A DNA stretch of 64,000 nt from assembly GCF_000954115.1 (NCBI RefSeq), contig NZ_CP010797.1:992001-1056000 (forward strand), given 5' to 3'. The stretch comes from Rhodococcus sp. B7740 (GTDB taxonomy: Bacteria > Actinomycetota > Actinomycetes > Mycobacteriales > Mycobacteriaceae). Made by a program: the position numbers and the translations under genes. Below the pieces are notes generated by a model, which did not search any database, was not told the origin of the DNA, and saw only the letters and a program-made list of their open reading frames with translations. This document shows, piece after piece, positions 1 through 64,000 of this stretch (its first letter is position 1; each line of letters begins with the position of its first letter).

Positions 1-701
1 ATTCCGCGCGGAGTGAACACCTTCAGATCCAGTCCGTAGCGGTCCGCGGCCGTGCACTCGGCGGACGTGGCATCGGGAAAGCCGCCCAGTTCGCGGGCCA
101 TCGCAGTCAAGGACGACGAGTGGTCGGCGTTGAGGTGCTCTATCGCGTATCCCGAGGTCGGCGACACCGGATCGGGCGCAGCCTGGGAATACGCCTCGGC
201 AGTTGCCGAATCCATTCGGCCGTATCCGCCGACCCACCGGACCCGATGCACGCGCATGATCCACAGCGTGAAGTCGCTGTAGTCCAGGTAGTACTTCGCC
301 GCCGGTACGCCGTCGAGATGCGCTGCGCGGGCCGCGGCCAATTCGTCACCCTCGGGCCGCTCGACCACGCCTGCCAGCGTGATTCGGCCCGATGCCAGCG
401 GATCGGTCTGCGATTGCGGTGCCACGATCGACAGGCTCATTCGTTGATCGCCTGCGAGGTTGCGTCCGTGCTCGGCCATGCGCGAGACACACAGAACCGG
501 CGCGCCGTCGAGCAATCCGTAGGTGACGAACGAGGCCCAGGGATCGCCGTCCGCGGTCAGGCTCGCGAGAGTTGCGGTGTTGGTGGACGCAGCGATCGTG
601 CGCGCTTCTTCGGCCGGTGAGGGTCGACGGTCGTCGACGACCGGGGCCAGGGGAGGGGGAACGGACGGGGCGTCACCGGGATCGCCGTGATCGAGTGCCA
701 T
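1..701 (-). CDS. HugZ-like PPOX/DUF2470 family protein (3' end outside window)
   Basis: The frame opens at ATG 699-701 and reads to the left edge without a stop, so about 233 residues are visible and the C-terminus is missing. An N-terminal split-barrel flavin/heme-binding domain of the pyridoxamine-5'-phosphate-oxidase type is suggested by ATLASLTADGDPWASFV, the following VLCVSRMAEHGRN stretch and YYLDYSDFTLW. After a linker, a second domain begins with the DUF2470 hallmark AIEHLNADHSSSL. This domain pair is that of HugZ-like heme-utilisation or heme-degrading proteins, but the substrate is inferred only from the family. It is the last visible gene of a minus-strand operon, 23 nt after the membrane-protein gene. 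Confidence 0.85.
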   Translation of the reverse strand, partial: MALDHGDPGDAPSVPPPLAPVVDDRRPSPAEEARTIAASTNTATLASLTADGDPWASFVTYGLLDGAPVLCVSRMAEHGRNLAGDQRMSLSIVAPQSQTDPLASGRITLAGVVERPEGDELAAARAAHLDGVPAAKYYLDYSDFTLWIMRVHRVRWVGGYGRMDSATAEAYSQAAPDPVSPTSGYAIEHLNADHSSSLTAMARELGGFPDATSAECTAADRYGLDLKVFTPRG

Positions 702-724
702 GCGCAGAAGCTTACGACGGCGAC

Positions 725-1402
725 CTACAGGAGGTCTCCGGCATGAATCAGGGCGTCGGCGACGAGTGCGACGCCGAGCACGACGAAGACGACGCGCACC
801 GTCGGAGGGCCGTACCGCATCAGGGCTCGGACGGTCGCGGTGAACGCGCGCCTCGAGCGTCGACTCTTCCTCGACGCCAGAATCAGCACGAGGACGGGTG
901 GCAGGAGCCCGATCAGGCAGTAGACGACCACGATGGCCGGCCACCACGGCGGACGGGGATCGTACGTCGAGAGCATCGTCAGCCCCGCGAGGTACGGCAC
1001 TGCCGTCGGGCCCTGCACCAGACCGATCGTCAGTCCGGTCAAGGCGACGACGGGGATGCTGGAGCCGGCTCGAGCCGCCCACTCCGGTGGGCGGCGCTCG
1101 GTGGTGCGCAGAGCACCGAGTGTGATCAGTACCAGCCCGATCGCGAGTTCCGTGCGATACCGCACCGTGGGAGTGATGGTGATGTCGAACAGATCGGTGA
1201 AGAAGTCGATGCCGAGAACGGTGAGGATGCCGAATGTGGTCGTCGCCGTGAACACTCCGCCGACGAAGGCCAGCCCGGCTCGGAACGGGGACCGGCGGGT
1301 GGTTCTCGCGTGCACTGCGATGGCTGCGGTCACGCCGATCAACAACACGTCGAGCGAATCGAGGATCGCGAATCCGACGAGAGCGAGCAGCAAGGTCACC
1401 AT
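725..1402 (-). CDS. Multi-TM membrane protein, GAP/Sap (LysE/CcdA-like) type
   Basis: This gene encodes 225 residues. The ATG at 1402 is chosen because the protein then begins directly with a membrane segment (MVTLLLALVGFAILDSLDVLL); an in-frame extension to 1462 would overlap the isochorismatase gene and adds an arginine/proline-rich tail. About six hydrophobic segments are visible, with a basic cytoplasmic loop (ASRKSRRSRR) before the last one. The length and the first-helix motif resemble actinobacterial GAP-family (sulfolipid-1-addressing-like) proteins, a relative of the LysE/CcdA fold, and a role in export of a small molecule or lipid is only inferred. It starts 7 nt after the isochorismatase stop and is probably co-transcribed with it. 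Confidence 0.7.
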   Translation of the reverse strand: MVTLLLALVGFAILDSLDVLLIGVTAAIAVHARTTRRSPFRAGLAFVGGVFTATTTFGILTVLGIDFFTDLFDITITPTVRYRTELAIGLVLITLGALRTTERRPPEWAARAGSSIPVVALTGLTIGLVQGPTAVPYLAGLTMLSTYDPRPPWWPAIVVVYCLIGLLPPVLVLILASRKSRRSRRAFTATVRALMRYGPPTVRVVFVVLGVALVADALIHAGDLL

Positions 1403-1409
1403 GGAGGGT

Positions 1410-1976
1410 TCAGGGTATCGGTCCGGTGAAATCGACCTTCTCGGTGACGACGGCCTCGGCAATGCGGCCGGGAGCGGTCTGGTTGTCCCAGTACATGTTC
1501 GTGTGCGCGATGACCTGGGCAGGTGGCGGCGCGCCCCACTCGGTCAGATCCTCGGCGGTGTGGGCATCGCTCACCAGCGTCACGTCGTATCCGCGGACCA
1601 AGGCTCCGTGCAGCGTAGACCTGATGCAGAAGTCCGTGTGCGCGCCGGCGATGACGACGTGCCCCACGCCGAACGAAGCGAGGTCGGCTTCGAGACCGGT
1701 GTCCTCGAAGGCGTCGCCGTGCTTCTTGTGGACGATTCGATCGCCTGGAACCACGGGCAGAGCGTCGAGAAGCTTCCACCCGTCCGTCCCGAAGCGCAGC
1801 TCCTTCTCGGCGGAGTGCTGCACCCAGATCACCGGCGTGCTCGTCTCTCGGGCTCGCGATACCAGGGTCACGATGTTGTCGACGACGGGCTGCCGGTCGT
1901 GGACGGCGACCATCACGTCGTTCTGCACGTCGACGATCACCAGTGCGGTGGCGTTCCGGTGGGCCAGGGTGGTCAC
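1410..1976 (-). CDS. Isochorismatase-fold cysteine hydrolase
   Basis: This 188-residue protein has the size of the single-domain isochorismatase-like hydrolases. The catalytic Asp is D16 in IVDVQND, the Lys lies in VHKKHGDAF (about residues 84-85), and the nucleophile Cys is C117 in HTDFCIRST, so the Asp-Lys-Cys triad is complete. The family includes nicotinamidases, isochorismatases, N-carbamoylsarcosine amidases and ureidoacrylate hydrolases; the sequence alone does not decide the substrate. A role in enterobactin-like siderophore synthesis is not supported, since no entB-type carrier domain is fused and the NRPS is 23 kb away. It starts 4 nt after the stop of the uvrA-like gene and belongs to the same operon. 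Confidence 0.88.
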   Translation of the reverse strand: MTTLAHRNATALVIVDVQNDVMVAVHDRQPVVDNIVTLVSRARETSTPVIWVQHSAEKELRFGTDGWKLLDALPVVPGDRIVHKKHGDAFEDTGLEADLASFGVGHVVIAGAHTDFCIRSTLHGALVRGYDVTLVSDAHTAEDLTEWGAPPPAQVIAHTNMYWDNQTAPGRIAEAVVTEKVDFTGPIP

Positions 1977-1980
1977 GTAG

Positions 1981-4365
1981 TCAGCTCCCTACGTACGCGG
2001 CCAGGTGCCGGCCGGTCAGGGTCGAACCGTCTGCCACCAGATCGGACGGTGTTCCCTCGAACACGACGAGGCCTCCGTCGTGGCCGGCACCCGGTCCGAG
2101 ATCGATGATCCAGTCGGCGTGGGCCATGACGGCCTGATGGTGCTCGATCACGATCACCGACTTGCCGGAGTCGACCAGCCGGTCGAGCAACCCGAGCAAC
2201 TTGTCGACATCGGCGAGATGCAGCCCGGTGGTGGGCTCGTCGAGCACGTAGATCCCGCCCTTGTCGGCCATGTGCGTCGCCAGCTTGAGGCGTTGGCGTT
2301 CGCCACCCGACAGTGTGGTCAACGGCTGGCCGATCTTGAGGTATCCGAGCCCGACGTCGTTCAAGCGCTGCAGAATCTTGTGCGCCGGTAGCAGTTTGGC
2401 CGCGCCGTCGGCGAAGAACTCCTCGGCCTCGGCGACCGACATCGACAGCACCTCGTCGATGTTGCGTCCGCCGAAGTGGTACTCGAGTACCGATGCTTGG
2501 AATCGCTTGCCCTCGCACTCCTCGCACACCGTGGCGACGCCGGCCATCATCGCGAGGTCGCTGTAGATGACGCCCGCGCCGTTGCACGTCGGGCACGCGC
2601 CTTCGGAGTTCGAGCTGAACAGCGCGGGTTTGACGGCGTTCTCCTTGGCGAACGCCTTTCGGATCGGTTCGAGCAGCCCGGTGTACGTTGCGGGGTTGCT
2701 TCGCCGTGATCCACGGATGGCCCCTTGATCGACCGACACCACATCGTCTGTCCCCGAGAGCGATCCGTGAACGAGTGAACTCTTGCCCGAGCCTGCGACG
2801 CCGGTGACGACGACCAGCACACCGAGTGGAACGTCGACGTCCACTTCGCGCAGATTGTGGGAGTTCGCGCCGCGAATCTCCAGCACCTCGGAGAATTCGC
2901 GTACGGATTTCTTCAGTGCTGCCCGATCGTCGAAATGCCGACCGGTGACGGTGTCGCTCCGCCGTAAACCGTCGACGGTGCCCTCGAAACAGACGTGCCC
3001 GCCTGCGCTTCCCGCACCGGGACCCAGATCGACGACGTGGTCTGCGATGGAGATCGTCTCGGGCTTGTGCTCCACTACCAGCACGGTGTTTCCCTTGTCC
3101 CGCAGCTGAAGCAGCAGATTGTTCATTCGCTCGATGTCGTGGGGATGCAGACCGGTGGTCGGTTCGTCGAACACGTAGGTCACATCGGTCAACGACGATC
3201 CGAGGTGGCGAATCATCTTGGTGCGCTGGGCCTCTCCGCCGGACAGTGTTCCCGACGGCCGATCCAGGCTCAGGTAGCCGAGTCCGATTTCGACGAACGA
3301 GTCGAGGGTTTCGCCGAGCGTGGTCAGCAGTGGTGCCACCGACGGTTCCTTCAGGCCGCCGACCCACTTCGCCAGGTCGCTGATCTGCATGGAACATGCG
3401 TCGGCGATGTTGATGCCGTCGATCTTCGACGACCGAGCGCCCTCGTTGAGTCGGGTGCCGTTGCAGTCGGGACATGTCGTGAAGGTGATCGCGCGTTCGA
3501 CGAATGCGCGGATATGCGGCTGCATTGCGTCGACGTCCTTGGACAGGAACGATTTCTGGATCTGAGGCACGAGACCCGAGTAGGTCAGATTGATGCCTTC
3601 GACCTTGATTTTCGTCGGCTCGCGATAGAGCAGATCGTCGAGCTCCTTCTTCGTGTATTTCGAGATGGGCTTGTCCGGGTCGAAGTACCCACAGCCGCGG
3701 AAAATGCGCCCGTACCAGCCTTCCATGCTGTAACCGGGGATCGTGATCGCGCTCTCGTTCAATGACTTGCTCGCGTCGTAGAGCGCGGTGAGGTCGAAGT
3801 CGCTGACGGCGCCTCTGCCCTCGCAGCGCGGGCACATGCCACCGGTCACGGAAAAGGACTTCTTCTCGGTGGTCTGCCTACCGCCCTTGTCCACCTTGTA
3901 CGCGCCTGCACCGGACACCGATGCGACGTTGAACGAAAAGGCCTGTGCGGAGCCGATGTACGGCTTTCCGATTCGGCTGAACAGGATCCGGAGCATGGCG
4001 TTGGCGTCGGTCGCAGTGCCGACGGTGGAATGGGGATTGGCGCCCATGCGCTGTTGATCGACGATGATGGCCGTGGTGAGTCCGTCCATGACGTCGACAT
4101 CCGGTCGGCCCAGCGTGGGCATGAATCCTTGAACGAAGGCACTGTAGGTCTCGTTGATCATGCGCTGTGATTCGGCCGCAATCGTACTGAAGACCAGCGA
4201 GCTCTTGCCGGAGCCGGAGACGCCGGTGAACACGGTCAGTCGGCGCTTGGGTAATTCGACATCGATGTCCTGAAGATTGTTCTGCCGCGCCCCCTGCACA
4301 CGAATCAAATCGTGACTGTCGGCAGCATGCGGTGCCGAGCCCTGCGTGACCTTCTTCGTCGCCAT
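1981..4365 (-). CDS. UvrA-like ABC ATPase (excinuclease UvrA paralogue)
   Basis: This 794-residue protein has two ABC ATPase halves. Walker A motifs are GVSGSGKSS (about residue 49) and GVAGSGKSS (about 522), and signature motifs are LSGGEAQR (about 373) and LSGGERQR (about 683). Cys pairs such as CPRCEGRG, CPDCNGTR, CPTCNGAG and CEECEGKR correspond to the zinc modules of UvrA. At about 800 residues it is shorter than housekeeping UvrA (about 950), which is typical of the paralogues found in actinobacteria, including DrrC-type drug-resistance proteins. A DNA-binding role in damage recognition or resistance to a DNA-intercalating compound is an inference from the family. It sits 6 nt after the dapA-like gene, so the two are probably one transcript. 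Confidence 0.88.
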   Translation of the reverse strand: MATKKVTQGSAPHAADSHDLIRVQGARQNNLQDIDVELPKRRLTVFTGVSGSGKSSLVFSTIAAESQRMINETYSAFVQGFMPTLGRPDVDVMDGLTTAIIVDQQRMGANPHSTVGTATDANAMLRILFSRIGKPYIGSAQAFSFNVASVSGAGAYKVDKGGRQTTEKKSFSVTGGMCPRCEGRGAVSDFDLTALYDASKSLNESAITIPGYSMEGWYGRIFRGCGYFDPDKPISKYTKKELDDLLYREPTKIKVEGINLTYSGLVPQIQKSFLSKDVDAMQPHIRAFVERAITFTTCPDCNGTRLNEGARSSKIDGINIADACSMQISDLAKWVGGLKEPSVAPLLTTLGETLDSFVEIGLGYLSLDRPSGTLSGGEAQRTKMIRHLGSSLTDVTYVFDEPTTGLHPHDIERMNNLLLQLRDKGNTVLVVEHKPETISIADHVVDLGPGAGSAGGHVCFEGTVDGLRRSDTVTGRHFDDRAALKKSVREFSEVLEIRGANSHNLREVDVDVPLGVLVVVTGVAGSGKSSLVHGSLSGTDDVVSVDQGAIRGSRRSNPATYTGLLEPIRKAFAKENAVKPALFSSNSEGACPTCNGAGVIYSDLAMMAGVATVCEECEGKRFQASVLEYHFGGRNIDEVLSMSVAEAEEFFADGAAKLLPAHKILQRLNDVGLGYLKIGQPLTTLSGGERQRLKLATHMADKGGIYVLDEPTTGLHLADVDKLLGLLDRLVDSGKSVIVIEHHQAVMAHADWIIDLGPGAGHDGGLVVFEGTPSDLVADGSTLTGRHLAAYVGS

Positions 4366-4371
4366 GAGCAG

Positions 4372-5316
4372 TCAGGCTAGTCGTACCGGAACGTGCCTGC
4401 TTCTCGATTCCTGATCGATTCCGGTGGCCGAGAGGGCAGCGTCGAGCCGTCTCAGATCTGCCGCGGAGGACTCCAGAAGTGGGCGTCGCACGGTCGCGTC
4501 GGAGATGACGCCGATCCTGGCGAGTGCGGCCTTGGCCATGACGGCTCCCTGCGTCGTGCGCATGACGGCATCGGTCAACGGCAGCAGTGATCGCTGTACT
4601 GCGTTCGCCCGGAGCAGGTCGCCCGCGCGGACCGCATCGATCAGCTCGGCGTAGCGGTCTGCCACCACATTGCCGGTGACGCTGACCAGTCCTGTTGCAC
4701 CGGAGGCTAGGTAGGGGAGCGCGAGTTCGTCGATTCCGCAGTAGTAGGCGAGGTCCGTCGAGGACATGACGGTCATGGCCTCGTACAGATCACCCTTCGC
4801 GTCCTTGACGGCACCGATGAGGGGGTGACGAGAGAGTGCCTCGAGCGTCGACGCCTCGATGGCCACACCTGTGCGCGCCGGGACGTCGTAGACCATGACG
4901 GGCAGCCCACCTGCCTCGGCGATGGCGACGATGTGCTCTGCGATGCCGGTCTGGGTGGGGCGCGAGTAGTACGGAGCGGTGATCAACAGTGCGTAGGCAC
5001 CGGCTGCCGCTGCGGACCGAGCCATCTCGATCCCCGTGGAGGTGTCGTTGGTGCCGACTCCCGCGGTCACACGAAGAGAGTGATGGCGATGACGACGTGT
5101 CCGGGAAATCAGCTGCGAGATTTCGTGGCGCGTCAGGGTAGGTGCTTCTCCGGTCGTTCCGGCGACGACGACGCCATCACACCGTGTTGCCGACAGATGC
5201 GCGAGAAGGGCATCGACGCCCCCTCGGTCGAGCGATCCATCGGGGTGCATGGGGGTCGCCATGGCGACGACGTTTGCGCCGAAGCTCGTCGAGGCCGGCG
5301 ATGCAGTGGTGATCAT
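4372..5316 (-). CDS. DapA-family lyase (dihydrodipicolinate synthase / N-acetylneuraminate lyase superfamily)
   Basis: This 314-residue class I aldolase-fold protein starts at ATG 5316; a longer in-frame start at 5412 would run into the divergent LysR gene and is rejected. Family residues are visible: GTTGEAPTL (active-site Thr pair), VYDVPARTG (Tyr) and the Schiff-base lysine K171 in GAVKDAKGD. A further motif is YYCGIDELALPYL. The family makes dihydrodipicolinate or cleaves/forms other 2-keto acids from pyruvate. The distance from any lysine operon and the partner LysR regulator argue that this is an accessory paralogue rather than the housekeeping dapA. It leads the minus-strand operon 5316-1. 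Confidence 0.85.
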   Translation of the reverse strand: MITTASPASTSFGANVVAMATPMHPDGSLDRGGVDALLAHLSATRCDGVVVAGTTGEAPTLTRHEISQLISRTRRHRHHSLRVTAGVGTNDTSTGIEMARSAAAAGAYALLITAPYYSRPTQTGIAEHIVAIAEAGGLPVMVYDVPARTGVAIEASTLEALSRHPLIGAVKDAKGDLYEAMTVMSSTDLAYYCGIDELALPYLASGATGLVSVTGNVVADRYAELIDAVRAGDLLRANAVQRSLLPLTDAVMRTTQGAVMAKAALARIGVISDATVRRPLLESSAADLRRLDAALSATGIDQESRSRHVPVRLA

Positions 5317-5367
5317 GGTCCGAGTGTGAACCGCCGGATAGATGAGGTCCAGCGATGCATTTTCCGT

Positions 5368-5380
5368 AATACTGCGTATT
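5368..5380. promoter_or_regulatory. Candidate LysR-type operator between divergent genes
   Basis: The 13-bp stretch AATACTGCGTATT is an inverted repeat with five-base arms (AATAC/GTATT) in the 72-bp gap between the dapA-like gene and the LysR gene. It lies 9 bp before the LysR start codon. LysR regulators commonly bind such dyads in the shared promoter and repress their own gene. The site is read from the sequence; binding is inferred. Confidence 0.45.
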
Positions 5381-5388
5381 TTTGCTTC

Positions 5389-6288
5389 ATGATCGATTTC
5401 AGTGCTCTGCACGCCCTACGGGCCGTCGCAGCCCTGGGCACTCTTGCGCGGGCGGCCGACGAACTCGGCTACACCTCTTCGGCGATCTCCCAGCAGATCA
5501 AACGACTCGAACGGCAGATCGGTACCCCGGTGCTGGCGCAGGCCGGTCGGGGGGTCGTGCTCACCCCCGCAGGCCGGGCGGTGGTCGAGTCCGCGGGGGA
5601 GGTGTTCGACGCTCTCGAACGGTGCGTCGAGGCGGCTCGATCCGCAGACGAGGGCGTGCCACGTGGGGTCGTTCGGCTGGTCGGATTCTCGACCGCGGTG
5701 CGCGGCTTGCTGGCGCCCGCGCTGGTCGAGCTGGATCGACGGTATCCGGATCTGACCGTGCACATCAGCGAGGAGGATCCGGATCGTGCACTGCACAGCG
5801 TGTATGCCGGTACCGCCGACCTGGCGTTGGTGCACGACGCAGACGGGGTATGGGTGCCCGCTCCTCCCTCGGTCGTTCGGCAACCGATTCACACGGACTT
5901 CGGCGACGTGATCATGAAGCGAACTCACCCCCTCGCTCGACGGAAGACCGCGTTGACCCATGCCGACCTCGCTCGGTACCCGTGGGTGACGAGCCCGGCC
6001 GGGACGGTATGTCACCAGTGGTTTCGTCGGCTGTTCGCCGAGACGTCCGCCGAGGTCGACGTTCGCCATCTCGTCGACGACTTCTCCACGCAACTCGCGC
6101 TGGTCGAAGCCGACGATGTTCTCGCTCTGGTACCTCGCCTCGCGCGTCCGCTGCTCGGAGCCGGTCTCGTCGCGGTGCCGCTCGAGCGCGCTCCCGCTCG
6201 TGAGGTGCAGGCTGCGTGGCGGCGCAGCGCCGACGCCAGCCCGGCCATTCATGCTGTGCTGGACGTCCTCCATGCGGCCTCGCGCTGA
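5389..6288 (+). CDS. LysR-family transcriptional regulator
   Basis: This 299-residue protein has an N-terminal winged HTH (FSALHALRAVAALGTLARAADELGYTSSAISQQIKRLE, quoted in parts: residues about 4-45) and a substrate-binding-like effector domain, the usual LysR length and order. The start ATG 5389 is the first that gives the standard LysR N-terminus; a much longer in-frame extension upstream is a shadow of the dapA-like gene. It is divergent from the dapA-led operon, which is the likely target, with a dyad between them. Its last 40 bp overlap the 3' end of helR on the other strand. The effector is unknown. Confidence 0.92.
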   Translation: MIDFSALHALRAVAALGTLARAADELGYTSSAISQQIKRLERQIGTPVLAQAGRGVVLTPAGRAVVESAGEVFDALERCVEAARSADEGVPRGVVRLVGFSTAVRGLLAPALVELDRRYPDLTVHISEEDPDRALHSVYAGTADLALVHDADGVWVPAPPSVVRQPIHTDFGDVIMKRTHPLARRKTALTHADLARYPWVTSPAGTVCHQWFRRLFAETSAEVDVRHLVDDFSTQLALVEADDVLALVPRLARPLLGAGLVAVPLERAPAREVQAAWRRSADASPAIHAVLDVLHAASR

Positions 6289-8465
6289 GTGGTCAGCAGC
6301 ACCAGCCGTCCGGTCGCGCGTGTCATAGCCACGTACGTGTCGACGGCACCCTCGACTCCTGTCCCGAAGGAATCCGGGTCGATCAGAACGACCAGATCGA
6401 ATTCGAGTCCCTTCGACAACTGCGGAGTCAGGGATCGGATTCGCTCCGACTCCGGAAATGCACGATTGCCTATGACGCAAGCGATTCCGGAGGGATTCGA
6501 GTCCAGCCATCGGTCGAGAATCGATGCCAGATCTGCCGTGTCTGCGTATTCGACGGGCACACCGGTGCTGCGGATGGAGACCGGAACATTGGCGTCCGGC
6601 AGCGCCGCGCGAATCACCGGCTCGGCCGCGGCCATGACTTCCCGCGGGGTGCGGTAATTGACACCGAGGGTGGCGATCCTCACCCGGTCGAGTCCGACCC
6701 GTCCGAGCCGTTCGACCCAGGACTCGGCGAACCCCTGCCGCGCTTGCGCCCGGTCTCCGACGATGGTGATGCTGCCCGACGGGCATCGTCGCAGGACCAT
6801 CTGCCACTGCGCGTCGGTCAACTCCTGCGCCTCGTCGACGACGATGTGTGCGAACGGCCCCGCCGAGGGATCCGTCGGGATCTCCTCGAAGCCCGCCGAA
6901 TCGACGAGTGCATCGCGAATTCCGTCCTGCCGCAACTGTGCAGCCATCATCTCGTCGTCGTCCGCGGCCATGAGTTCGTCGACCACGCGGTCCATTCGCG
7001 CACGCTCCGCAGCCGCGGCCAACTCGCGACGTCGAGTGCGGCGTGAATGCTCGGGATCTCCGAGCCGCATTCGTGCGGCGTCGAGCAGTGGCAGATCGGA
7101 CACCGTCCACCGCGTCGGATCGGGTCGCTGGAGTGAACGAATCTCCTCGGGGCCGAGCCAGGGTGCGCACCTACGGAGATACGCCGGAACGCTCCACAGA
7201 TCTGCGACGAGGTCGGCAGCGTCGATGATCGTCCAGGATCGTTCGAGCTCCGTGCGCAGAGGCTCATTGTTCTGCAACGACTTCCGTATCTCGGTTGGGT
7301 CCTCGTCACCGTCGTAGCGGTCGGCCAGAATCGTCAGTAGCAGGTCCCAGACCTGTTCGCGAGCCTCGTTGTGCGCAGTGCCGGGATCGGGTGCCTCGAA
7401 CGCCTCGGCCCAGTCGTCCGGCGTCAGCCTCAGGTCGGCCCACTCCGTCTCCACGATCATGTTCCGAGTCGGCGGCTGCTCGTAGAACGCAACGGCCGCC
7501 TCTATCGCCACGCTCATGTCGGCGGATGCCTTCAGTTGCGCGACAGCAGGATTCGGCTCTTCGACCACGTCCGTGCCTTCGGCGACGAGATCCCGGAGGG
7601 TGCAGGTCCGCACACCGTCCTCACCCAGACTCGGAAGGACGTCGGAGACGTAGGCGAGGTACGGCTCGTGTGGGCCGACGAACAGCACGCCGCCGCGGCT
7701 GTGTCCCAGACGCGATTCCGTGTACAGCAGATACGCGGTGCGATGGAGTGCGACCACGGTCTTCCCGGTTCCCGGGCCACCGTCGACGACCAGCGCGCCC
7801 CGGGCGTCCGCTCGAATGATGGCGTCCTGATCTGCTCGAACGGTGCCCAGCACGTCACGCATTCGCGGTGAACGTGCCGTACCCAGACTGGCGATGAAGG
7901 CAGACTGATCGTCGAGTGCAGCGTCGGTGATCGGTCCGGTCAGGTCGAACACCTCGTCCCAATAGTCGGTGATGGTGCCGTTCGTCCACCGATATCGTCG
8001 ACGACTCCGCAGCCCCATGGGATTGGCGTGAGTGGCACCGAAGAAGGGTTCGGCCGCGGGGGAGCGCCAGTCGACGAGGAGTTGTTCACCCGATGTCCCC
8101 AACAATCCGAGTCGTCCGATGTACACCGGCTCGTCCGTATCGGAGGCCACGACTCGACCCAGGCACAGATCCACCCCGTACCGACGAAGTGAACGGAGAC
8201 GTCCGCCCAACCTATGAATCTCGAAGTCCCGCTCCATCACCTCTCGGCCCATTCGGCCCGACGACTTCTGCGCGGCCGCGAGCTGCGCCGCGGTATCGGA
8301 TCGAGACTTCTCGATGCTCGAGCGTATCGCGGAGAAGTGTCGCTCGTCGTGGCCGATCAGCGCTGGATCACGTTTGCGTGCGAGGCTGTCGGGTAGGGCG
8401 AAAATGCTTGGGTGCACATGCTTCACAGGACTCCGATCGAATGGTTCTCGGTTGCAGCGAGCCAT
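6249..8465 (-). CDS. helR: HelR/HelD-type RNA polymerase recycling motor ATPase
   Basis: This 738-residue SF1 helicase-like protein has Walker A at GGPGTGKT (about residue 230), a DEAQ-type motif II in VVDEAQELTD, and the superfamily I motif GVNYRT. The N-terminal coiled-coil region (DERHFSAIRSSIEKS) and the conserved LLVDWRSPAAEPFF place it with HelD/HelR proteins, which bind RNA polymerase, pry out nucleic acid and, for HelR, displace rifamycins. The rifamycin-associated element 14 bp upstream of the start strongly supports the HelR assignment. ATG 8465 has AGGG six bases upstream; a GTG at codon 14 (preceded by GGAG) is an alternative start closer to the usual family N-terminus. The 3' end overlaps the convergent LysR gene. 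Confidence 0.9.
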   Translation of the reverse strand: MARCNREPFDRSPVKHVHPSIFALPDSLARKRDPALIGHDERHFSAIRSSIEKSRSDTAAQLAAAQKSSGRMGREVMERDFEIHRLGGRLRSLRRYGVDLCLGRVVASDTDEPVYIGRLGLLGTSGEQLLVDWRSPAAEPFFGATHANPMGLRSRRRYRWTNGTITDYWDEVFDLTGPITDAALDDQSAFIASLGTARSPRMRDVLGTVRADQDAIIRADARGALVVDGGPGTGKTVVALHRTAYLLYTESRLGHSRGGVLFVGPHEPYLAYVSDVLPSLGEDGVRTCTLRDLVAEGTDVVEEPNPAVAQLKASADMSVAIEAAVAFYEQPPTRNMIVETEWADLRLTPDDWAEAFEAPDPGTAHNEAREQVWDLLLTILADRYDGDEDPTEIRKSLQNNEPLRTELERSWTIIDAADLVADLWSVPAYLRRCAPWLGPEEIRSLQRPDPTRWTVSDLPLLDAARMRLGDPEHSRRTRRRELAAAAERARMDRVVDELMAADDDEMMAAQLRQDGIRDALVDSAGFEEIPTDPSAGPFAHIVVDEAQELTDAQWQMVLRRCPSGSITIVGDRAQARQGFAESWVERLGRVGLDRVRIATLGVNYRTPREVMAAAEPVIRAALPDANVPVSIRSTGVPVEYADTADLASILDRWLDSNPSGIACVIGNRAFPESERIRSLTPQLSKGLEFDLVVLIDPDSFGTGVEGAVDTYVAMTRATGRLVLLTTQREAAWRTSSTA

Positions 8466-8479
8466 TCTGAGCCCTGCAC

Positions 8480-8499
8480 GGGGTCTTGCCGCAAGCCCC
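8480..8499 (-). promoter_or_regulatory. Rifamycin-associated element (RAE) upstream of helR
   Basis: Read on the gene strand the site is GGGGCTTGCGGCAAGACCCC, a near-perfect inverted repeat (GGGGCTTGC / GCAAGACCCC with one unpaired position). This closely follows the published RAE consensus found upstream of rifamycin-inactivating genes and helR in actinomycetes. It ends 14 bp before the helR ATG, in the 95-bp gap after the GGDEF-EAL gene. On this basis helR is expected to be induced by rifamycins. Confidence 0.88.
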
Positions 8500-8560
8500 G
8501 GGGTGCGCTATATGTTGAAAGTGGAAAGACGTGATCGTCGCTTTCCGATTCCTCCGCGAT

Positions 8561-10756
8561 TCATCCGGCACCGAGAAGCAGATCGGCGATGGCACCGGCA
8601 CCGACCGGCCGGCCCAAGAGGTATCCCTGCGCGAAGTCGCAGCCGGTAGCGGCCAGTGCCTCCAGTTGCTCCTCGGTCTCGACGCCCTCGCCGACGACGG
8701 TGACGTCGAATGCGCGTGCCAGTGCCACGATGGCCGAGACGATCGCGCGAGCCCTGGGAGCGGGCAGCCGAGCTATGTACGACTTGTCGATCTTGAAGCA
8801 CTCGAACATGGGGTAGCGGTCGAGATACGACATGGAGCTGTGGCCTTTACCCATGTCGTCGAGCAGCAGAGCCACACCCATCGCGTGCAGGGCAGAGACG
8901 GTGTCGGCCACGCGCTCGGTGTCCGCGACCCACACGGTTTCGGTCACTTCGAGTCCGAGAGCGAAGGCAGGCAGTCCTGTCTCTGCGAGTATGGAAGCGA
9001 CCTCGTTGGGAAAGTCGGGATCGCGGAGTTGGAGCGCGCTGACGTTGACGCGAACCACGATGTCGGAGAACGTTCGCCACCGCGCCGCGGCCGTGCATGC
9101 GGTACGCAGCGCCCATGCGCCCAATGGTGTTGCAAGACCTGTTCTTTCGGCGACGCCGACGAACTCGCTCGGTTCGATGGGCCCGAGCTCATGGTGATTC
9201 CAGCGGGCGAGTGCCTCCACCGCGACGATTTTCCGCGACGCAATGTCCACCAACGGTTGGTACGCGAGAGTGAGCTCGTCGGCGCGCAGCGCCGCTCGCA
9301 GATCTATCGACAGTGACCTGATGCGATCCGCGTCGTAGAGATCGGTGGGATCGAAAACGGCATGCCCGCCGGTCCCACTGTCCTTCGCGCGGTACATGGC
9401 CAAGTCGGCGCGGTGGATCAGCTCGTGCCGAGTCGAATTCGGTTCGGACACCGCGATACCGATGCTGGCGCTCAAGGGAATGGGCACGTCCTCGGCGGAG
9501 AAGGGAACCGCGATGGAGCTCGTGATGTGTCGTGCGAGTTCCTCCGCATGAGCAACGCTGTCCACACCTTCGCAGACGATCAAGAATTCGTCGCCGCCCA
9601 GGCGCGCGATGGTGTCGGCGTCTCGGATCGCCGAGGCGAGCCGTTCGACGAACTTCACCAACGCCCTGTCTCCGGCGTCGTGTCCCAAGCTGTCGTTGAT
9701 GATCTTGAAGTCGTCGATGTCGAGCAGCAGCAGTGCCACGGTGCCGGACTGTTGTCTCGCGCGGTCCAGTGCCGAATCGATGACCTCGTACGCGAGGGTG
9801 CGGTTCGGCAGACCGGTCAGGGCGTCGTGGGTACTTCGTCGTCGCAGTTGGAGTTCGAGGTCGATGCGTCGTATCGCCGCGGATACGATCCCGGCCACCG
9901 AACTGAGGAACGACACTTCTTCGTCGCGGTAGAGACGGGCCTCGACGCTGTGGATCGAGAGAACTCCCCATGCTTTTCCGGCGGCGGTGAAGATGGGAAC
10001 TCCGACACCGCTGCGGAGGCCGAGCGAGATCATCGTGTCGGTCCGGAAGCGCTTCTCGGCGTGACTGTCGTTGCACACGACGGGCTCCGAGAGCGTCAGA
10101 GTGAATCCCACCAACGAACCGTCCCCGGACGGAACGTCCTGACGCATGCCGAGTGCACCGCTGGCCGCGTCCATGGTCAAGTACGGGTCGGTAGGGTGCT
10201 CGAGATGGGCGATGGCGGAGTTTCCCACGCCGATCAGTGTGGCGGCGGTGTCGGTTGCTGCAGTGAGCAATCTGGGTAGCTCGGCGATGACGGCGAATCG
10301 GCTCAGATCGGCCAGAGCCTTCTGCTCCTGAGCGTGACGACCGGCGATCACTGCATCGGCCGCGATCCTGGCATTGCGCTGCTCCACCGTGTGTCGGTGC
10401 CGAATGGTGGATACGACCACGTCGGGGCCGCCGTCGTCACGACCGATCACATAGGCAGACACCACCACCGGCATGCCTGTGCCGGTCACGTGATGGCGTA
10501 GCTCGCAGTATCCCTCCCATTTGCCTTCGGAGAGCAGACCGGCGGCGATGTCGTCGGTGAGATCGACTCCGTCTGAGGTGAGCAGTTCCAAGGCCGAGAG
10601 TTGGCCGATATCGGCCACGTCATCGAGTCCGATCAGGGTTGATCCTGCGGGATTGATGTACAGAATTCTCCCCGTGAAGTCGGACAGCGCAACGAAGTCC
10701 GGAGAACGTTCCAGGAAGGATCGAAGACTCACCGGATCGTCCGGGAGATCGAACAT
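8561..10756 (-). CDS. PAS-GAF-GGDEF-EAL cyclic-di-GMP synthase/phosphodiesterase
   Basis: This 731-residue protein has no membrane segment. A PAS domain (about residues 10-110, DFVALSDFTGRILYINPAG) and a GAF domain (about 150-300) precede GGDEF (RLGGDEF near 388) and EAL (VEALARW near 512). The GGDEF motif is intact. In the EAL domain the metal and catalytic residues appear retained (LEVTETVW, LLLDDMGKGHSS, FKIDKSY, VGEGVETEEQ), with DDMGKG instead of the usual DDFGTG. Both synthesis and hydrolysis of c-di-GMP are possible. It lies upstream of helR on the same strand, but the RAE suggests helR has its own promoter. Confidence 0.93.
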   Translation of the reverse strand: MFDLPDDPVSLRSFLERSPDFVALSDFTGRILYINPAGSTLIGLDDVADIGQLSALELLTSDGVDLTDDIAAGLLSEGKWEGYCELRHHVTGTGMPVVVSAYVIGRDDGGPDVVVSTIRHRHTVEQRNARIAADAVIAGRHAQEQKALADLSRFAVIAELPRLLTAATDTAATLIGVGNSAIAHLEHPTDPYLTMDAASGALGMRQDVPSGDGSLVGFTLTLSEPVVCNDSHAEKRFRTDTMISLGLRSGVGVPIFTAAGKAWGVLSIHSVEARLYRDEEVSFLSSVAGIVSAAIRRIDLELQLRRRSTHDALTGLPNRTLAYEVIDSALDRARQQSGTVALLLLDIDDFKIINDSLGHDAGDRALVKFVERLASAIRDADTIARLGGDEFLIVCEGVDSVAHAEELARHITSSIAVPFSAEDVPIPLSASIGIAVSEPNSTRHELIHRADLAMYRAKDSGTGGHAVFDPTDLYDADRIRSLSIDLRAALRADELTLAYQPLVDIASRKIVAVEALARWNHHELGPIEPSEFVGVAERTGLATPLGAWALRTACTAAARWRTFSDIVVRVNVSALQLRDPDFPNEVASILAETGLPAFALGLEVTETVWVADTERVADTVSALHAMGVALLLDDMGKGHSSMSYLDRYPMFECFKIDKSYIARLPAPRARAIVSAIVALARAFDVTVVGEGVETEEQLEALAATGCDFAQGYLLGRPVGAGAIADLLLGAG

Positions 10757-11041
10757 CGGCCCTCCGATCCGTTTCGCTCGGGATACGAGCGCATCGCACC
10801 CATGTTATTCGTGGTTCACGTTCCAAGGGTACGAACACGACGTAGACCTGTGTGTGCGGGGCGGACGGATTCGCTCGTCGCCGCTCGTCGGTCTGTCCAC
10901 CGTGGGCGTCGAGGGGACATTCATCGACGAAGATCGCCACGTCGCCCACCATCGTGACCTCGGTCCGCTCGAGTCTGTCGGACGGCGGAACGGTCACCAC
11001 ACGATCGTCATGTTCTCGACACGAACGCGACCGAAGAATCG
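10757..11041. other. Intergenic region between GGDEF-EAL gene and the AAK-GNAT locus
   Basis: No confident gene was found. On the minus strand an open frame crosses this interval with coding-like third positions (TEVTMVGDVAIFVDECPLD), but it runs on into the first codons of the GGDEF-EAL gene in another frame and has no recognisable relatives, so it is not called. The region probably holds the divergent promoters for the flanking genes. Confidence 0.4.
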
Positions 11042-11209
11042 ATGTCGTCCCCGGAGAGGAACGCAGCTGATCGTGACAACGATCTCGCAGTCGTCCCACA
11101 CGGTCGGTGGCCGAGCGGGCTCACGGTGCCAATCACCTGGGTGGACGGCGACGTCGAACTGACGGTGCGCTTCGCGCTGTCGAGTGTCATGACGCCCGAG
11201 AATTCGTGA
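11042..11209 (+). CDS. Small hypothetical ORF upstream of the AAK-GNAT gene
   Basis: This 55-codon ORF starts at ATG 11042 and ends at TGA 11207-11209. Its third codon positions are mostly G or C, and the peptide contains a plausible strand-rich core (LTVPITWVDGDVELTVRFAL). It ends 42 bp before the AAK-GNAT start at 11252 and 3 bp before a possible TTG start at 11213, a spacing compatible with translational coupling. I do not recognise the product. The shortness and the weak ribosome-binding site keep confidence low. Confidence 0.35.
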   Translation: MSSPERNAADRDNDLAVVPHGRWPSGLTVPITWVDGDVELTVRFALSSVMTPENS

Positions 11210-11251
11210 GCGTTGCAGGGGGCGAGACTGCAGTCCAAACTGGGACCCATC

Positions 11252-12403
11252 ATGGCGAACTACGATCTGCGCGCGAATCCACGAAAACTGCGGCCGCGTC
11301 CTGCGGTCCCGCGCGAGGCGGCGATCGAACTGACGTCCAGCGGGGTGCCTGTTTCCGAGCGTGACTTCTTCATCGAGGAATTCCGCGGGGTCACGATCGT
11401 GATTGCCCTTCCCGTGTTGAGCATCGCTGCGCTCGAAGCAGTGAAACGAACGGTCGGGGAGTTCGGTCCTGGTGATACGCGATTCATTTTCGTGGTTCCG
11501 GTCGACAACGTTCCGGAAGTAGCCGCTGCAGTCAATGGTGTGGCCATGGCGAGTGGAACTGTCTGGAACGACGAGTCCGTCGCCCGTCTGTGGCTCGCTA
11601 TCGCAGACTCGGAATGCGTCGTGATCGGGGCGGAGGCAACCGCGGTCGCGCGCACCGCAGGCACCGTGTCTGCGAGCGTGCGGGCTTCGAAGATGGTTCT
11701 GACCGACCCGGGAGGAGGTTGGGGCGATCCTCCTCGCAGCTTCGCCGACATGGACCTGCACCGCGAGCGACTGGTCGCTCATCTGGCCGAACGGGGTCTC
11801 GACGACTTTCCGTCCGCGGCCGAGGCGGCACTTGCCGGCGGTGCATACAGCGTAAACCTCTGCCGCGGCGAGGATCTCGAGTTCGAGCTGTTCACATTCG
11901 ACGGCCGGGGGACCGTCCTCACCCAGGGCCGCTACCTCCACTTGGCGTCCTTGCAGGTCGACGATTTCCCTGCAATCGAATCGTTGGTCGCACAGGGAGT
12001 GCGAGAAGGAGTTCTCAAGCAGCGCAGTCGGATAGAGATTGCCAGGATGGCGGTCGGAGGACTCGGTGCGCGGGTACTGCGTACCGGGCACCTCGCCGGT
12101 ATCGTCGGGCTGGAGATAGACCGTTACGCAGGAACGGGATTCGCTGAAGTGTCGGGTCTGATCACAGTCGCCGAGTTCTCCGGACTGGGAGCGGGTGGCC
12201 TGCTGATGGACGGACTGTTGCAGGAGTGCCGCACGAGGGGCATCGCAAACCTTTTTGCGGTCACCGTCAGCAGTGAAGCCGCGGAGTTCTTCGTCAAAAG
12301 GGGATTCGATGAGGTAGGACGCCAGGATGTACCTGCTGCGAAATGGGATGACTACAACGCCCATCGACTCGAGGCTGCGCGGTGTTTTCTTCGATCCGTC
12401 TAG
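11252..12403 (+). CDS. N-acetylglutamate-synthase-like protein (amino-acid-kinase fold fused to GNAT)
   Basis: This protein has 383 residues from ATG 11252 (GGGA six bases upstream); a TTG at 11213 would add 13 residues. The N-terminal half has an amino-acid-kinase-like layout (EEFRGVTIVIALP, TRFIFVVPVDNVPEV) and the C-terminal half is a GNAT acetyltransferase (EVSGLITVAEFSGLGAGGLLMD, then AEFFVKRGFDEVGRQDVPAAKW), the order seen in ArgA, which makes N-acetylglutamate for arginine synthesis. The ending around the KRGFDEV motif matches ArgA-type proteins well. The kinase-like half shows no clear kinase motifs, so it may be regulatory. The stop codon lies inside a perfect palindrome, next to the recombinase cassette. 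Confidence 0.72.
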   Translation: MANYDLRANPRKLRPRPAVPREAAIELTSSGVPVSERDFFIEEFRGVTIVIALPVLSIAALEAVKRTVGEFGPGDTRFIFVVPVDNVPEVAAAVNGVAMASGTVWNDESVARLWLAIADSECVVIGAEATAVARTAGTVSASVRASKMVLTDPGGGWGDPPRSFADMDLHRERLVAHLAERGLDDFPSAAEAALAGGAYSVNLCRGEDLEFELFTFDGRGTVLTQGRYLHLASLQVDDFPAIESLVAQGVREGVLKQRSRIEIARMAVGGLGARVLRTGHLAGIVGLEIDRYAGTGFAEVSGLITVAEFSGLGAGGLLMDGLLQECRTRGIANLFAVTVSSEAAEFFVKRGFDEVGRQDVPAAKWDDYNAHRLEAARCFLRSV

Positions 12404-12410
12404 ACGGATC
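12393..12410. repeat. Perfect 18-bp palindrome across a stop codon
   Basis: GATCCGTCTAGACGGATC is identical to its reverse complement and contains the TAG stop of the AAK-GNAT gene at 12401-12403. It sits 67 bp from the last gene of the recombinase cassette. With no loop it is a poor hairpin terminator, so a protein-binding or recombination site is also possible. A second short dyad, GCGAC...GTCGC, occupies 12453-12472 in the remaining gap. Confidence 0.6.
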
Positions 12411-12477
12411 CCTATGAACAGTCACGGGGCAGCGTCTGCACTCGGTCCGGTTGCGACGACTGCTTAAGTCGCGTGTT

Positions 12478-13965
12478 CTAGGGTTCCGAGTTCTCGTGCA
12501 GAGTTGGGTAGGCGCTCCAGGCGGTGCCGATGGTGAGGGCGTGGCGTTCGGTCGTGCTGGGGTTGAAGCCGAACTGGTCGGCAACGATCGCTGGCGGGAT
12601 GCTGCGCAGGAGCTCGCGCATGGCACTGTTGCGTGCGCCTCGAAGGTCAATTCCGTTGTTGCGCAACAGTTTCATGAGGGTTTGCGGGTTGACGTGTTGA
12701 CCGGGTGCCCTGCCAGGAAACAGCCAGGGCGATGAGTGGTTGGCAGCGGTATTCATGTGCGGCCGCGCTCGGGTCAGGACTGTGATCGGTGTGGCGAGTG
12801 CTGCCGGGATCGCCACGGGGTCACCGGTGAAACCGATGCTGACCTGGCCGTCGTCGGTGACGGCGATTGCATCGAGGGGGAGTGCGGCAATGCGAGTGAC
12901 CGGCTGCGCACAGATCAGGAGGAGGACGGTCGCGGCCTGGACCCAAGTCGGGGTGTCGGAGCTGCGGAGGGTCTCGGCGAGTTGGGCGTAGCGGTGTTCG
13001 TCGCTGGTGACGGGCGTCTGGCGGGGTTGACGGTGGGGAAAGTTCAGTTCGGGGTGCATGTGTTGCTGGCGGGTGCACCATCTGACGAACATCATGGCGG
13101 TGCTGCGGGTGGTCGGTCCGGTGGCGATCCAGGTGTCGATGTCGGTCTGGGTTGCGGATCTGAGGTCGACGTTGTGCTCGTAGAGCCAGTTGACGAAGGC
13201 GATGGCGACGGTGATCTCTTGCTTGGCGCTGCGCACGGGGCCTTCGGGTAGTGGTCCGTGTTCGGCGCGGGATCGGAGTTTGCGCAGGTGATTCCACGTC
13301 GCGAAGCCGGTGATCACGTCTCGGGCGTGGTGGATCGCGGTGGTGTCGAGTGTGGTGTCGAGCCAGCTGGTGAAGCGGTCCAGGTTGCGGTCGTAAGCGG
13401 GCAGTATGCCGCAGCCGACAAACAAATCTCGGAGGTGGCGAGCGGTGCGCGGGGAGGCGTGGTCGGTGAAGGTGGTGTGCGCGATGGGGTAGCGGCGGGC
13501 GGCGATGCCGGTGAGTAGCTCGAGCACGTCGGGGTTGCGCAGCCAGATGATGGCGCTGCGCGGATTCTCCTGACTGGTCAGCACTTCGAGCAGCGGGAGT
13601 AGTTCGGGGGTGATGTCATCGGCACCCGGTGCGGTGAACAGGGTTGTGAGGTCGTCGGTGAGGCAGCAGCGGGCGCAGAGCCCGTAGCGGTGCGGTTCGT
13701 CCTGGTCGCCGCAGCGGGTGCAGGTCAGACGAGGGTCGTCGATGCCGGCGCAGTCGGTGCAGACCGGCTCGGCTTTCGCATTGCGTCCGGGAAGCAGTTT
13801 GTTCGGCAGGGCGCAGTCGGGACAGGTGCCGCGGCAGCGGGTGGCGTGTTGGTAGCAGCGTCGGCAGACGAAGCCCTCGGGCCAGCGGACTCCTCGACGT
13901 TGGCCAGTTCCGCCGCACCTGACGCAGAGATATTGCGGCGCAGGGGATTTGATCACTGTGATCAT
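12478..13965 (-). CDS. Zinc-ribbon protein with degenerate tyrosine-recombinase-like domain
   Basis: This 495-residue protein starts at ATG 13965; the open frame continues upstream but the region overlaps the HTH gene. Residues about 15-110 carry a row of Cys pairs (CVRCGG, CRRCYQ, CPDCAL, CTDCAG, CTRCGD, CARCC) suggesting zinc ribbons. The rest has the helical layout of an integrase: an N-terminal SAM-like DNA-binding part (TGFATWNHLRKLRSRAEHGPL) and a C-terminal core with CAQPVTRIAALPLD (catalytic Arg region) and GARNSAMRELLR where HxxR would be expected. The canonical His of HxxR and a clear tyrosine motif are missing, so it is probably a non-catalytic partner of the adjacent recombinase. 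Confidence 0.7.
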   Translation of the reverse strand: MITVIKSPAPQYLCVRCGGTGQRRGVRWPEGFVCRRCYQHATRCRGTCPDCALPNKLLPGRNAKAEPVCTDCAGIDDPRLTCTRCGDQDEPHRYGLCARCCLTDDLTTLFTAPGADDITPELLPLLEVLTSQENPRSAIIWLRNPDVLELLTGIAARRYPIAHTTFTDHASPRTARHLRDLFVGCGILPAYDRNLDRFTSWLDTTLDTTAIHHARDVITGFATWNHLRKLRSRAEHGPLPEGPVRSAKQEITVAIAFVNWLYEHNVDLRSATQTDIDTWIATGPTTRSTAMMFVRWCTRQQHMHPELNFPHRQPRQTPVTSDEHRYAQLAETLRSSDTPTWVQAATVLLLICAQPVTRIAALPLDAIAVTDDGQVSIGFTGDPVAIPAALATPITVLTRARPHMNTAANHSSPWLFPGRAPGQHVNPQTLMKLLRNNGIDLRGARNSAMRELLRSIPPAIVADQFGFNPSTTERHALTIGTAWSAYPTLHENSEP

Positions 13966-13997
13966 GCACGATTCCTTCGCGTGACAGCGGCGGGCTT

Positions 13998-14345
13998 CTA
14001 CTGAGGTGGGCCGGGTCGGTGGATGCGGGCGCGTGTGGGCCGCACCATGGGATCGGGAACCGCGGCGATTGCTGGGCCGCGTGCGCCGGCGGTCCGGCGC
14101 GACGGGGTGGCGTCGACGCGGAAGTCGCAGAGGTCTTCGGTGGAGCAGTCGAGGACGTGGCACAGGGCACCGAGCAGCGCCAATGGCAACCTGTCCGGGG
14201 TGTTTCCCAGGAGGCGGTAGAGCTGAGAGGCGGACAGTTCGATTCCGATGTCGTGCAGTGGTGTCATCAGATCGGAGATGTTGTTCATCCCGCGGGCGGC
14301 CATGATTTCTCTCAAACGCCATTGGTATCCGATGCGGTACTGCAT
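13998..14345 (-). CDS. Cro/C1-type helix-turn-helix protein
   Basis: This protein has 115 residues. An HTH of the XRE type spans about residues 8-75 (GYQWRLREIMAARGM, then IELSASQLYRLL and LALLGALCHVLDCSTEDL), with a basic, proline-rich tail. The start at ATG 14345 lies 2 nt after the recombinase stop, so the two are translated from one message. In such cassettes the small HTH protein usually controls recombinase expression or directionality; here that is inferred from position. A dyad at 15537-15551 upstream of the first gene is a possible operator. Confidence 0.82.
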   Translation of the reverse strand: MQYRIGYQWRLREIMAARGMNNISDLMTPLHDIGIELSASQLYRLLGNTPDRLPLALLGALCHVLDCSTEDLCDFRVDATPSRRTAGARGPAIAAVPDPMVRPTRARIHRPGPPQ

Positions 14346-14347
14346 GG

Positions 14348-15496
14348 CTATGGTCCCTTCTGCTGGTTCGTCGTCGTGCTGTTCGCAGCTGTGAGTCGGT
14401 CCGCGGCGGCCGCCAGAGCCGAGGCGACCACGCGGGTGCGGTAGTCGGGGGAGACGAACGTGTAGATCGACGTGGTGGACGCATGCTCGTGGCCGACCTG
14501 CTCTTGGATGAACCGAGTGTCGTAACCGGATTCGACGAGCATGCTCACGTAGGACCGTCGCAGCGAGTGAAAGTCCAGTCCCGGATCGGTAAGTCCTGCT
14601 TGGTCACATAGTGCGGCGAAGCTGGTCGAGACGGCCCCGGCGCTGATGCGATCGGACCGTTCGGTGGGAAACAGCGCTGCGCTGTTGCGTCCGAAGACGG
14701 GACGGGCGTGCTCGATCCACTGTTCGAGGCAGTCGATCACCCAGGCAGTTTCCGGAACGGTGAGCACCCCGCGCCGCTTGGGCGGCGATCCTTTGCTGGG
14801 TTTGCCGTAGCGGACGTAGCAGACACCGAACTGGCCGAACTGCGGCGCGCGTGGATTCGGTCCGAAGTCCGACAGATCTAACATACGAGTTTCGTTGCGG
14901 CGCAAACCCCATGCGTAGGCGACCTTGGTGATGGTCGCGGTCCGGAAGGCGACCATCGGGCCCTTGACACCGGCGTCCCGGCGCCGGTCCACCTGATCGT
15001 CGGCGGTGTCGCACAGGTCTTGCAATTCGTCGACGGTGTAGGCGCGTTTGCGGGGATCACTGGCGCCTTCCTGAACATGGTGAGCGGAGTTCGACTCGAA
15101 GATGACCTGGATTGGATGAGTACCGAACCGGTTCTCGCACTGAGTAATCCATCCGTACGCAGGATCGGTCAGGTATGCCATGAATTGCCGGATCGCGCCC
15201 TGATACCCCAGTACAGTGCTGTGTGCGGCGCCATCGATTCCGCGGAGTTCGGCCGCCCAATCGTCGGCCTGCGACGCAGTCCACACCCATGGCCCTTCCG
15301 CATCACAAAAGCTGTGAAACCGTCGAATGACCGAGACTCGACTCGCGATGGTGCCCGGGGAGAGGTTGCGCGCCAACTGTTGACGCGACCAACCCGTCAT
15401 CATCGCTTCGAACACCGCCTCTGCAGGCCGTAGTACAGCGACCCCATCGGCCAACTGCAACTGCGCCGCACCAGGCGGCAACTCACTACGTCTCAT
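14348..15496 (-). CDS. Tyrosine recombinase/integrase
   Basis: This 382-residue site-specific recombinase has an N-terminal SAM-like core-binding domain (RNLSPGTIASRVSVIRRF) and a complete catalytic set: Arg in WGLRRNETRML, Lys in RYGKPSKG, His-x-x-Arg in FHSLRRSYV, His in QVGHEHAS and the nucleophile Tyr in TSIYTFV. It is longer than chromosomal XerC/XerD (about 300 residues) and has an extended N-terminus, as in integrases of mobile elements. It is the first gene of the cassette, and its start lies about 265 bp from a dif-like site. Whether that site, or another one in the gap, is its substrate cannot be told from the sequence. Confidence 0.93.
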   Translation of the reverse strand: MRRSELPPGAAQLQLADGVAVLRPAEAVFEAMMTGWSRQQLARNLSPGTIASRVSVIRRFHSFCDAEGPWVWTASQADDWAAELRGIDGAAHSTVLGYQGAIRQFMAYLTDPAYGWITQCENRFGTHPIQVIFESNSAHHVQEGASDPRKRAYTVDELQDLCDTADDQVDRRRDAGVKGPMVAFRTATITKVAYAWGLRRNETRMLDLSDFGPNPRAPQFGQFGVCYVRYGKPSKGSPPKRRGVLTVPETAWVIDCLEQWIEHARPVFGRNSAALFPTERSDRISAGAVSTSFAALCDQAGLTDPGLDFHSLRRSYVSMLVESGYDTRFIQEQVGHEHASTTSIYTFVSPDYRTRVVASALAAAADRLTAANSTTTNQQKGP

Positions 15497-15536
15497 CAGA
15501 CCCCCCAGCCCGTCGTTCGCAATCTACGCGAAAGTC

Positions 15537-15551
15537 TCGCATATAGTGCGA
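15537..15551. promoter_or_regulatory. Dyad upstream of the tyrosine recombinase
   Basis: TCGCA-TATAG-TGCGA is a perfect inverted repeat with five-base arms, 40 bp upstream of the recombinase start codon. The AT-rich centre could overlap a -10 region. It is a reasonable operator for the HTH protein of the cassette, which is an inference from position. Confidence 0.4.
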
Positions 15552-15761
15552 ATAAGTGTACGTAGTAGCAGGTCACACCACATGCGGCTCGAACGGCTTC
15601 GACGCCGAATCGCATCAGCGACATCACCAGATTCGATTCGAGTCTCCGCTAGGATCGACCGATGCAGGTCATGGCCAGGTGCGCCATGACTGCAGTACTT
15701 ACTTCGGTGGCCTCGTCGGGGAGCCGTCCGAGTTCGCATTTTCTGCGACTCGCGAGAGATT

Positions 15762-15789
15762 ACTTGACATAATGTTGATTATCGGCAAA
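15762..15789 (-). other. dif-like XerCD recombination site
   Basis: On the minus strand this 28-bp site reads as an 11-bp arm TTTGCCGATAA, a 6-bp centre TCAACA and an 11-bp arm TTATGTCAAGT. This is the standard dif layout, and the right arm is very close to the E. coli XerD arm TTATGTTAAAT, while the left arm has the expected inner ATAA. The inner parts of the arms form the inverted repeat ATAAT/ATTAT. I infer a chromosome-dimer resolution site in or near the replication terminus. A dif-like attachment site of an integrated element is the alternative. Confidence 0.82.
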
Positions 15790-16033
15790 AAGATGGCGCA
15801 GCTCGGAAGCTGACTGGCCGGTTGGCACGGCTGTCCGGTTCGTGTGAGTCGAAATGTACGGGTGTGTCTGCGTCGACTCTTCCACCGGCGTGCGCACAGT
15901 TTTCGAGCGTCGCGTCGGCCATCCGCCGTTGGCCGGCTCGGCTCTTCGCTGTGATTGGATGACGTGCGCGTATCCCGCCTGATCCAGGCCATTTCTCGGG
16001 CCGCTCCTGGGTCGTCCCCGTTTCACTGCTCCG

Positions 16034-16052
16034 AAACGTCACAGTGACGTTT
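16034..16052. repeat. Perfect 19-bp dyad upstream of the diguanylate cyclase
   Basis: Nine-base arms AAACGTCAC and GTGACGTTT flank one central base. It lies about 160 bp before the start of the membrane diguanylate cyclase gene, and no coding sequence overlaps it. The form fits a dimeric-repressor operator. No regulator gene next to it suggests which protein might bind. Confidence 0.5.
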
Positions 16053-16210
16053 TGGGGTGATGCGGCGGGAGTTGGAATCTTCTCAGTGCGACGGTGATCA
16101 TGTCGAAAACGGTCATTTCGATCGGTATCGGCTGATTCCGTGGTCGAAGCGCACGTTTCTGCTACTGTCCGTGAAATTGCTCGGTGCAGATACCAGCCGA
16201 AGGTCACCCG

Positions 16211-17293
16211 ATGTTCGCCGTTCGTCCGTTCATCTCGGCCTCGGGTCGACGTGTGTCGTCGCAACAGCGCGCGGACAGTTCGGTGGCGGGGCTGTTGGAT
16301 CTGGACGCGACTCGAACTCGCGTCATTCGATTACTCGTCGGCTCGGGGACGTTGTCGATCGGTCTCATCGGTTTACTGAGCGCACCGTCCGAGGAATACA
16401 GCGGTTGGCGAGTACATGCGGTGGTAGCAATCAGCCTGACCGCGTTTCCGGTCGCGTTGCGTTGGTTCTTCGGTCGATGGCCGGGACCGCGTCTGCTGAC
16501 TGCATTCATCGTGTATTCGGATGTATCGATCGCCGCCGGTCTGTTGTTGAAGGACACGACAATGACTGCGATCGGCGGCACGGTACTCTTCGCCGTCATC
16601 ACCACTCTGGCTGTGGTGGCGGTGCCGCTACTCCCCTGTCTCGTGCACATCGTTTTCGCCACAGTGATCCTTGCGGTGGTGGCCGCACTCACCGTGCACG
16701 CGGACGTCGCCAGCGGCTGGGTCGTTGCCGCACACAGTATGACCATGCTGTTGATGTTCGCGTCTCCGCTCATTCTGATGGTGTACGTGAGCGAGCTCAG
16801 ATCTCGGGCACGGGAGTCGCTGGTGGACCCGCTGACCGGCCTGCACAACCGTCGCGGGCTGTTCGCTGCAGTAGCTGCCACCGCGATGACGACACCGGAT
16901 GTGGAACCGAAGGTGATATGCGCCGTCGCCGCCGATGTCGACGGGATGAAGGGTGTCAACGACAGCTACGGACATCACACCGGCGACGCGGTTCTCGTCG
17001 ATGTGGCCCAGCACATGCGAGCGCTGGCGGCCAACCGCTGGATCGTCGCACGACTGGGCGGTGACGAGTTCGCGTGCATCGCCGTCGGGCGACCTGCCGA
17101 CCTCACCGACCGAACTGCAGAGCTCGTGGAGCGCCTCGGACGGGCCCGGATGTTGTCCGGACTCACCGTCAGTGTCGGGTCGGCAGTGGTACCAGTCGAC
17201 GCGGACAGTGATGTGCGGCAGTCCGCGCACGACGTACTCCGCATCGCGGACTCGGAGATGTATCGAGCGAAACGCAGTCGCTGGCCGGCGTGA
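16211..17293 (+). CDS. Membrane-anchored GGDEF diguanylate cyclase
   Basis: This protein has 360 residues from ATG 16211; a non-ATG start nine codons upstream is possible. A membrane region of about six helices occupies residues 40-200 (LLVGSGTLSIGLIGLL, VLFAVITTLAVVAVPLL, MTMLLMFASPLILMVYV). A cytoplasmic GGDEF domain follows (about 210-360) with DPLTGLHNRRGLF and an intact RLGGDEF motif. No I-site RxxD is evident directly upstream of GGDEF (ANRWIVARLGG), so product inhibition may be absent. It is the second c-di-GMP enzyme in the window, 5.5 kb from the PAS-GAF-GGDEF-EAL protein, and stands alone between a dif-containing gap and convergent genes. Confidence 0.92.
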   Translation: MFAVRPFISASGRRVSSQQRADSSVAGLLDLDATRTRVIRLLVGSGTLSIGLIGLLSAPSEEYSGWRVHAVVAISLTAFPVALRWFFGRWPGPRLLTAFIVYSDVSIAAGLLLKDTTMTAIGGTVLFAVITTLAVVAVPLLPCLVHIVFATVILAVVAALTVHADVASGWVVAAHSMTMLLMFASPLILMVYVSELRSRARESLVDPLTGLHNRRGLFAAVAATAMTTPDVEPKVICAVAADVDGMKGVNDSYGHHTGDAVLVDVAQHMRALAANRWIVARLGGDEFACIAVGRPADLTDRTAELVERLGRARMLSGLTVSVGSAVVPVDADSDVRQSAHDVLRIADSEMYRAKRSRWPA

Positions 17294-17329
17294 GAGCAGA
17301 CACCGAGCGAATTTGTCGTCACCGCAACG

Positions 17330-17827
17330 TCATCGAGTTTTCAGATACCACCGTGGGAGTGCCACCCACAACGTGAGGAGAAGGGTCAGAGCGACCAGTG
17401 CCGCTACGATGCCGACGAGCGGACCGACCACGAAGTCGAACGTGAGAGCCACTACTCCCACCAGTGCGATGCCCAGCATGAACAGGCCTGCGATCGCGAG
17501 TCGGTTGCCGACCCGTACGAGTACATCGATTTCTTTGTGACGGAACAGAATTCGGTGCATTCCCACCGGCGCAATCAGCAGGATGGTTGCAACGATCGAC
17601 GCACTGACGGTGATCAGATACACCGCTCGGCCGAATGTGGACACGTCGTCGAACCGTTGTTGGAACGGCAGGGTCAGGAGAAATCCGGTCAACAGCTGAA
17701 CCCCGGTCTGTTCGACGCGCAGTTCCTGAAGTAACCCGAGCCAGTTCCTGTCGAGCTGCTGAGTCGGCGTCTCTCCCCTGGCCCGTGCATTCCATTCGGC
17801 ATTGGGAGGTATCGACCGATCGGTCAC
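17330..17827 (-). CDS. DUF6328-like four-helix membrane protein
   Basis: This 165-residue protein starts at GTG 17827, whose bases overlap the TGA of the antiporter gene (GTGA, 4-bp overlap), so translation is probably coupled. A soluble N-terminus (LDRNWLGLLQELRVEQTGVQ) leads into four hydrophobic helices (LLTGFLLTLPF, YLITVSASIVATILLIAP, LAIAGLFMLGIALVGVVAL, PLVGIVAALVALTLLLTL). The pattern LGLLQELRVEQTGVQLLTGFLL is that of the DUF6328 family (quoted here only as a description), which has no known function. Coupling to a KefB-like antiporter suggests an accessory membrane role. Confidence 0.8.
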   Translation of the reverse strand: MTDRSIPPNAEWNARARGETPTQQLDRNWLGLLQELRVEQTGVQLLTGFLLTLPFQQRFDDVSTFGRAVYLITVSASIVATILLIAPVGMHRILFRHKEIDVLVRVGNRLAIAGLFMLGIALVGVVALTFDFVVGPLVGIVAALVALTLLLTLWVALPRWYLKTR

Positions 17828-19497
17828 GGGCTCTCCTTGTGTGTTGCCGGTTCGGTCACCGGTCGGGTGACGCCGTCGACAGCGGGTGTACCACGATCGT
17901 CGGCGAGAGTGTCGTTGCCTTGGACCGGGGACGCATGGCCAACCTGGTCCGCCAGCTCCAAGCCCGCTCCCGCATAGACGTTGAAGGCGATGTCGACACC
18001 GTGATCCCTGGCCCACTGCACTTCGTCGTCGTAGCGCGCGACAGCAGCGACCGTGCCACTGAACCCGGATTCGCGCAGACAGGCGAGGGCAGTGACGTTG
18101 GCGCCGTGACGCGGCATCGCCAGCACCGCGATTCGAACCGACTCGGAGTGGCGTAGTTGGTTCCAGAAGTCCAGGTCGGTCGCGTCGCCTTCGATCACTC
18201 GCAGGCCCTGATCGGCGAGTCGGCGAATGCGTGGCCCGTCGTAGTCGACACCCACCACACCGAGGCGGTAGTGGTCGGTCAGCCGCTGATACGCCGCGAA
18301 CCCGACACGCCCCATTCCGATCACGACGACCTCGGCATCGCCGGCGTCACCGGAACGTTCCTCCGGATGCAGACTGCCCTCGTCCTGCTCGGGCAAACGA
18401 GTCGCAATCTTCTCGACCATCAGGTGCCCTCGTCCGTTGACCAGCGCCGACGCCACGAAGCTCAGGGCCACGGCTATCGACATCTCGACCAGCCATGCCG
18501 GTGCCAGCAGGCCGGTCGTCACTCCGACCGAGACGACGATCAATCCGAATTCCGAATAGTTCATCAGGCTCAACCCGGCAAGCAGAGCTGTTCGATATCG
18601 CAACTTCATCAGGGCGAACAGCGCGAGATACAGCACGGACTTGAGCGGCAACAGAAACACCATGAGCAGTGCGACGCCGAGACTGGGCAGGTCGGGTAGA
18701 CCGGACAGACCGATCGAGACGAAAAAGCCGACCAGCAGCAGTTCCTTGATGTGGAACAACGATCGAGACAGCTCGGACGATGCCGGATGCGACGCCAGCA
18801 GTACACCGATGATCAGTGCACCCAGGTCTCCTTTGAGACCCAGTGCGGAGAACAGCGCGTAACCGGGCACCAGCGCCATCACGATGCCGAAGAGGGATTG
18901 CATCTCACCGTGACCCAGTCCGCTCCATACTCGTCGGAGGATGCGAGTGACGGGCCACAGCAGCACCAGCATCAGCGCCCAGGGACTGGGCAGCGTGCCG
19001 CTGGTGACGGTCAGGAACACCACGGCGACGATGTCCTGCATCACCAGGACACCGATCGCCACCCGTCCGTAGAGGGCGTGTGACTCCCCTCGCTCCTCGA
19101 GAACCTTGACCACGAAGACGGTGCTCGAGAACGACATGGCGAAGGCGAGCAATGCGATCGTCGTCAGGCTCTGCCCGGACAGCATGGCCAACCCCGCCAC
19201 GGCAGCCAGCCACAGAACGGTGGTACCGACCACGACGCTGATCACCAGATGCACCGAGGTGGTCAGCCACACTTCCCGGCGCAGCAGAATACGAACGTCG
19301 AGCTTGAGACCGATGGCGAACAACAACAGCGTCACACCCAGATCAGCGAGCAGCTCGAGCTGGGGCACCTCACCGACGTCGAGTGCATTGATGACGAAAC
19401 CGGCAGCCAGAAATCCGACCAGTGGAGGCAGCCGTACCACCATGGCAAGTCCACCCAAACCGAAGGCGATGACGAGGTAGATCGCGGCAACTGTCAT
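17824..19497 (-). CDS. KefB-like cation:proton antiporter with TrkA-N domain
   Basis: This 557-residue CPA2-type transporter begins at ATG 19497, which opens directly with a membrane helix (MTVAAIYLVIAFGLGGLAMVV). A membrane part of about 12 segments fills residues 1-390 (LADLGVTLLLFAIGLKLD, LLAFAMSFSSTVFVVKVL, MQDIVAVVFLT). A Rossmann-type TrkA-N domain follows (VVVIGMGRVGFAAYQ at about 415), which in KefB/KefC senses nucleotides or glutathione adducts. The likely role is K+/H+ exchange controlled by cytoplasmic ligand. The C-terminal tail is long and polar. It is translationally coupled to the DUF6328-like gene. Confidence 0.9.
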   Translation of the reverse strand: MTVAAIYLVIAFGLGGLAMVVRLPPLVGFLAAGFVINALDVGEVPQLELLADLGVTLLLFAIGLKLDVRILLRREVWLTTSVHLVISVVVGTTVLWLAAVAGLAMLSGQSLTTIALLAFAMSFSSTVFVVKVLEERGESHALYGRVAIGVLVMQDIVAVVFLTVTSGTLPSPWALMLVLLWPVTRILRRVWSGLGHGEMQSLFGIVMALVPGYALFSALGLKGDLGALIIGVLLASHPASSELSRSLFHIKELLLVGFFVSIGLSGLPDLPSLGVALLMVFLLPLKSVLYLALFALMKLRYRTALLAGLSLMNYSEFGLIVVSVGVTTGLLAPAWLVEMSIAVALSFVASALVNGRGHLMVEKIATRLPEQDEGSLHPEERSGDAGDAEVVVIGMGRVGFAAYQRLTDHYRLGVVGVDYDGPRIRRLADQGLRVIEGDATDLDFWNQLRHSESVRIAVLAMPRHGANVTALACLRESGFSGTVAAVARYDDEVQWARDHGVDIAFNVYAGAGLELADQVGHASPVQGNDTLADDRGTPAVDGVTRPVTEPATHKESP

Positions 19498-19622
19498 GCA
19501 CGGTCCCTTTGCTGGTGGGCTGCAACCGGATCTCCAACGGATCGTTCGACATCGGCACATGCCGTCGGAGTGTCCTCAGTATCCCGGCAAGACCGCAATT
19601 TCACAGCGCACGAGGCTCGACG

Positions 19623-19667
19623 GGAACGGCGGTCGACGACGCGGATTGCTTCGTCGACCGCCGTTCC
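19623..19667 (-). terminator. Strong hairpin after the TerB-like gene
   Basis: Two perfectly complementary 17-base arms (19623-19639 and 19651-19667; core GGCGGTCGACGA) enclose an 11-base loop. The hairpin starts 25 bases after the stop codon of the minus-strand terB-like gene. It has no long T-run, as is common for actinobacterial terminators. Confidence 0.75.
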
Positions 19668-19692
19668 TACGTGATACTTCGGCTGGGAACTC

Positions 19693-20148
19693 TCAGAGCT
19701 CGAACTCGGCCGGATCGATTCCGACCGCGAAGCACGCGTTGCGCACTGCGGCCTTCTCGTGATCGTCGAAATGGCCGTCTGCGCCGCCGATGATGATGCC
19801 GATCTGGATGACGGCTCGTGCTTGGTCGGGCTTCGATTTCAGTTTGCCGATCGTGGCTGTCGCCTCGACCTTCCCAAAATCGAAATCTCCCTGCAGCTTG
19901 TCGCAGTACCAGTCGAATTTCTGCCGAAGTTCGTCGGGCTCGAACACTCGCAGTGCCTCGTTACCGGCGATGAGAGATGCCGTCTTCTGGCGCTCGGCAG
20001 GATCGATGGTGCCGTCGGCCGCCGCGATCAGGGCGCACATGGCCATGCTGCCGTTGGCGAATTCCTTGTTCTTGAACTGGCTGGTCTTCGTCTGCAGCTG
20101 GCCGTTCAATTCCTGTGCCTTGGACTTGAGTTGATCCCAGAACGCCAT
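19693..20148 (-). CDS. TerB-family tellurite-resistance-like protein
   Basis: This 151-residue acidic, helical protein starts at ATG 20148. It has the TerB-type repeat of two acidic metal-binding helices: ALIAAADGTIDPAERQ and IIGGADGHFDDHEKAA, each with an Asp/Glu-rich helix-loop pattern. An N-terminal amphipathic part (LKSKAQELNGQLQTKTSQFKN) precedes the domain. TerB proteins bind Ca2+ at membranes within stress and phage-inhibition Ter systems; no other Ter genes are nearby, so the role is unassigned. A 17-bp-stem hairpin follows the gene. Confidence 0.88.
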   Translation of the reverse strand: MAFWDQLKSKAQELNGQLQTKTSQFKNKEFANGSMAMCALIAAADGTIDPAERQKTASLIAGNEALRVFEPDELRQKFDWYCDKLQGDFDFGKVEATATIGKLKSKPDQARAVIQIGIIIGGADGHFDDHEKAAVRNACFAVGIDPAEFEL

Positions 20149-20238
20149 GGAGCTCCTCACTAGGTGGTACTCGCCCGCACAGTCGCGCGGGCTTCGACCA
20201 TTGTCCACGTAGTCCGTGAACTGGAGAGGAACTCCAGC

Positions 20239-20571
20239 TCAGCGCAGCCGTTCTGCGTCGTGCGCCTTGGCCAACAGTTCGACGCACAGTCGGTGCAATT
20301 CGGCGGCGTCGGCACCCTCCGTCACCGCAGTGCTGACGTCCTCGGCAGCACACCGAACTTCGAACGCTCTGTCGGCCGCCGCCGATACCTCCTCGGCGGT
20401 CAACACGACAGCGTCGTCGGGAATCGACGTCCCTTTGGTCGCGCTGCGTTGCTCGTAGGCGCGTTGACGGCACGATTGACGGCAGTACCGCCGCTTCCGG
20501 CCGGTTCCGGAATCGGCGACCGGGCGTCCGCACCAGGTGCATGTCTGGTCGCGGCGGGTTCTGACGGACAT
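20239..20571 (-). CDS. Small zinc-binding hypothetical protein
   Basis: This 110-residue protein has an N-terminal Cys4 motif: C11-x2-C14 (TCTWCGRP) and C30-x3-C34 (YCRQSCRQRAYEQR) in a strongly basic setting, resembling a treble-clef or zinc-ribbon module. The C-terminal half (residues about 55-110) is acidic and helical (LTAEEVSAAADRAFEV, LHRLCVELLAKAHDAERLR). Similar short proteins occur widely in actinobacteria without a known role. The combination suggests nucleic-acid or protein binding. It starts 192 bp from rbpA, which is divergent. Confidence 0.75.
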   Translation of the reverse strand: MSVRTRRDQTCTWCGRPVADSGTGRKRRYCRQSCRQRAYEQRSATKGTSIPDDAVVLTAEEVSAAADRAFEVRCAAEDVSTAVTEGADAAELHRLCVELLAKAHDAERLR

Positions 20572-20763
20572 GGTCGTTCAGCCTACTGCGGCCGCGAGGT
20601 AAGATCGCCCGATAAGCTGCGCCGATCGGACCGCGCCTGGACCCATCGGCTCGGGAACGAACCGGCGTGCGGCGACGTTGTAGATCAGTGGGTAGACGGT
20701 GTAGTTCGAAGTCGACGGATGGCTTCGGCGCACGTACCTACTATCGATGGAGAGGACTTCACC

Positions 20764-21102
20764 ATGGCAGATCGTGTACTTCGAGGTAGTCGGCTGGGAG
20801 CGGTCAGTTACGAGACCGACCGTGATCACGACCTGGCACCCCGCCGCGTTGCGCGCTACCGGTGCGACAACGGCGAAGAGTTCGACGTACCGTTCGCCGA
20901 CGATGCCGAGATTCCGGGTACCTGGGCATGCCGCAATGGCCTGGAAGGGTCGCTGATCGAAGGCACCGCGCCGGAGGCCAAAAAGGTCAAGCCTCCCCGC
21001 ACCCACTGGGACATGTTGCTCGAGCGTCGCTCGGTCGACGAGCTCGAAGAACTCCTCAAGGAACGCTTGGACCTGCTGAAGGTGAAGCGCCGCGGGGCAT
21101 GA
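20764..21102 (+). CDS. rbpA: RNA polymerase-binding protein RbpA
   Basis: This 112-residue protein matches RbpA along its whole length: N-terminal MADRVLRGSRLGAVSYETD, the central RbpA core domain with CDNGEEFDVPFADDAEIPGTWAC (in parts), the basic linker PEAKKVKPPRTHWD and the C-terminal sigma-interacting helix MLLERRSVDELEELLKERLDLL. RbpA stabilises the sigma-A/sigma-B open complex in actinobacteria and contributes to basal rifampicin tolerance. ATG 20764 is preceded by GAGAGGA at ribosome-binding distance. It is transcribed alone and ends in an intrinsic terminator. Confidence 0.97.
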   Translation: MADRVLRGSRLGAVSYETDRDHDLAPRRVARYRCDNGEEFDVPFADDAEIPGTWACRNGLEGSLIEGTAPEAKKVKPPRTHWDMLLERRSVDELEELLKERLDLLKVKRRGA

Positions 21103-21115
21103 CCGCCGCCGCTCA

Positions 21116-21158
21116 CTGCACCGCCTGATTGGAAACAATCCGGCGGTGCAGTTTTTTT
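21116..21158 (+). terminator. Rho-independent terminator of rbpA
   Basis: The arms CTGCACCGCCTGATT and AATCCGGCGGTGCAG pair with one mismatch around a 6-base loop, followed by seven T residues. It starts 14 bp after the rbpA stop codon and is the clearest intrinsic terminator in the window. Confidence 0.93.
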
Positions 21159-21321
21159 GTGCTATTCGAACCTGCTGAATGTTTCGATGTGCTTTGTCGC
21201 ATTAATTGTCCACCGAACGAGGATTCCAATACGATCGACTGGCGGTGTCAGAGTCCGAGGTGACATCATCGAGTATCGGTTGTCACACAAGTGGACGATT
21301 CGTGAACGGTTGCCGTAACAG

Positions 21322-21341
21322 TTATCGGACAATATCGATAA
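21322..21341. promoter_or_regulatory. Dyad upstream of the chorismate mutase-pabAB pair
   Basis: The arms TTATCG and CGATAA flank 8 bases (GACAATAT), 42 bp before the chorismate mutase start codon in a 225-bp AT-richer gap that must hold the promoter. It is a candidate operator or extended promoter element; no regulator gene is adjacent. Confidence 0.35.
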
Positions 21342-21383
21342 ACAGCAGGCACCGGAGTCGAATAAACCAGGGGGCATCAACAC

Positions 21384-21779
21384 GTGAGCCAGGATTCTGA
21401 TCAGCGCTCGACCGACGCCTTGCGTACGGCGGCCTCCGATGCGAAATCGGAAGGTCATCGCGCAGTCGGCGAGCAGAAGCTTGCGGAGTTGAGGCGCGAG
21501 TTGGACGGAATCGACGAGGTTCTGCGCGCTGCAATTCGAGACCGCATCGATGTGTGTGTACGAGTTGCACACGTAAAACGTGAACATGACATTCCGATGA
21601 TGCAACCAGGCCGCGTCGGACTGGTGACCGAACGAGCGCGAGAATTCGCGTCGGCCAATGGACTGTCTCCCGATTTTCTCGAAGATCTGTATCGATCGAT
21701 GATTGCAGAGGCATGTCGCGTCGAGGATTCGATCATCGATTCTCCGACGCCCGGGCCCGGCCTCGACAGTGAACGGTAG
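21384..21779 (+). CDS. AroQ-type chorismate mutase (possible ADC mutase)
   Basis: This 131-residue protein has the three-helix AroQ fold: helix 1 LAELRRELDGIDEVLRAAIRDRI with the catalytic Arg residues, then VAHVKREHDIPMMQPGRVG (Lys, Gln and Arg of the active site) and a C-terminal helix with SMIAEACRVED. A 35-residue polar extension precedes the domain. It is separated from the fused pabAB gene by only 10 bp, so the pair is one operon. In chloramphenicol and pristinamycin pathways a related mutase (PapB/CmlD) converts aminodeoxychorismate to 4-amino-4-deoxyprephenate; that role is inferred from the pairing, and ordinary chorismate mutase activity is the alternative. Confidence 0.85.
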   Translation: MSQDSDQRSTDALRTAASDAKSEGHRAVGEQKLAELRRELDGIDEVLRAAIRDRIDVCVRVAHVKREHDIPMMQPGRVGLVTERAREFASANGLSPDFLEDLYRSMIAEACRVEDSIIDSPTPGPGLDSER

Positions 21780-21789
21780 AAGCACTCCG

Positions 21790-23862
21790 ATGACGATCCA
21801 TACGCTCCTGGTGGACAATTACGATTCGTTCACCTACAACCTGTACAGCCTTCTGACCGAGGTGAACGGCCGACCGCCCACTGTGGTCAAGAACGACGTC
21901 GAGTGGACGTCGCTGAATTTCGACGCCTACGACAACGTCGTGATCTCGCCCGGTCCCGGGCGTCCGGATGTCGAGCAGGACTTCGGGATCAGTGCCCGCG
22001 TGATACTCGAGTCGGGTCTACCGATACTCGGCGTGTGCCTCGGGCATCAGGGTCTGTGCCATCTGTTCGGTGGCAGTGTCGATCTCGCGCCCGCGCCGAT
22101 GCACGGCAGGATCACCGACATCACCCATACGGGTGTGGATCTGTTCGAAGGGATTCCGTCGCCGTACTCGGTAGTGCGATATCACTCGCTCGTCGTGACC
22201 CGCACCCCTGCCGACTTCGAGGAAGTCGCGTGGACGCCCGACGGACTGGTCATGGCGGTTCGTCACCGCAGCAAGCCCATGTGGGGAGTTCAGTTCCATC
22301 CCGAGTCGATCAGCACCGAATACGGCCGCGAACTACTCGCCAATTTCCGCGATCTGACGTTGGCTCGATCGAGCGCATCGAGTGCCGCGCGTACTCAGGA
22401 TTCGATGTTCACCATCGAAACACGTTCGCTGGAAGGAGCATTCGACTCCGAGCAGGTCTTCGAAGCTCTGTTCGCGGACGGCTCGAAGAGTTTCTGGCTG
22501 GACGGCAGCGCGGCTCTCGAACCCGACTGCAGATTCACCGTCATGGGCGACTGCTCGGGTCCCCATGCGGAGTACGTGACCTATTCGGTTGCCGAGACCA
22601 CGGTGACCGTGCAAGGTTCAGACGGTACGACCGAGCGCATTCACTCGACGTTCTTCGACTACATCGACGACCGTTTACGAGAGCGGGCCACTCCCCCTCG
22701 GCACGACCTACCGTTCGCTTTCGGTCTCGGTTACGTGGGGTACCTGGGCTACGAACTCAAGGCCGACACCGGTGGGCAACTGGTGCACACCTCTGCGACT
22801 CCCGACGCGTCGATGGTCTTCGCAGACCGCGCGTTGGTGTTCGACCACGAGGCAGGCACCCTCTATCTGATGGGGTTGGCGACCACCCCCGGGGATCCTG
22901 TGTTGGCGACGTGGTTCGACTCGGTCACCGATACCCTGCATGGTCTGTCCCGAAAGGTCGCCCCCGACAACCGTCCGGGTGTGCCCGCCTCCGGCACTCC
23001 CCTGCTCGGAGCCGATCGGTCGCTCGAACCCCGCCTACGCCACGACCGTGCCCACTACCTCGATCTGATTTCCCAGTGCCTTGCCGAGATCCGTTCCGGT
23101 GAGACGTACGAGGTCTGTTTGACCAACACGGCGACCGTGGCCGGTTCCATCGACGCGACCGCCACCTACTCGTACATGCGCGAAATCAACCCCACTCCGT
23201 ACAGCGCCCTGCTGAAGTTCCCCGAGCTGTCGGTGTTGAGTGCGTCTCCGGAACGCTTCCTGCGCATCGACGCCGACCGCATAGTCGAGTCGAAGCCGAT
23301 CAAGGGAACTCGTCCTCGCGGAGCCACCGCGCAGGAAGACAACGCACTGAAGGCCGATCTCGTCGCGAACGAGAAGGACAAGGCCGAAAACCTGATGATC
23401 GTGGACCTGGTGCGCAACGACCTCGCCCAGGTCTGCGTGCCGGGGTCGGTGCACGTGCCGAAGCTGTTCGATGTCGAAACCTATGCTCCCGTACACCAAT
23501 TGGTCTCGACGGTTCGTGGGCGCCTGCGCGACGACGCGTCGGCCGCGGACTGTATCCGCGCTGCGTTTCCGGGTGGATCGATGACTGGAGCTCCGAAGAT
23601 CCGCACGATGGCGATCATCGACAAACTCGAAGACGGACCGCGGGGGGTGTACTCGGGTGCTATCGGTTACTTCTCGATCACCGGCACCGCGGATTTCTCG
23701 ATCGTCATCCGCACGATCGTGGCCACCGAACACGAAGTGACGTACGGCGTCGGCGGCGCGATCGTCGCTCTCTCCGATCCCGACGAGGAGTTCGAGGAGA
23801 CCATGGTCAAGGCTGTGTCGATGCGCCGCGCGCTGACCGGAAGAACCGAAAACAGCGGGTAG
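21790..23862 (+). CDS. Fused aminodeoxychorismate synthase (PabA-PabB)
   Basis: This protein has 690 residues from ATG 21790. The glutamine amidotransferase domain (about 1-195) keeps the catalytic Cys C83 in GVCLGHQG and the His-Glu pair in VQFHPES. The chorismate-binding domain fills about 215-690 (SASPERFL, MIVDLVRNDLAQV, FPGGSMTGAPK). The nucleophile lysine is present at K505 in PIKGTRPRG; anthranilate synthases have Ala there, so this is an aminodeoxychorismate synthase. The fused form is typical of secondary-metabolite genes (PapA/CmlB type) as well as of some folate genes. No aminodeoxychorismate lyase follows, and the partner is a chorismate mutase, which suggests a 4-aminophenylpyruvate-type product. 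Confidence 0.9.
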   Translation: MTIHTLLVDNYDSFTYNLYSLLTEVNGRPPTVVKNDVEWTSLNFDAYDNVVISPGPGRPDVEQDFGISARVILESGLPILGVCLGHQGLCHLFGGSVDLAPAPMHGRITDITHTGVDLFEGIPSPYSVVRYHSLVVTRTPADFEEVAWTPDGLVMAVRHRSKPMWGVQFHPESISTEYGRELLANFRDLTLARSSASSAARTQDSMFTIETRSLEGAFDSEQVFEALFADGSKSFWLDGSAALEPDCRFTVMGDCSGPHAEYVTYSVAETTVTVQGSDGTTERIHSTFFDYIDDRLRERATPPRHDLPFAFGLGYVGYLGYELKADTGGQLVHTSATPDASMVFADRALVFDHEAGTLYLMGLATTPGDPVLATWFDSVTDTLHGLSRKVAPDNRPGVPASGTPLLGADRSLEPRLRHDRAHYLDLISQCLAEIRSGETYEVCLTNTATVAGSIDATATYSYMREINPTPYSALLKFPELSVLSASPERFLRIDADRIVESKPIKGTRPRGATAQEDNALKADLVANEKDKAENLMIVDLVRNDLAQVCVPGSVHVPKLFDVETYAPVHQLVSTVRGRLRDDASAADCIRAAFPGGSMTGAPKIRTMAIIDKLEDGPRGVYSGAIGYFSITGTADFSIVIRTIVATEHEVTYGVGGAIVALSDPDEEFEETMVKAVSMRRALTGRTENSG

Positions 23863-23886
23863 GGCATTGACGCCCTGCCCGCTGTT
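23851..23886. terminator. Bidirectional-looking hairpin between pabAB and the secreted protein gene
   Basis: The arms AACAGCGGGTAGGGC and GCCCTGCCCGCTGTT pair with a single G-T position around 6 bases. The hairpin begins inside the last codons of the pabAB gene and lies 30 bp from the convergent stop codon, so it can serve both transcripts. Confidence 0.8.
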
Positions 23887-23915
23887 CGACACTCCCCGAC
23901 TCGGGGTCGACGTGC

Positions 23916-24512
23916 CTACGGAGTGGTGAAGTACTCGAACACTGCAGGCTGAGCCTGCGGGTTTCCGTTGCTGGTACCGATGACTGCGCCCGCGACCGTA
24001 CCGATGACGGTTCCGATGATGCACCCGGAGATGAAGTTCGGGAAGATCGACACACAGCCGATGGCGAAACCGAGGCCTGCGCCGATCGCCGTGCCGACAC
24101 CACCACCGTTGTTCCAGCCGATCGCGAGCTGGTTGACCATGTTGTCGAACGCCTGCTGCTTGGTCCGCGGACCGGCGACATCGGCGACGGGAACCGTCTG
24201 CGGAGTCAATGTCAGTTCGCGACCCTCGGCACCGATCAGCGGTGCGATCGAGTAGACGGTGCCGTTGACGGTGTATTCCAGCGGGACAGATGCAAGCGTG
24301 GCACCGGCCTGGTCGATGACGGACACGGTCTCGTTCGTGGCGTCGACCCGGAACAGTCCGGCATTGAGGATGGTGGTGACCGTTCCGTCGGGGTTGACCG
24401 ACGTCTCGTAGTTCACCGTGTCCGACGACGGGTCTGCCACAGCATGGCCCGCTCCGGTGGCCACCGCAGCGGTCAACGCCACCGCTACCGTTGCTGTTCT
24501 GATCAGTTTCAC
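23916..24512 (-). CDS. Secreted glycine-zipper protein
   Basis: This 198-residue protein has an N-terminal Sec-type signal peptide (MKLIRTATVAVALTAAVATG, cleavage expected after AVADP or GHAVA). A beta-rich middle part (VNYETSVNPDGTVTTIL, TLASVPLEYTVNGTVYSIAP) is followed by a glycine-zipper region (VGTAIGAGLGFAIGC, FISGCIIGTVIGTVAGAVIGTSNG) able to insert into or span a membrane; one Cys pair may form a disulfide. This architecture recurs in mycolic-acid-containing actinobacteria (DUF8020-like), without a known function. It lies 100 bp after the NRPS stop on the same strand, so it might be co-transcribed, although a hairpin lies between them. Confidence 0.8.
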   Translation of the reverse strand: MKLIRTATVAVALTAAVATGAGHAVADPSSDTVNYETSVNPDGTVTTILNAGLFRVDATNETVSVIDQAGATLASVPLEYTVNGTVYSIAPLIGAEGRELTLTPQTVPVADVAGPRTKQQAFDNMVNQLAIGWNNGGGVGTAIGAGLGFAIGCVSIFPNFISGCIIGTVIGTVAGAVIGTSNGNPQAQPAVFEYFTTP

Positions 24513-24546
24513 TTATGTCCCCTGGTGTTGGTTATTCGCCTTCGGC

Positions 24547-24565
24547 GGCATTCGTGCCGAATGCC
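24547..24565 (-). terminator. Short hairpin after the NRPS gene
   Basis: The arms GGCATTC and GAATGCC enclose five bases, 47 bases after the NRPS stop codon and 34 bases before the start of the next minus-strand gene. The stem is short and lacks a T-run, so partial read-through is likely. Confidence 0.35.
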
Positions 24566-24612
24566 GATGGTATTCGCAGATGCGCTCTTCGACGTGAAGA
24601 ACACACCAATCG

Positions 24613-27600
24613 TTATTCGGGTGTATTTCCGAGATGAGAATCGACGACAGGCCCGATCACGTTGGCAGCGTCCGCATTGGTCATCTCGTTGTGGAAAACG
24701 TCGACATCGTGGATGACGATATCTCCTGTGACATACGGTCGCCATTCCTGCGGGGATCGAACAATTCCATCGCTCGCGCCCTTCGTTGCCGAGAAGAACA
24801 AAACATCTCCGTCGAAGACGTCCGGGATGAACTCGGCCATCATTCGAGTCGAGTTCTCGAATCCCGCATTGATACGACGGAGGTGATCGGCGGAGACGCC
24901 GGTCGTCTGCCCCAACGACTCGTCGAGCAGTTCGACCCCCCGTTCGTAGGTCAGTGGCTCTGTCGACGCCTGAGCCGACAGGTCGAGCCCCAATCCGGCG
25001 AGCAGATTCTCGACGCTCAACGCTCCCTCGGCCTGTTCGCCGTCGTGTCCGTCCACGTAGCTGTCGAGGAGAGCAAGGGTGGCGACGTCGCTGCCGGTGC
25101 TGCGCAGTTCCACCGCTATCGCATGAGCCAGTGAGCCGCCGAGCGACCACCCCAGAAGGTGATACGGACCGACCGGCTGGACGGCGTGGATCTCGTCGGC
25201 GTACCGGTGGGCGAGATCGCGAATGGATCCGAAGCTCGACCCTTCCACGATGCTCGGCAGCTGCAGGCCGTACACGGGACGGTCGTCGCTCAGGTGTGAG
25301 ACGAGACCGGCGTATCCCCATGACAATCCGATTCCCGGGTGGACACAGAACAACGGGGCCTTGGACCCGCTGCCGCGCAGCGGAATCACGACTCCGAACA
25401 CAGAATCGAGGTCGGCGCCCCCCGCGTCGGCATCCGCGGCGACCCGCGCGGCCAACCCTGCCGGCGTCGGATCGACGAACAGTGCCTGCAGCGGCACCCG
25501 AACCCCGATGGCGTTCTCGATGGCAGGCACGATCTTCGTGGCCACCAGCGACGTTCCGCCCAACTCGAAGAAGTTGTCGTCCATGCCGACCCGTTCGACC
25601 CCGAGAACCTGAGCGAACGCGTCGGCGATCGCGGCTTCGACATCGGTGCCCGGTGCCCGGTACGGAGTTGTCGACACGGTCAGCTCGGGAACCGGCAGCG
25701 CCCGTCGATCGAGCTTGCCCACCGGAGTGAGCGGAATGTCGTCGAGCTCGATGATCGCCGACGGAACCATGTGCCGCGGGAGCACTTTGGCCACGCGATC
25801 GCGAAGTGCCTCGGTGTCGACCGATTCGCCGTCGGCCGCGAGAACGTAGGACACGAGGACGGTGTCACCGGACGCAGCCGTGTGACCGATCGTGGCGGCG
25901 AATCCGACCTGTTCGTGCTCGGTGAGAGCGGAGTCGATCTCGCCGAGTTCGATACGGAAACCGCGCACCTTGACCTGGAAGTCACTGCGCCCGACGAACT
26001 CGACGGCCCCGGCACTGCCCCAGCGCACGACGTCGCCCGTTCGATACATCCGATCGCCCGGAGTGCCGAAGGGATCGGCGACGAAACGCTCGGATGTCAG
26101 TCCGAAACGACCGAGGTATCCGCGGGCGGTGCCTGGACCGGCGATGTAGAGCTCGCCCGACACTCCGGCCGGGACCGGTCGGAGTCGTGCGTCGAGCACC
26201 ACGAACCGGAATCCGGTTCCCGGCTTGCCGACATCCACCGTGCCACCGGGCACCAAAGGTCCACCGACACTTGCCTGAATGGTGGTTTCGGTCGGACCGT
26301 AGCCGTTGAACATCTTGCGGCCCGGTGCCCATTTCGCCACCAACTCGGGAGTGCAGGCCTCGCCTCCGACCGCGAGGACCCGAACGGTGCCCAGACGTGT
26401 CTCGTCGATCGACGACAGCGCCGCCGGCGTCAGGAACGCATGCGTGACGTGTTCGGATTCGAGCAGGTCGGCCAAGTCGCCGCCGCCGAAGACTCCCGGC
26501 GGCACGATGACGACGGTGGCACCGACGCCGAACGCCATCGTCAGCTCGTAGATCGATGCGTCGAAACTCGGCGACGCGATGTGCGAAACACGCGAATCCC
26601 GAGTGGGGCGGAATCGCTCGATCACCTCGGCCTGGAGGTTGGCCAGGCCACGGTGCCGTACCGCAACGCCCTTCGGCCGACCGGTCGAGCCCGAGGTGTA
26701 GATCAGGTAGGCCGGGTGGTCGATGTGCAGGGTGGCCGTGCGATCGGCATCGGTCACCGCGTCCGCCGGGTAGCGCGAGAGTTCCGCGGAGGTTTCCGGA
26801 TCGTCCAGAACCAGCCACGGGACCGTGTCGGGCAGCGAAGCCCTGTTGTCGATGTCGGTCAGACCCATTGCGGCATGGGAATCTTCGAGCATGTGCGCGA
26901 TTCGGTCCGCCGGGTAGTTCGGATCGACAGGCAGGAACGCGGCACCGGTCTTCGCCACAGCCCACACCGACAGCACCGACTCGATCGATCGAGGCAGCGC
27001 CAACGCGACGAACGTTTCGGGACCGACCCCGTAGTCGATCAGCATCCGAGCGATCCGGTTGGACCAGCTGTCGAGATCGGCGTAGGACAGGCTGATGCCT
27101 CGGTAGGTCACGGCCACTGCGTACGGATCGAGCGCGACCGCCGCCGCGAGCAACTCCGGCCACGTCCGAACTGCCGCGTCGGCATTTCCTCGCGCAGGCA
27201 CCAACGTGCGCTGCTCGTCGGCACCCAGAAGCTCGATGTCTCCGACCACCGTGTGTCGGTCGCGTCCGACGGCATCGAGAACTCGGATCAGTCGCGCCGC
27301 GATGGCCTCGACGCTGGACGCGTCGAACAGCGATGTGGCGTAGTCGAATGCAGCCTCGAAGCCGGACGGACGCCCCTGGTCGTCGAAGGTCTCGGACAGC
27401 AGCAATTGCAGATCCTGCTTGGCCACCGGAACGTCGAAGTCGAAGCCTTCGACGCGTAGGTTCGGCAGCTCGAGCGAGGCCTTCTCGTTGTTCTGGAACG
27501 ACAGCGCGACCTGTGACAGCGGAGCGTAAGCCGTCGAACGCGTGGGATTGAGAACCTCGACGATTCTCTCGAAGGGCATTTCGGTGTGATCGAATGCGTC

Positions 27601-28600
27601 GAGGTCGTGTGTCTTGACCTGGTTCAGCAGATCGTCGAACGTCGCGGACTCGTCCACTCGGCTGCGCAGCACGAGCGTGTTGACGAACATGCCCACGAGG
27701 TCGTCGAGCGCCGCGTCACCGCGCCCGGCCACCGGGGTGGTGATCGCGATGTCGTCGGTGCCGCTCAGGCGTGCCAGAACGACCGCGAACGCGGCGTGCA
27801 GAACCATGAACATGCTGACGTTCTGTTCGCGCGTGACGGCGACGAGGGCGCGATGGATGTCGGCATCGACGGTGAACCGCACTCGGCCGCCGCGGAAGTC
27901 CTGAGTGGTCGGCCTCGGTCGGTCCGTCGGCAACGGCAACAGATCTGGAAGACCCGCAAGCGCGGTGGACCAGTGCTCGAGCTGAGCCGCAGCCACACTC
28001 GACGCGTCCTGCTCGTCACCCAGCAGCGAACGCTGCCAGATCGTGTAGTCGGCGTACTGGACGGGCAGCGGCTGCCAGTTCGGTGCCTGACCGGCACTGC
28101 GCGCCGAGTAGGCGAGCACGACGTCGCGAGCGAGAGGTGCCATCGACGCGCCGTCGGCGGCTATGTGGTGCACCACCATGGCGAGTACGAAGACGGGATC
28201 CTCCGACGCGTCGTTGTCGGCGTCGAGCACCTCGAACAGCTCGACGTGCACCGGGATCTCGGTGGTCACGTCGAATCCTCGACCGGCCAACAGAGCCACG
28301 CGATCGGTGAGAACAGCGGCATCGATCCGTTCGGATTCGACCGCGGGCGCGACCTCGGCAGCCGGGTGCACGAGCTGCACCGGGAACTCGGGGCCGTCGG
28401 GGAAGGTCGTGCGCAGGGACTCGTGGCGCCCCAGAACATCGACCACCGCGTCGGCCAGCGCAGCGGTGTCGAGCCGTCCGGTCAGTTTGACGACCAACGG
28501 CACGTTGTACGCCGCCGACGAGGTGTCGAACTGGTTGATGAACCACATCCGCTGCTGAGCGAGCGAGAGCGGAATGTGCTCCGGACGCGTCGCGGCAACG
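24613..28600 (-). other. NRPS module 7 with terminal thioesterase: C-A7 (code D-A-Y-F-A-G-G-I-Q)-T-TE
   Basis: The C domain starts [16 protein letters not shown] (about residue 7602) with HHIAADG near 7736. A7 (about 8063-8563) has [25 protein letters not shown] and [16 protein letters not shown]; the Tyr and Gln pocket residues differ from all other modules. T7 is FFELGGTSL near 8606. The thioesterase (about 8677-8921) has [13 protein letters not shown], the nucleophile S8745 in GWSLGG, an Asp in LLDSYVDG and a late His in DVFHNEMTN, so release by hydrolysis or cyclisation is expected. Confidence 0.88.
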
Positions 28601-31600
28601 AGGGCCGGCCGCTGCGTACGTGGGTCGGCCGAGCCGACTGCGCTCGCCAGACCCGACACCGTCGGGGTCTCGAAGATCGTGCGGACCCCGATCGATGTAC
28701 CGAATTCGGCATTGACGCGAGCGATCACTCGCGTTGCGCTGAGAGAGTCGCCACCGAGCTCGAAGAAGCCGTCGTCCGCACCGACTCGACCCACCTCGAG
28801 GATCTCGGCGAAGACCGCCGCGACCGTCAGCTCGGCAGGCGTGCTCGGCTCGCGGTACGACGTGGCCGTGCCGAACTCCGGTACCGGAAGTGCTGCGCGG
28901 TCGAGCTTGCCTACCGGTGTGAGCGGAATCGACTCGAGCACGACGATGGCGCTCGGAACCATGTGCGACGGCAGCGCGGCGGCGAGATGATCGCGCAGAA
29001 CGGCCGTGTCGAAGGTATCGACCGTCTCGGCCGGGTCGTCCCCGGTCAGGCGAACGTAGGCCACGAGAACGGTGGCACCGGTCGGCCCGGGAGTTCCGAA
29101 TGTCGCCGCGAAGTCGACCGCCGGATGAGCAGAGAGCGCTGCGTCGATCTCACCGAGTTCGATGCGGAAGCCACGGACCTTGACCTGGGAGTCGCTGCGA
29201 CCGACGTACTCGATGGTCAGATCCGGCGACCAGCGCACCACGTCTCCGGTGCGGTACATGCGCGCACCGGGAGCGCCGAACGGATCGGCGACGAATCGTT
29301 CGGCCGTCAACCCCATCCGATCGTGGTAGCCGCGGGCCAATCCGACGCCCGCGAGATACAGCTCACCCACCACCCCGGTGGGAACCGGCTGCAGTCGCGA
29401 GTCCAGAACCACCTCGTACACACCCCGTACCGGTCCGCCGATCGAGACCGGCTCGCCGGCCACCATCGGTGCACTGATGTTGGACATGATCGTGGCCTCG
29501 GTCGGTCCGTACCCGTTGAACAGGTTGCGGCCCGGAGCCCACTTGGTGACCAACTCGGCCGGGACCGCCTCGCCGCCGACGACCACGTCGGCGAACGTGT
29601 CGAGCCCCGCGGGATCGACAGAGGCGAGGGCGGACGGGGTGATGAAGCCGTGAGTGACCGATTCCTCGGCCAGCAACGATGCCAGCTCGGCTCCGCCGTA
29701 CACGGTGGGCGGAACGATCACCATCGTGGCTCCGACGCCGAACGCGAGCAGGTACTCGAGCACGGACGCATCGAAGCTGGGCGACGAAACATGGAGTGTG
29801 CGTGAGTCCTTCGTGACTCGATAGCGCTCGCGTTGCTCGGTAGCGAAGTTGTCGAGGCCGGAGTGGGTGACCACGACCCCCTTCGGAACACCCGTCGAAC
29901 CCGACGTGTAGATGGTGTACGCGGCGCTCGAGAGGGTGACGCGACCGTGGCGTTCGTCGTCGGCGATGGGCTCGTCGCTCACCGCGTTCGGGCCATCGGT
30001 GGCGAGGTCGTCCAGAACGATCCACGGCACGGTCGACGGCAGATCGTCGAGGTGACTGCGGGTGGTGACACCGAAGGACGCTCCGGAGTCGGCCAGCATG
30101 TGCTCGATGCGATCGGCCGGGTAGTTCGGATCGACCGGCACGAACGCGGCACCGGACTTGGCGACGGCCCAGACGGTCAGCACCGACTCGATGGATCGTG
30201 CGATTCCGAGCGCTACGAACGTCTCGGTACGAACACCGTGACCGAGCAGGATGCGGGCGAGACGGTTCGACTGTCGATCCAGCTCGCGGTACGTCAGCTC
30301 GCCGTCGACGCTGCGCACCGCGACGGCATCCGGGTCGACGGCAGCTGCGTCGGAGAAGATCTCCGGCAGCAACCGAGTCGATCGGCCTTCGAGTCCGAAT
30401 ACCGGTGCCAACGAACCGAGTTCGGCATCGGCGAGCAGACTGAGCCGAGCCAGTGGCTGCTGCTCGTCGGCCAGTACCGCATCGAGTACCCGCTCGACTC
30501 GATCGACGATCGCGTGCACGTCCTCGATCTCGAACAGTTCGGGCAGGTACTTGGCCTTGAGGTTCAAGCGCTCGTCCACCGACGACACCAGGGTGAGCGG
30601 GTAGTGCGCGGCATCGGTTCCGAGGATGTCGGTCACCTGCATGCCGGCGAAATCCGTTGCCGCAGAAGCTCCGGCGCGATCGACCGGGTACGACTCGAAC
30701 ACGGTGAGCGTGTCGAATGCGACGCCGGCACCGGCTGCGCGCTGGATGTCGGTCAGACCGAGGTAGTGGTGGTCGAGCAGTGCTGCCTGTTCGGCCTGCA
30801 CGCGATCGACCAGAGCACCCAGAGTCTCGGCCCGATCGAGCGTGACCCGAACGGGCAGTGTGTTGATGAACAGCCCGATCATGCCTTCGATGCCAGGGAC
30901 CTCGGGCGGCCGACCCGACACCGTGGCACCGAAGACGACGTCTTCGCGTCCGGTCAGAGTGGCGAGCACGATGCCCCACGCGGTCTGAACGAGGGTGTTC
31001 AGAGTCGAACCGCGGCGCGCTGCGAAATCGCGCAGTGCCGCTGTGGTCTCGATCGACAACGACCTTTCCGTCTCGCTCGAGACGGTGGACAACTGTCGGC
31101 CCCGATCACCGGTGACCAGCAGTGTCGGCTCCTCGACACCCGCCATCGCGCTGACCCACTGCGCCGTGGAGATGGCGACGTCGCGTTGCCGCATCCACGC
31201 GAGGTAGTCCCGGTACGCGGGCACACGCGGCAGCATCGAATCGTCGGACTCGGTGACGTAGAGCGTGATCAGTTCCTTGACGACCAGAGGCGTCGACCAA
31301 CCGTCGAGCAGGATGTGGTGGTTGGTCAGCAACAGTCGCCAGTGATCGTCGGCGAGGGTGATCAGCGTGAATCGAAGCAGCGGCGCCGAGTCCATCTCGA
31401 ACCGCACACCGCGATCGGCGGCGAGCACGGCCTCGAGCGCGGAGTCGACGTCGGCCTCACCGCGTAGATCGACCTCGGCCCAGGGAACCGTCACCGAACT
31501 CTGCACGATCTGCAGGGATTCGCCGGCGCTGTTGTGCACGAACGCTGCTCGCAAGTTCGGATGGCGAGAGACGAGCTTGTTCACGGCGGAGTGCATCCGC

Positions 31601-34600
31601 TCGGCATCGACGACGCCACGCAGCTCGAGACCGAGCTGCACCATGTAGGCGTCGACGCCTGCAGTGTCACTGCCGACCTCGCCGGCGAGGCGCGCATGGA
31701 ACAGCAGGCCGGCCTGCAGCGGCGACAGCGACCACACGTCGTCGAGGTCGGGGAACTGCTGCTCGAGCACCTCGATGGAGCGCTGATCGATGTCCACCAG
31801 CTCGAGGTCGGACGGGGTCAAGCCTCCCGCACCCTGCACCGAGGCGTGCTCGGTGATCGCGGTCAGCGCCTGCGTCCACAGTTCGATCAACCGATCGACC
31901 TCGTCGGGATCGAGGATGCCCGCCGGGAACGCGAAGGTGGCGTCGAGCTGCGGACCGTCGGGCGTCGAGGTGGTGACGGCGTTGATGTCCAGCGCAGCCG
32001 GCACGGGCATGTCCGGATTCTGCGCGTCGCCGAGCTCGGCATCGGCGACGGGAATCCAGCCGACGTCGGCCATGCCTTCGGTGGAGCCGGTCGAGAATCG
32101 TCCGAGGTAGTTGAAGCTGACCTGAGGCGCGGCGAAGTCGGAAAGCGCCTCGGTTCCAGCGGAATCGAGGTACCGCAACATGCCGTAGCCGATTCCGTGA
32201 TCCGGGATCTCGAGCAGCTGTTCCTTGACCGCCTTGATCAGTGCACCGGCGGAGTCGCCACCCGACAACGCGTCGGCGACGTCCACCGAACCGAGGTCGA
32301 GTCGCACGGGGAAGATCGTGGTGAACCAGCCGACGGTTCTGCCGAGATCGGCTCCGGGAACCACGGCGTCTTCACGGCCGTGGCCTTCGAGCGTGATCAG
32401 GGCGCTGCTGACAGCGGCTCCCCGTTCACGACGCCACGCGGTCAGTGCCAACGCCAAGCCGGCCAGGAGGCCGTCGTTGACGCTGCCACGGAAGACGTTC
32501 GGCACCGTGGTCAGCAAGCGCTCGGTCACCTCGACGGGAAGTGATGTGCGGATGCGCTGCACGGTGGCGTCGACGTCGATGCGCTTGTCGAGTGGTCGCG
32601 AACCGATCGTCGGGTCGGCACCGCTCAGAATGCGCTGCCACAGCCCGATCTCGTCGGCGCGGCTCGCCGTGACCTCGGCCAAACCGGTGGACCACCGCCG
32701 CATCGATGTGCCGATCGGTGCCAGCGCAGGCGCGTCGCCGGCGATGATCTGGCTCCATGCCGTTGCGAGATCCGGCACGAGGATGCGCCAGGACACGCCG
32801 TCGATCACGAGGTGATGCGCGACGACGAGCAGTCGGCCGGACCCGTTCGGGCCCTGGAACCACACCATCTGAACCATGACGCCGTCGGCTGGGATCAGTC
32901 GATCTGCTGCGGCGTCGAGCTCCGTTGCGGCGCGGGAAGAGAATGCGGCACCGTCCACGGAATCGACCGAGACCGCATGGATGACCGACGCGGCGGACAC
33001 GGTGCCGATCGGAGATACTTCCTCGTGCCAGATGCCGTCGGCATCCTGGTACAGCCTCGACCGGAGCATGTCGTGACGATCGAGCACGGCCTGGACGGTG
33101 CGCTCGAGCGTCTCGGTCTCGATGCCGACCGGAAGCTGAAGCAGGGCGGTCTGGGTGTAGCGGCCGAAGTCGGTGCTGCGGTCCAGCATCCAGCGAACGA
33201 CGGGTGTCAGAGGCAGCGAGCCGACTCCCCCACCGTCGAGCTCTTCCAGCACGACGGCGTCGCCCCCGAGAACGACGACCTCGGCCAGCGCCGCAACGGT
33301 CTTGCGCTCGAAGATGTCGCGCGGAGCCAGGACCAGACCGGCCGCCTTGGCACGTGAGACCAGCTGGATGGACATGATGCTGTCGCCGCCGAGCGCGAAG
33401 AACGAGTCGTCGACGCCGACGGTGTCGAGGCCGAGCACGTCGGCGAACAATCCGGCAAGGATCGACTCGACTTCGGTTGCAGGCAAACGGCTTTCGGTCA
33501 CGTTGGCCGAGAAGTCCGGAGCCGGCAGTGCACGGCGATCGAGCTTTCCGTTGGCAGTGAGCGGCAGCTCGTCCAGCACTATCAGCGCAGCCGGAACCAT
33601 GTAGGACGTCAGCGAGTGCCCGACGAAATCCAGAACGGCGGAGTGGTCGAGGGTTCGACCCGCCTCGGCGACGACATATCCGATCAGGCGATCACCGGAT
33701 CCGTCGTCACGGACCGAGACCACGGAGGCCGCGACACCGTCGTACGCCAGCAGAGCACTCTCGATCTCGCCGAGCTCGATGCGGAAGCCGTGCAACTGCA
33801 CCTGCATGTCACTGCGGCCCAGGTATTCCAGTGCACCGTCGCGATTCCATCGCGCGGTGTCGCCGGTGCGGTACATCCGGGCACCGGGGTCTCCGGACGG
33901 ATCGGCGACGAAACGGGTGGCCGACAGCCCGGCCCGGCCGAGGTAACCGCGAGAGAGCTGTGCCCCCGAGACGTACATTTCACCGGTCACACCCGGCGGC
34001 ACCGGATTGAGACGGGTGTCGAGAACCGCGACGTGCAGCGCGGGAATCGCCTGACCGATGACGCTGGCCGAGGCCGAGGCGGCGAACTGTTCTGTCAGGG
34101 CCAGGTGACTCACGTGGACGGTCGTCTCGGTGATGCCGTACATGTTGACCAGAGTCGGAGCGGATTCGTCGTGCCGGGCGTACCAGCGAGCCAACTGACC
34201 GAGATCGAGTGCCTCTCCGCCGAAGATCACGTACCGCAGCGACAGATCGGAGTCCGCGGTTCCGGCGAGGTTTCCGGTCGCAACTCGATCCGCTTCCGCG
34301 AACTGGTAGAACGCCGTCGGTGTCTGGTTGAGAACCGTGACCTTCTCGCGTACCAGCAACTCGCGGAACAGCTCCGGGGAGCGCGCGGTGTAGTAGTCGA
34401 CGACGACGAGTGTTCCGCCGTGCAGCAGCGGTCCCCACAGCTCCCATACCGAGAAGTCGAACGCATACGAGTGGAACATCGTCCAGACGTCGCGATCGTC
34501 GAAATCGAAGAGATCGGCTGTGTTCGCGAACAGCGTCGCCACGTTGCGGTGCGCGATCTGCACGCCCTTGGGGCGACCGGTACTGCCCGAGGTGTAGATG

Positions 34601-37600
34601 ACGTACGCGATCGAATCGGCGCTGGTGCCACCCGAGCGGTCCGCATCGGTCAGCGGGGCACCCGACATGACGTCCAGTTCGGCGATCAGCTCGGGCGAAT
34701 CGATCTCGAGGACATCGAGATCCGAGGCGGGCACTGCCGCACTGTCGGCAACCGTGGAGATCACACAGACGGGCGAGGCGTCCTCGAGCATGAACGCGAG
34801 CCGATCGGCTGGGTAGGACACGTCGATCGGAAGGTAGCCTCCACCGGACTTGATCACCGCGAGCAGAGCGACGATCAGCTGCTCGTTGCGCGGCATAGCG
34901 ACCGCCACGAGCGATTCCGACGTCACACCGCGCTGGACCAGAAGCCGCGCGAGTCGGCTCGACCGGTCGTCCAACTCGGCGTAGGTCAGCACGTGATCGC
35001 CGAAGACGACCGCACGCGAGTCGGGGTATCGCGCTGCTGCGGTGGCGAATCGATCGGCCAATGTCGCGTCGGATGCCACGAGACCTGCGTGGTTCCACTC
35101 ACCCGTCATGGCATCGAGCTCGCCCGGGAGCAAGAGGTCGATGTCGCCGATTGCGCGCTCGGGATCGGTTGTCACCGAGTCGAGCACAGCACCGAATCGT
35201 GCCGAGAACTCCCGGACGGACGATTCTTCGAACAGATCGACCGCGTAGGTGATCGCGGCGGTCATCCCGGCCGGCGCACCGGACTCGTCGTACTGCTCGG
35301 CGACGGTCAGCTGCAGATCGAACTTCGCGACGTGCGCGTCGATGTCGACGGCCTCGACCGTGAGCTCCGGTAGTTCGAGCGCGGCCGAGGTGTTGTTCTG
35401 GAATTCGACCAGCACCTGGAACAGCGGCGAACGGTCCGTCGAACGCGCGGGATCGAGAACGTCGACCAGTCGCTCGAACGGAACATCGGTGTTGTCGAAC
35501 GCCGCCAGATCTGCTGTGCGGGTGGCACGGAGCAGATCGGTGAACGAGAGCCCCGGTGTCACCTGGGTACGCAGAACCAGCGTGCCGACGAACATGCCGA
35601 TCAGATCGTCGAGCGCGGCCTCGCCTCGACCGGCGATCGGCGTTCCGACGGCGATGTCCTCGGTGCCGCTGATGCGTGCCATCAGAATCGACCATGCCGC
35701 GTGCACGGCCATGAAGACGGTCGCCTCGTTGGCGCGCGCCGACTCGACCAGTGCCGAATGGGTTGCTCGGTCGATCTCGAACCGAACACTGTTGCCGCGC
35801 ATGGACTGCCGAGTGGGCCGCGGGTGATCGAGCGGCAACGGCAGTACGTCGGGAAGATCCGCGAGAGCGGTCTTCCAGAAATCCAACTGCTGCGCGGCGA
35901 GGGACGCGGGATCGGCCTCGTCGCCGAGGACGGTGCGTTGCCAGATCGCGAAGTCCGCGTACTGAACGTCGAGTGGTGCCCACATCGGAGCGACGGTCGC
36001 TACGCGAGAACCGTAGGCGACCATGACATCTCGCGCCAAGGGTGCCATGGAGGCACCGTCGGCGGCGATGTGGTGCACGACGATCGACAGCACGAATTCG
36101 TCCGCTGCAACCCGGTACAGCACCGCGCGGAACGGTAGATCGGTCGTGACGTCGAAACCTGTTGCGGCAGAGGCAGAGATGGCCGAGACGATCTCGTCGG
36201 CGTCCAGATCGACGACGGCGAGATCGGTTCTCACCGTCTGCGCATCGAGGATCTTCTGCTCGGGGCGCTCACCGTGGCTCGGGAACACCGTGCGCAGCGA
36301 CTCGTGCCGTTCGAGAACGTCCCCGACCGCCGCACTCATCGCGTCGATGTCGAGTCGACCCGTCAGCCGGACCGCAAGCGGGATGTTGTAGGCCGCAGAG
36401 TCGACGTCGAATTGGTTGATGAACCACATCCGTTGCTGCGCGAGCGACAACGGAATCGAATCAGGTCGCGGCTTGGCCACGAGTGCGGGACGGCGCTCGG
36501 TGCCGGTCGGATCGCTGTGTACGCGCACCGCAAGCGACTCGACGGTGGGAGCCTCGAACAGTGCACGCACGCTGATCGTGGTGTCCAGGGCGGCATTGAC
36601 CCGGGCGGTGAGTCTGGTGGCGCTGAGCGAGTCCCCACCGAGGTCGAAGAAGCTCGAATCGATTCCGACACCGCCGTCGATCCCCAGTACCTCGCCGAAG
36701 ATGTCGGCAATGACCTGCTCGGTGTCGTTGCGCGGTGCACGCGAATCGTCGCCGAGATGAAGATCGGGTGCGGGCAGGGCGTTGCGGTCCAGCTTGCCGG
36801 CAGGTGTCAGCGGAATCGATTCCAGGGCGACGAAGGCCGTCGGGATCATGTGGGTCGGTAGCGAATTCGACACATGACTGCGCAGAGACACCGCATCGAT
36901 CTGCTCGCCGGACCGCGGAAGGACGTAGGCGACGAGAATGGTGTTACCGGCCGGACCGTCGACACCGACGGTGGTCGCGAACTCGACGGAAGGATCATCG
37001 GTCAGGACGGCGTCGATCTCGCCCAGTTCGATGCGGAAACCGCGCACCTTGACCTGGAAGTCGCTGCGCCCGACGTATTCGAGCGTTCCCGACTCGGTCC
37101 ACCGGACGACATCGCCGGTGCGGTACATCCGCGCACCCGGCTCGCCGAAGGGATTCGCCACGAAACGCTCGGCCGTCAGGCCGAATCGGCAGTGGTAACC
37201 CCGGGCGAGCGCCGGACCGGCGAGATAGAGCTCACCCGCAACACCGACGGGTACCGGGTGCAGTCGCGAGTCGAGGACGACCTCGCTGAACCCGATTGTC
37301 GGAGAACCGATGTCGATCGTCGAATCAATATGCAGCTGATCGCTGACGGACGAGAAGATGGTCGCTTCGGTCGGACCGTACGCGTTGAACATCCGGCGGC
37401 CCGGTGCCCAGCGGGCAACGAGTTCCGGAGGACAGACGTCGCCACCGGTCGCGACGACTCGCAGCTCCGTCAGGCCCTCCGGATCCACCGATGCAAGCGC
37501 GGCTGGGGTGACGAACGCATGCGTCACCTGCTGCGTGGCGAGCAGCTGAGCCAACTCGGCTCCACCGTAGACCGACGTCGGCGCGATGACCATCGTCGCG

Positions 37601-40600
37601 GCACCGGAGAGCACCATCAGCAGTTCGAGAATCGAGGCATCGAAGCTCGGAGACGCGAACGCCAGAACCCGAGCGTCCGGGGTCACCTCGAAACGAGTGC
37701 GCTCCTCCTCCGCCAGGTTCGCCAACCCCCGGTGAGTGACGGTGACGCCCTTGGGCACACCGGTCGAGCCGGAGGTGTAGATCAGGTACGCGACCTGATC
37801 GATGTGAATCGGGCGGATACGGTCACCGTCGAGAACCGGCGCGGTCGAGTGACCGGCGATGTCGGCGCGCGTGTCGTCGTGATCGAGAACGGTCCACCGG
37901 GCGGATCCCAGACCCTCGACCGCGGATGTGTGCGCGGACACGGTCAGGCCGAGCGAGGCGTTCGAATCGACGAGCATGTGCTCGACGCGATCGCGCGGGT
38001 AGTTCGGATCGATCGGCAGGAATGCCGCGCCGGTCTTCGCGATCGCCCAGATTCCGAGTACCGATTCGATGGAACGTGGCACAGCCAGTGCGACAACGGT
38101 TTCCGGACCGGCACCGCGAGCGATCAGCGTTCGGGCGAGAGCCGAGGACTGCGCGTCGAGCTCGGCGTAGTCGACCGTGCGCCCGTCATTCCACAGAGCG
38201 GTGCCGTGCAGGTTGCCCGCAGTAGCGGCGGTGAGGATGTCCGGGAGCAGACGAACTGCTTCGGCAGCCGGCCCCTGGACCGGTGCCAAGCGGACCAGTT
38301 CGTCGTCGGACAGCAACGACAGGGACCCCACGAGTCGACCGGTGTCGGTGGCAATGGCGTCGAGGACCCGCACGATTCTGTCGACCGTCGCCTCGACGAC
38401 GCTGTGCTCGAACAACTCCGGCAAGTACTTCGCCTCGATGTGCAGCCGGTCGTCGACCATGGCGACCAAGGTCAGCGGATACTGCGCTGTGTCGCTGCCG
38501 TCGTGCACGTCGTGCACCCGCATCCCGGCGAGGTCGGTCTCGGCCGACAATCCCGCGCGGTCCATCGGGTAGGACTCGAACACCGTCAGGGTGTCGAAGG
38601 CGACGGCCGGTCCCACCGCACGCTGGATGTCGGTGAGGCCGAGGTAGTGGTGATCGAGCAGAGCGGCCTGTTCGGCCTGCACCCGCTCGAGGTACTCGCC
38701 GAGTGTCTCCGACGGATCGAGCACGATCCGCACCGGCAGAGTGTTGATGAACAGACCGACCATGGCCTCGACGTCGGAGACCTCCGGCGGGCGTCCGGAC
38801 ACGGTTGCACCGAACACGAGGTCGGAGCGTCCGGTCAGAGTGCCGAGCACGAGGGCCCACGACGCCTGCACCATGGAGTTCATCGTCACGCCACGTGCAC
38901 GAGCGACGCTGCGCAGCCGGTCCGTCTGCTCCACATCGAGCGAGACCAGCGACCGACCTGCCAACGTCGACTCCTGGCGTCGGCTCTCGACCGGCGTCAA
39001 CAGGGTCGGCTCGGACAAGCCTGCGAGCGCGTCGGTCCACGCGGCCAGTGCCGACGAACGGTCACGCTTGGCCAGCCACGACAGGTAGTCGCGATAGGCG
39101 GGAACCCGCGGGAGCACGGTGTCGTCGCCGTCGACCACGTAGAGCGTCAGCAGGTCCTTGAGCAGCAACGGTGTGGACCAACCGTCGAGCAGGATGTGGT
39201 GGTTGGTCATCACCAGACGCCACTCGCCGGGCGCCACCGTGATCAGCATGAAGCGCAACAGAGGTGCCTGCGCCATGTTGAATCTGGTGGCGCGGTCGTC
39301 GTGTTCGATGCGATCGAGCTCGACGGCTCGATCGTCGGCGTCCAGTCCGGTCAGGTCGATCGACGACCAGGGAGCGTCCACGTCGTGGTGAACGATCTGT
39401 ATGGACTCGCCGTCGTCATTGTGAACGAAGGCAGTCCGCAGGTTCGCGTGTCTACGCAGGAGCGCTCGAGCAGCACGTCGGAACCGTGCCTCGTCGACGC
39501 TTCCGCGCAGCTCCAACACGAGTTGGACGATGTAGGCGTCGACGGACTGATCCGACAGCTCGGCGTGGAACAGCAATCCGGCCTGCAGGGGCGTCATGGA
39601 CCAGATGTCGTCCAGCGTGGGATAGACCCGTTCGAGGTGGTCGATGGAACTCTGATCGAGCCGCACCAGATCGAGGTCGGACGGCGTGAAGCCACCGGCC
39701 CCCGGTCGCTGGGCGAGCTGTGTCAGCGCGGTGAGGGCCTGACGCCACAACTCCGCCAGTTCGGTGACCTCGGCGGCGGCGAGCACCCCGGTGGGGAAAG
39801 CGAACGTCGCCTCGAGGCGCGGGCCGGTCGGCGTCGCGGTGGTGACGGCATTGATGTCGAGCACTGCTGCTACCGGTAGATCGGCGTCCTGCGAATCGCC
39901 GACACCGGAGTCGTCGACCGGCAGCCAGCCGTGTCCACGCAGCTCGTCCGGAACGTCGGTGCTGTAGCGCCCGAGATAGTTGAAACTGACCTGGGGAGCC
40001 GGGAAGTCGCGCAGAGCAGCGGCGCCGTCCTCGTCCAGGTAGCGGAGCATGCCGTAACCGATGCCGTGATCGGGGACCGCTAGCAACTGCTCCTTGACCG
40101 TTTTGATCAGTCGCGCTGCGTCGGCACCGCCGGCGAGTGCGTCGTCCAGGTCCAGACCGGCGAGGGTGAGCCTGAGCGGGTAGATCGTGGTGAACCAACC
40201 GATGGTCCGGCCCAGATCGGCACCGGGTACCACGTGGTCCTCGCGGCCGTGACCCTCCAGCGAGATGAGAGCGTCGTCCACGGTCACTCCCCGACCACGT
40301 CGCCACACCGCCGTGGCGAGCGCGAGTGCGGCGAGCAGACCGTCGTTGACGCTGCCGTGGAACGCATCGGGCAGTGCTGTCAGTAGCCCCTCGGTGACGT
40401 CGGTGGACAACGTCATCTCGATCTTGTCCACCGTCCGGTACACGTCGATCTCGCGATCGAGCGCGCGTGATCCGATGAGCGGATCCGGTTGTGCCAGAAC
40501 GTCGCGCCAGATCGCGAGCTCGTCGCCGCGGGTGGCGGTGACCTCACGCAACCCGTGCGACCACCGACGCATGGAAGTGCCGACCGGAGCCAGCTCAGGA

Positions 40601-43600
40601 GTGTTCCCGCCGATGATCTGGGCCCATGCCGACGCGAGGTCCGGAACCAGGATTCGCCAGGACACGCCGTCGATGACCAAGTGGTGGGCGACGACGAGCA
40701 GACGGCTCCCCTCGGAGCCGGCGTCGAACCACACCATCTGGATCATCACACCGGAATCGGGTGCCAACCGGCCGACTGCTGCTTCTGCCTCGGCCGTGGC
40801 CTGCTCCGAGAACCCTTCTCCCCGAACGGTCGTCGACGCCACGCGGTGCACGACCGAGTTCGCCGCGATCGATCCGGCGGGAAGCACCTCCATCGTGGGG
40901 TGCTCACCCCGGTGCAGAACGCCGCGGAGCATGTCGTGGTGATCGAGGACCGTTTGCACGGTTGCCTCGAGCACATCCAGCTCGATATCGACCGGGAGAG
41001 TGAGAACCGCCGTCTGCGTGTGCTTGTCGAGGACAGCCGTCCGATCGAGCATCCAGGCCACGATCGGAGTCAGCGGTACGTCACCGACACCGCCACCTGG
41101 CAATTCCTCCAGTACGAGAGGTGCAGTGCCGTCTCCGGACGCGACCACCTCGGCCAGCGCCGCAACGGTCTTGTGCTCGAACACATCTCGTGGCGACAGA
41201 GACAATCCGGCTGCCTTGGCACGCGAGACCAGCTGAATCGACATGATGCTGTCGCCGCCGAGAGCGAAGAACGAATCGTCGACGCCGACGCGGTCCAGTC
41301 GAAGAACCTCGGCGAACAATCCGGCCAACGTCTTCTCGACCGCGTTGTCCGCATCGCGACCGGCCGTGACCTGAGCGGACCAGTCCGGTTCGGGGAGTGC
41401 GTTTCGGTCCAGTTTGCCTGCGGGAGTGAGAGGAATGGACTCGAGCATCACGAACGCCGAGGGCACCATATGCGCAGGCAACACCGAACCGGCATGCTCG
41501 CGCAACGCATCCGCCTCGACCCCGGCACCGGCCACCGGCAACACATACGACACCAACACCGTTGCCCCAGCAGCACTCTCACGACCGATGGTGACCACGA
41601 AATCGACACCCGGCACCGCAGCCAACACCGAATCGATCTCACCCAACTCGATCCGGAAACCACGCACCTTCACCTGGAAATCGCTACGCCCCACATACTC
41701 CAACGCACCCGAAGCATTCCACCGCACCACATCACCGGTGCGATACATCCGCGAACCCGCACCACCGAACGGATTGGCCACGAACCGCTCCGCCGTCAAA
41801 CCCAAACGCGCGTGATACCCACGAGCCAACGCCGGACCCGCCAGATACAACTCACCCACCACACCCACCGGCACCGGATTCAACCGCGAATCCAACACCA
41901 CCTCCGCGAAACCGATCGTCGGCGAACCGATATCGACCGACTCCCCCACCACCAACGCCGACGAGATCGACGAAAAAATCGTCGCCTCCGTCGGACCGTA
42001 CGCATTGAACATCCGCCGACCCGGCGCCCACCGCGCCACCAACTCCGGCGCACACACATCACCACCGGTCACCACCACCTCGACCGACTCCAACCCCACC
42101 GGATCCACCGACGCCAACGCCGCAGGCGTGACGAACGCATGAGAGACCCGCTCCTGCGCCAACAACGACGCCAACTCCACCCCACCGAACACCAACGGCG
42201 GAGCAATCACCATCGTCGCCCCACCCGAGAACGCCAACACGAACTCGAGAATCGAGGCATCGAAACTCGGCGACGCAAACGCCAACACCCGCGACGACGG
42301 ACCCACACCGAACCGAACCCGCTCCTCGGCAGCCAAGTTCCCCACACCACGATGAGTGACCACCACACCCTTGGGCACACCCGTCGAACCCGACGTATAG
42401 ATCAGATACGCCGCATCATCGAGCCGCAACACCCCCGAACGCTCGGCATCCAACACCGGAGCAGACGACCGAAACGCCAGATCCGCCACCACATCGGCAT
42501 CATCGAGCACCACCCACGACACCCCACCCACACCCGACAACACACCCACATCGGCACCCAACGTCACACCCACCACAGCACCCGAATCGACCAACATGTG
42601 CTCGATCCGATCCACCGGATACTTCGGATCCACCGGCAAGAACGCACCACCAGCCTTCGCCACCGCCCACACCGCCACCACGGACTCCACCGACCGCGAC
42701 AACGCCAACGCCACGAACGACCCCGGACCCACCCCACACGACATCAACATCCGCGCCAACCTCGACGACGCCGCATCCAACTCACCATACGAAACAGACC
42801 GCGACCCCGACACCACCGCAACACCACCGACACCCACAGCACCAGCCAACAACTCCGGCAACACCACACCCGCCACAGACCGCGGCCCACGAACCGGAGC
42901 CAGCGAGTCGTACTCGTTGGCAGACAAGATCTCGATGTCACCGACTCGGATGGACGGCACGGCGGTCACGGCGTCGAGGACTCGTACCAGGCGATCGGCG
43001 AGAACTCGGACGGTATCCGCGTCGAACAGTTCTGTGGCGTAACGGAATCCGGCTTCGATGCCGACCGGTGCGCCGGACGCGTCGAATTCCTCCGAGATCG
43101 TCAACTGCAGATCGAAGTTGGAAATGTCGTTGGGTAGCTCGATGCTCTCGATCGACAGTCCGGGCAACGTCACGGTCGGTCGGTCGGTCTGCTGGAACTC
43201 GAGCATCACCTGGAACAACGGCGCATGGGCAGTCGACCTCGCGGGATCGACCGCGTCCACCACCCGCTCGAACGGGACATCCGAATGCGTGAACGCGGCC
43301 AGGTCCACGGAGCGAACGTCCGAGAGCAGGTCCTCGAACCGCATCGAGCCGGGAACCTGAGTGCGCAGAACGAGGGTATTGACGAACATGCCGACGAGTT
43401 CGTCGAGTGCGGCGTCTCCTCGGCCCGAGATCGGCGTTCCGACCGAGATGTCCTCGGTACCCGAGAGTCGGGCCAGCAGTACGGCAAGAGCCGCGTGCAC
43501 GATCATGAACGAGCTCGAATTATGTTCGGCGGCAACAGTAGCGAGGCGGGCATGAACCGAGGCGTCGATCTCGAACGTCACGCTGTCGCCGCGCAAAGAA

Positions 43601-46600
43601 GCCACCGCGGGACGCGGGCGGTCGGTCGGCAGCGTCAGAACCTCGGGGCTGCCCGACAGTGTCTCGACCCAGTAGGCGAGCTGCTTGGCCATCAACGACT
43701 CGGGATCGGACTCCGCGCCGAGGAACCGGCGCTGCCACAGCGCGTAATCGGCATACTGCACCGGCAACGGTTCCTGGCTGGGTGCATGCCCTGCGGCGCG
43801 GGCACTGTAGGACACCATCAGGTCGCGGGCCAGCGGGGCGCTCGAGAACCCGTCGGAGGAGATGTGGTGCACCACCATCACGAGCACATGCTCGTTCTCG
43901 CTGACCCGAACCAGTCGAACTCGCAGCGGAACGTCGGCCACGACGTCGAAGCCCGAGCCGGCGACGTCGGCGATCAACTCCATGACGTGGCGCTCGTCGT
44001 TCGCGAGGATCGGAGTCAGATCCGGCAGTGCAGATTCCACGTCGAGGATCGACTGCACCGGAGCGTCGTCGGTCAGCGGGAACATCGTGCGCAGCGACTC
44101 GTGTCGACCGAGCACGTCGGCGATGGCCGAGTGCATCGCATCGACATCGAGCGCGCCGCTCAGGCGCATGGCGAACGCGACGTTGTAGGCAGCCGATTCG
44201 GTGTCGTACTGATTGATGAACCACATCCGCTGCTGGGCCAGCGACAGGGGCACTGCATCCGGTCGCTCCTGCGGGACCAGCCGAGGGGCGGCTGCAGCGT
44301 CGTGCTCACCGAGTTCGATGCCTGCCGACAGCGCTCGCACGGTGGGGGCGTCGAACAGATCCCTGATACCGATATCGGTTCCGAGTGCCGCATTGATTCG
44401 CGCGACCAACCGCATCGCGATCAGCGAGTTGCCGCCGATTTCGAAGAAGCTCGACGTGACACTGACCTGGGCCATACCGAGCAGATCGCCGAAGACTCCG
44501 GCGACGATCTCCTCGACCGGGTTCTCGGGCCCGAAGAATTCCGATGCAGCGACAGTGAATTCGGGCGCAGGCAATGCCTTCCGGTCGAGCTTGCCGCTGG
44601 CGTTGACCGGCAGCGAGTCGAGTACCACCACGTGTGAGGGCACCATGTACCCCGGGAGGCGGCGCGCGGCCTCGGCCGTCAGATGCGCAGGATCGACGGC
44701 GTGGCCGGGCGCACCGACCACGTAGGCCACGAGGGTCTCACCGGTGTTCGGGTCCTTGTGCACCAGCGCGATTGCCTGTGCGACCGATTCGGATCGAAGG
44801 AGAACCGCTTCGATCTCGGGCAGTTCGATCCGGAGCCCTCGCAGCTTGACCTGAAAGTCCGTGCGGCCGATGTACTCGAGCTCGCCGTCGGCGCGCCAGC
44901 GCACCAGATCACCTGTGCGATAGAGCCTCTCGCCCGGCTCGCCGAACGGATCCGCGACGAAGCGATCCGCTGTCAGGTCGCCTCGGCCGACGTACCCGCG
45001 AGCGAGTTGCACACCGGCGAGATACAGCTCGCCGGGAGCACCGATCGGAGCCGGTCGCAACGACGCGTCGAGCACGTACAGACGCGTGTTCCACACCGGT
45101 GCGCCGATGGGAATCGAGACGGACTCGCGCCCGGTCACGTGGTAGTAGCTGACGTCGACTGCCGCCTCGGTCGGACCGTAGAGGTTGTGCAGTTCCGCGA
45201 GTGAGAACTGCGCGAACTGCGACGCGGTGGCAGGTGGAAGCGCCTCGCCGCTGCAGAAGACCAGTCGGAGCGAGACACATTCCGCAGCCCGTGCCCCTGC
45301 TGCGAACACCGCGAGCATCGACGGCACGAAGTGCGCCGTGGTGATGTGCTCCTGCGCGATGATGCGGGACAGATACACGGGATCGCGGTGTCCGTCGGGT
45401 TCGGCCACGACGAGCTTGGCACCGACCTGTAGGGGCCAGAAGAACTCCCACACCGAGACGTCGAACGTCGCCGGAGTCTTCTGCAGAACGGTGTCCGCAG
45501 GCTCGAGGTGATATTCGTGCTGCATCCACAGCAACCGGTTCACGATGGCCGAGTGAGTGACCGCGACACCCTTGGGCCGACCGGTCGAACCGGAGGTGTA
45601 GATGACGTATGCGGTGTTCGAGCCGTGCAGTCTTCCCAGTCGGTCCGAGTCGGTGATCGTGGAGTGGTCGCGATCGGAGACGTCGAGCAGATCGACGGCC
45701 AGGACCGGAGTTGCGACCGGGATGTTGATCCAGTCGCGACTGGTGGTGAGGATGCACACGGGCTGGGCGCTGGAGAGGACGTAGGACGACCGCTCGACGG
45801 GATGGTCCGGGTCGATCGGTACATAGGCACCACCGGCCTTGACGATCGCGTACATGCCGACGAGCAAGTCGATCGACCGGCGAATCGCAAGGCCTACATG
45901 GGATTCGGGTGTCACGCCGAGCGAGATGAGATGACGCGCGAGCTGATTCGCGCGTTCGTCCAGTTCGAGATAGGTGATGTGTTCGTCCTCGAACACGAGC
46001 GCTGTCGAGTACGGACTGCGCTGTACCTGTCGGTCGAACAGACTGCTGAGCGTCATGTCGGCGCCGCCGGCCGGAATCTGCTGGTGGACCGGAGGTTCGA
46101 TCAGACGTGCGGTGTCGTTCCACTCGAACAGGACGAGTTCCCGCTCCGCGGCGGACAGAATGTCGATGTCTGCGGTGCGTACGTCCGTCGACGTTCCGAT
46201 GGTCGACACGATCCGCAGGAAGCGATCGACGAACCGGTCGATGGTTTCGGGATCGAACAGATCCGTGGCGTAGGTGAAGGACGCCGACAGTGCACCGGAC
46301 GGGTCGACGGGCTCCTGATCCACACGCAGCTGTAGATCGAATTTCGCCGTGTCGGTGCCGATCTCCTCGAACCGAACGGTGAGATCGGGCAGCTCCAACG
46401 TGACGGCTGCATTGTTCTGGAACTCGAGCAGAACCTGGAACAGCGGCGAGTGGTCGGTCGACCGCACCGGATCGAGTACGTCGACCAGACGCTCGAACGG
46501 GATGTCGGTGTTGTCGAAGGCGGCGAGGTCGGAGCGACGAGTGTCGGCGAGCAGTTCGGTGAAGGTCGCTTGCGGCTCGACCTGTGTTCGCAGAACGAGG

Positions 46601-49600
46601 GTACCGACGAACATGCCGACCAGGTCGTCCAGGGCCGCGTCGCCTCGACCGGCGATCGGGGTACCGACAGCGATGTCCTGAGTTCCGCTCAGCCGCGCGA
46701 GCAGGAGTGCAAGCGCCGAATGAACAACCATGAACAGGGTCGAGTCATGTTCGGCAGCAACCGAACTCAACCGTGCGGCGACGTCGGCCGGAATCGTGAA
46801 CGGGGTGACGCTGCCGCGCATCGACTGCCGGATGGGACGCGGACGATCGAGCGGCATCGGCAATACGTCCGGCAGATCCGCCAGAGCCGACTGCCAGAAT
46901 TCGATCTGCCGCGACGCCACCGAGGTGGAATCGCTCTCGTCGCCGAGAACGGCGTGCTGCCACAACGCGAAATCCGCGTACTGGACGGCGAGTGGCTCCC
47001 ACACCGGAGCCGAACCGGCGGATCGGGCACCGTAGGCGACCATCACGTCTCGGGCCAGCGGTGCCATCGACGCACCGTCCGCCGCAATGTGGTGGACGAC
47101 GATGGAGAGTACGAAGTCTTCCGAACCGGTCCTGTACAGCACCGCACGGAAGGGAAGATCGACCGTGACGTCGAATCCTGTTGTCGCGGCAGCACGGACG
47201 AGCGCATCGACCGAGCCGGCGTCGACGTCGACCACATCGAGGGGCAGGTTCGATCCGGTGACGTCTTCGACCGGTGTGATGACCTGGTTCGGCAGATCGC
47301 CCACGGTCGGGAACACGGTGCGGAGCGACTCGTGCCGGGACAGAACGTCGCCGACGGCCGCAGCCATCGCATCGACATCCAGTCGACCGGTCAGTCGCAC
47401 GGTGAGCGGGATGTTGTACGCGGGCGAGGACACATCGAACTGGTTGATGAACCACATCCGCTGCTGTGCGAGAGACAGTGGGATCGAATCGGGCCGGTCC
47501 ACGGCGACGAGCGCCGGACGGCGATGCAGCGATGCGCCCTTGGCTTCGGCGCGTTCGGACAGGGTCCTCACGGTCGGCGCCTCGAACAGGTCCAGCACCT
47601 TGAGATCGGTTCCGAGAGCCGAATTTACCCGAGCGATCAGACGCGTTGCCACGAGGGAGTTTCCGCCGAGATCGAAGAAGCTGTCGGTCACGCCGACCCG
47701 GTCGACCTCGAGAACGTCGCGGAACACGGTCGCCACTGCGGCCTCGTACTCCGTTTCCGCGGCCTCGAATGCACCCTGCGAACCGAGTTCGGGTTCGGGG
47801 AGTGCGTTTCGGTCCAGTTTGCCTGCGGGAGTGAGAGGAATGGACTCGAGCATCACGAACGCCGAGGGCACCATATGCGCAGGCAACACCGAACCGGCAT
47901 GCTCGCGCAACGCATCCGCCTCGACCCCGGCACCGGCCACCGGCAACACATACGACACCAACACCGTTGCCCCAGCAGCACTCTCACGACCGATGGTGAC
48001 CACGAAATCGACACCCGGCACCGCAGCCAACACCGAATCGATCTCACCCAACTCGATCCGGAAACCACGCACCTTCACCTGGAAATCGCTACGCCCCACA
48101 TACTCCAACGCACCCGAAGCATTCCACCGCACCACATCACCGGTGCGATACATCCGCGAACCCGCACCACCGAACGGATTGGCCACGAACCGCTCCGCCG
48201 TCAAACCCAAACGCGCGTGATACCCACGAGCCAACGCCGGACCCGCCAGATACAACTCACCCACCACACCCACCGGCACCGGATTCAACCGCGAATCCAA
48301 CACCACCTCCGCGAAACCGATCGTCGGCGAACCGATATCGACCGACTCCCCCACCACCAACGCCGACGAGATCGACGAAAAAATCGTCGCCTCCGTCGGA
48401 CCGTACGCATTGAACATCCGCCGACCCGGCGCCCACCGCGCCACCAACTCCGGCGCACACACATCACCACCGGTCACCACCACCTCGACCGACTCCAACC
48501 CCACCGGATCCACCGACGCCAACGCCGCAGGCGTGACGAACGCATGAGAGACCCGCTCCTGCGCCAACAACGACGCCAACTCCACCCCACCGAACACCAA
48601 CGGCGGAGCAATCACCATCGTCGCCCCACCCGAGAACGCCAACACGAACTCGAGAATCGAGGCATCGAAACTCGGCGACGCAAACGCCAACACCCGCGAC
48701 GACGGACCCACACCGAACCGAACCCGCTCCTCGGCAGCCAAGTTCCCCACACCACGATGAGTGACCACCACACCCTTGGGCACACCCGTCGAACCCGACG
48801 TATAGATCAGATACGCCGCATCATCGAGCCGCAACACCCCCGAACGCTCGGCATCCAACACCGGAGCAGACGACCGAAACGCCAGATCCGCCACCACATC
48901 GGCATCATCGAGCACCACCCACGACACCCCACCCACACCCGACAACACACCCACATCGGCACCCAACGTCACACCCACCACAGCACCCGAATCGACCAAC
49001 ATGTGCTCGATCCGATCCACCGGATACTTCGGATCCACCGGCAAGAACGCACCACCAGCCTTCGCCACCGCCCACACCGCCACCACGGACTCCACCGACC
49101 GCGACAACGCCAACGCCACGAACGACCCCGGACCCACCCCACACGACATCAACATCCGCGCCAACCTCGACGACGCCGCATCCAACTCACCATACGAAAC
49201 AGACCGCGACCCCGACACCACCGCAACACCACCGACACCAGCAACACCCACAGCACCAGCCAACAACTCCGGCAACACCACACCCGCCACAGACCGCGGC
49301 CCACGAACCGGAGCCAGGCGAGCGCGTTCGGCGGTGGACAGCAGGTCCACATCGCCGATCCTCAGATCCGGCTCGCCGATCACAGCGTCGAGCACGCGAA
49401 CGAGGCGGCGGGCGAGCTGAGCCATGCTCGCGGCTTCGAACAGTTCTGTGGCGTAGTCGAAAACGACCGCGACATCGTCGGACTCGTCGACGGTGACTAC
49501 CAGGTCCATGCCAACCCCGTCACGCGGCAGCGCGGACGGACCGAACCGGAGCGCAACCTGGGCAAGGGGGCTGTACGACTCCGAGCTCGGCAGACCGAGG

Positions 49601-51378
49601 GCCGTGACGACGTCCTCGAAGGACGTCTCCCCATGCGCCATCGCAGCATCGAAGTCGGTTCCGGACGCATCGACAAAATCGGCGAACGAGTGCCGAACGT
49701 CGGGTCGGGACCGCAGCACCACGGTGTTGCCGTCACCCGCAGGCACGGCGATCGACACGTCGTCGGTGTTGGCCAGTCGCGAAAGCAACACGGCGAGAAC
49801 GGATTCGAGCACCACGAACGGAGTCGTGGAACGTTCGGCGGCCAACCGAGCCACTGCGGACCACGATTCGGATCCGATGGTCACCTCGTGGGATGCGCGA
49901 ACATGACCGATGCGCGAGGGGCGCGAACGGTCGGTCGGAAGATCGAGGAGATCGGGGGCATCGGCGAGCCGGTCGGTCCAGTAGGCGAGCTGGGCTGCGG
50001 CGCGACGTCGACGTTGGCCTTCGCGTGCGCTGTCCGGATGTACGTCGACAACGGCGACATCGGGTCCGGCCGCGATGAAGGATTGCACCATGTCGACGAA
50101 ACTCGAATGGTGTGCGGTGAGATCGTCGTCGTCGTACCGGTTGGGGTTGGCCCTGAAATCGACGAACGTCCTTGCCGGAGAACCGCTCTGATAGACGTTG
50201 ACCAGAAGGTCCTCGACAGGACCCGAGGTCACGATGTTGAATTCGCCGACGATCGAGCCGAGTTCGATCTGCTGATGGAACAGCATCATGTTGACCATCG
50301 GGCCGGACAGTTGCTTGTCGCTGCCCGAAGCCGCCAGCTCACGCCGGATGTCCTCGATGCTGAAACGCTGGTGCCGCAGGGCCCCCATCAATTCGAGCTG
50401 GACCTGCTGAACCAGCTCGCCGACGGTCGCGTCCTGGGGCACATGGATCGGAATGGGTGCGACGTTGACGAGCATCCCACCGGATCGGCGAAGCAGCGCG
50501 GTGGTGCGCGCGGACACCGGGATGTTGACCGAGACGTCCTCCCGCCCGGTCATCCGCGAGAGGTAGCAGCCGAAGGCGGCGATGAACACCGCGGCCGCGG
50601 TTCCGCCCTTGGTCGCGTCGGACGCTTCGAGCTCGGTGACGACATCGTCGGGTAGAGCGACGCTGCGCAATTTACTGGCGGCGATCGTGCGCCCGGCAGT
50701 GTTGGACAGGGTGGCTCCGTCGTGGATGTCCGCGGCGCGAGCGGTCCAGTACTCCTTGTCCGTCTCGAAGCGAGACGACGTCCGGTATTCCTGATCGAGC
50801 TCGTAGAGCCGCCGAAGCTCGGCCGCCTTGTTGGGGGCAGGCTCGACGTGTTCGACGGCCGCGGTGTACAGGGCTGCGGTTCGATTGACGAGCGTCATCG
50901 CACCGTAACCGTCGAGTGCGACGTGATGAATCTTGCTGTACCAGAGGTTGCGATCGTCCTCGACCTGAATGATCCAGCTCTCGACGAGTGGATCGTGCTC
51001 CATGTCGACAGGCTGCACGTAGTTCTCGTCGATCCAGGCCAGCGCAGAGGTCATGGGATCGTCTTCGCCGCGCAGATCCAGGTAGTGCACGGACTGATCG
51101 ATGGAGTGATCGACCATCTGGACCGGTTCGCCGTCCACCTCGGCCAGTCTCAGGTAGGCGGATTGAAATTCGTGTGCTGCGAGAGCCGACGCGTCCTGGA
51201 GAACGGCGATGTCCAGATCGCCACGGAGGTCGACGTATTGCGCGATACAGACCGGGACGTCAGGAGCCAGCTGTTGAGCGAACCACATGCCACGCTGAGC
51301 GGACGACAGCGGGAACCCGTTCTCGAAGCCAGGGCCGGTCGGAGGCGTCTGAGACCCACCGGTGATTGCGGCGCGCAT
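24613..51378 (-). CDS. Giant seven-module non-ribosomal peptide synthetase (8,921 residues)
   Basis: One uninterrupted gene encodes the full assembly line. The order is C-(half C)-A-T, C-A-T, C-A-T-E, C-A-T, C-A-T-E, C-A-T, C-A-T-TE; details are in the module entries. All seven C domains keep HHxxxDG, both E domains keep HHLVIDG, all seven carrier sites read LGGxS or IGGNS, and the terminal thioesterase has GWSLGG (S8745). C domains 4 and 6, which follow E domains, are of the D-accepting type ([11 protein letters not shown] / [18 protein letters not shown]). The product should be a heptapeptide with D residues at positions 3 and 5, containing Ser-2 and Thr-5. ATG 51378 is preceded by AAGGG at 7 bases and directly follows the TGA of a tiny ORF. 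No MbtH-like partner is seen. Confidence 0.97.
28601..31800 (-). other. NRPS module 6: D-accepting C, A6 (code D-A-L-F-V-G-G-I-M), T6
   Basis: The C domain begins [16 protein letters not shown] (about residue 6549) with HHILLDG near 6687. A6 (about 6985-7497) has [25 protein letters not shown] and [16 protein letters not shown]. The code resembles A1/A3 and A4 but has Gly and Met at two pocket positions, so a related but different hydrophobic residue is likely. T6 is FFELGGDSL near 7541. No epimerase is present. Confidence 0.85.
31801..36480 (-). other. NRPS module 5: C-A-T-E predicted for threonine
   Basis: The C domain starts [16 protein letters not shown] (about residue 4976) with HHIAADG near 5102. 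A5 (about 5430-5955) has [26 protein letters not shown] and [15 protein letters not shown], giving D-F-W-N-I-G-M-V-H-K, the known threonine signature. T5 is [14 protein letters not shown] near 5998, and the E domain (about 6056-6523) has HHLVIDG near 6187. D-Thr (or D-allo-Thr) is expected at position 5. Confidence 0.9.
36481..39680 (-). other. NRPS module 4: D-accepting C, A4 (code D-A-L-F-A-G-A-I-F), T4
   Basis: The C domain begins [16 protein letters not shown] (about residue 3929) with HHILLDG near 4059, the form that follows E domains. A4 (about 4363-4870) is a relative of A1/A3 with one pocket change (Val to Ala at the position matching GrsA residue 299). It has ordinary GC-rich codon use, unlike A1/A3, so it shows what the local version of this A-domain family looks like. 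T4 is FFDLGGDSL near 4914. No epimerase is present. Confidence 0.85.
39681..44280 (-). other. NRPS module 3: C-A-T-E, same A domain as module 1
   Basis: The C domain begins [16 protein letters not shown] (about residue 2378) with HHISSDG near 2503. A3 (about 2825-3330) is the same protein as A1 except for three residues missing at its N-terminus, so the same amino acid is expected. T3 is [14 protein letters not shown] (near 3374), the DxFFxLGGDSI form that goes with epimerases. The E domain (about 3436-3899) starts [11 protein letters not shown] and has HHLVIDG near 3565, followed by NYLGRYST, so it should be active and deliver the D form. Confidence 0.87.
41387..42903 (-). repeat. 1.5-kb duplicated A-domain block, copy in module 3
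   Basis: This 1,517-bp block matches 47792-49317 with the only difference seen being a 9-bp deletion (three residues) near its right end. It spans an entire adenylation domain, from the C-A linker ([10 protein letters not shown]) to the A10 region (LDRNALPEP). The coding strand is unusually rich in G and T (GTG and GGT codons) compared with flanking domains, which use GTC and GGC. Confidence 0.95.
44281..47510 (-). other. NRPS module 2: C-A-T predicted for serine
   Basis: The C domain starts [16 protein letters not shown] (about residue 1298) with HHIAADG near 1429, an L-accepting type. A2 (about 1755-2268) has [25 protein letters not shown] and [15 protein letters not shown]; aligned by eye to GrsA this gives D-V-W-H-F-S-L-V-D-K, the known serine signature. 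The carrier site is FFEIGGNSL near 2316. No epimerase follows, so L-Ser is expected at position 2. Its hydroxyl is a possible macrolactone or iron-ligand site. Confidence 0.88.
47511..51378 (-). other. NRPS module 1: starter C, half C, A1 (code D-A-L-F-V-G-A-I-F), T1
   Basis: The first C domain (about residues 20-460) begins [15 protein letters not shown] and has HHVALDG near residue 152; this pattern resembles starter-type C domains such as that of EntF, so an acyl or aryl group may be loaded from a separate carrier. Residues about 463-685 repeat only the C-terminal half of a C domain ([19 protein letters not shown] onward) without HHxxxDG. A1 (about 687-1196) has [11 protein letters not shown] and [13 protein letters not shown]1 is FFDLGGNSL near 1238. 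The A1 DNA is part of the 1.5-kb duplicated block. The code fits no standard signature I know; a hydrophobic residue is the best guess. Confidence 0.85.
47792..49317 (-). repeat. 1.5-kb duplicated A-domain block, copy in module 1
   Basis: This 1,526-bp block is the partner of 41387-42903 and carries nine extra bases (Val-Ala-Gly repeat in [11 protein letters not shown]). The sequence changes abruptly at both ends: upstream flanks differ from the first base before GGTTCGGGGAGTGC, and downstream flanks differ directly after GAACCGGAGCCAG (plus-strand reading). The pattern indicates recent duplication or gene conversion. Confidence 0.95.
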
Positions 51379-51537
51379 TCAGATGCCCTTCGGCGGCACG
51401 GTCACGACGACGAAGGCCGACGTCGAGTCGATCGACTCGGAGCCCTCGGGTCGGTTGGGAGTGTCGAGCCGCGGCGGCCTGTGCGCGCGATTGAGCAATT
51501 CTGGCTTCCGTTCTGGTCTGCGTTCGTGTCGTTTCAC
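51379..51537 (-). CDS. Tiny ORF abutting the NRPS start codon
   Basis: A 52-residue ORF runs from GTG 51537 to a TGA that touches the NRPS ATG (TGAATG), in the same frame as the NRPS. Codons in its second half are strongly coding-like (CTCGACACTCCC, then TCG, GCC, TTC, GTC, GTC, GTG, ACC, GTG). The peptide is basic at first (KRHERRPERKPEL) and ends with SAFVVVTVPPKGI. It is not an MbtH protein. It may be a real small protein, a leader peptide coupled to NRPS translation, or the remnant of a longer NRPS N-terminus cut off by the stop codon. Confidence 0.45.
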   Translation of the reverse strand: MKRHERRPERKPELLNRAHRPPRLDTPNRPEGSESIDSTSAFVVVTVPPKGI

Positions 51538-51779
51538 ACACGTTCGGTGGTGATATGGCTCTGTATCAATTCGTCACGCATCACCGATCGGATTGAAACA
51601 GGGAGAGAACCCGGTTCTACCGGATGGAACAAACCGTGAGTTCTACGAATGAGTGTGTGGTGACTCTCGAATCCATTGTCCTGTACGACACGAACTCCCC
51701 TCCCCGCCAGGCGTACGACACGCTCGACACTGTCGGCGTCGGTGCAGCGCTCACATACCAACGCGAGACTGTCGGTCAT
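51534..51779 (-). CDS. Small ORF overlapping the next tiny ORF by GTGA
   Basis: An 81-residue frame starts at ATG 51779 and stops at TGA 51534, sharing four bases (GTGA) with the GTG start of the next ORF. The peptide contains LALVCERCTDADSVERVVRLAG, with a CxxC pair, and a mixed C-terminus. Codon quality is only moderate and declines toward the end, and no good ribosome-binding site is seen. I do not recognise it. If it is not translated, the interval is simply the NRPS promoter region. Confidence 0.25.
   Translation of the reverse strand: MTDSLALVCERCTDADSVERVVRLAGRGVRVVQDNGFESHHTLIRRTHGLFHPVEPGSLPVSIRSVMRDELIQSHITTERV
51606..51618. promoter_or_regulatory. Dyad in the NRPS upstream region
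   Basis: AGAACCCGGTTCT is an inverted repeat with six-base arms and one central base, 228 bp upstream of the NRPS start codon. It is a possible operator; it does not match the IdeR/DmdR iron box or the actinobacterial LexA box. Confidence 0.3.
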
Positions 51780-52044
51780 CCACTGGAAGTCGAGCCCGGA
51801 AATCCCGCGTCGAGCATCCCAGCGGCTTACAAAGATACAACATCGGCAAGGTTCTTTTGGACGGTAATCATAAGAACCATCGATCGCCGTCTCCAGCCTG
51901 TTACAGAAGTGACCGCGAGTGCCACTCGAACAGATGCTATTCGGTCGATCGAATGACTCCGCGTGCCGGGTCGAACGGCTTTGCCCTACTCGTATCCGAC
52001 TCGGCGACGCGAAAAACCCACTGTTCACCGACTCGGCGATTGTT
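51780..52044. other. Intergenic region between lnt and the NRPS locus
   Basis: The 265-bp stretch is AT-richer than its surroundings (for example ACAAAGATACAACATCGG) and probably carries the NRPS promoter on the minus strand. A plus-strand frame of 110 codons (51624-51956) crosses it, with no recognisable motifs and no clear ribosome-binding site, and is not called. Confidence 0.4.
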
Positions 52045-53637
52045 TCACGAGGTGGAACGGCGGCGCCCGGACAGAAGCGTTGCGCCGAGTGCTCCGACGG
52101 CTGCCAGACACAGCACCAGTTCCGATCCGACGCCGATTCGTGTCGCGACGGTGAGGGACTGTCGCAGTACGACACTGGACACCAGCACGTCAGGGGTGAA
52201 CAGCGGCGTCTGCTGCAGAACGTGTCCGTCGGGCGACACGATCGCGCTGACGCCGCTCGTCGCCGCCACCACAACTGTTCTCCCGTGCTCGACGGCGCGC
52301 ACTCTGGACATCGCAAGTTGTTGGTAGGTCATTTCGGTGTCACCGAAGGTCGCGTTGTTGGTGGGTATGGCGATGAACTCTGCGCCCGATCGGACCGATT
52401 CCTCGAGGGCGCGATCGAATGCGACTTCGTAGCACGTCGCTATTCCGGCCGCTATTCCCCCGGCGCGCACCACTCCATTTCCGTCGCCGGGGACGAAATA
52501 ACCCGCTCGGTCGGCATATTCCGAGAACAAGCGGAAGAAACTTCGGAATGGCAAGTATTCGCCGAACGGTTGAATTATCTTCTTGTCGTGCCGCTCACCG
52601 GGCCCATCGGTACCGTTCCACGCAATCACCGAATTGGTGTTCGTGCCATCGGCATTGACCAGTACCGTGCCGACGAGAATCGGAGCCCCCACGGCCACCG
52701 ACGCCTCTGTGATGAGAGTCGCAGCGTCGGCATTTCTCAACGGATCGATATCGGACGCATTCTCGGGCCATATGACGAGATCCGGAGCAGGCTGCCTGCC
52801 GGCCTCGACGTCAGCGGCCAACGTCATCGTCTCCCGCACGTGATTGTCCAGCACCGCTCGCCGCTGTGCGTTGAAATCCAGACCCAGCCGCGGAACGCTT
52901 CCCTGGACCGCCGCGATCGTCACCGTCCGTTCGTCGCCCTCCGGTGCGTCGTTGCTGTGCAGCGTCGGTAGCAGCATCAGCGCCACGATGGACGCCACCG
53001 TCGTTGCGGCGACCGGTCCGAGGTACGAACGCACTCCTCCTCGTCGACCGACCGCGAACAGCAGAGCAGCCGCTCCGGTTCCGGTCAGCGCCACCCCGAA
53101 ACCGAGCAACGGTGCACCCCCGATGCTCGCCAAGGGAAGCAGCCAGCCCTCGGGTTGTCCGAATGCCAGTCGACCCCACGGAAAGCCACCGAAGGGAACA
53201 CTCGATCTGAGCCATTCGGTCAGGCTCCAGGCCAATGCCATGGACAACGGCCACCATGCACTCCGTGCCGCCAACACCCCGAGCACTCCGAACAGGCCGA
53301 CGAAGACCGATTCGGCGAGGGCGAGCGCCAGCCAGGGCATCGGTCCCACGTACACACCGATCCATGGGAGCAGCGGAACGAAGAATCCCAGACCGGCGGC
53401 ACAGCCGTAGCCGAATCCCGCTTTCAGCGATACCGAACCACGGCCGCCGAAGCCGGTCAGAACGAGGGCCAGTAGCGCGATACCCAGCGGTGCCAGGAAC
53501 CACAGGGTTCGCGGCGGAAAGCTCACGAATATCAGCGCACCACCGGCAACGGAGAGCGCAGTGGACAGTGCGGCCCGGCGCAGCCGCTCCGCCGATGACA
53601 CCACCGTCTCGACACCCGAAGCGGACTCAGTTCTCAT
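52045..53637 (-). CDS. lnt: Apolipoprotein N-acyltransferase
   Basis: This 530-residue integral membrane protein has an N-terminal block of about seven helices (LSVAGGALIFVSFPPRTLWFLAPLG to about residue 240), a periplasmic nitrilase-like domain (about 245-495) and a final helix (SELVLCLAAVGALGATLL). The catalytic triad is complete: E292 in WPENASD, a Lys in RHDKKIIQPFGEY, and C402 in ATCYEVAFD. It adds the third acyl chain to lipoproteins, as known for Lnt of mycolic-acid-containing actinobacteria. The ATG at 53637 overlaps the end of the amidohydrolase gene by 11 bp, so they are co-transcribed. Confidence 0.95.
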   Translation of the reverse strand: MRTESASGVETVVSSAERLRRAALSTALSVAGGALIFVSFPPRTLWFLAPLGIALLALVLTGFGGRGSVSLKAGFGYGCAAGLGFFVPLLPWIGVYVGPMPWLALALAESVFVGLFGVLGVLAARSAWWPLSMALAWSLTEWLRSSVPFGGFPWGRLAFGQPEGWLLPLASIGGAPLLGFGVALTGTGAAALLFAVGRRGGVRSYLGPVAATTVASIVALMLLPTLHSNDAPEGDERTVTIAAVQGSVPRLGLDFNAQRRAVLDNHVRETMTLAADVEAGRQPAPDLVIWPENASDIDPLRNADAATLITEASVAVGAPILVGTVLVNADGTNTNSVIAWNGTDGPGERHDKKIIQPFGEYLPFRSFFRLFSEYADRAGYFVPGDGNGVVRAGGIAAGIATCYEVAFDRALEESVRSGAEFIAIPTNNATFGDTEMTYQQLAMSRVRAVEHGRTVVVAATSGVSAIVSPDGHVLQQTPLFTPDVLVSSVVLRQSLTVATRIGVGSELVLCLAAVGALGATLLSGRRRSTS

Positions 53638-55222
53638 GGATGACCTGTCCGCGATGCACGGTCATCGAGCACCGTGGAGCCGTGGACGACGGGTCGAGAC
53701 CGGGCAAGGGAGATACCCCCGCGCGTGGGTCCGTCGACCACCGTTGCACGCTGTCCTTGGGTGCTCGGACGACGAGCTCGTCGACCTCCCACACCGCAAA
53801 GGACGCGGGTGCCCCCGGCACCAATGTCCCTGCCAATCCGTCTCGGACTCCGCCCGCGCGCCATGCTCCGCGGGTGGAGGCCGAGAATGCGGCCCGGGGC
53901 GAGATGGCACTGCCCGGCGTGCGGTGATCGACCGCCGCCCTGACCGTCGCCCACGGATCGAGTCGGGTGACCGGCGCATCCGACCCGAACGCGAGCGACA
54001 CCCCCGCCGACGCCAAGCGCGCGAACGGATGCAGCGCCGACGCCCGGTCTGCGCCGAGCCGTGCCGAGTACAACCCTTCCGTGCCGCCCCACAGTGCGTC
54101 GAACATCGGTTGCATGCTGGCGATCACGCCCCACGACGCCAATCTGTCGGCCTGTTCGGGTGCGACCATGGCCAGATGTTCGAGCCGGTGCCCGCACGCG
54201 GCGACGGCAGGAGTTCCGAGTTCGGCCACCACCTGCTCGAATGCAGTGACGGCAGCCGAAATCGCCGCGTCACCGATGACGTGGAAACCAGCCTGCACTC
54301 CTGCCGTCGTGCACGCCGAGATGTGTGCGGTGATCGCATCGACGTTCTCGTACGACACGCCCGATCCGGCATCGTCGGCGTACGGCGACGACAACCATGC
54401 GGTCCGCGACCCCAGCGAGCCGTCGACGAAGATGTCGCCGGCCAACCCGTGGGCACCGGTGCTCTCGAGAAGCTGTCGGGCCTGCTCGGCCGTCTCGACC
54501 AGCTCGCCCCAGTATCCGCGCACCTCCACTCCGTGTCGGGTGGACATCAGTTCACGGAAGTCGTCGATCCCCGACACGACCGGACCGGCACATTCGTGGA
54601 CAGCGACGATTCCCTGCGCCGCAGCACTGTCGAGCGCAGCCGTTCGAGCCCGATCCCGGGTATCGGCCGTCATCATCGACCGCGCGGTCAGCCGGGCGAG
54701 GTGATGAGCGGCAGCGGTGAGCGGAGACTGCCCCGCGAAGCCGCTGGTCGATTCGATACCGGCGGCGGCAACGCGCAACGGCGTCGAGACGGCGGCCGAA
54801 TGCGCATCGATGCGAGCGAGATACACCGGGCGCCCGGGCGCCGCCGCATCGAGGTCGGCTGTCGACGGTGCGCGACGTTCGGGCCACTCGGTTTCGTCCC
54901 ACCCGTGTCCCCAGACGAGAGCGTCCAACGACGACGATGCGTGGTCGGCGAGCACCCGCATACAGTGTTCGAGCGAGATACAGTCGGACAGATCGAGTCC
55001 GACCAACGACAGCCCCAGGTCGGTGACGTGCACGTGAGTGTCCACGAACGCCGGTGCCACGAAGGACCCGGCCAGATCGGTGATGCGGACCCCTGGGTGG
55101 AGTGCTCGCCCGGTGCGATCCTCACCGATCCAACTGACGATTCCATCGGTCACGGCCATGGCGGTGGCGTCGGAAGCCATCGGACTGTAGATCCGTCCGC
55201 CGCAGAACAATTCGGTGGTCAC
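53627..55222 (-). CDS. YtcJ/NfdA-like amidohydrolase
   Basis: This 531-residue protein belongs to the amidohydrolase-3 family. The metal-binding HxH is in FVDTHVHVTDLG (about residue 63), a His follows in WGHGWDE, the later metal ligands lie in FHVIGDAAI and CGHRLEHLAM, and the Asp lies in LAFGSDAPV. Members such as NfdA remove formyl groups from N-substituted formamides, and many have unknown substrates. It sits 17 bp downstream of the fxsA-like gene and overlaps lnt; whether its function is connected to lipoprotein processing is unknown, and the arrangement may only reflect co-transcription. Confidence 0.9.
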   Translation of the reverse strand: MTTELFCGGRIYSPMASDATAMAVTDGIVSWIGEDRTGRALHPGVRITDLAGSFVAPAFVDTHVHVTDLGLSLVGLDLSDCISLEHCMRVLADHASSSLDALVWGHGWDETEWPERRAPSTADLDAAAPGRPVYLARIDAHSAAVSTPLRVAAAGIESTSGFAGQSPLTAAAHHLARLTARSMMTADTRDRARTAALDSAAAQGIVAVHECAGPVVSGIDDFRELMSTRHGVEVRGYWGELVETAEQARQLLESTGAHGLAGDIFVDGSLGSRTAWLSSPYADDAGSGVSYENVDAITAHISACTTAGVQAGFHVIGDAAISAAVTAFEQVVAELGTPAVAACGHRLEHLAMVAPEQADRLASWGVIASMQPMFDALWGGTEGLYSARLGADRASALHPFARLASAGVSLAFGSDAPVTRLDPWATVRAAVDHRTPGSAISPRAAFSASTRGAWRAGGVRDGLAGTLVPGAPASFAVWEVDELVVRAPKDSVQRWSTDPRAGVSPLPGLDPSSTAPRCSMTVHRGQVIHEN

Positions 55223-55239
55223 GAACGACCAGTGTGCCC

Positions 55240-55776
55240 CTACCGGTGTGGCTTCCGGAAATCCCCACCGGCGGGATCGAACCGGTCCGCCTCGATCACC
55301 TGTCCCTCGAGGATCAGCGCAGAACCGGATGCATTCGGCGCGCGAGTACTCCTGTCGACGTCATCGTCGAGGATCTCACCGTCGATGACGGTGGGGCGCA
55401 TGCGCCGAGTCGCGGTCGCAACCTGCGGCAACCAGCGTGCGGCGGCCCACATCACCGCTGGGCGTAGCAGCCACCTGGTCGGCGGGATCATCAACAGCAA
55501 TCCGATCACCGTGGTCACCAGACCCGGCACGAACATCGCGACCGACCCTGCGGCGAAGAGAGCTCCATCGGCCACGGCTCCGCCGGCCGATCGTTCGCCT
55601 CTCGATGCCCTCTGCAGACCGTCCAACACGCGTCTGCCCTGCGATCGCACCAGCAGTGACCCGACCAGCGATCCGCCGATCAGCAACACCACTGTCCAGA
55701 GCACACCGAGTGCGCTTCCCAGGGCGACCAGCGCTGCGACCTCGACCACGACATAGAGTACGAACAGAGCGAGCAT
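55240..55776 (-). CDS. FxsA-family membrane protein
   Basis: This 178-residue protein has the typical FxsA order: a first helix pair (LFVLYVVVEVAALVALGSALGVLWTVVLL, about residues 4-32), the conserved GSLVGSLLVRSQGRRVLDGL, a second pair (FAAGSVAMFVPGLVTTVIGLLLMIPPTRWLL) and a polar C-terminal tail of about 60 residues. E. coli FxsA relieves exclusion of phage T7 by the F plasmid; the native role is not known. It is the first gene of the fxsA-amidohydrolase-lnt operon. Confidence 0.9.
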   Translation of the reverse strand: MLALFVLYVVVEVAALVALGSALGVLWTVVLLIGGSLVGSLLVRSQGRRVLDGLQRASRGERSAGGAVADGALFAAGSVAMFVPGLVTTVIGLLLMIPPTRWLLRPAVMWAAARWLPQVATATRRMRPTVIDGEILDDDVDRSTRAPNASGSALILEGQVIEADRFDPAGGDFRKPHR

Positions 55777-55826
55777 GACGGTCCTTTCTTCGCTTCATCG
55801 GTACAACGCGCGGGGCATCGAAATCG

Positions 55827-55853
55827 CTCCCGGTGTGACCGGTTTGCCGGGAG
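55827..55853 (-). terminator. Hairpin after the response regulator gene
   Basis: The arms CTCCCGG and CCGGGAG enclose 13 bases, 4 bases after the response regulator stop codon and 50 bp before the fxsA-like start. It probably separates the two-component operon from the fxsA operon. Confidence 0.55.
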
Positions 55854-55857
55854 ATTC

Positions 55858-56514
55858 TCAGGAACCCGGCCGCACGAGTCCGGTTTCGTACGCCAGCACG
55901 ACCGCCTGGACTCGATCACGGACACCCAATTTCGTCAGAATTCGGCCGATGTGGGTCTTGATCGTCGCCTCGGACAGATGCAGTGCGGTCGCGATCTCCG
56001 CATTGGACAAGCCGGTCGCCAGGTGCACCAGCACCTCGCGCTCACGGCCGGTGAGAGCGTCGAGAACGGAGGCGTCGGTGGTCGACGGAGTCTGTGCGAC
56101 GAACCTCGAGAGCAAGCGCTTGGTCACCTTCGGTGAGACGACGGCGTCGCCTGCGGCCACGCTGCGAATCGCGGAGACCAGGTCCTCCGGTGGAGTGTCC
56201 TTGAGCAGGAATCCACTGGCCCCCGCCCTGAGTGCACCGAGGACGTGTTCATCGAGATCGAAGGTCGTCATCACCAGAACCTTGGCGTCCGAACCGGATT
56301 CGGTGATGGTGCGGGTAGCGGTCACGCCGTCGACACCGGGCATCCGGACGTCCATCAGCACCACCGCCGGTGCCAGTCTCGCTACGGCTTCGACGGCACT
56401 TGCCCCGTCGGCCGCCTCCCCCACCACCTCGATGTCGTCCTGTGCCTCGAGCACCATGTTCAATCCCATGCGCATGAGTTCCTGGTCGTCCACGACGACA
56501 ACGGTGATCGACAC
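55858..56514 (-). CDS. NarL/LuxR-type response regulator
   Basis: This 218-residue protein has a receiver domain (residues 1-125) with the acidic pair DD near residues 9-10, phosphoacceptor D55 in VVLMDVRMPG and the Lys in FLLKDTPP. The C-terminal LuxR HTH (about 150-212) contains LTGREREVLVHLATGLSNAEIA. It is encoded 16 bp after the histidine kinase stop, so the two form one operon and a cognate pair. The target genes are unknown; the divergent TSUP gene is an obvious candidate. Confidence 0.95.
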   Translation of the reverse strand: MSITVVVVDDQELMRMGLNMVLEAQDDIEVVGEAADGASAVEAVARLAPAVVLMDVRMPGVDGVTATRTITESGSDAKVLVMTTFDLDEHVLGALRAGASGFLLKDTPPEDLVSAIRSVAAGDAVVSPKVTKRLLSRFVAQTPSTTDASVLDALTGREREVLVHLATGLSNAEIATALHLSEATIKTHIGRILTKLGVRDRVQAVVLAYETGLVRPGS

Positions 56515-56530
56515 CGACCCAACCTAGCCC

Positions 56531-57694
56531 TCACTCGATCGGCAGCGTCGCCCGCACGAGCCAAGTGCCGTGTGGCGTCCGACCCGCATGCAGGGTTCCT
56601 CGAAGCACCGCTACTCGCTCACGCATTCCGAGCAGTCCGTGCCCACCGCCGTCCGCGGATGTCGGTGCGCCCGAGCCGGTGCCGTTGTCGGAAATCTCGA
56701 CGGTGACCGCCTCCTCCTCGCGAACGACCTTGACGACGGCGCGCGGCGCATGGCCGGCGTGCCGGAGAACGTTGGTCAGCGATTCCTGGACCAACCGATG
56801 AACTCCGAGGCTGATCGCCGGGCTGATGTCGTCCAGATTTCCGGTCTGTTCGAGTTCGACGTTCAACCCGGCGCGACCCATCATCTCGACGACACGCGCC
56901 AGTCCCGCTGTCCCGTACTGGGGCATGTCGTCCGAGTCGGGCGACGTCCGCAGCAACGCGACCGTTCGACGCAACTCCGCGAGCGCCGACCGGCCCGTGG
57001 CGGAGATGTTGGCAACGGCCTGCTCTGCACGCTCGGGGTTGCGTCTGATCGCATACGAGGCACCGTCGGCCTGGACCACCATGACACTGACGCTGTGGGC
57101 AATGACGTCGTGCAACTCGCGTGCGATGCGCGTGCGCTCGGAGATCACCGCTTCTTCGGCGCGTCTGTCCCTGTCGTACTCGGCCACGACGAGACGGGCC
57201 TGCGTCGCTTCGTCGTATGCCCTGCGGGCACCGAGAAACTCCGCCGCAACCCACGACAGCGCGTACATCAGCGCGCTGAACAACAGCGTCGTGAAGACCG
57301 GTTGGTCGAACAGGTACAGGCTCGCGGCGGTGTACACAGCGAGCGCGGCGGCATAGATGCCGGCCTGGATTCGACCGACGTACGCAACCAGGGTGTAGAG
57401 CATGATCGGCAGGGCCAGAGCGGCCGGGTGACCGTTGTACGCATCGCCCGCCAGGCTGCCTGCTGTGTCGGAGGCGAGCGCGGTGACGAGAGTGAGCGCT
57501 GCGATCGAGCGCGGCAGACGGCGCCGCCATGCAACGGGAATCGTCAGCACCACCGAGAACACCAGGAACAACGGTGCGTTGAGACCGTCGACCGAGCTGA
57601 CGAACACCAGAATGTCGAGGACGAACAGCCCGGCCGCCAGCAGGACGTCGGCCACGAACGGCTGCCCACGGAGCCACAGACTGAATCGACGCAT
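56531..57694 (-). CDS. HisKA_3 sensor histidine kinase
   Basis: This 387-residue kinase has about five membrane segments in residues 13-155 (ADVLLAAGLFVLDILVFVSS, LFLVFSVVLTIPVAW), a dimerisation/phosphoacceptor helix with H195 in ELHDVIAHSVSVM, and an ATPase domain with LVQESLTNVLRHAG (N box) and ISDNGTG and GLLGMRERV (G boxes). This is the NarX-type family that pairs with NarL-type regulators. No periplasmic sensor domain is present, so the stimulus is probably sensed in the membrane. Its start codon lies 17 bp from the divergent TSUP permease start. Confidence 0.94.
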   Translation of the reverse strand: MRRFSLWLRGQPFVADVLLAAGLFVLDILVFVSSVDGLNAPLFLVFSVVLTIPVAWRRRLPRSIAALTLVTALASDTAGSLAGDAYNGHPAALALPIMLYTLVAYVGRIQAGIYAAALAVYTAASLYLFDQPVFTTLLFSALMYALSWVAAEFLGARRAYDEATQARLVVAEYDRDRRAEEAVISERTRIARELHDVIAHSVSVMVVQADGASYAIRRNPERAEQAVANISATGRSALAELRRTVALLRTSPDSDDMPQYGTAGLARVVEMMGRAGLNVELEQTGNLDDISPAISLGVHRLVQESLTNVLRHAGHAPRAVVKVVREEEAVTVEISDNGTGSGAPTSADGGGHGLLGMRERVAVLRGTLHAGRTPHGTWLVRATLPIE

Positions 57695-57711
57695 GTGATT
57701 GAGTTTGCCGT

Positions 57712-58479
57712 ATGACTGCTGCCGACTGGGGATTGCTGATGGTCGCTGCCACGGCCGCCGGTTGGGTCGACGCCGTGGTGGGCGGAGGTGGTCTCATCCT
57801 GCTGCCCGCCATCCTTCTCGTGGCCCCTCAGCTGACGCAGCAGGCGGCGCTGGCGACGAACAAGGCAACTGCCGTGTTCGGTACCGTCGCCGCCGTCGTC
57901 ACCTTTTCGCGGAAGGTCCCGCTGAACTGGCCGGTGCTGATTCCGGCCGCCGTCCTTGCCGCCGTGGCCTCGGCCGCAGGCGCTGCTGCGGTGTCGTTGA
58001 TCGATCGCGAGCTGTTCATCCCGATCATCATGGTCGTCCTCGTCGGTGTGGCCGTACTGGTCACCTGCCGTCCGACCATCGGCCGAACGGCGGCACCGTC
58101 GCCGCCGACCCATCGCAAGGTTCTGATCGTCATCGGCTGCGCAGCCGCCGGAATCGGCTTCTACGACGGCATTCTCGGGCCCGGCACCGGAACGTTCCTC
58201 ATCATCGCCTTCGCCACGCTGCTCGGTACCGAGTTCGTGCGCAGCGCCGCGATGGCCAAGGTGATCAACGTCGGGTCCAACGTCGGTGCCCTCGCCTTCT
58301 TCGCGGTCACCGGCAGCGTCTACTGGCAACTCGGAGCGGTCATGGCGGTGTGCAACGTGTTCGGTGCCGTCCTCGGGTCGCGTACAGCGGTCGCCCGCGG
58401 TGCCGGATTCGTGAGAATCGTCCTGCTCGTCGTGGTGGTGGGGATGGTCGTCCGACTCGGATGGCAACAATTCGGCTAG
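57712..58479 (+). CDS. TSUP-family (TauE/SafE) anion permease
   Basis: This 255-residue protein has about seven to eight helices in two related halves, each starting with a small-residue motif typical of TauE/SafE permeases: GWVDAVVGGGGLILLPAIL and GFYDGILGPGTGTFLI. The family exports or imports small anions such as sulfite or sulfoacetate; the substrate here is unknown. ATG 57712 leaves only 17 bp to the kinase gene; an ATG nine codons later (57739) would give more room. It ends 11 bp before the tldD-like gene and is probably in an operon with it. Confidence 0.9.
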   Translation: MTAADWGLLMVAATAAGWVDAVVGGGGLILLPAILLVAPQLTQQAALATNKATAVFGTVAAVVTFSRKVPLNWPVLIPAAVLAAVASAAGAAAVSLIDRELFIPIIMVVLVGVAVLVTCRPTIGRTAAPSPPTHRKVLIVIGCAAAGIGFYDGILGPGTGTFLIIAFATLLGTEFVRSAAMAKVINVGSNVGALAFFAVTGSVYWQLGAVMAVCNVFGAVLGSRTAVARGAGFVRIVLLVVVVGMVVRLGWQQFG

Positions 58480-58490
58480 CGTCTTCAGGC

Positions 58491-60017
58491 GTGACGAGAC
58501 AATCGGATCGGTCGGTCGACGCCGACTTCCTGGCTCTGCCCCTGCAGGCCCTCGCGGACGCCGCCCTGAGCACGGCACGGACCGCCGGGGCAACGCACGC
58601 CGATGTTCGCGTGCAGCGCTCGACGACTCAGTCGATCTCGCTGCGCGACGGCTCCGTTCAATCCGCCGTCGACGCCGGGGAGATCGGTCTCGCCGTGCGG
58701 GTCGTGGTCGACGGGACCTGGGGTTTCGCATCGCACGCCGAACTCGGCACCGACGCAGCCGCAGCCACGGCCCGGAGCGCAGTCGAGGTGGCCACAGCGC
58801 TGCGCGCACTCAATCGTGAACGCGTGGAACTCGCTGCCGAGCCGGTGTACTCGAACGCAACGTGGGTGTCGGAGTACGACATCGACCCCTTCGAGGTACC
58901 CACCGCCGAGAAGGTGTCACTGCTCGCGGAGTATTCGTCCCGGCTGGCCGCGTCGGATGGCGTCGACCACGTCACCGCCTCGGTTCTGCAGGTCAAGGAG
59001 CAGTCGTTCTACGCGGATCTGGCCGGCAGCAGCATCACTCAGCAGCGGGTTCGACTCCATCCTCAGTTCGAGGCCACCACCGTGGATCGATCCGCCGGTG
59101 CGTTCGAGACCATGCGTACCCTCGCGCCACCGGTCGGACGAGGCTGGGAGTACCTGGGTGAGAACGGCACCTGGGACTGGGCCGACGAGCTTGCGCGGAT
59201 ACCCGAATGGTTGGCCGAGAAGGTGAAGGCACCGTCGGTCGTGGCAGGACCGACGGATCTCGTCATCGATCCGACCAACCTGTGGCTCACCATTCACGAA
59301 TCGATCGGGCACGCAACGGAATACGATCGGGCCATCGGCTACGAGGCTGCTTACGCCGGCACCTCGTTCGCGACTCCGGACCAGCTGGGTACGTTGCGCT
59401 ACGGATCGCCCGTCATGCACGTCACCGCGGACCGAACCGAGGTCAACGGTCTGGCCAGCATCGGCTGGGACGACGACGGAGTGGCATCGCAGAAATGGGA
59501 TCTGGTGCGCGGCGGGACGTTGGTCGGCTACCAACTCGACCGAGTGTTCGCCCCGAAGCTCGGTCTCGAGCGGTCCAACGGGTGCTCGTACGCCGATTCT
59601 GCGCATCACGTGCCGATCCAGCGTATGGCGAACGTGTCGCTGCAGGCCGACCCCGACACCGATCGATCCACAGCCGACGTCATCGGTGAGGTGGAGGACG
59701 GCATCTACGTCGTCGGCGACAAATCCTGGTCGATCGACATGCAACGGTACAACTTCCAGTTCACCGGCCAACGCTTCTACCGAATCCGCAACGGCGTGCT
59801 CGACGGCCAGGTGCGTGATGTGGCGTACCAGGCGACCACCACCGAATTCTGGGGTTCGATGGAACTGCTCGGTGGACAGTCCACGTGGCGACTCGGCGGC
59901 GCATTCAACTGTGGCAAGGCCCAACCCGGGCAGGTTGCCGCCGTCAGCCACGGCTGCCCCGTCGCGTTGTTCCGCGGCGTCAACGTCCTCAACACCCGAT
60001 CGGAGGCAGGCCGATGA
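58491..60017 (+). CDS. tldD: TldD-like metalloprotease
   Basis: This protein has 508 residues from GTG 58491. It shows the TldD metal motif HESIGHATE (H269, E270, H274), followed by a long beta-rich domain ending in FNCGKAQPGQVAAVSHGCP. TldD pairs with TldE (PmbA) to cleave unfolded peptides, as in microcin B17 and modified peptide maturation. The next gene, a TldE-like partner, starts in the overlapping ATGA, so the two subunits are translationally coupled. The usual length is about 460-500 residues, so it is complete. TldD/E adjacent to a transporter invites a look for a peptide substrate; none was seen. Confidence 0.93.
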   Translation: MTRQSDRSVDADFLALPLQALADAALSTARTAGATHADVRVQRSTTQSISLRDGSVQSAVDAGEIGLAVRVVVDGTWGFASHAELGTDAAAATARSAVEVATALRALNRERVELAAEPVYSNATWVSEYDIDPFEVPTAEKVSLLAEYSSRLAASDGVDHVTASVLQVKEQSFYADLAGSSITQQRVRLHPQFEATTVDRSAGAFETMRTLAPPVGRGWEYLGENGTWDWADELARIPEWLAEKVKAPSVVAGPTDLVIDPTNLWLTIHESIGHATEYDRAIGYEAAYAGTSFATPDQLGTLRYGSPVMHVTADRTEVNGLASIGWDDDGVASQKWDLVRGGTLVGYQLDRVFAPKLGLERSNGCSYADSAHHVPIQRMANVSLQADPDTDRSTADVIGEVEDGIYVVGDKSWSIDMQRYNFQFTGQRFYRIRNGVLDGQVRDVAYQATTTEFWGSMELLGGQSTWRLGGAFNCGKAQPGQVAAVSHGCPVALFRGVNVLNTRSEAGR

Positions 60018-61390
60018 TCGCTCCGCAGCTCGTGATCGAACGTGCACTCGCCCGCGCGAGTGTCGACGACACCATCGTGATCGTCACCGACTCCAGTGAC
60101 GCAACGTTGCGGTGGGCCGGAAACTCCATGACCACCAACGGAATCGCCACCTCGCGGCGTTGGGAGGTCATCTCGATCGTGCGCGGGGCGGACGGCACTC
60201 GAGTCGGTACCGTGTCGTCGACGAGTGTTGACCCGGACGACATCGAGGCGGTGGTGCGGGCGAGCGAATCGGCAGCACGATCGGCAGAGACCGCGGAAGA
60301 CGCGATGCCGCTGCTGCCTTCGGATTCGGTCGGGTCCGCCTCCGGATCGGAGAACTGGGACCGCAGTGCGACGCACACGTCGATCGACGTGTTCGGGTCG
60401 CTGGCAACGGAATTGAACGTCGGATTCGACGGCGAGGACACGCTGTACGGATTCGCGCAGCACACCGTCGACAACGTCTGGCTCGGAACCTCGACCGGTG
60501 TGCGCCGTACGTTCACCCAACCCACCGGATCGGTGGAGATCAACGGCAAGCGATCCGGGGCGAGCGCTTGGGTGGGCACAGGAACAACCGACTTCCGGGA
60601 CGTCTCGGTCCGAACGATGTTGGCGGAACTGTCCACCCGACTCGGCTGGGCCCGGAACACCGTCGAACTGCCCGCCGGTCGGTACGAGACTCTGCTGCCC
60701 CCGTCGGCGGTGGCCGATCTGATGATCTACCTGATGTGGACCATGGAAGGCCGCGGAGCGCAGGAAGGCCGCACCGCTCTCTCGCGGGCCGGGGGAACGA
60801 GAGTCGGTGAGAAACTCACCGACCTGCCGCTGACGCTGTACTCCGACCCACGCGCATCCGGACTCGAGTACGCGCCGTTCGTGATCGCCGGCTCGTCGAG
60901 TGATGCGGTATCGGTGTTCGACAACGGCATGGACATCGAGCGGGTCGACTGGGTGCGCGACGGTTCGGTCGCGGCCCTGTCCTACCCGCGTGCCGCCGCG
61001 CAGAAGTTCGGCGCACCCGTCGCGGTGCCGGGCAACAATCTCGTCATGACCGGCGGCACCGATACTCGGCTGGACGAGATGGTTGCCGCAACCGAGCGGG
61101 GCCTGCTGCTGACCACGCTCTGGTACATCCGAGAGGTCGATCCCACCTCGCTGCTGCTCACCGGGCTGACCAGAGACGGGGTCTACGCCATCGAGGACGG
61201 TCGGATCACCGGCGCAGTGAACAACTTTCGCTTCAACGAGAGCCCGCTCGATCTGTTGCGACGCGTCACCGAGGCGGGCGCAACGGAGGCGACACTGCCG
61301 CGCGAGTGGAAGGACTGGTTCACTCGCACGGCGATGCCGCCGCTACGCATCCCCGACTTTCACATGTCGTCGGTGAGCGCCGCGCAGTAG
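60014..61390 (+). CDS. TldE/PmbA-like partner subunit
   Basis: This 458-residue protein shares the TldD/PmbA fold but lacks the HExxxH metal motif, as expected for the non-catalytic TldE partner. Recognisable pieces are the N-terminal TLRWAGNSMTTNGIA, the central beta domain (VELPAGRYETLLPPSAVADLM) and the conserved ending GLTRDGVYAIEDGRITGAVNNFRFNESP (read in parts). The start codon overlaps the TldD stop by the ATGA arrangement. The two are expected to form a heterodimeric protease. Confidence 0.9.
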   Translation: MIAPQLVIERALARASVDDTIVIVTDSSDATLRWAGNSMTTNGIATSRRWEVISIVRGADGTRVGTVSSTSVDPDDIEAVVRASESAARSAETAEDAMPLLPSDSVGSASGSENWDRSATHTSIDVFGSLATELNVGFDGEDTLYGFAQHTVDNVWLGTSTGVRRTFTQPTGSVEINGKRSGASAWVGTGTTDFRDVSVRTMLAELSTRLGWARNTVELPAGRYETLLPPSAVADLMIYLMWTMEGRGAQEGRTALSRAGGTRVGEKLTDLPLTLYSDPRASGLEYAPFVIAGSSSDAVSVFDNGMDIERVDWVRDGSVAALSYPRAAAQKFGAPVAVPGNNLVMTGGTDTRLDEMVAATERGLLLTTLWYIREVDPTSLLLTGLTRDGVYAIEDGRITGAVNNFRFNESPLDLLRRVTEAGATEATLPREWKDWFTRTAMPPLRIPDFHMSSVSAAQ

Positions 61391-61406
61391 GGCTCGGTGG
61401 CGCGAC

Positions 61407-61844
61407 CTACTTGTCGGGGCCGGAGAGCTCGAGTGCGATGTTGTCGGGGTCGCGGAACTCCACGATGGACAGTCCGGGCCCGGCGTCCTTGATGCCCTCG
61501 TGCGCGATACCCAACTCGTCGAGTGTCTTCACGGCGTCCTCGAGGGCGGCGCGGGTGTCGACGGTGAAACTGAGGTGATCGAGTCCGCAACGGTCCTCGG
61601 CGAATGTGTCGTCGCTCGGTGCGACCGGGCGCAGACCGAGCAGGCCACCACCGAATTTGTAGATGACGCCGCCGAAGAGGAACCACAGCGCCTTCTTGGT
61701 CTCTTCGTCCGCGTCGGGATCCCAGGCGTACGCGACGTCGAAGCCGAACACCGAGTCGTAGAACGACCGGGACCGTTCGATGTCGCTGACGGTGAGGCGA
61801 ACATGGTTGTAATCGGTCACTGCGATTGGCACGTGGTGCTCCAT
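61407..61844 (-). CDS. VOC-family (glyoxalase-like) protein
   Basis: This protein has 145 residues from ATG 61844; a GTG at codon 9 is possible. It shows the two beta-alpha-beta-beta-beta units of the vicinal oxygen chelate fold: DYNHVRLTVSDIERSRSFYDSVFGFDV with the first metal His, then CGLDHLSFTVDTRAALEDAV and IVEFRDPDNIALEL with the later His and Glu ligands. The family includes glyoxalase I, dioxygenases and fosfomycin-resistance proteins; no substrate can be chosen. It is convergent to the tldE-like gene, with 16 bp between stop codons. Confidence 0.9.
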   Translation of the reverse strand: MEHHVPIAVTDYNHVRLTVSDIERSRSFYDSVFGFDVAYAWDPDADEETKKALWFLFGGVIYKFGGGLLGLRPVAPSDDTFAEDRCGLDHLSFTVDTRAALEDAVKTLDELGIAHEGIKDAGPGLSIVEFRDPDNIALELSGPDK

Positions 61845-61915
61845 TCCGGCAGCAGGGGAAGCTGCCTCACGAAGCATTCGGAACCGCGCATGCGAACGAT
61901 GGCACCGCTCGCAAC

Positions 61916-62296
61916 TCAGGCGGCGGTGATCGCCAATCCGACGGAACCGCTCTTGCCCCGTCGCAGCACACTTCCCTTGACCGTGAGCCATCCGATGATT
62001 CCGTACTTCGACGCGATCGCCGAGCGAGCCTTCTCCGTCTCGGCCGCGTCGAGAATCTCGGCCCGCGCGTCGACCGCGTCGCCCTGAGGGTTACCGCGCA
62101 TGTCGCACGGTGCCAGCGTGACTGCGGGGTTGCGGCGAATCCGTTTCACCTTCCACGAATCGGCCACCGTCCAGACCAGCAGCCGATTCCCGTCGAGGGC
62201 ACCCCACAGCGGAGTCGGAACCCCGGTGCCGTCTTTCTTGAACGTCGTCAGCAGTACGTACTTGCCTTTGGCAATGTCTTCGAAGGTGGCAGCCAT
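61916..62296 (-). CDS. PPOX-class F420-dependent oxidoreductase-like protein
   Basis: This 126-residue split-barrel protein contains KGKYVLLTTFKKDGTGVPTPLWGALDG and LLVWTVADSWKVKRIRRNPAVTLAPCDMRGNP, the pattern of F420-binding PPOX/FDOR-B-type proteins of actinobacteria (quoted in part; both stretches are contiguous in the protein). Such small proteins reduce diverse substrates with F420H2, which is common in mycolic-acid-containing genera. It lies 18 bp after the cobN stop codon on the same strand and so is likely co-transcribed with it. Confidence 0.9.
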   Translation of the reverse strand: MAATFEDIAKGKYVLLTTFKKDGTGVPTPLWGALDGNRLLVWTVADSWKVKRIRRNPAVTLAPCDMRGNPQGDAVDARAEILDAAETEKARSAIASKYGIIGWLTVKGSVLRRGKSGSVGLAITAA

Positions 62297-62314
62297 ACTG
62301 CTCAGGATACGTCG

Positions 62315-64000
62315 CTATTCGCCCTCGAGCTCGCCCTCGGTTTCCAGATACACCTTGCGCAACCCGTCGAGAACCTGCTTGTCCGGCTCGGCCCACATCT
62401 TCCGTTCGGCCGCTTCGAGCAGCCGCTCCGCGATACCGTGCAGCGCCCACGGATTGGACTGTTGCATGAACTTCTGGTTCTGCTCGTCGAGCACGTACGT
62501 CTCGGCCAGCTTCTCGTACATCCAGTCCTGCACCACGTCGGTCGTCGCGTCGTAGCCGAACAGATAGTCCACGGTCGCCGCCATCTCGAACGCGCCCTTG
62601 TACCCGTGCCTGCGCATCGCCTCGAGCCACCGCGGGTTCACCACCCGGGCGCGGAACACTCTCGCGGTCTCTTCCGAGAGCGTGCGCGTGCGAACCGATT
62701 CCGGCCGCGTGCTGTCACCGATGTACGCCTCGGGCGACTTCCCGGTCAACGCACGCACGGTTGCGACCATGCCTCCGTGGTACTGGAAGTAGTCGTCGGA
62801 ATCGGCGATGTCGTGCTCACGCGTATCGGTGTTCTTGGCGGCAACGGCAATGCGCTTGTAGGCGGTGCGCATGTCGTCCGAGGCGGGAACGCCGTCGAGA
62901 CCACGGCCGTACGCGAAGCCGCCCCAGGTGGTGTACACCTGCGCCAGGTCGTCGTCGCTCCGCCAGGTCTTGCTGTCGATCAGCTGCAGCAACCCGGCAC
63001 CGTACGTCCCCGGCTTCGATCCGAAAATGCGTGTGGTGGAACGCCGTTCGTCACCGTGCTCGGCGAGATCGGCCTGCGCATGCGCTCGAACGTAGTTCTG
63101 ATCGGCCGGCTCGTCCAACGCGGCGACCATCCGAACCGCATCGTCGAGCAATGCGAGCACATGGGGAAACGCGTCACGGAAGAACCCGCTGATGCGGACC
63201 GTCACGTCGATGCGCGGACGGCCGAGCTCGACGAGATCGATCACCTCGAGCCGAGTGACTCGGCGCGACGCCTCGTCCCACACCGGTGACACGCCCAACA
63301 GTGCGAAGACTTCGGCGATGTCGTCGCCGGAGGTCCGCATGGCCGACGTGCCCCACACCGACAGCCCGACCGATTTCGGCCACTCGCCGTGGTCCTGGCG
63401 GTAGCGAGCGAGCAGGGACTCCGCCATCGCCTGACCGGTCTCCCACGCCAACTTCGACGGCACGGCCTTCGGATCGACGGAGTAGAAGTTGCGGCCGGTG
63501 GGCAGAACGTTGATCAGCCCGCGCAGCGGTGAACCGCTGGGCCCTGCCGCGATGAAACCGCCGTCGAGCGCGTGCAGTACCTGGGCGATCTCGCGTGAGG
63601 TCCCGCGCAGTCTCGGAACGACCTCGGCTGCGGCGAACTCGAGAATCTGTGCAACCACGCCGCCGTGCTCGCCCGCAACTCGCGCGGCCGCTGCGGGATC
63701 CCACTGAGTTGCCTGCATCGCCGCGACCAATCCGTGGGCGACGGCCTCGATACTGTCGACGCGGGTGCGATCCTCGTCTCCGTCCTCGCTCAGACCCAGC
63801 GCCTCGCGCAGACCTGGAACCGTCTGCTCCCCGCCCCACATCTGCCGAGCACGCAGCATGGCCAGAACCAACTCGACCTCGGCATCGCCGACGGGTTCCT
63901 GGCCGAGAATGTGCAGGCCGTCGCGGATCTGCACATCCTTGATCTCGCACAGCCAGCCGTCGACGTGCAACAGCATGTCGTCGAACACTTCCTCGTCGGG
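62315..64000 (-). CDS. cobN: Cobaltochelatase subunit CobN (5' end outside window)
   Basis: The frame is open to the right edge, so only the last 561 or so residues are visible; the full protein is about 1,200 residues. Characteristic C-terminal CobN stretches are present: VLPTGRNFYSVDPKAVPSK, WGTSAMRTSGDDIAEV, GGFAYGRGLDG, HGGMVATVRALTG and NPRWLEAMRRHGYKGAFEMA. CobN is the large subunit of the ATP-dependent cobaltochelatase of aerobic cobalamin synthesis and acts with CobS/CobT or ChlI/D-type partners, which are not in this window. Confidence 0.95.
   Translation of the reverse strand, partial: PDEEVFDDMLLHVDGWLCEIKDVQIRDGLHILGQEPVGDAEVELVLAMLRARQMWGGEQTVPGLREALGLSEDGDEDRTRVDSIEAVAHGLVAAMQATQWDPAAAARVAGEHGGVVAQILEFAAAEVVPRLRGTSREIAQVLHALDGGFIAAGPSGSPLRGLINVLPTGRNFYSVDPKAVPSKLAWETGQAMAESLLARYRQDHGEWPKSVGLSVWGTSAMRTSGDDIAEVFALLGVSPVWDEASRRVTRLEVIDLVELGRPRIDVTVRISGFFRDAFPHVLALLDDAVRMVAALDEPADQNYVRAHAQADLAEHGDERRSTTRIFGSKPGTYGAGLLQLIDSKTWRSDDDLAQVYTTWGGFAYGRGLDGVPASDDMRTAYKRIAVAAKNTDTREHDIADSDDYFQYHGGMVATVRALTGKSPEAYIGDSTRPESVRTRTLSEETARVFRARVVNPRWLEAMRRHGYKGAFEMAATVDYLFGYDATTDVVQDWMYEKLAETYVLDEQNQKFMQQSNPWALHGIAERLLEAAERKMWAEPDKQVLDGLRKVYLETEGELEGE

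Follow-up and report, generated by a model that had tools for sequence, protein, structure and literature searches.

The window analysed here comprises 64,000 nucleotides, positions 992,001-1,056,000 of the single 5,341,557-base contig of its genome (G000; the other G labels denote comparison genomes). Within it lies a 28-bp site with conserved arms and 11-6-11 spacing, whose minus strand reads TTTGCCGATAA-TCAACA-TTATGTCAAGT. On one side of this site, which is the side of the XerD arm, three genes are transcribed away from it, encoding a tyrosine recombinase (Int), a small helix-turn-helix (HTH) protein and p497, the "partner protein" of this trio. With their flanking ends, these genes form an element of 3.3 kb (window positions of about 12462-15755), plus a 6-nt junction (Table 1). 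The integrase gene starts at 15496, leaving 265 bp to the nearer edge of the 28-bp site, as first noted in a preliminary description of this DNA. At the other end of the element, about 75 bp separate the end of the p497 gene from the next gene, which encodes a GNAT acetyltransferase.

Table 1. The dif site and the adjoining element, in window positions.
Feature	Position	Strand	Remark
dif, chromosome dimer resolution site	15762..15789	-	From pattern match, conservation and GC skew
XerC arm	15779-15789	-	
dif centre	15773-15778	-	
XerD arm	15762-15772	-	
Six variable bases, AATCTC, from XerD arm to element	15756..15761	-	Proposed overlap in the core site of the integrase
Element left end, conserved	15722..15755	-	Clade B type, TCGCGAGTCGCAGAAAATGCGAACTCG...
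Pre-integrase region	15496..15565	-	TTCGCA/TGCGAA boxes resembling the left-end box
Tyrosine recombinase	14348..15496	-	382 aa
HTH protein (Cro/C1-type, HTH_26)	13998..14345	-	115 aa
p497	12478..13965	-	495 aa from its ATG
Element right end	12455..12477	-	AACACGCGACTTAAGC + AGTCGT; exact to about 8-10 nt

The recombinase matches Pfam Phage_integrase with E = 4e-21 and possesses what we take to be the complete catalytic set R-K-H-R-H-Y (R199, K232, H310, R313, H336 and Y345). These residues are invariant in an alignment of 17 sequences. The top XerD match of the genome is found at 885 kb and exceeds the family cut-off, and the next best match, at 1,511 kb, is probably XerC; the recombinase considered here is therefore not one of the host Xer pair. 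Its partner p497 gave no match in Pfam or NCBIfam. An alignment of 28 sequences shows ten invariant cysteines arranged in CxxC pairs, and the N-terminus resembles a zinc finger. An AlphaFold2 model of p497 (pLDDT 89, pTM 0.64) finds its best solved matches in Cre, XerA and lambda Int, with E values of 4e-7 to 4e-6 and TM-scores by query length of 0.27-0.36, and the model thus suggests a degenerate tyrosine-recombinase fold. By our reading of the alignments, p497 has neither the canonical Tyr nor the HxxR histidine. An invariant Tyr486 is present further on and may be a candidate stand-in for the lost canonical Tyr. The TTCGCA/TGCGAA boxes, located in the left end and before int, are possible sites for the HTH protein or for Int, of the regulator or the arm type.

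This gene content recurs. Among 55 integrase loci compared in this study, an HTH match was present near all 55 and a p497 match near 52 (the tblastn query for p497 included one codon before the ATG), and the order int-HTH-p497 was seen in all inspected loci that hold all three genes. On a Herbiconiux plasmid (L129), genes for an ArsR-type regulator and a cation transporter are located directly behind the trio, at 7934-8961, and these are possibly cargo.

The 28-bp site itself was evaluated in several ways. It is identical at 19 of 28 positions to the E. coli dif sequence; the runner-up within the 64-kb window matches at 17 of 28. Its arms agree with those of the dif suggested for Frankia alni, CACGCCGATAATGCACATTATGTCAAGT (PMC3025954). 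A search of the 5,341,557-base genome with a dif pattern, permitting up to 2 mismatches, returned a single match, which is positions 15762-15789 of the window with 0 mismatches; the control, in which the pattern was read backwards, also returned 1 match within 2 mismatches, and a stricter pattern gave 0 control matches across the 37 genomes of the genus. An arm score of at least 16 out of 22 was reached at only 1 of 798,920 background positions in the G000 genome. The site is present in all 37 genus genomes that were searched, including those in which no trio adjoins it. The preliminary description had called for a comparison of related strains with and without the cassette, and in strains lacking it, for example G021, the site is conserved. 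The dif-like site of 11-6-11 spacing that it had reported is confirmed, and this is very probably the chromosomal dif of G000.

The position of dif on the chromosome leads to the same point. dif is at 1.008 Mb and dnaA at 3,780,188, so that they are separated by 2.77 and 2.57 Mb along the two arms, and dif is displaced by 1.9% of the genome from the exact point opposite dnaA. GC skew was determined in 20 samples of 20 kb. Of the 10 samples on the arm that runs from dnaA to 1.00 Mb, 9 had positive skew, and of the 10 on the arm from 1.03 Mb to dnaA, 9 had negative skew, the exceptions being the samples at 4.8 and 2.0 Mb; values were near zero at 1.07, 1.17 and 3.70 Mb, and the 1.03-Mb sample falls largely inside one giant gene. 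The sign switches between the samples at 0.98-1.00 and 1.03-1.05 Mb, that is, across dif. This switch at the site, approximately opposite dnaA, supports the earlier proposal that dif marks the chromosome terminus. Other features of the vicinity may be mentioned. About 9 kb from dif, one ORF of 8,921 aa (24613-51378, minus strand) contains repeated modules of the condensation, adenylation and carrier types and appears by eye to encode a giant non-ribosomal peptide synthetase. Two cyclic-di-GMP genes flank the dif region (8561-10756 and 16184-17293); they encode one PAS/GAF/GGDEF/EAL protein and one GGDEF protein.

Relatives of the integrase are found repeatedly next to dif. Of 22 integrase places in the genus, 4 are at most 600 bp from the dif of their own genome, on the same side and in the same orientation, an arrangement for which uniform chance in a 5.4-Mb genome is 1.8e-11. 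Measured from the start of dif, these integrase matches are located at +293 (G000), +519 (G007), +297 (G036) and +294 (G033), and a remnant of an integrase is present at +334 in G030. All five are on the XerD side and in one orientation. The dif-side integrases of G036 and G033 are only 46% and 41% identical, respectively, to that of G000. For the 55 loci, we defined as dif-like a site with an arm score of at least 16 out of 22, no more than 700 bp upstream of the integrase. These loci omit three partial places among the 22 of the genus (G007:C5, G030:C65 and G014) and three of 43 in the family (G250, G285 and G067), and 4 of them are plasmid records chosen from the 193 in which relatives were found; L182 and L183 have no integrase match. 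A dif-like site was present upstream at 23 of the 55 loci, with 0.09 expected by chance. The remaining 32 have arm scores of 11-15, so that dif targeting is confined to some clades; counted as non-dif-like are the near-identical G186a, G277C45 and pGRS1 (13/22) as well as G033C43 (12/22), in all four of which an XerD arm is recognisable by eye.

A comparable result was obtained with named genomes, where 18 of the best 80 of 421 relatives score at least 16/22. Four of these loci are already among the 55 and 14 are new, from Sinomonas, Microbacterium, Arthrobacter, Micrococcus, Subtercola, a Microbacteriaceae and two metagenome-assembled genomes. The dif-like site on the integrase side is the only one within 2 mismatches in G063, G072, G077 and G146 and the only good one in G090. 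One trio of G186 adjoins the apparent main dif. In G173, G191, G238, G252, G255 and G279 the integrase-side site is one of two or more.

Inspection of the junctions reveals a simple rule. In a midpoint-rooted tree of the integrases, in which G033C29 forms a long branch, the dif-proximal members fall in clade A (12 of 13 rows), clade B (8 of 11, the other 3 carrying a degenerate dif-like site) and clade C (all 3 rows), with no such member in a clade of 26 or in a pair. The order at the junction is a dif arm, six variable bases and then a clade-specific element end. Two clades join outside the XerD arm and one, clade C, outside the XerC arm. The left end is CTGCATATTGCATCAGATGAATCA in clade A and TNGCGAGTCGCAG....TGCGAACTCG in clade B; at the new loci from named genomes it is mostly TGRCATGTTCGCATC..ATGCGAA, and in clade C the XerC arm and six bases are followed by TGACGAATTTCATC.

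The variability of the six bases was examined in 118 non-independent pairs of junctions, selected because their element ends are similar. Identity at the successive positions was 0.41, 0.37, 0.76, 0.31, 0.46 and 0.36, with a mean of 0.445 (0.467 when 5 wholly identical pairs are restored); the mean for 685 pairs of unlike ends was 0.349. In the same 118 pairs, the inner five positions of the arm are identical at a frequency of at least 0.93 and the outer six at 0.41-0.86, and the element positions reach 0.48-1.00, values that are high by selection. All six bases agree in 2 of the 118 pairs, or in 7 of 123 if the wholly identical ones are counted. This full agreement in some pairs, together with the bias at position 3 (0.76), indicates some constraint on the six bases. 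In 8 of the 37 genus genomes, the 24 nt found at offset 6 from dif agree with an element left end at a value of at least 0.79, in comparison with a null distribution whose 99.9% point is 0.62 and whose maximum is 0.67. In G011 and G030 the match is at offset 7 rather than 6; the end type of G033, a carrier, fits offset 6 weakly, and G009 and G022 are borderline cases. Counting elements, remnants and element ends together, 11 of the 37 dif sites have one adjoining. In G004, G006, G010 and G025 (L065, L067, L070 and L085), a clade A left end is present at offset 6 with no integrase match, probably as the relic of an old insertion.

Several genomes provide natural experiments. In G007 there are three junctions with three different dif-like 28-mers, and behind each of them an identical stretch of 147 bp begins at the second base (contig C15 stops where the other two copies part). 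In G186 the converse is seen. A block of 9,093 bp is duplicated there with 99.97% identity and ends in the same dif-like site, which is followed by a clade A end in one copy and by a clade B end in the other, the copies diverging two bases past the XerD arm. In G023 a single dif-like site has a clade C element on its XerC side and, on its XerD side, a clade A type end after six bases. Finally, G021 presents an empty site, in which dif is followed 56 bp on by the GNAT gene; its right flank corresponds, with a precision of about 8-10 nt, to the DNA past the right end of the element in G000. Other species of the genus carry different ORFs in the interval from dif to the GNAT gene (L074, L086, L069, L082 and L075), including in 4 of these 5 an SDR oxidoreductase, as judged by eye; the DNA on the XerD side of dif thus varies within the genus. 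As for the repeated segment of G186, this 3.6-Mb genome has two full copies of it and a partial third one (L187-L191, G186:C1:340001-440000), and the segment shares more than 99% identity with regions of both a Gordonia plasmid and a contig of a different genus, which points to recent transfer between genera. No clean island bounds were found for the block common to G186, G277 and the Gordonia plasmid pGRS1, where other mobile elements are intermixed.

The right ends are less uniform. In the tandem arrays of G007 and G186, dif-like sites bound related elements, and arms of the form TTATGAC(A/G)AGT occur at internal array junctions in G007, G186 and G238, suggesting that elements also bear an XerD-like arm at their right end. 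No clear arm of this kind is present at the right end in G000. The preliminary description had recommended looking for another dif-like copy beyond the cassette; the G000 genome contains none within 2 mismatches, and the best match up to 6 kb downstream of dif is 16/28, compared with up to 17 elsewhere in the window. Universal inverted terminal repeats were not found among the compared elements. When pairs from clades A and C were compared, divergence began at or just past the end of p497; even close elements share no conserved sequence behind p497, which leaves the right ends of these two clades undefined.

As a whole, we consider it likely, with a probability of roughly 0.8, that this is an integrative element that targets a dif arm, docked at the XerD arm of a genuine dif, and that its own integrase treats this arm as half of a core site. 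The identity of dif, the recurrence at dif and dif-like sites, the 6-nt spacing, the clade-specific side and the gene content are observed directly in the sequences. The core site of a tyrosine recombinase consists of an arm, an overlap of 6-8 bp and a second arm. In the simplest reading, which relies on comparison of the loci, Int would perform the reaction and would take the XerD arm (in clade C, the XerC arm) as one half-site, the other being the element's own end, and crossover would occur within the six bases just outside dif, which would then serve as a 6-bp overlap. Since the crossover would be outside dif, dif would be left whole for XerCD. The element would gain a target that is present on every chromosome searched in the genus, and as dif-like copies on other replicons. 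As a recombinase fold without the canonical nucleophile, p497 would probably act as a DNA-binding partner and the HTH protein probably as a regulator, and the elements may be mobile at present. The preliminary description had suggested that the cassette either inserted beside dif, perhaps exploiting Xer recombination, or acts on this site itself. Insertion beside dif and action on this site are both favored, the most likely course being insertion that uses one dif arm. The exploitation of Xer recombination finds no support and appears unlikely, because the element has its own complete recombinase and its junction is 6 nt outside dif.

Three other explanations may be considered. The one that survives best, although it is improbable, is that XerCD brought the element in through strand exchange at the centre of dif, the recombinase having another job. 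This is the mode of IMEX such as CTXphi, VGJphi, TLCphi, GGI and LME-1, which use the host Xer recombinases for exchange within dif, GGI and LME-1 leaving a wild-type dif at one end (PMC5357621, PMC9765430). The elements of Actinomycetota resemble IMEX in that the dif region is the target, and the dif-like sites that bound related elements in the G007 and G186 arrays are reminiscent of the attP mimics of IMEX. However, the junction is 6 nt outside the XerD arm and not in the centre of dif, one clade is found on the XerC side, no second dif-like site was found in G000 and the element bears a complete recombinase.

A slightly poorer case can be made for the dif-like site being a resolution site of the element or of a plasmid, read by its own recombinase, with the chromosomal dif a captured copy. 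Consistent with this explanation, several dif-like sites beside trios are not the main dif and are on other contigs or islands, and XerD-like arms occur at internal array junctions. The presence of dif in 37 of 37 genus genomes, including those with no adjoining trio, argues against it, and so do the natural experiments: one element end is joined to different sites in G007 and different ends are joined to one site in G186, and the comparisons with G186 and G021 also disfavor capture. Least probable is a domesticated recombinase retained at dif for a host function, for instance as an accessory factor in dimer resolution, since its intact catalytic residues and its constant place and orientation in several genera must be set against its presence beside dif in only 4 of 37 genus genomes, plus a remnant, the mere 41-46% identity to the G000 integrase of the members at the dif of G033 and G036, the left ends without an integrase at the dif of other genomes and the relatives in 193 plasmid records.

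The closest known counterparts of the element are the Tn554/SE/GInt-like elements. SEs, GInts and Tn554-related elements are small, target-specific elements with tyrosine recombinases, a multi-gene operon at one end and a 6-bp footprint sequence at the junction, and SEs and GInts have a partner without the RHRY motif (PMC10214605). The dif-side element is similar in the 6-bp variable sequence at its left junction and, as in SEs and GInts, in its degenerate partner, p497. It differs in having a single catalytic recombinase, accompanied by an HTH protein and a degenerate, Cys-rich recombinase, in targeting a dif arm and in inhabiting Actinomycetota. The Tn554/SE/GInt type has two catalytic tyrosine recombinases in its operon, and p497 is, by our reading, without the canonical Tyr and H; RIT elements have three catalytic tyrosine recombinases, a number that the dif-side element does not possess. 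IMEX have no recombinase of their own and are flanked by two dif-like sites; the tyrosine recombinase of the G000 element is complete and joining is outside dif, and two such flanking sites are absent from G000, although arrays in relatives do show them. The nearest precedent that we found is that of Vibrio tailless prophages, which sit at dif and regularly carry integrase genes, the authors leaving open which recombinase acts (PMC11630473). Unlike the Actinomycetota elements these are phages, and the available text of that report describes no 6-nt offset rule or choice of arm. Among the open-licence literature matches listed, there was no report of elements that dock beside dif in Actinomycetota with their own integrase. 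On balance, we lean toward the view that these are a previously undescribed class of Actinomycetota mobile elements, which would form a hybrid core site from one dif arm (XerD or XerC, according to clade) with a 6-bp overlap outside dif, dock without XerCD, leave dif unbroken, accumulate there as arrays and travel on plasmids bearing dif-like sites.

These results have several implications. Docking at dif has been known for elements that borrow XerCD. Elements of Actinomycetota appear to reach the same conserved dif with a recombinase of their own, by reading one arm, and dif would thus be a safe harbour comparable to tRNA genes in many genera of one phylum. The clades that read opposite arms would offer a natural series for the study of how DNA specificity switches in tyrosine recombinases, and the junction rule makes dif-arm elements easy to find. 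For recombinases that adjoin dif, position alone is insufficient for annotation as XerC or XerD. The finding also raises the question of whether dif-arm elements disturb or exploit XerCD and FtsK.
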